Below, in pieces: positions 1-9,598 of a DNA stretch of 9,598 bases. Position 1 is the stretch's first letter. Every line of letters starts with the position of its first letter. The stretch is taken from contig JAITLF010000271.1 of NCBI GenBank assembly GCA_031278025.1, positions 1 to 9,598 of the forward strand. The letters are read 5' to 3'. This DNA comes from Treponema sp. (lineage in GTDB: Bacteria > Spirochaetota > Spirochaetia > Treponematales > Breznakiellaceae). The notes under the pieces are model-generated. The model was not told where the DNA came from, did no database searches, and saw nothing but the letters and a program-made list of their open reading frames with translations. The translations under genes and the position numbers were made by a program.

Positions 1-1
1 G

Positions 2-352
2 GATGAACGCCTCGCGCTCCGGGCGCTGGAAAACCTGGTCAACAACGCCATCCGCTATACGCCCGATGGAACCACGGTCCGGCTTGGCGCGGCATTGGCC
101 GAGAACGCGGTCCGCATAACCATAAGCGACAACGGCCCGGGCATACGCAAAGACGATCTGCCCCATGTTTTCGAGGCGTTTTACCGGGGCAGCTCCTCCC
201 GCCGGGAAGAAGGCATGGGCCTGGGCTTGTCAATCGTAAAATGGGTTGTTGCCTCCCACGGCTGGTCCATAGGGGTTACCTCAGAACAAAACCCCGGGCA
301 TACCGCCTGCGAAACCTGTTTCACCATTACCATCCCCCTGGCAGCACGTTAA
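2..352 (+). CDS. Sensor histidine kinase, C-terminal ATPase domain (5' end outside window)
   Basis: This is the C-terminal catalytic (HATPase_c) domain of a two-component sensor kinase, which binds ATP and phosphorylates a histidine in the missing upstream part. The frame is open from the window edge to TAA at 350-352, giving 116 visible residues. The N box (ENLVNNAIRYTP, residues 10-21), the G1 box (DNGPGI), the F-box region (VFEAFYRGSS) and the G2 box (GMGLGLSIVK) occur in the canonical order. The last strand region is slightly unusual: the common HGG is HGW, and the usual GxGTxF is replaced by a longer GHTACETCF stretch, although the final beta strand (FTITIPL) is present. Sensor domain, membrane segments and cognate regulator lie to the left and cannot be seen. 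The gene is convergent with the oxidoreductase, with only 15 bp between stop codons. Confidence 0.93.
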   Translation, partial: DERLALRALENLVNNAIRYTPDGTTVRLGAALAENAVRITISDNGPGIRKDDLPHVFEAFYRGSSSRREEGMGLGLSIVKWVVASHGWSIGVTSEQNPGHTACETCFTITIPLAAR

Positions 353-367
353 GGAACGGTGCGGTTC

Positions 368-1753
368 CTAAGCCTGCGGGCGGCTTCCCCCTCCGTATCC
401 CTCCATCTGCGCCATATCCCGTTCCGCGAGTTCCGCCATGCTGCCGGCCTTGCCCCAAAGCTCCCCGGCTTTCCGCGCCCAGATGCCGAATCCGGCGGGA
501 TTCTCCGGGAAAGACCGGTAATGCTTGAATATCCTGCCCCCTATACCCGCCGCCGCCATGAGATTGCCCAGAGCCTTCGCGGAAAGCCCGCCTGAAAAAA
601 GCCCGATGAGGAGTTTGACAACCAGATTCCCTTTTCCCTTATCGGCGTCATCCTCAAAGATGATGCTGTGCTGAAATTCGTAATCGTTCTCTTCGGGGGT
701 ACACTGTACCGCCCCGGAAAGCATGGCCAGGTTCCGGGCGAATTCGGCCCCCTGGGACCGCATGTACCGGACGTTCACCTGCCACGTTCCCCCCCGCTCC
801 GGATACGCGCCGGCCTTCATGCACCGGCCAAATTCTTCGGCGGCAATGGCGCAGAGACGCCACGCATAGGGAACCCCCTCGCCGCTCCAGGGGTTGGTGA
901 TACAGGCGGCGTCCCCCAGGACCACAAACCCGTCGGCCACCAAACTGTAGGGAGGCCGGCGGTAAGGCGTACTGCTCTGCTCAATATGGCCGGGTTCGTG
1001 TTCCGGCATCGTTACCCGTTCCGCGAACCGTTTCCAGCAGCGCATCGCATAATCAAAGGAAAGGTTGGCCCCAACCCCCATGATGGCTCCCGCCGGGTCT
1101 AGCTGCGGGGCAAGCCAGGTCTTGTAGTACGGCCAAGTCCGGGTAACGTCAACCGCATCTTGTTTGGGGTTTTTCAGCCTGACGTACTGGAGAACCACGT
1201 AGAATTGATCCCGCGGCCCGGTTACGAAAGTCTCGACCCCGTAATTTTCCGGCAGCCGGGTTCGCACCGCCGCCCCTATCCCCGAAGCATCCGCCGTAAG
1301 CCGGGTCCTGATCCGCAGCTCCGCACCGTTTTGGCGCACGACAGCCCCGCTCAACCGGTTCTTCCCGTCAAAAACCGGACGCTCGTACCCGGCGTTCAAC
1401 AGCAGCTCCGCCCCCTGCGCGATGGCCCAGCCCGCCAGCCGCTTCATCAGGGGCGCCCTTCTCAGGACCAGCACCTCCGCACGGGAGTTCTTGGGCCACC
1501 TGTCCAGGGCGGAGCGGAGTATGCTCCGGTGAAAGGCGGTAACATAGTCCGGGTCCCCCGGCGCCGGCTCCGGCAGGCCGAACTGCCCAAAATACTCCTT
1601 CCCGATATGGATGATATCGTAGCGGCGGCCCAGATCCGCCTCGGACGAGCGGTCGCAGACCAGCGTCTTATACCCCTGCCGGGCCATAAGCCCCGCGAAA
1701 TAAAGCCCCGCCGTACAAGCGCCAACTACCAAAACATCAGTATCCCGTTCCAT
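368..1753 (-). CDS. FAD-dependent oxidoreductase, geranylgeranyl-reductase-like superfamily
   Basis: A 461-residue flavoprotein of the p-hydroxybenzoate hydroxylase / geranylgeranyl reductase fold; the substrate cannot be named. Seen: an N-terminal Rossmann beta-alpha-beta with the dinucleotide loop GACTAG (residues 11-16) ending at CDR; a mid-protein ADASGIG segment (about 154-160) matching the family's ADG motif; and the second FAD signature VLGDAACITNPWSGEGV (about 278-294). The dinucleotide loop deviates from GxGxxG by having Cys at the second Gly. The start is the ATG at 1753, because GGGGAGG lies 6 nt upstream; an in-frame TTG two codons earlier would overlap the normal SD spacing. No signal peptide is evident. 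The gene appears monocistronic, with its own promoter-like sequence upstream. Families of this kind reduce isoprenoid chains, halogenate or hydroxylate; without a clear neighbour any choice would be a guess. Confidence 0.88.
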   Translation of the reverse strand: MERDTDVLVVGACTAGLYFAGLMARQGYKTLVCDRSSEADLGRRYDIIHIGKEYFGQFGLPEPAPGDPDYVTAFHRSILRSALDRWPKNSRAEVLVLRRAPLMKRLAGWAIAQGAELLLNAGYERPVFDGKNRLSGAVVRQNGAELRIRTRLTADASGIGAAVRTRLPENYGVETFVTGPRDQFYVVLQYVRLKNPKQDAVDVTRTWPYYKTWLAPQLDPAGAIMGVGANLSFDYAMRCWKRFAERVTMPEHEPGHIEQSSTPYRRPPYSLVADGFVVLGDAACITNPWSGEGVPYAWRLCAIAAEEFGRCMKAGAYPERGGTWQVNVRYMRSQGAEFARNLAMLSGAVQCTPEENDYEFQHSIIFEDDADKGKGNLVVKLLIGLFSGGLSAKALGNLMAAAGIGGRIFKHYRSFPENPAGFGIWARKAGELWGKAGSMAELAERDMAQMEGYGGGSRPQA

Positions 1754-1759
1754 GATCAA

Positions 1760-1766
1760 CCTCCCC
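1760..1766 (-). promoter_or_regulatory. Shine-Dalgarno deciding the oxidoreductase start
   Basis: On the - strand GGGGAGG is followed by 6 nt and then ATG. This selects the ATG at 1753 over the in-frame TTG at 1759. Confidence 0.8.
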
Positions 1767-1788
1767 GGTAAATGATTTCCGTATGTTC

Positions 1789-1797
1789 AGTATACCA
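1789..1797 (-). promoter_or_regulatory. Extended -10 promoter element for the oxidoreductase
   Basis: Read on the - strand the sequence is TGGTATACT, a TGn extended -10 joined to a good TATACT hexamer. This would start transcription near 1782 and give a leader of about 29 nt with the SD in place. No convincing -35 sits at 16-18 bp; a TTGAAT lies 22 bp upstream. The extended -10 may compensate for this. It is a prediction by eye only. Confidence 0.45.
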
Positions 1798-1880
1798 CGA
1801 GTTCAGTTTTCCGGGTATTCAAGCGGGTGAACCACCGATGCTGATACGAGGAACCCCCGGCGGCTCCCCCCGCAACGCGC
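1798..1880. other. Left flank of the minisatellite, no gene recognised
   Basis: Between the oxidoreductase promoter and the first repeat unit there is only unique sequence that becomes progressively C-rich (runs of CCCCC near 1856 and 1866). I see no SD-preceded start that would drive translation through the array on the + strand. Confidence 0.5.
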
Positions 1881-2279
1881 GGAGACAAGCCCGTAGCACG
1901 CGGAGACAAGCCCGCAGCGCGCGGAGACAAGCCCCCGGCGCGCGGAGACAAGCCCCCGGCGCGCGGAGACAAGCCCGCGGCGCGCGGAGACAATCCCGCG
2001 ATGCGCGGAGACAAGCCCGCGAAGCGCGGAGACAATCCCGCGGGGCGCGGAGTCAAGCCAGCGAAGCGCGGAGACAAGCCCGCGGAGCGCGGAGACAAGC
2101 CCGCGAGGCGCGGAGACAAGCCAGCGGCGCGCGGAGACAAGCCAGCGACGCGCGGAGACAAGCCAGCGCAGCGCGGAGACAAGCCCGCGGCGCGCGGAGA
2201 CAAGCCCGCGATGCGCGGAGACAAGCCCGCGATGCGCGGAGACAAGCCCGCGATGCGCGGAGAGAAGCCTGAGGAAACA
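1881..2279. repeat. 21-bp minisatellite, 19 units in perfect phase
   Basis: The motif GGAGACAAG recurs at 1881, 1902, 1923 and every 21 bp to 2259, with no insertion or deletion in 19 units; the last unit (2259-2279) is degenerate. The consensus is GGAGACAAG, then CCCGCG, then two variable bases, then GCGC. Positions 16-17 of the unit take at least seven dinucleotide states (GC, AT, AA, GG, GA, AG, AC, CA), while the flanking bases are nearly fixed. Positions 9 (G/T) and 12 (C/A) vary occasionally. Units 16-18 are identical, as are 3 and 4, suggesting recent local duplication. Because 21 is divisible by 3 and the unit has no stop, five of the six frames are open throughout and the sixth is open after unit 1, so long ORFs here are not evidence of coding. 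Function is unknown; candidates are a slippage-prone spacer or a protein-binding array. Confidence 0.95.
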
Positions 2280-2326
2280 GGGGACTTACATCACGCCCCG
2301 CTAATCGGGATTTCTTGCCTGATAAG

Positions 2327-2367
2327 AAAAGCCCTCCCCGCGGGGAGGCCCCGGGGGGAGGGCTTTT
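2327..2367. terminator. Bidirectional intrinsic terminator downstream of PFP
   Basis: The left arm 2327-2339 (AAAAGCCCTCCCC) and the right arm 2355-2367 (GGGGAGGGCTTTT) are perfect complements, giving a 13-bp stem with A and T tracts that works in both directions. It lies 57 bp past the phosphofructokinase stop and would also block transcription leaving the minisatellite rightward. The left half contains a competing 16-bp palindrome (2333-2348, CCTCCCCGCGGGGAGG), so two mutually exclusive hairpins are possible. Confidence 0.85.
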
Positions 2368-2423
2368 CGTGCGCCCGGCAAAGGCGGTAACCCGGCGGTA
2401 CGGCTCTTGGCCCGCCGCCAGAG

Positions 2424-4085
2424 TTACGCGTTCGTATGTTCCAGTTGCAAGGTCCGGGTCGGCTGATCGCAGACCTCGCGGGGGCCGAAGTACTGTATAG
2501 CCCCGGGGAAGAGGAAGCTCGTCCGCACCGCCCAGGTATCCCGTGCTGCGGCAAAGGCTTTGAAGGGTTCGCCCTCCAAATCCACCAGGGCCTTCCTGAT
2601 GACCGGCTTCCGGATGCCCTGCCGCTGTTCCATGTTCATCATCATGGTCAGGGGGACGCCGCCGGCTATCCATTGATCCGCCGGAGCGGTCAGGTTCCGC
2701 ACGCTGGAGAGATAACCCGTAAGGCCCGATGCGATGAGCACGAAGGCGCTGAAACCCAGAGCATAGCAGTAGTCGGCGTCGAAGTTGGTGGGAAAGGCGC
2801 AGCGGCCTTCGTAGCCGAAGAAATGCCCCAGGGCGCTGAATTTGCCGTTGTACGCGCCGGCAGCCCCGCGATCCGCCAGGCGTCTTTCCGTCATGACGAT
2901 AAGGAGCTTTTCGGTGTCGATCCGGGACACCTGGACGTTGCCGTGAGGATCCCGGTCCATCAGAAGCTGCCGGGCAATGTCAGGCGGCAGGCTTTGGATA
3001 AGACCGTAAGACGGCCCGGAGAGTTTGGCCTTGAGCCAGGCAAGCTGGTCGTCAAAGGATACGCCGGCAGCGAATTCCTTTTCGTTTTTGGCCATGACAT
3101 CGTTGAGTTCCGCGATAAGCGCCTTCATCTCAGGGATGAATTCTACCAGTCCTTCCGGGATAAGGACCACGCCGAAATTATCGCCCTTTTCCGCCCGGCG
3201 GACCACGGAATCGCAGATCTGATCCACCACCTGGCTCAGGGAGCGTTTCCCGGCCTCAACCTCCTCGGAAATAAGGCAGATGTTGGGCTGGGTTTGGAGG
3301 GCGCATTCCAGGGTGATGTGGCTTGCGGAACGGCCCATGAGTCTGATGAAGTGCCAGTATTTCCTGGCGCTGTTGGCATCCCGCCCGATGTTCCCGATAA
3401 GTTCGCTGTAGGTTTTGACCGCCGTGTCAAAGCCGAAAGACGTTTCGATGTACGTATTTTTCAGGTCCCCGTCTATGGTTTTGGGGCAGCCGATGACCTG
3501 GGTGGACGCCCCCTGGTCCAGAAAGTATTCCGAGAGGAGTGCGGCGTTGGTGTTGGAATCGTCGCCGCCTATGATGACCACCGCGTCCAGTTTGAGCGTC
3601 CGGGCGGTGGCCAGGGCCGCCGCAAACTGTTCCGGCTTTTCAATCTTGGTCCGCCCGGAGCCTATGATGTCGAAGCCCCCGGTATTCCGGTAGCGATCGA
3701 TGATTTCGCCGGTTAATTTCATGGTTTTGTTGTCCGTAAGGCCGCTGGGCCCGCCGAGGAAGCCGTAGAGAACCGAATCGGGATTACCCTTCATGAGGCC
3801 GTCGTAGAGGCCGGCGATGACGTTATGCCCGCCGGGCGCCTGCCCGCCCGACAGGATGACCCCTGCGGTGAGGGGGCGGCGGATTTTATCGTTGCCGCCG
3901 GATACGAATGCGGCTACCGGCTTCCCGTAACTGTGTTTGAACAGCGCTTTAAGTTCTTCCTGATCGGCCAGGGATTCAGTGGGTTCGCCCAGGCTAACCG
4001 CAATGCTGCCTGCGTCCTGAGACAAACTTAAAGGAAGTTTAGGCTGGTACCGGTAACGGGCTTCTTGCAATGCCGAGATATGCAT
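2424..4085 (-). CDS. pfp: PPi-dependent 6-phosphofructokinase, long form
   Basis: Cytoplasmic glycolytic enzyme that interconverts fructose 6-phosphate and fructose 1,6-bisphosphate with pyrophosphate as phosphoryl donor, so the step is reversible and spares ATP. The protein has 553 residues, the usual length of the long PFP subfamily found in spirochaetes and plants. Motifs: GGQAPGGHN (80-88), GSGRTK (143-148), GGDDSN (173-178) and [10 protein letters not shown] (201-210) with the catalytic TIDGD, then [11 protein letters not shown] for the sugar-phosphate site. GGDD in place of the ATP-enzyme GGDG is the classical marker of PPi specificity. The ATG at 4085 has an AAAGGAGA Shine-Dalgarno 7 nt upstream. 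A -35/-10 pair precedes it and a strong terminator follows it, so it is probably monocistronic. It is divergent from the Rpn-type gene. Confidence 0.97.
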
Positions 4086-4132
4086 ACTGAGGTCTCCTTT
4101 AGATGGTTAATAGTTATATACTGAATATGCCC

Positions 4133-4161
4133 ATCATAGTGGGGATAGTGAGATTGGGCAA
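4133..4161 (-). promoter_or_regulatory. Sigma70-type promoter for pfp
   Basis: On the - strand TTGCCC (4156-4161) and TATGAT (4133-4138) are separated by exactly 17 bp. The predicted start near 4126 gives a leader of about 40 nt that contains the SD. A second AT-rich TATATA stretch at 4115-4120 lies closer to the gene but lacks a -35. Confidence 0.5.
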
Positions 4162-4198
4162 GCTTGGGGATTACAGTACCGAGCAGGCCCTTACCGTG

Positions 4199-4228
4199 TT
4201 GATAGCATTCCGCTGTTACTGGTATCCT
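4199..4228 (+). promoter_or_regulatory. Promoter for the Rpn-type gene
   Basis: TTGATA (4199-4204), an 18-bp spacer ending in TGG, and TATCCT (4223-4228) form an extended -10 promoter. Transcription would begin near 4235, only about 13 nt before the ATG at 4248, so the full-length product would have a very short leader with no SD. Confidence 0.5.
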
Positions 4229-4247
4229 TACCGCCAGAAAAATCAGT

Positions 4248-5087
4248 ATGAATCAGCAAACGAACCCTCCCCGCATCCCCTGGCATCCCGCCTTTGTTAC
4301 GGCGCTCAAGCTGGAACTGGAACCCTACAGGGATAAACTCGAATTTATAGCGGAATACCAGCTTACCGCTGAGCCTTTGAAAATAGACGTGCTTATTATC
4401 AAAAAATCCCCGGAAATAATTATCGAAAGAAATATAGCCCGGATATTCAAAGGGGTTAATATACTGGAATACAAAAGCCCGGATGATTATTTCTCCGTGT
4501 ATGACTTCTATAAGGTCTTGAGCTACTCGTATCTGTATGCATCGCTGAACAAGATTTTCCTGGGAAACATGACCGTTACACTTATAGAAACCCACTATCC
4601 CCGGGAACTGTTAAAATACTTTGAAGGGAACAAGAAAAAGGTAAAGGAAACATCTCAAGGGATTTACGGCATCCGGGGGTATTCTCTTACTATCCAGATT
4701 ATAGTAAGCAGGGAGTTGCCGATAGCCGAGAACCTGTGGCTCAAAGGGCTTAGGAAAGACTTGAGTGAGGAATTGGCGGGGGTTATACTGAAGGAAAGCG
4801 GGAAGATTAGGGAGAAAGGGGAGATAGGAGCGTATTTATACGCCATAATAAGTGCGAACCGGGAGACGGTAAGGGAGGTACTAAAGATGAGTGAAGAGAG
4901 AGCGGCATTTGATAGCCTGATGGAAGAAATCGGATTAGCCGCCAAATGGGAACAAGCCGGAGAAGCCAGAGGCGAGGCCAGAGGCGAGGCCAGAGGTGAA
5001 AAAAAGGGTTTAAAAAAAGCCATAGGCTTATTGAAACAAGGGTACACGGTGGAGCAACTCGAACAGATGACGCTTTCATGTGAGTAA
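4248..5087 (+). CDS. Rpn-like PD-(D/E)XK nuclease with intragenic C-terminal product
   Basis: A 279-residue protein with the signature of a PD-(D/E)XK nuclease: Asp47 in KIDVLII, then E74-Y-K76 in ILEYKSP, followed by the helix SVYDFYKVLSYSYLYASL typical of Rpn/transposase_31-like nucleases. The C-terminal third is helical and highly charged, with three EARG tetrapeptides (239-250) followed by a Lys-rich segment and a short terminal helix (GYTVEQLEQM). The ATG at 4248 is the first possible start after the in-frame stop at 4203; no SD precedes it. In contrast, an in-frame ATG at 4887 (Met214) has a perfect SD. The gene is visibly AT-richer than pfp and hemW, consistent with acquisition by transfer. 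In E. coli, Rpn proteins are DNA endonucleases acting in phage defence, inhibited by a separately translated C-terminal domain. Nuclease assignment is firm; equivalence to Rpn is an inference from architecture. Confidence 0.8.
   Translation: MNQQTNPPRIPWHPAFVTALKLELEPYRDKLEFIAEYQLTAEPLKIDVLIIKKSPEIIIERNIARIFKGVNILEYKSPDDYFSVYDFYKVLSYSYLYASLNKIFLGNMTVTLIETHYPRELLKYFEGNKKKVKETSQGIYGIRGYSLTIQIIVSRELPIAENLWLKGLRKDLSEELAGVILKESGKIREKGEIGAYLYAIISANRETVREVLKMSEERAAFDSLMEEIGLAAKWEQAGEARGEARGEARGEKKGLKKAIGLLKQGYTVEQLEQMTLSCE
4874..4879 (+). promoter_or_regulatory. Internal Shine-Dalgarno for the short Rpn product
   Basis: GGAGGT within AAGGGAGGTA, 7 nt before the in-frame ATG at 4887. Six of six core bases match the anti-SD. 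Confidence 0.65.
4887..5087 (+). CDS. Putative internal antitoxin-like short protein (RpnS-like), 66 aa
   Basis: Nested in frame inside the nuclease gene. The ATG at 4887 is preceded by GGAGGT (4874-4879) at a 7-nt spacing, the best SD in this gene and far better than anything before the full-length start. The product would be the C-terminal 66 residues (MSEERAAFDSLMEE... to the shared stop at 5085-5087), entirely helical in appearance, including the three EARG repeats and no nuclease residues. In E. coli Rpn systems the separately translated C-terminal domain (RpnS) dimerises with and blocks the toxic long form, and a helix of variable four-residue repeats sits at that interface. Independent translation here is predicted, not shown. 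Confidence 0.6.
   Translation: MSEERAAFDSLMEEIGLAAKWEQAGEARGEARGEARGEKKGLKKAIGLLKQGYTVEQLEQMTLSCE
4962..4997 (+). repeat. 12-bp tandem repeat, three units, encoding EARG
   Basis: GARGCCAGAGGY repeated three times in frame at codons 239-250 of the nuclease. The unit is 12 bp, so copy-number change alters the helix by four residues without a frameshift. Confidence 0.92.
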
Positions 5088-5314
5088 AAAGATTTTACAC
5101 TACTATTACGGGGCAGAGAATTGATTAAATCCAACTGAGGCTGTTCCAAAAACTGAAGTTTTGGAACAGCCTCAATTGGAACAGCCTCAGATAGAAAATA
5201 GATTTAGATCTGGAAATAGTATATGAAAAGCCATACAAAAAATAAAATTATTGCGTAAATGCTCCAATAACGGAGCGTTGTGTGCCTCCCCGGTGAGCCG
5301 GTAAAATAACGGCA
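5088..5314. other. Intergenic spacer between the Rpn-type gene and hemW
   Basis: This 227-bp spacer contains the inverted repeat listed separately, then AT-rich sequence (about 5190-5260) and a small GCTCC/GGAGC hairpin (5261-5265 with 5272-5276). I cannot pick a confident hemW promoter, and there is no good SD before the hemW ATG. Confidence 0.5.
5136..5189. repeat. Perfect 16-bp inverted repeat plus an extra direct copy
   Basis: The arm 5136-5151 (TGAGGCTGTTCCAAAA) and the arm 5159-5174 (TTTTGGAACAGCCTCA) are perfectly complementary around a 7-nt loop. A second copy of the right arm (TTGGAACAGCCTCA) follows at 5176-5189, 15 bp after the first, so the left arm can pair with either. The same 15-mer GTTTTGGAACAGCCT occurs again at 9168-9182. 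The hairpin lies 48 bp after the Rpn stop and could serve as its terminator, but the repetition elsewhere suggests a dispersed REP/MITE-like element. Confidence 0.85.
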
Positions 5315-6466
5315 ATGGAAGCCTCCCTCTACCTTCACATACCCTTCTGTGCCGGCTCTTGCGACTACTGCGACTTTTACTCCCTTCCGGTCCGTCCGGA
5401 CGGACCCGGGCTGGATGCCGGGCTTGATGCCGGGCTGGATGCCTTTGTGGGCATCCTCCTGGCTGATGTCCGGGACAGCCTGGCCCGTTTCGCCGTAGAC
5501 CGGGTTCCCTCCCTGTATGTAGGCGGCGGTACCCCTTCGGTTCTGGGCGCTGTTCGCGCAGCGCGCCTCCTTGCCGGCCTCCGGGCCCTCCTTCCCGCAT
5601 GGCCGGAAGAGGTTACCCTGGAGGCCAACCCCGAATCCGCGGACGGGGCGTTCCTCCGCGCCTGCCGGGAGGGCGGGGTAAGCCGCATAAGCCTGGGGGT
5701 ACAGACCTTTCACGAGCCTTCCCGCCGCATGGTTCACCGGGTAGGAGAGGGGAGCCTGCTTCCGGAACGCCTCTCCCTGGTTTCCGCCCTGTTTCCCGGC
5801 GCTTTTTCCGCAGACCTTATATCGGGACTTCCCGGCCAGGACGAACAGGCCCTGATGCGGGACATCGAAACCCTCCTGGCCTTTAACCCCGCCCATGTGT
5901 CCCTCTATGCACTAACCGCCGATCCTAAGTTGCCGGGCAGCCCCCCTGACGACGAGGCGGACCGGCTTTGGCTCCAGGGCAGGGACGCCCTGGAAGAGGC
6001 GGGCTATGCTCAATATGAAGTGTCCAACTTCTCCCGTCCGGGCAAACGTTCCCGGCACAACATCCGCTATTGGCGTATGGAAAACTGGCTGGGCATAGGC
6101 CCCGCCGCGTCGGGAACCGTCATAGACGACCGTACCGGCAGGGGCCGGCGGTATACCGTCAAGGCGGACGCGGGCGCATATAACACGCCGGCGTTTTCGA
6201 AGCGTAACGGCGGCGTAACGGTTGAATTTTTGGACCGGCTTACCCTCATCAAGGAAACCGTTCTGATGGGGTTCCGGTATATCGAAGGCCCGGACCGGGA
6301 ACGCTTTAGAATCCGGTTTGGGGCGGAGCTGGAAACAGTTATCCCCCGGACCCTGGAACGCTGGCGGAAACGGGGCTTGCTGGACGGCGAAAAGACCGCG
6401 CTAAACCGTAACGGACTATTGCTGCTCAACCGCTTTCTGCTGGAGGTTTTTGAGGAACTGGAGTGA
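5315..6466 (+). CDS. hemW: HemW-like radical SAM haem chaperone
   Basis: A 383-residue cytoplasmic radical SAM protein. The [4Fe-4S] motif CAGSCDYCDF (C-x3-C-x2-C, near residue 12) is followed by Phe where HemN carries a fourth Cys, which favours HemW (haem chaperone) over coproporphyrinogen dehydrogenase. Further family motifs are YVGGGTPSVL, LEANPES, ISLGVQTFHE, DLISGLPGQ, HVSLYALT, YEVSNFSRPGKRSRHNIRYW and LGIGPAASG, followed by a HemW-type winged C-terminal domain (from about residue 300). A three-unit GLDA repeat (residues 32-43) lies just after the cluster loop. The ATG at 5315 is the likely start because the cluster motif follows at the expected distance, but its SD is weak. Convergent with the helicase; 36 bp separate the stops. 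HemW should load haem onto target enzymes, but no haem pathway genes are nearby. Confidence 0.92.
   Translation: MEASLYLHIPFCAGSCDYCDFYSLPVRPDGPGLDAGLDAGLDAFVGILLADVRDSLARFAVDRVPSLYVGGGTPSVLGAVRAARLLAGLRALLPAWPEEVTLEANPESADGAFLRACREGGVSRISLGVQTFHEPSRRMVHRVGEGSLLPERLSLVSALFPGAFSADLISGLPGQDEQALMRDIETLLAFNPAHVSLYALTADPKLPGSPPDDEADRLWLQGRDALEEAGYAQYEVSNFSRPGKRSRHNIRYWRMENWLGIGPAASGTVIDDRTGRGRRYTVKADAGAYNTPAFSKRNGGVTVEFLDRLTLIKETVLMGFRYIEGPDRERFRIRFGAELETVIPRTLERWRKRGLLDGEKTALNRNGLLLLNRFLLEVFEELE
5408..5443 (+). repeat. 12-bp tandem repeat, three units, encoding GLDA in hemW
   Basis: GGGCTKGATGCC repeated three times in frame after the radical SAM loop. Only one base differs (CTT versus CTG in unit 2). 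It has the same unit length and copy number as the repeat in the Rpn-type gene, with a different sequence. Confidence 0.92.
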
Positions 6467-6486
6467 GGACCCGCCGGGGAGTCCTC
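6465..6486. terminator. Weak hairpin between convergent hemW and helicase stops
   Basis: GAGGAC (6465-6470) pairs with GTCCTC (6481-6486) around a 10-nt loop. There is no T tract in either direction, so it is a weak terminator candidate for both genes. Confidence 0.3.
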
Positions 6487-6502
6487 CGGAGCAGCGGTAC
6501 GG

Positions 6503-9118
6503 TTAGCCTAAATAATCCGAAAGCCGCCGGTAGGTTTGGTTTACCACCTGCTTCCTCCCGGTATCCACCCCGTCCCCCAACTCGTCTATCAGGGTTTCCA
6601 GGGCCGCAAGGCTCTCGTTGAGACTGGTGTGAAAGCCACGGGAACACTTGAACCAGTAGTTCCCTCCACCGTCGGTAAACATGCAGATAAAGCCCAGTTC
6701 CTTTTTATCCGGCCTCCACACCGCCGGGGTTACCAGATGAGGTATCTCGGCAAGCAGGGCGTCGGGGTTTTCCCTGGCATTGAAGTTGATTTTCCGGGGC
6801 CAGACCCGGCTCAGGGCGCCCTCTATTTCCAGGACGGGGACCAAAGACAGGATGAGGGACAGTTTTTCCTCCGGAAGAAGGGTATACGTGCCGTCCAGAA
6901 CGATGGTCCCCCTAAGCCCCTTGTACACGGAGGGATCTTCAATATCGTTCTTTACCCTGGACAGTTTTTCCCAGGGAAGGGTTACGAGCTTCCTGCCCTT
7001 GAAGGTCTTAATGTCAAAGACTTCGCTCCCTATCTTGATGGTATTGGTGAAGTCCCGGATGCGCCCGGATTTCTTCCCTTCCCCGCCCGCCGTTTCAGCC
7101 GCCGCGGCGGACTTCCCGCCCAGCGCGTCGAACAGCCCGTCTTTGAGCTTTTCCAGGACCCGGTGGGACAGGGGAGACACGGACATGGCATACATCCGGG
7201 TCGTTTTGATGATTTCTCCCGCCACGATATACTGAGGGTCCATCCTGAACATCACCGAGCCGGGATGGATGAGGATGCGGTCCGCCGTAAGGCTCCGGTA
7301 CATTTCCCGCCCCTCCCGCACACAGACAAACTGAATAAGCCCGGTGGCTACCGCGGAAAGATACTCCTCCACCGGCCCTCCGTAAAGCAGGGGCATCCCC
7401 ATGCCGGAAACAATCTCCTCAAGCTGGCCCGTAACATTGGCAATCTCCGCCATAGTCCGCTCGTCCAGGTAGTTTTGCTCGCAAAATTTGTCTTTCCGGC
7501 GGGATTCCCCATAGGCGCGGAACAGCTTGAGGTAGGAAACAAAATCCCCGTCCGGGTCCCGGAAACGGTGGTGGGCCCGCCGCGCATCCGTCTCTTCCCC
7601 CGGCGGCAGGACGTACGGACTCTGGGTGGAAAGGAAAGCCGCGGCGATGATGGTCTCCCTGGTAACTTCGGGGCAGCGCAGAACGGCTTCCACGATGATC
7701 CGGGACTGCCGTGGGGGAAGGGGAAATTCGGTCATCATCTTCCCTATCCTGGAGAGGGTTCTGTCCGCTTCCAGGGCATCCAGAAGGGTGAGGGTCTCCA
7801 CCGCCGCCAGAAGCCCTTCCCGGCCCGGCGGGGAAATGAAGTCGAATTCTTCAAAGGCGGTAACCCCTAAATCCGCCATCCTCAGGACCACCTCGGAAAG
7901 GTCGGTACGGAAAATATCCTCAACCGTAAAAAGAGGCCGGTTCTCGAACTCCTTCCGGGAATACAGGCGGTAGCAGGTTCCCTCACGGGTGCGCCCCGCC
8001 CGGCCCTTGCGCTGGTTCGCCGACGCCTTGGAGATAGGGGCTTCCACCAGGCTGGAGGTGAAGGTCCGGGGGTTGTAGTAGTTGAGCTTGGATAGCCCCG
8101 AATCGATCACGGCGGTTACCCCGTCTATGGTTACGGAGGTTTCGGCGATGTTGGTGGCAATCACCACCTTGGTTTTGCCCCGCGGGGCCGCGTCAAAGAC
8201 CCGTTCCTGCTCGTCCTTGCCGAGCCTGCCGTATAAGGGGACCAGGTGGAGGTACTTCCCCGCCTGGCCGGATGCCAGGCGGCCCATGCAGTCTTTGATC
8301 ATCTTTTCTCCGGGAAGGAAGATGAGCATGTCCCCCTCCCGTTTTTCGCTGATAAACCGCTCGGTAATCCCCTCAATCCGGGCGAGAAGGGCTTCCGCGG
8401 CAAGGCTGCCCAGGGGAAGACCGCCGCCGGGCGCCGCCGGGAGCCTTCCGCCCGGCCCCCGCCGGTTCCCGCGGCCCTCGTCGGACCCGGGTCCGCCGCT
8501 TTTTCCCGCCTGGACCGCCGGAGGATCGTAGATGAGGGTAACAGGGTAGGTTATGGCATCTATCTTTACCACCGGGACCTCCGGCAGGGCGATGCCGGGA
8601 TGTTCCCCAAAATACTCGGAAAAAACCTGGGCGTTTATGGTAGCCGAAGATATAATGACCTTGAAATCCCGCCGGGCTTCCAGAACCCATTTGAGAAGCC
8701 CCAGGATAAAATCAATGTTCAGACTCCGTTCATGGGCCTCGTCCACCATCAAAAGGCTGTATTTCGAAAGATAGGGATCCAGCTTCATCTCCTGGAGCAG
8801 GATGCCGTCGGTCATGATTTTGATTTTGGTATGTTGATTCGTCTTGTCTTCGAACCGCATCTTGTAGCCCACAACGCCCGGCATCTCCGCTCCCAATTGG
8901 CGGGCTATGTATTCGCTTACGGACATTGCCGCGATGCGCCGGGGCTGGGTAACGCCGATTATCCCCGATTGGGCGTACCCCGCTTCGTAAAGGATTAGCG
9001 GCATCTGGGTAGTCTTTCCCGAACCCGTCGGGCTCTCGACAACGATCACCTGGTTATGCGCCAGGGCTTCCAGAATTAAGCCCTTATGCCGGTAAACCGG
9101 AAGTTCTAAATAATTCAT
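6503..9118 (-). CDS. hrpA: HrpA-type DEAH-box ATP-dependent RNA helicase
   Basis: An 871-residue DEAH/RHA helicase that couples NTP hydrolysis to RNA strand separation or RNP remodelling. Motifs: Walker A GSGKTT (32-37), Ia TQPRRIA (57-63), II DEAH (126-129), III SAT (158-160), V TNIAETSVTIDGV (322-334) and VI QRKGRAGR (369-376). Winged-helix, HA2-like and OB-fold regions follow, then a C-terminal part ending in a charged RRLSDYLG. It is shorter than E. coli HrpA (about 1300) and lacks room for that protein's long tail. A Gly/Pro-rich low-complexity insert (about 200-237) separates the two RecA domains; a second Ala/Gly/Lys-rich linker lies around 7060-7130. The ATG at 9118 is preferred over an in-frame TTG at 9160 because NYLELPVYRHK is the expected N-terminus; neither has an SD. 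Helicase class is certain, the symbol is by similarity. Confidence 0.93.
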   Translation of the reverse strand: MNYLELPVYRHKGLILEALAHNQVIVVESPTGSGKTTQMPLILYEAGYAQSGIIGVTQPRRIAAMSVSEYIARQLGAEMPGVVGYKMRFEDKTNQHTKIKIMTDGILLQEMKLDPYLSKYSLLMVDEAHERSLNIDFILGLLKWVLEARRDFKVIISSATINAQVFSEYFGEHPGIALPEVPVVKIDAITYPVTLIYDPPAVQAGKSGGPGSDEGRGNRRGPGGRLPAAPGGGLPLGSLAAEALLARIEGITERFISEKREGDMLIFLPGEKMIKDCMGRLASGQAGKYLHLVPLYGRLGKDEQERVFDAAPRGKTKVVIATNIAETSVTIDGVTAVIDSGLSKLNYYNPRTFTSSLVEAPISKASANQRKGRAGRTREGTCYRLYSRKEFENRPLFTVEDIFRTDLSEVVLRMADLGVTAFEEFDFISPPGREGLLAAVETLTLLDALEADRTLSRIGKMMTEFPLPPRQSRIIVEAVLRCPEVTRETIIAAAFLSTQSPYVLPPGEETDARRAHHRFRDPDGDFVSYLKLFRAYGESRRKDKFCEQNYLDERTMAEIANVTGQLEEIVSGMGMPLLYGGPVEEYLSAVATGLIQFVCVREGREMYRSLTADRILIHPGSVMFRMDPQYIVAGEIIKTTRMYAMSVSPLSHRVLEKLKDGLFDALGGKSAAAAETAGGEGKKSGRIRDFTNTIKIGSEVFDIKTFKGRKLVTLPWEKLSRVKNDIEDPSVYKGLRGTIVLDGTYTLLPEEKLSLILSLVPVLEIEGALSRVWPRKINFNARENPDALLAEIPHLVTPAVWRPDKKELGFICMFTDGGGNYWFKCSRGFHTSLNESLAALETLIDELGDGVDTGRKQVVNQTYRRLSDYLG

Positions 9119-9124
9119 AGAACA

Positions 9125-9133
9125 AGTATAATA
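9125..9133 (-). promoter_or_regulatory. -10 region for the helicase gene, implying a leaderless transcript
   Basis: On the - strand TATTATACT contains two overlapping hexamers: TATTAT (9128-9133) and TATACT (9125-9130). TATACT ends 6 nt before the ATG at 9118, so the predicted +1 is the A of the start codon; TATTAT would leave a 3-nt leader. No convincing -35 is present; TTGGCA (9155-9160) is 21-24 bp away. Confidence 0.4.
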
Positions 9134-9167
9134 GATTTTACCGATAATTTTTACTGCCAAGTCGCGG

Positions 9168-9182
9168 GTTTTGGAACAGCCT
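9168..9182. repeat. Dispersed 15-mer GTTTTGGAACAGCCT, second locus
   Basis: Identical over 15 bases to 5158-5172. Here it stands alone, without its inverted partner, between the helicase upstream region and the hairpins that follow the right-edge gene. Confidence 0.8.
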
Positions 9183-9222
9183 GGCGGGGCTCCGCCCGCA
9201 CCTCGCGGGGCAGAGCCCCGCG
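9183..9222 (-). terminator. GC-rich hairpin pair downstream of the right-edge gene
   Basis: CGCGGGGC (9204-9211) and GCCCCGCG (9215-9222) form a perfect 8-bp stem with a 3-nt loop. A second stem, GGCGG (9183-9187) with CCGCC (9192-9196), follows. Both lie just past the stop of the - strand gene. The nearest A/T tract is in the adjoining 15-mer, which reads AGGCTGTTCCAAAA on the - strand, so this is not a canonical intrinsic terminator. Confidence 0.5.
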
Positions 9223-9226
9223 TGGA

Positions 9227-9598
9227 CTACCCGATGACTGCTTCCTCGACCGGGGACCAGGGGCCCATCTCGCCTTTGCTGTTTTCGTAGCACGTGGCGT
9301 AGTAGGCCGTCTTGCCCTTGTCTTCTTCCGTGTGCTGGACCCCGTGCGAGCACTTCCGGCTGCACCGGGAATTGGGCAGCCGCGCCCCGGACGCGGGCTT
9401 CTCGCCGCCAACCTGCCAGGCGTAGCGCACGCCGTAGGCGTCCTCCGGCTTGGAGTGGTCGCCGCGCTCCACGTTGAGGCCGCGTACCAGGTGTTCGTAG
9501 TGGTAGCGCGTGGTTTCCACCGCCGTGTCCGGCTTGCTGGCGGGCGGGCCGTGGGGCGTGGGCGTCGTGTCCTTCGGGTGGATGCCCAGGGCCAGTTT
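9227..9598 (-). CDS. Uncharacterised protein, C-terminal part ending in GPWSP (5' end outside window)
   Basis: The frame is open from the right edge to TAG (9227-9229), giving 123 visible residues; the start is not in the window. The sequence begins KLALGIHPKDTTPTPHGPP, followed by KPDT, a charged stretch, then GVRYAWQVGGEKP, a Cys/Arg segment, KGKTAYYATCYENSKGEMGPWSP and a short beta-like end. The pattern of alternating hydrophobic strands ending in a GxWS turn resembles a fibronectin type III-like or other beta-sandwich domain. I recognise the HPKDTTPTP and YYATCYENSKG...GPWSP blocks as recurring in uncharacterised proteins of gut treponemes and Bacteroidetes, with no known function. The DNA is GC-rich with strong G/C third positions. 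No function is assigned. Confidence 0.7.
   Translation of the reverse strand, partial: KLALGIHPKDTTPTPHGPPASKPDTAVETTRYHYEHLVRGLNVERGDHSKPEDAYGVRYAWQVGGEKPASGARLPNSRCSRKCSHGVQHTEEDKGKTAYYATCYENSKGEMGPWSPVEEAVIG

Follow-up and report, generated by a model that had tools for sequence, protein, structure and literature searches.

Whether one gene can give rise both to a toxic nuclease and to the small protein that restrains it is the question raised by a long open reading frame (ORF; 4248 to 5087, forward strand, 279 amino acids) in a 9,598-nucleotide stretch of Treponema DNA, here called the window. The frame is predicted to encode a nuclease toxin together with its own C-terminal inhibitor module. 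The original prediction, made from the sequence of the window, described such a gene-within-gene arrangement, and its coordinates are correct: a Shine-Dalgarno (SD) motif, GGAGGT (4874 to 4879, forward strand), is separated by a 7-nt spacer from an in-frame ATG at 4887, from which a short ORF (4887 to 5087, forward strand) starting at Met214 would yield the C-terminal 66 residues, a predicted RpnS-like antitoxin. Among the 24 in-frame ATG, GTG, TTG and CTG codons of the gene, Met214 alone is preceded by an SD match of more than 4 nt. The full-length ATG lacks an SD, as had been noted, with a match of 3 nt at most. A leader of about 13 nt had also been proposed for the long form; a promoter-like match at 4199 to 4228 (forward strand, 9/12, with TG before the second hexamer) agrees with it, and this match is itself weak and not clearly above chance because the scan returned five such matches against 2.3 expected. 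Another weak match, likewise 9/12 and not clearly above chance, is located within the gene about 100 nt 5ʹ of the internal ATG (4761 to 4789, forward strand). Internal transcription starts are reported in E. coli rpn genes in PMC10327210.

The family to which the gene belongs is wider than the spirochaete family first supposed, also including planctomycetes and firmicutes. At E<=0.001, 1904 proteins match the window protein (the best 120 of these being listed), some perhaps through repeats only. Within genome contigs, 76 loci were found in Treponema and other spirochaetes, Planctomycetes, Lachnospiraceae, Oscillospiraceae, Synergistaceae, Thermoanaerobacterium and others, and 92 of the 195 genomes in the family of genome G001 carry a match, with up to 13 matches per genome.

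Conservation of the internal start was assessed in 157 ORFs, the window gene included, retained from 272 open frames at 230 loci. Frames were dropped for being shorter than 230 amino acids (49), duplicated (38), without a stop within the locus (24), without the E-x-K motif (4) or interrupted by an N (1); the counts of E74 and K76 in this set are fixed by the E-x-K selection and were not used. A methionine occupies column 214 in 152/157 ORFs, while the other five have GTG (L158), an ATG displaced by one or two codons (L226, L159 and L196) or a broken frame (L062). The original prediction had proposed looking in homologues for an internal SD and ATG that are conserved among codons otherwise free to vary, and such conservation is found at the nucleotide level. 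With L062, L159 and L196 left out because no start lies within one codon of the aligned position, 151 of 154 genes have an internal SD of at least 5 nt, against a mean of 60.3 and a maximum of 80 in 500 within-gene synonymous shuffles. The excess persists at greater divergence: 119/122 against 48.9 shuffled (maximum 63) below 80% identity, and 83/86 against 35.5 (maximum 50) below 60% identity. In a set of 125 representatives, none of the 277 columns is preceded by an SD of 5 nt or more as often as column 214, where 121 genes have one (the median column scores 6.4%). The signal is present in Firmicute loci, as assigned from record titles (21/22), and in other loci (98/100), and GGAGG lies 8 nt 5ʹ of the internal start in 95/122 representatives. 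Compared with the best candidate full-length start, the internal SD is stronger in 83 of 101 genes, equal in 6 and weaker in 12; a further 21 of the 125 representatives had no candidate full-length start. Six of the 125 fail, three having no SD of at least 5 nt and three no start within one codon (two with an ATG two codons off, one frame-broken). On the evidence of these alignments, the internal start is selected at the level of the RNA or nucleotide sequence.

In some relatives (L062, L065, L068, L071 and L074), the frame is interrupted within the nuclease half or beyond it, and a tail-like piece is still open in another frame. The break is similar in L065 and L071, which come from two assemblies. 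These relatives would fit survival of the antitoxin, or an assembly error.

Could the protein alone account for this signal? E210 and M214 are nearly invariant, and a conserved helix glutamate and methionine might by chance spell an SD and an ATG. This is the least probable of the readings weighed here and is already contradicted by codon choice. Glu210 is encoded by GAG in 108/112 cases, against 46.1 expected (sd 5.1). In a control comparison, GAG was used at the Glu210 column in 116/121 genes, whereas in the same genes its share was 33% at Glu23, 45% at Glu36 and 47% at Glu74, the catalytic Glu74 being GAG in only 59/125. Moreover, where Glu210 is GAG, the preceding codon ends in G in 107/108 representatives, against 60.7 expected (sd 4.5) when Met and Trp codons are counted as forced, even though ten different residues occur there, including E, K, R, Q, L, M, A, W, S and G. 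The shuffles, which never exceeded 80 of 154 genes, and the replacement of ATG by GTG in L158 likewise speak against a constraint on the protein only. Intragenic SD-like stretches have also been proposed to slow ribosomes, and the internal SD might accordingly be a pause site that aids folding of the nuclease before the tail is made. This is very improbable, as a pause would explain neither a start codon held at fixed spacing nor the GTG replacement, nor the existence of stand-alone copies that begin at Met214 (described below).

The N-terminal half of the window protein is predicted to adopt a PD-(D/E)XK nuclease fold (residues 5 to 168 approximately; 4260 to 4751, forward strand). It was modelled by AlphaFold2 with a mean pLDDT of 87.7, and its best structural matches, over approximately residues 6 to 168, are EndoMS/NucS, McrC, Can2 and FokI; adenosylhomocysteinase entries in the Foldseek list were set aside as unrelated. 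The core residues named in the original prediction, D47, E74 and K76, stand. In 88 aligned proteins, D47 (4386 to 4388, forward strand), a predicted metal-binding aspartate, is invariant, and within the predicted catalytic E-x-K, E74-Y75-K76 (4467 to 4475, forward strand), K76 is invariant and E74 is present in at least 90%. A prediction lacking this fold had been named as grounds for rejecting the idea, and the fold is present in the model. By sequence, the window protein matched no Pfam or NCBIfam family at E<=10, received no name from PADLOC and, as a whole protein or whole profile, retrieved nothing relevant from the PDB. Relatives also matched FliH, RNase Y and SMC, chiefly through their helical C-terminal region, and these matches were disregarded. 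Among the open-licence papers listed by literature searches on Rpn, no title or abstract describes the E-x-K family.

The likeness first seen between the C-terminal module and the Rpn inhibitor is borne out by profile comparison. The C-terminal family profile A4 matches the E. coli antitoxin RpnA-S (7TH0) with an i-Evalue of 2e-5 over 40/49 residues, and the part of the profile that aligns contains the C-terminal end of the window protein, the KKGLKKAIGLLKQGYTVEQLEQM region (residues 252 to 275; 5001 to 5072, forward strand). 7TH0 is short, at 49 residues, and the repeat proteins 8vd6 and 8v3b, apparently designed, outscore it as whole chains by summing repeats. At E<=0.01, the Rpn model TIGR01784 matches 26/54 C-terminal pieces, and the piece from the window gene is not one of them. 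DUF4351 matches 5/88 full-length relatives at E<=1 (best 2.3e-8) and none of the 54 C-terminal pieces at E<=0.01. Modelled alone, the C-terminal piece gave three helices in a poor model (pLDDT 62.4, pTM 0.30).

The tail also occurs by itself. At seven of the 230 loci (L002, L112, L132, L216, L025, L027 and L032; L112 and L132 from one genome), a separate ORF equivalent to that from the internal Met lies 12 to 103 nt after the parent gene. The parent at L032 has no tail of its own; at the six loci with a full parent, parent and stand-alone copy differ in repeat number or sequence. The SD of the stand-alone copies is 6 nt long in four and only 3 to 4 nt in three (L002, L112 and L132). In all, 21 short C-terminal frames were found, some being the same place twice, and C-terminal matches at contig ends (L211 to L215) were not counted as stand-alone copies. 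A tail-like frame of 119 residues beside another relative (L110:730-1086) is a possible eighth copy. Stand-alone short-form copies are described for E. coli rpnC and rpnE in PMC10327210.

Within the short form, the three tandem EARG units originally noticed are a 12-nt repeat encoding residues 239 to 250 (4962 to 4997, forward strand), inside a long C-terminal helix (residues 230 to 263 of the model); Tandem Repeats Finder (TRF) reports a 12-nt repeat at 4965 to 4996 with 2.7 copies and 100% matches. Copy number was expected to vary among relatives, and it does so in steps of four residues: the length of the repeat linker, which ranges from 14 to 74 residues, is 2 modulo 4 in 115 of 116 measurable proteins, the lone exception (P0076) having been misanchored by the script. 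These were drawn from 278 proteins (121 from the database and 157 ORFs, with possible overlap), in 162 of which the two anchors around the repeats could not both be located. A G-x3-G-x3-G pattern occurs in 71/122 C-terminal pieces against 4/122 N-terminal parts and a mean of 5.7 (maximum 12) in shuffled pieces. Elsewhere in the window, an unrelated radical-SAM gene (5315 to 6466) contains another four-residue repeat, encoded by a 12-bp unit, CCGGGCTGGATG, present in 3.2 copies at 5406 to 5443.

Taken together, these observations suggest that one gene probably makes two proteins in the manner of Rpn, a toxic nuclease and an internally started C-terminal inhibitor, the short form being most likely a separate small protein that checks the nuclease. 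The roles of the long form as toxin, of the short form as inhibitor and of the repeat helix in pairing are assigned because of the analogy with the Rpn systems of PMC10327210, which reports growth inhibition, DNA cleavage, a crystal structure and phage tests. The full-length product, a predicted PD-(D/E)XK nuclease with an E-x-K core, would be toxic to its own cell. The strong internal ribosome-binding site would allow the C-terminal 66 residues to be made alone, and this short protein, whose repeat helix and tail are those found at the C-terminus of the long form, would pair with the long form there. Such pairing would hold the nuclease in an inactive state, as RpnL is held by RpnS; compatibility between short and long forms may depend on how many four-residue units they have, and the system would probably serve in anti-phage defence. 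Translation of the short form, its excess, toxicity, inhibition, specificity of the repeat set and a role in defence are thus what we infer.

A different use of the same start can be envisaged, in which the short protein, rather than inhibiting the long form, serves it as a required subunit (the relation of Cas11d to Cas10d), as a chaperone or as an aid to oligomerisation. All results on conservation of the internal start fit any use of that start, and PMC10327210 gives Cas10d/Cas11d as a case of complementary function. Nevertheless, this reading is rather unlikely: the tail resembles RpnA-S, which is a demonstrated inhibitor according to that paper, and repeat variation in steps of four, together with stand-alone copies, matches the Rpn pattern. 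A mobile or DNA-uptake nuclease (a "putative transposase") with a meaningless tail would agree with the several copies per genome, which reach 13 matches. Such a view is at odds with the start of the tail, where SD conservation is higher than at any other of the 277 columns, and transposition is argued against for Rpn in PMC10327210; this explanation is slightly less probable even than a ribosome pause.

Although the proposed mechanism is Rpn-like, the original designation of the protein as an Rpn-type nuclease does not hold by sequence, the nuclease half being matched neither by Rpn models nor by 13 classical treponemal Rpn proteins. These 13 (alignment A3) came from related genomes, on the forward strand only, and were picked by an E-x-Q filter, so the invariance of E-x-Q in A3 is a product of selection; PF12784 matches all 13. 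For the window family, neither PF12784 nor PF04754 was among the 25 families listed, of 85, in searches with 88 relatives. TIGR01784 matches 18/88 relatives at E<=1 (best 1.7e-11); among 10 relatives scanned singly, three match it, below the cut-off, at model positions 195 to 273 of 273 only. Comparison of whole profiles gave the same picture, with the window family and classical Rpn aligning over the last 37 columns only (E 5.5e-7, probability 92%) and no alignment of their N-terminal halves (hhalign probability 0.5%). Likewise, 76/154 C-terminal pieces match the 13 classical proteins at E<=1e-3, whereas the best BLASTP E for the N-terminal parts is only 0.018. The contrast drawn earlier between E-x-K and E-x-Q cores is upheld in 30 classical frames collected with no motif filter (loci L231 to L260): 28 align at the core, with Q in 28 and E in 27, so that E-x-Q is present in 27 of the 28. 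Because the nuclease half fails the Rpn models, the window gene is not an Rpn by its nuclease, and the system would work like Rpn with a different nuclease half. With this correction, and that on the breadth of the family, the original interpretation is right for the most part.

By raw count, 29/30 classical treponemal frames have an internal ATG preceded by an SD of 5 nt or more: in 16 it stands at the aligned position, and in 13 of the remaining 14 it lies elsewhere, 41 to 130 codons before the end. The C-terminal ends shared between classical and E-x-K proteins reach, for example, 71% identity over 38 amino acids and 65% over 46. Both common descent and exchange between the two families would fit these shared tails. 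In a single genome (G006), the E-x-K genes L083, L101 and L186 share 82, 125 and 42 nt near the 3ʹ end with the classical Rpn gene L255, at 85%, 80% and 90% identity, respectively, an observation suggestive of exchange between two gene families. There is perhaps an even chance that an RpnS-type antitoxin with its internal start forms a portable cassette attached to two or more nuclease lineages (E-x-Q Rpn and E-x-K) whose catalytic halves cannot be aligned, and that 3ʹ ends still recombine within one genome, reshuffling the specificity of immunity. Conservation by itself rarely suffices to argue for a gene within a gene; in this family, the start signal is kept in several phyla while the preceding amino acid varies. 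Should the mechanism prove correct, intragenic antitoxins would reach beyond the Rpn nucleases to a second family, one without a Pfam or NCBIfam model, and may be swapped between toxins.

The neighbours of the long ORF in the window are housekeeping-like genes by Pfam. A 21-bp tandem array (1869 to 2269, 19.1 copies, 90% matches, consensus CCCGCGACGCGCGGAGACAAG) sits between a FAD-binding gene and a phosphofructokinase-type gene and is crossed by open frames on both strands. An inverted repeat with 22-nt arms (5130 to 5195) contains TTTTGGAACAGCCTC, which recurs with one mismatch at 9169 to 9183; this sequence has four matches in the window against 0.04 expected, and it is found exactly in 1 of 260 loci. 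The inverted repeat is possibly a dispersed palindromic element.

The nucleases EndoMS/NucS, McrC, Can2 and Cap4 share approximately 9 to 14% identity with the window family and differ in their other domains; we know of no internal antitoxin in any of them. Classical treponemal Rpn proteins have an internal ATG with an SD and C-terminal ends in common with the window family, although the N-terminal domains cannot be aligned. The Rpn systems of E. coli and C. difficile (RpnL/RpnS; COG5464, TIGR01784, PF12784 and PF04754) differ in that the window nuclease half is unrecognised by Rpn models or by the classical Rpn profile, and its core is E-x-K rather than E-x-Q. The repeat run begins a median of 23 residues after the internal Met in the window family, compared with 8 to 20 in Rpn in PMC10327210. 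Like these Rpn systems, the window family has a PD-(D/E)XK fold, here predicted, and an internal SD and ATG for a C-terminal piece, here a conserved sequence signal, as well as a variable helix of four-residue repeats, an RpnA-S-like tail and stand-alone copies of the short form.
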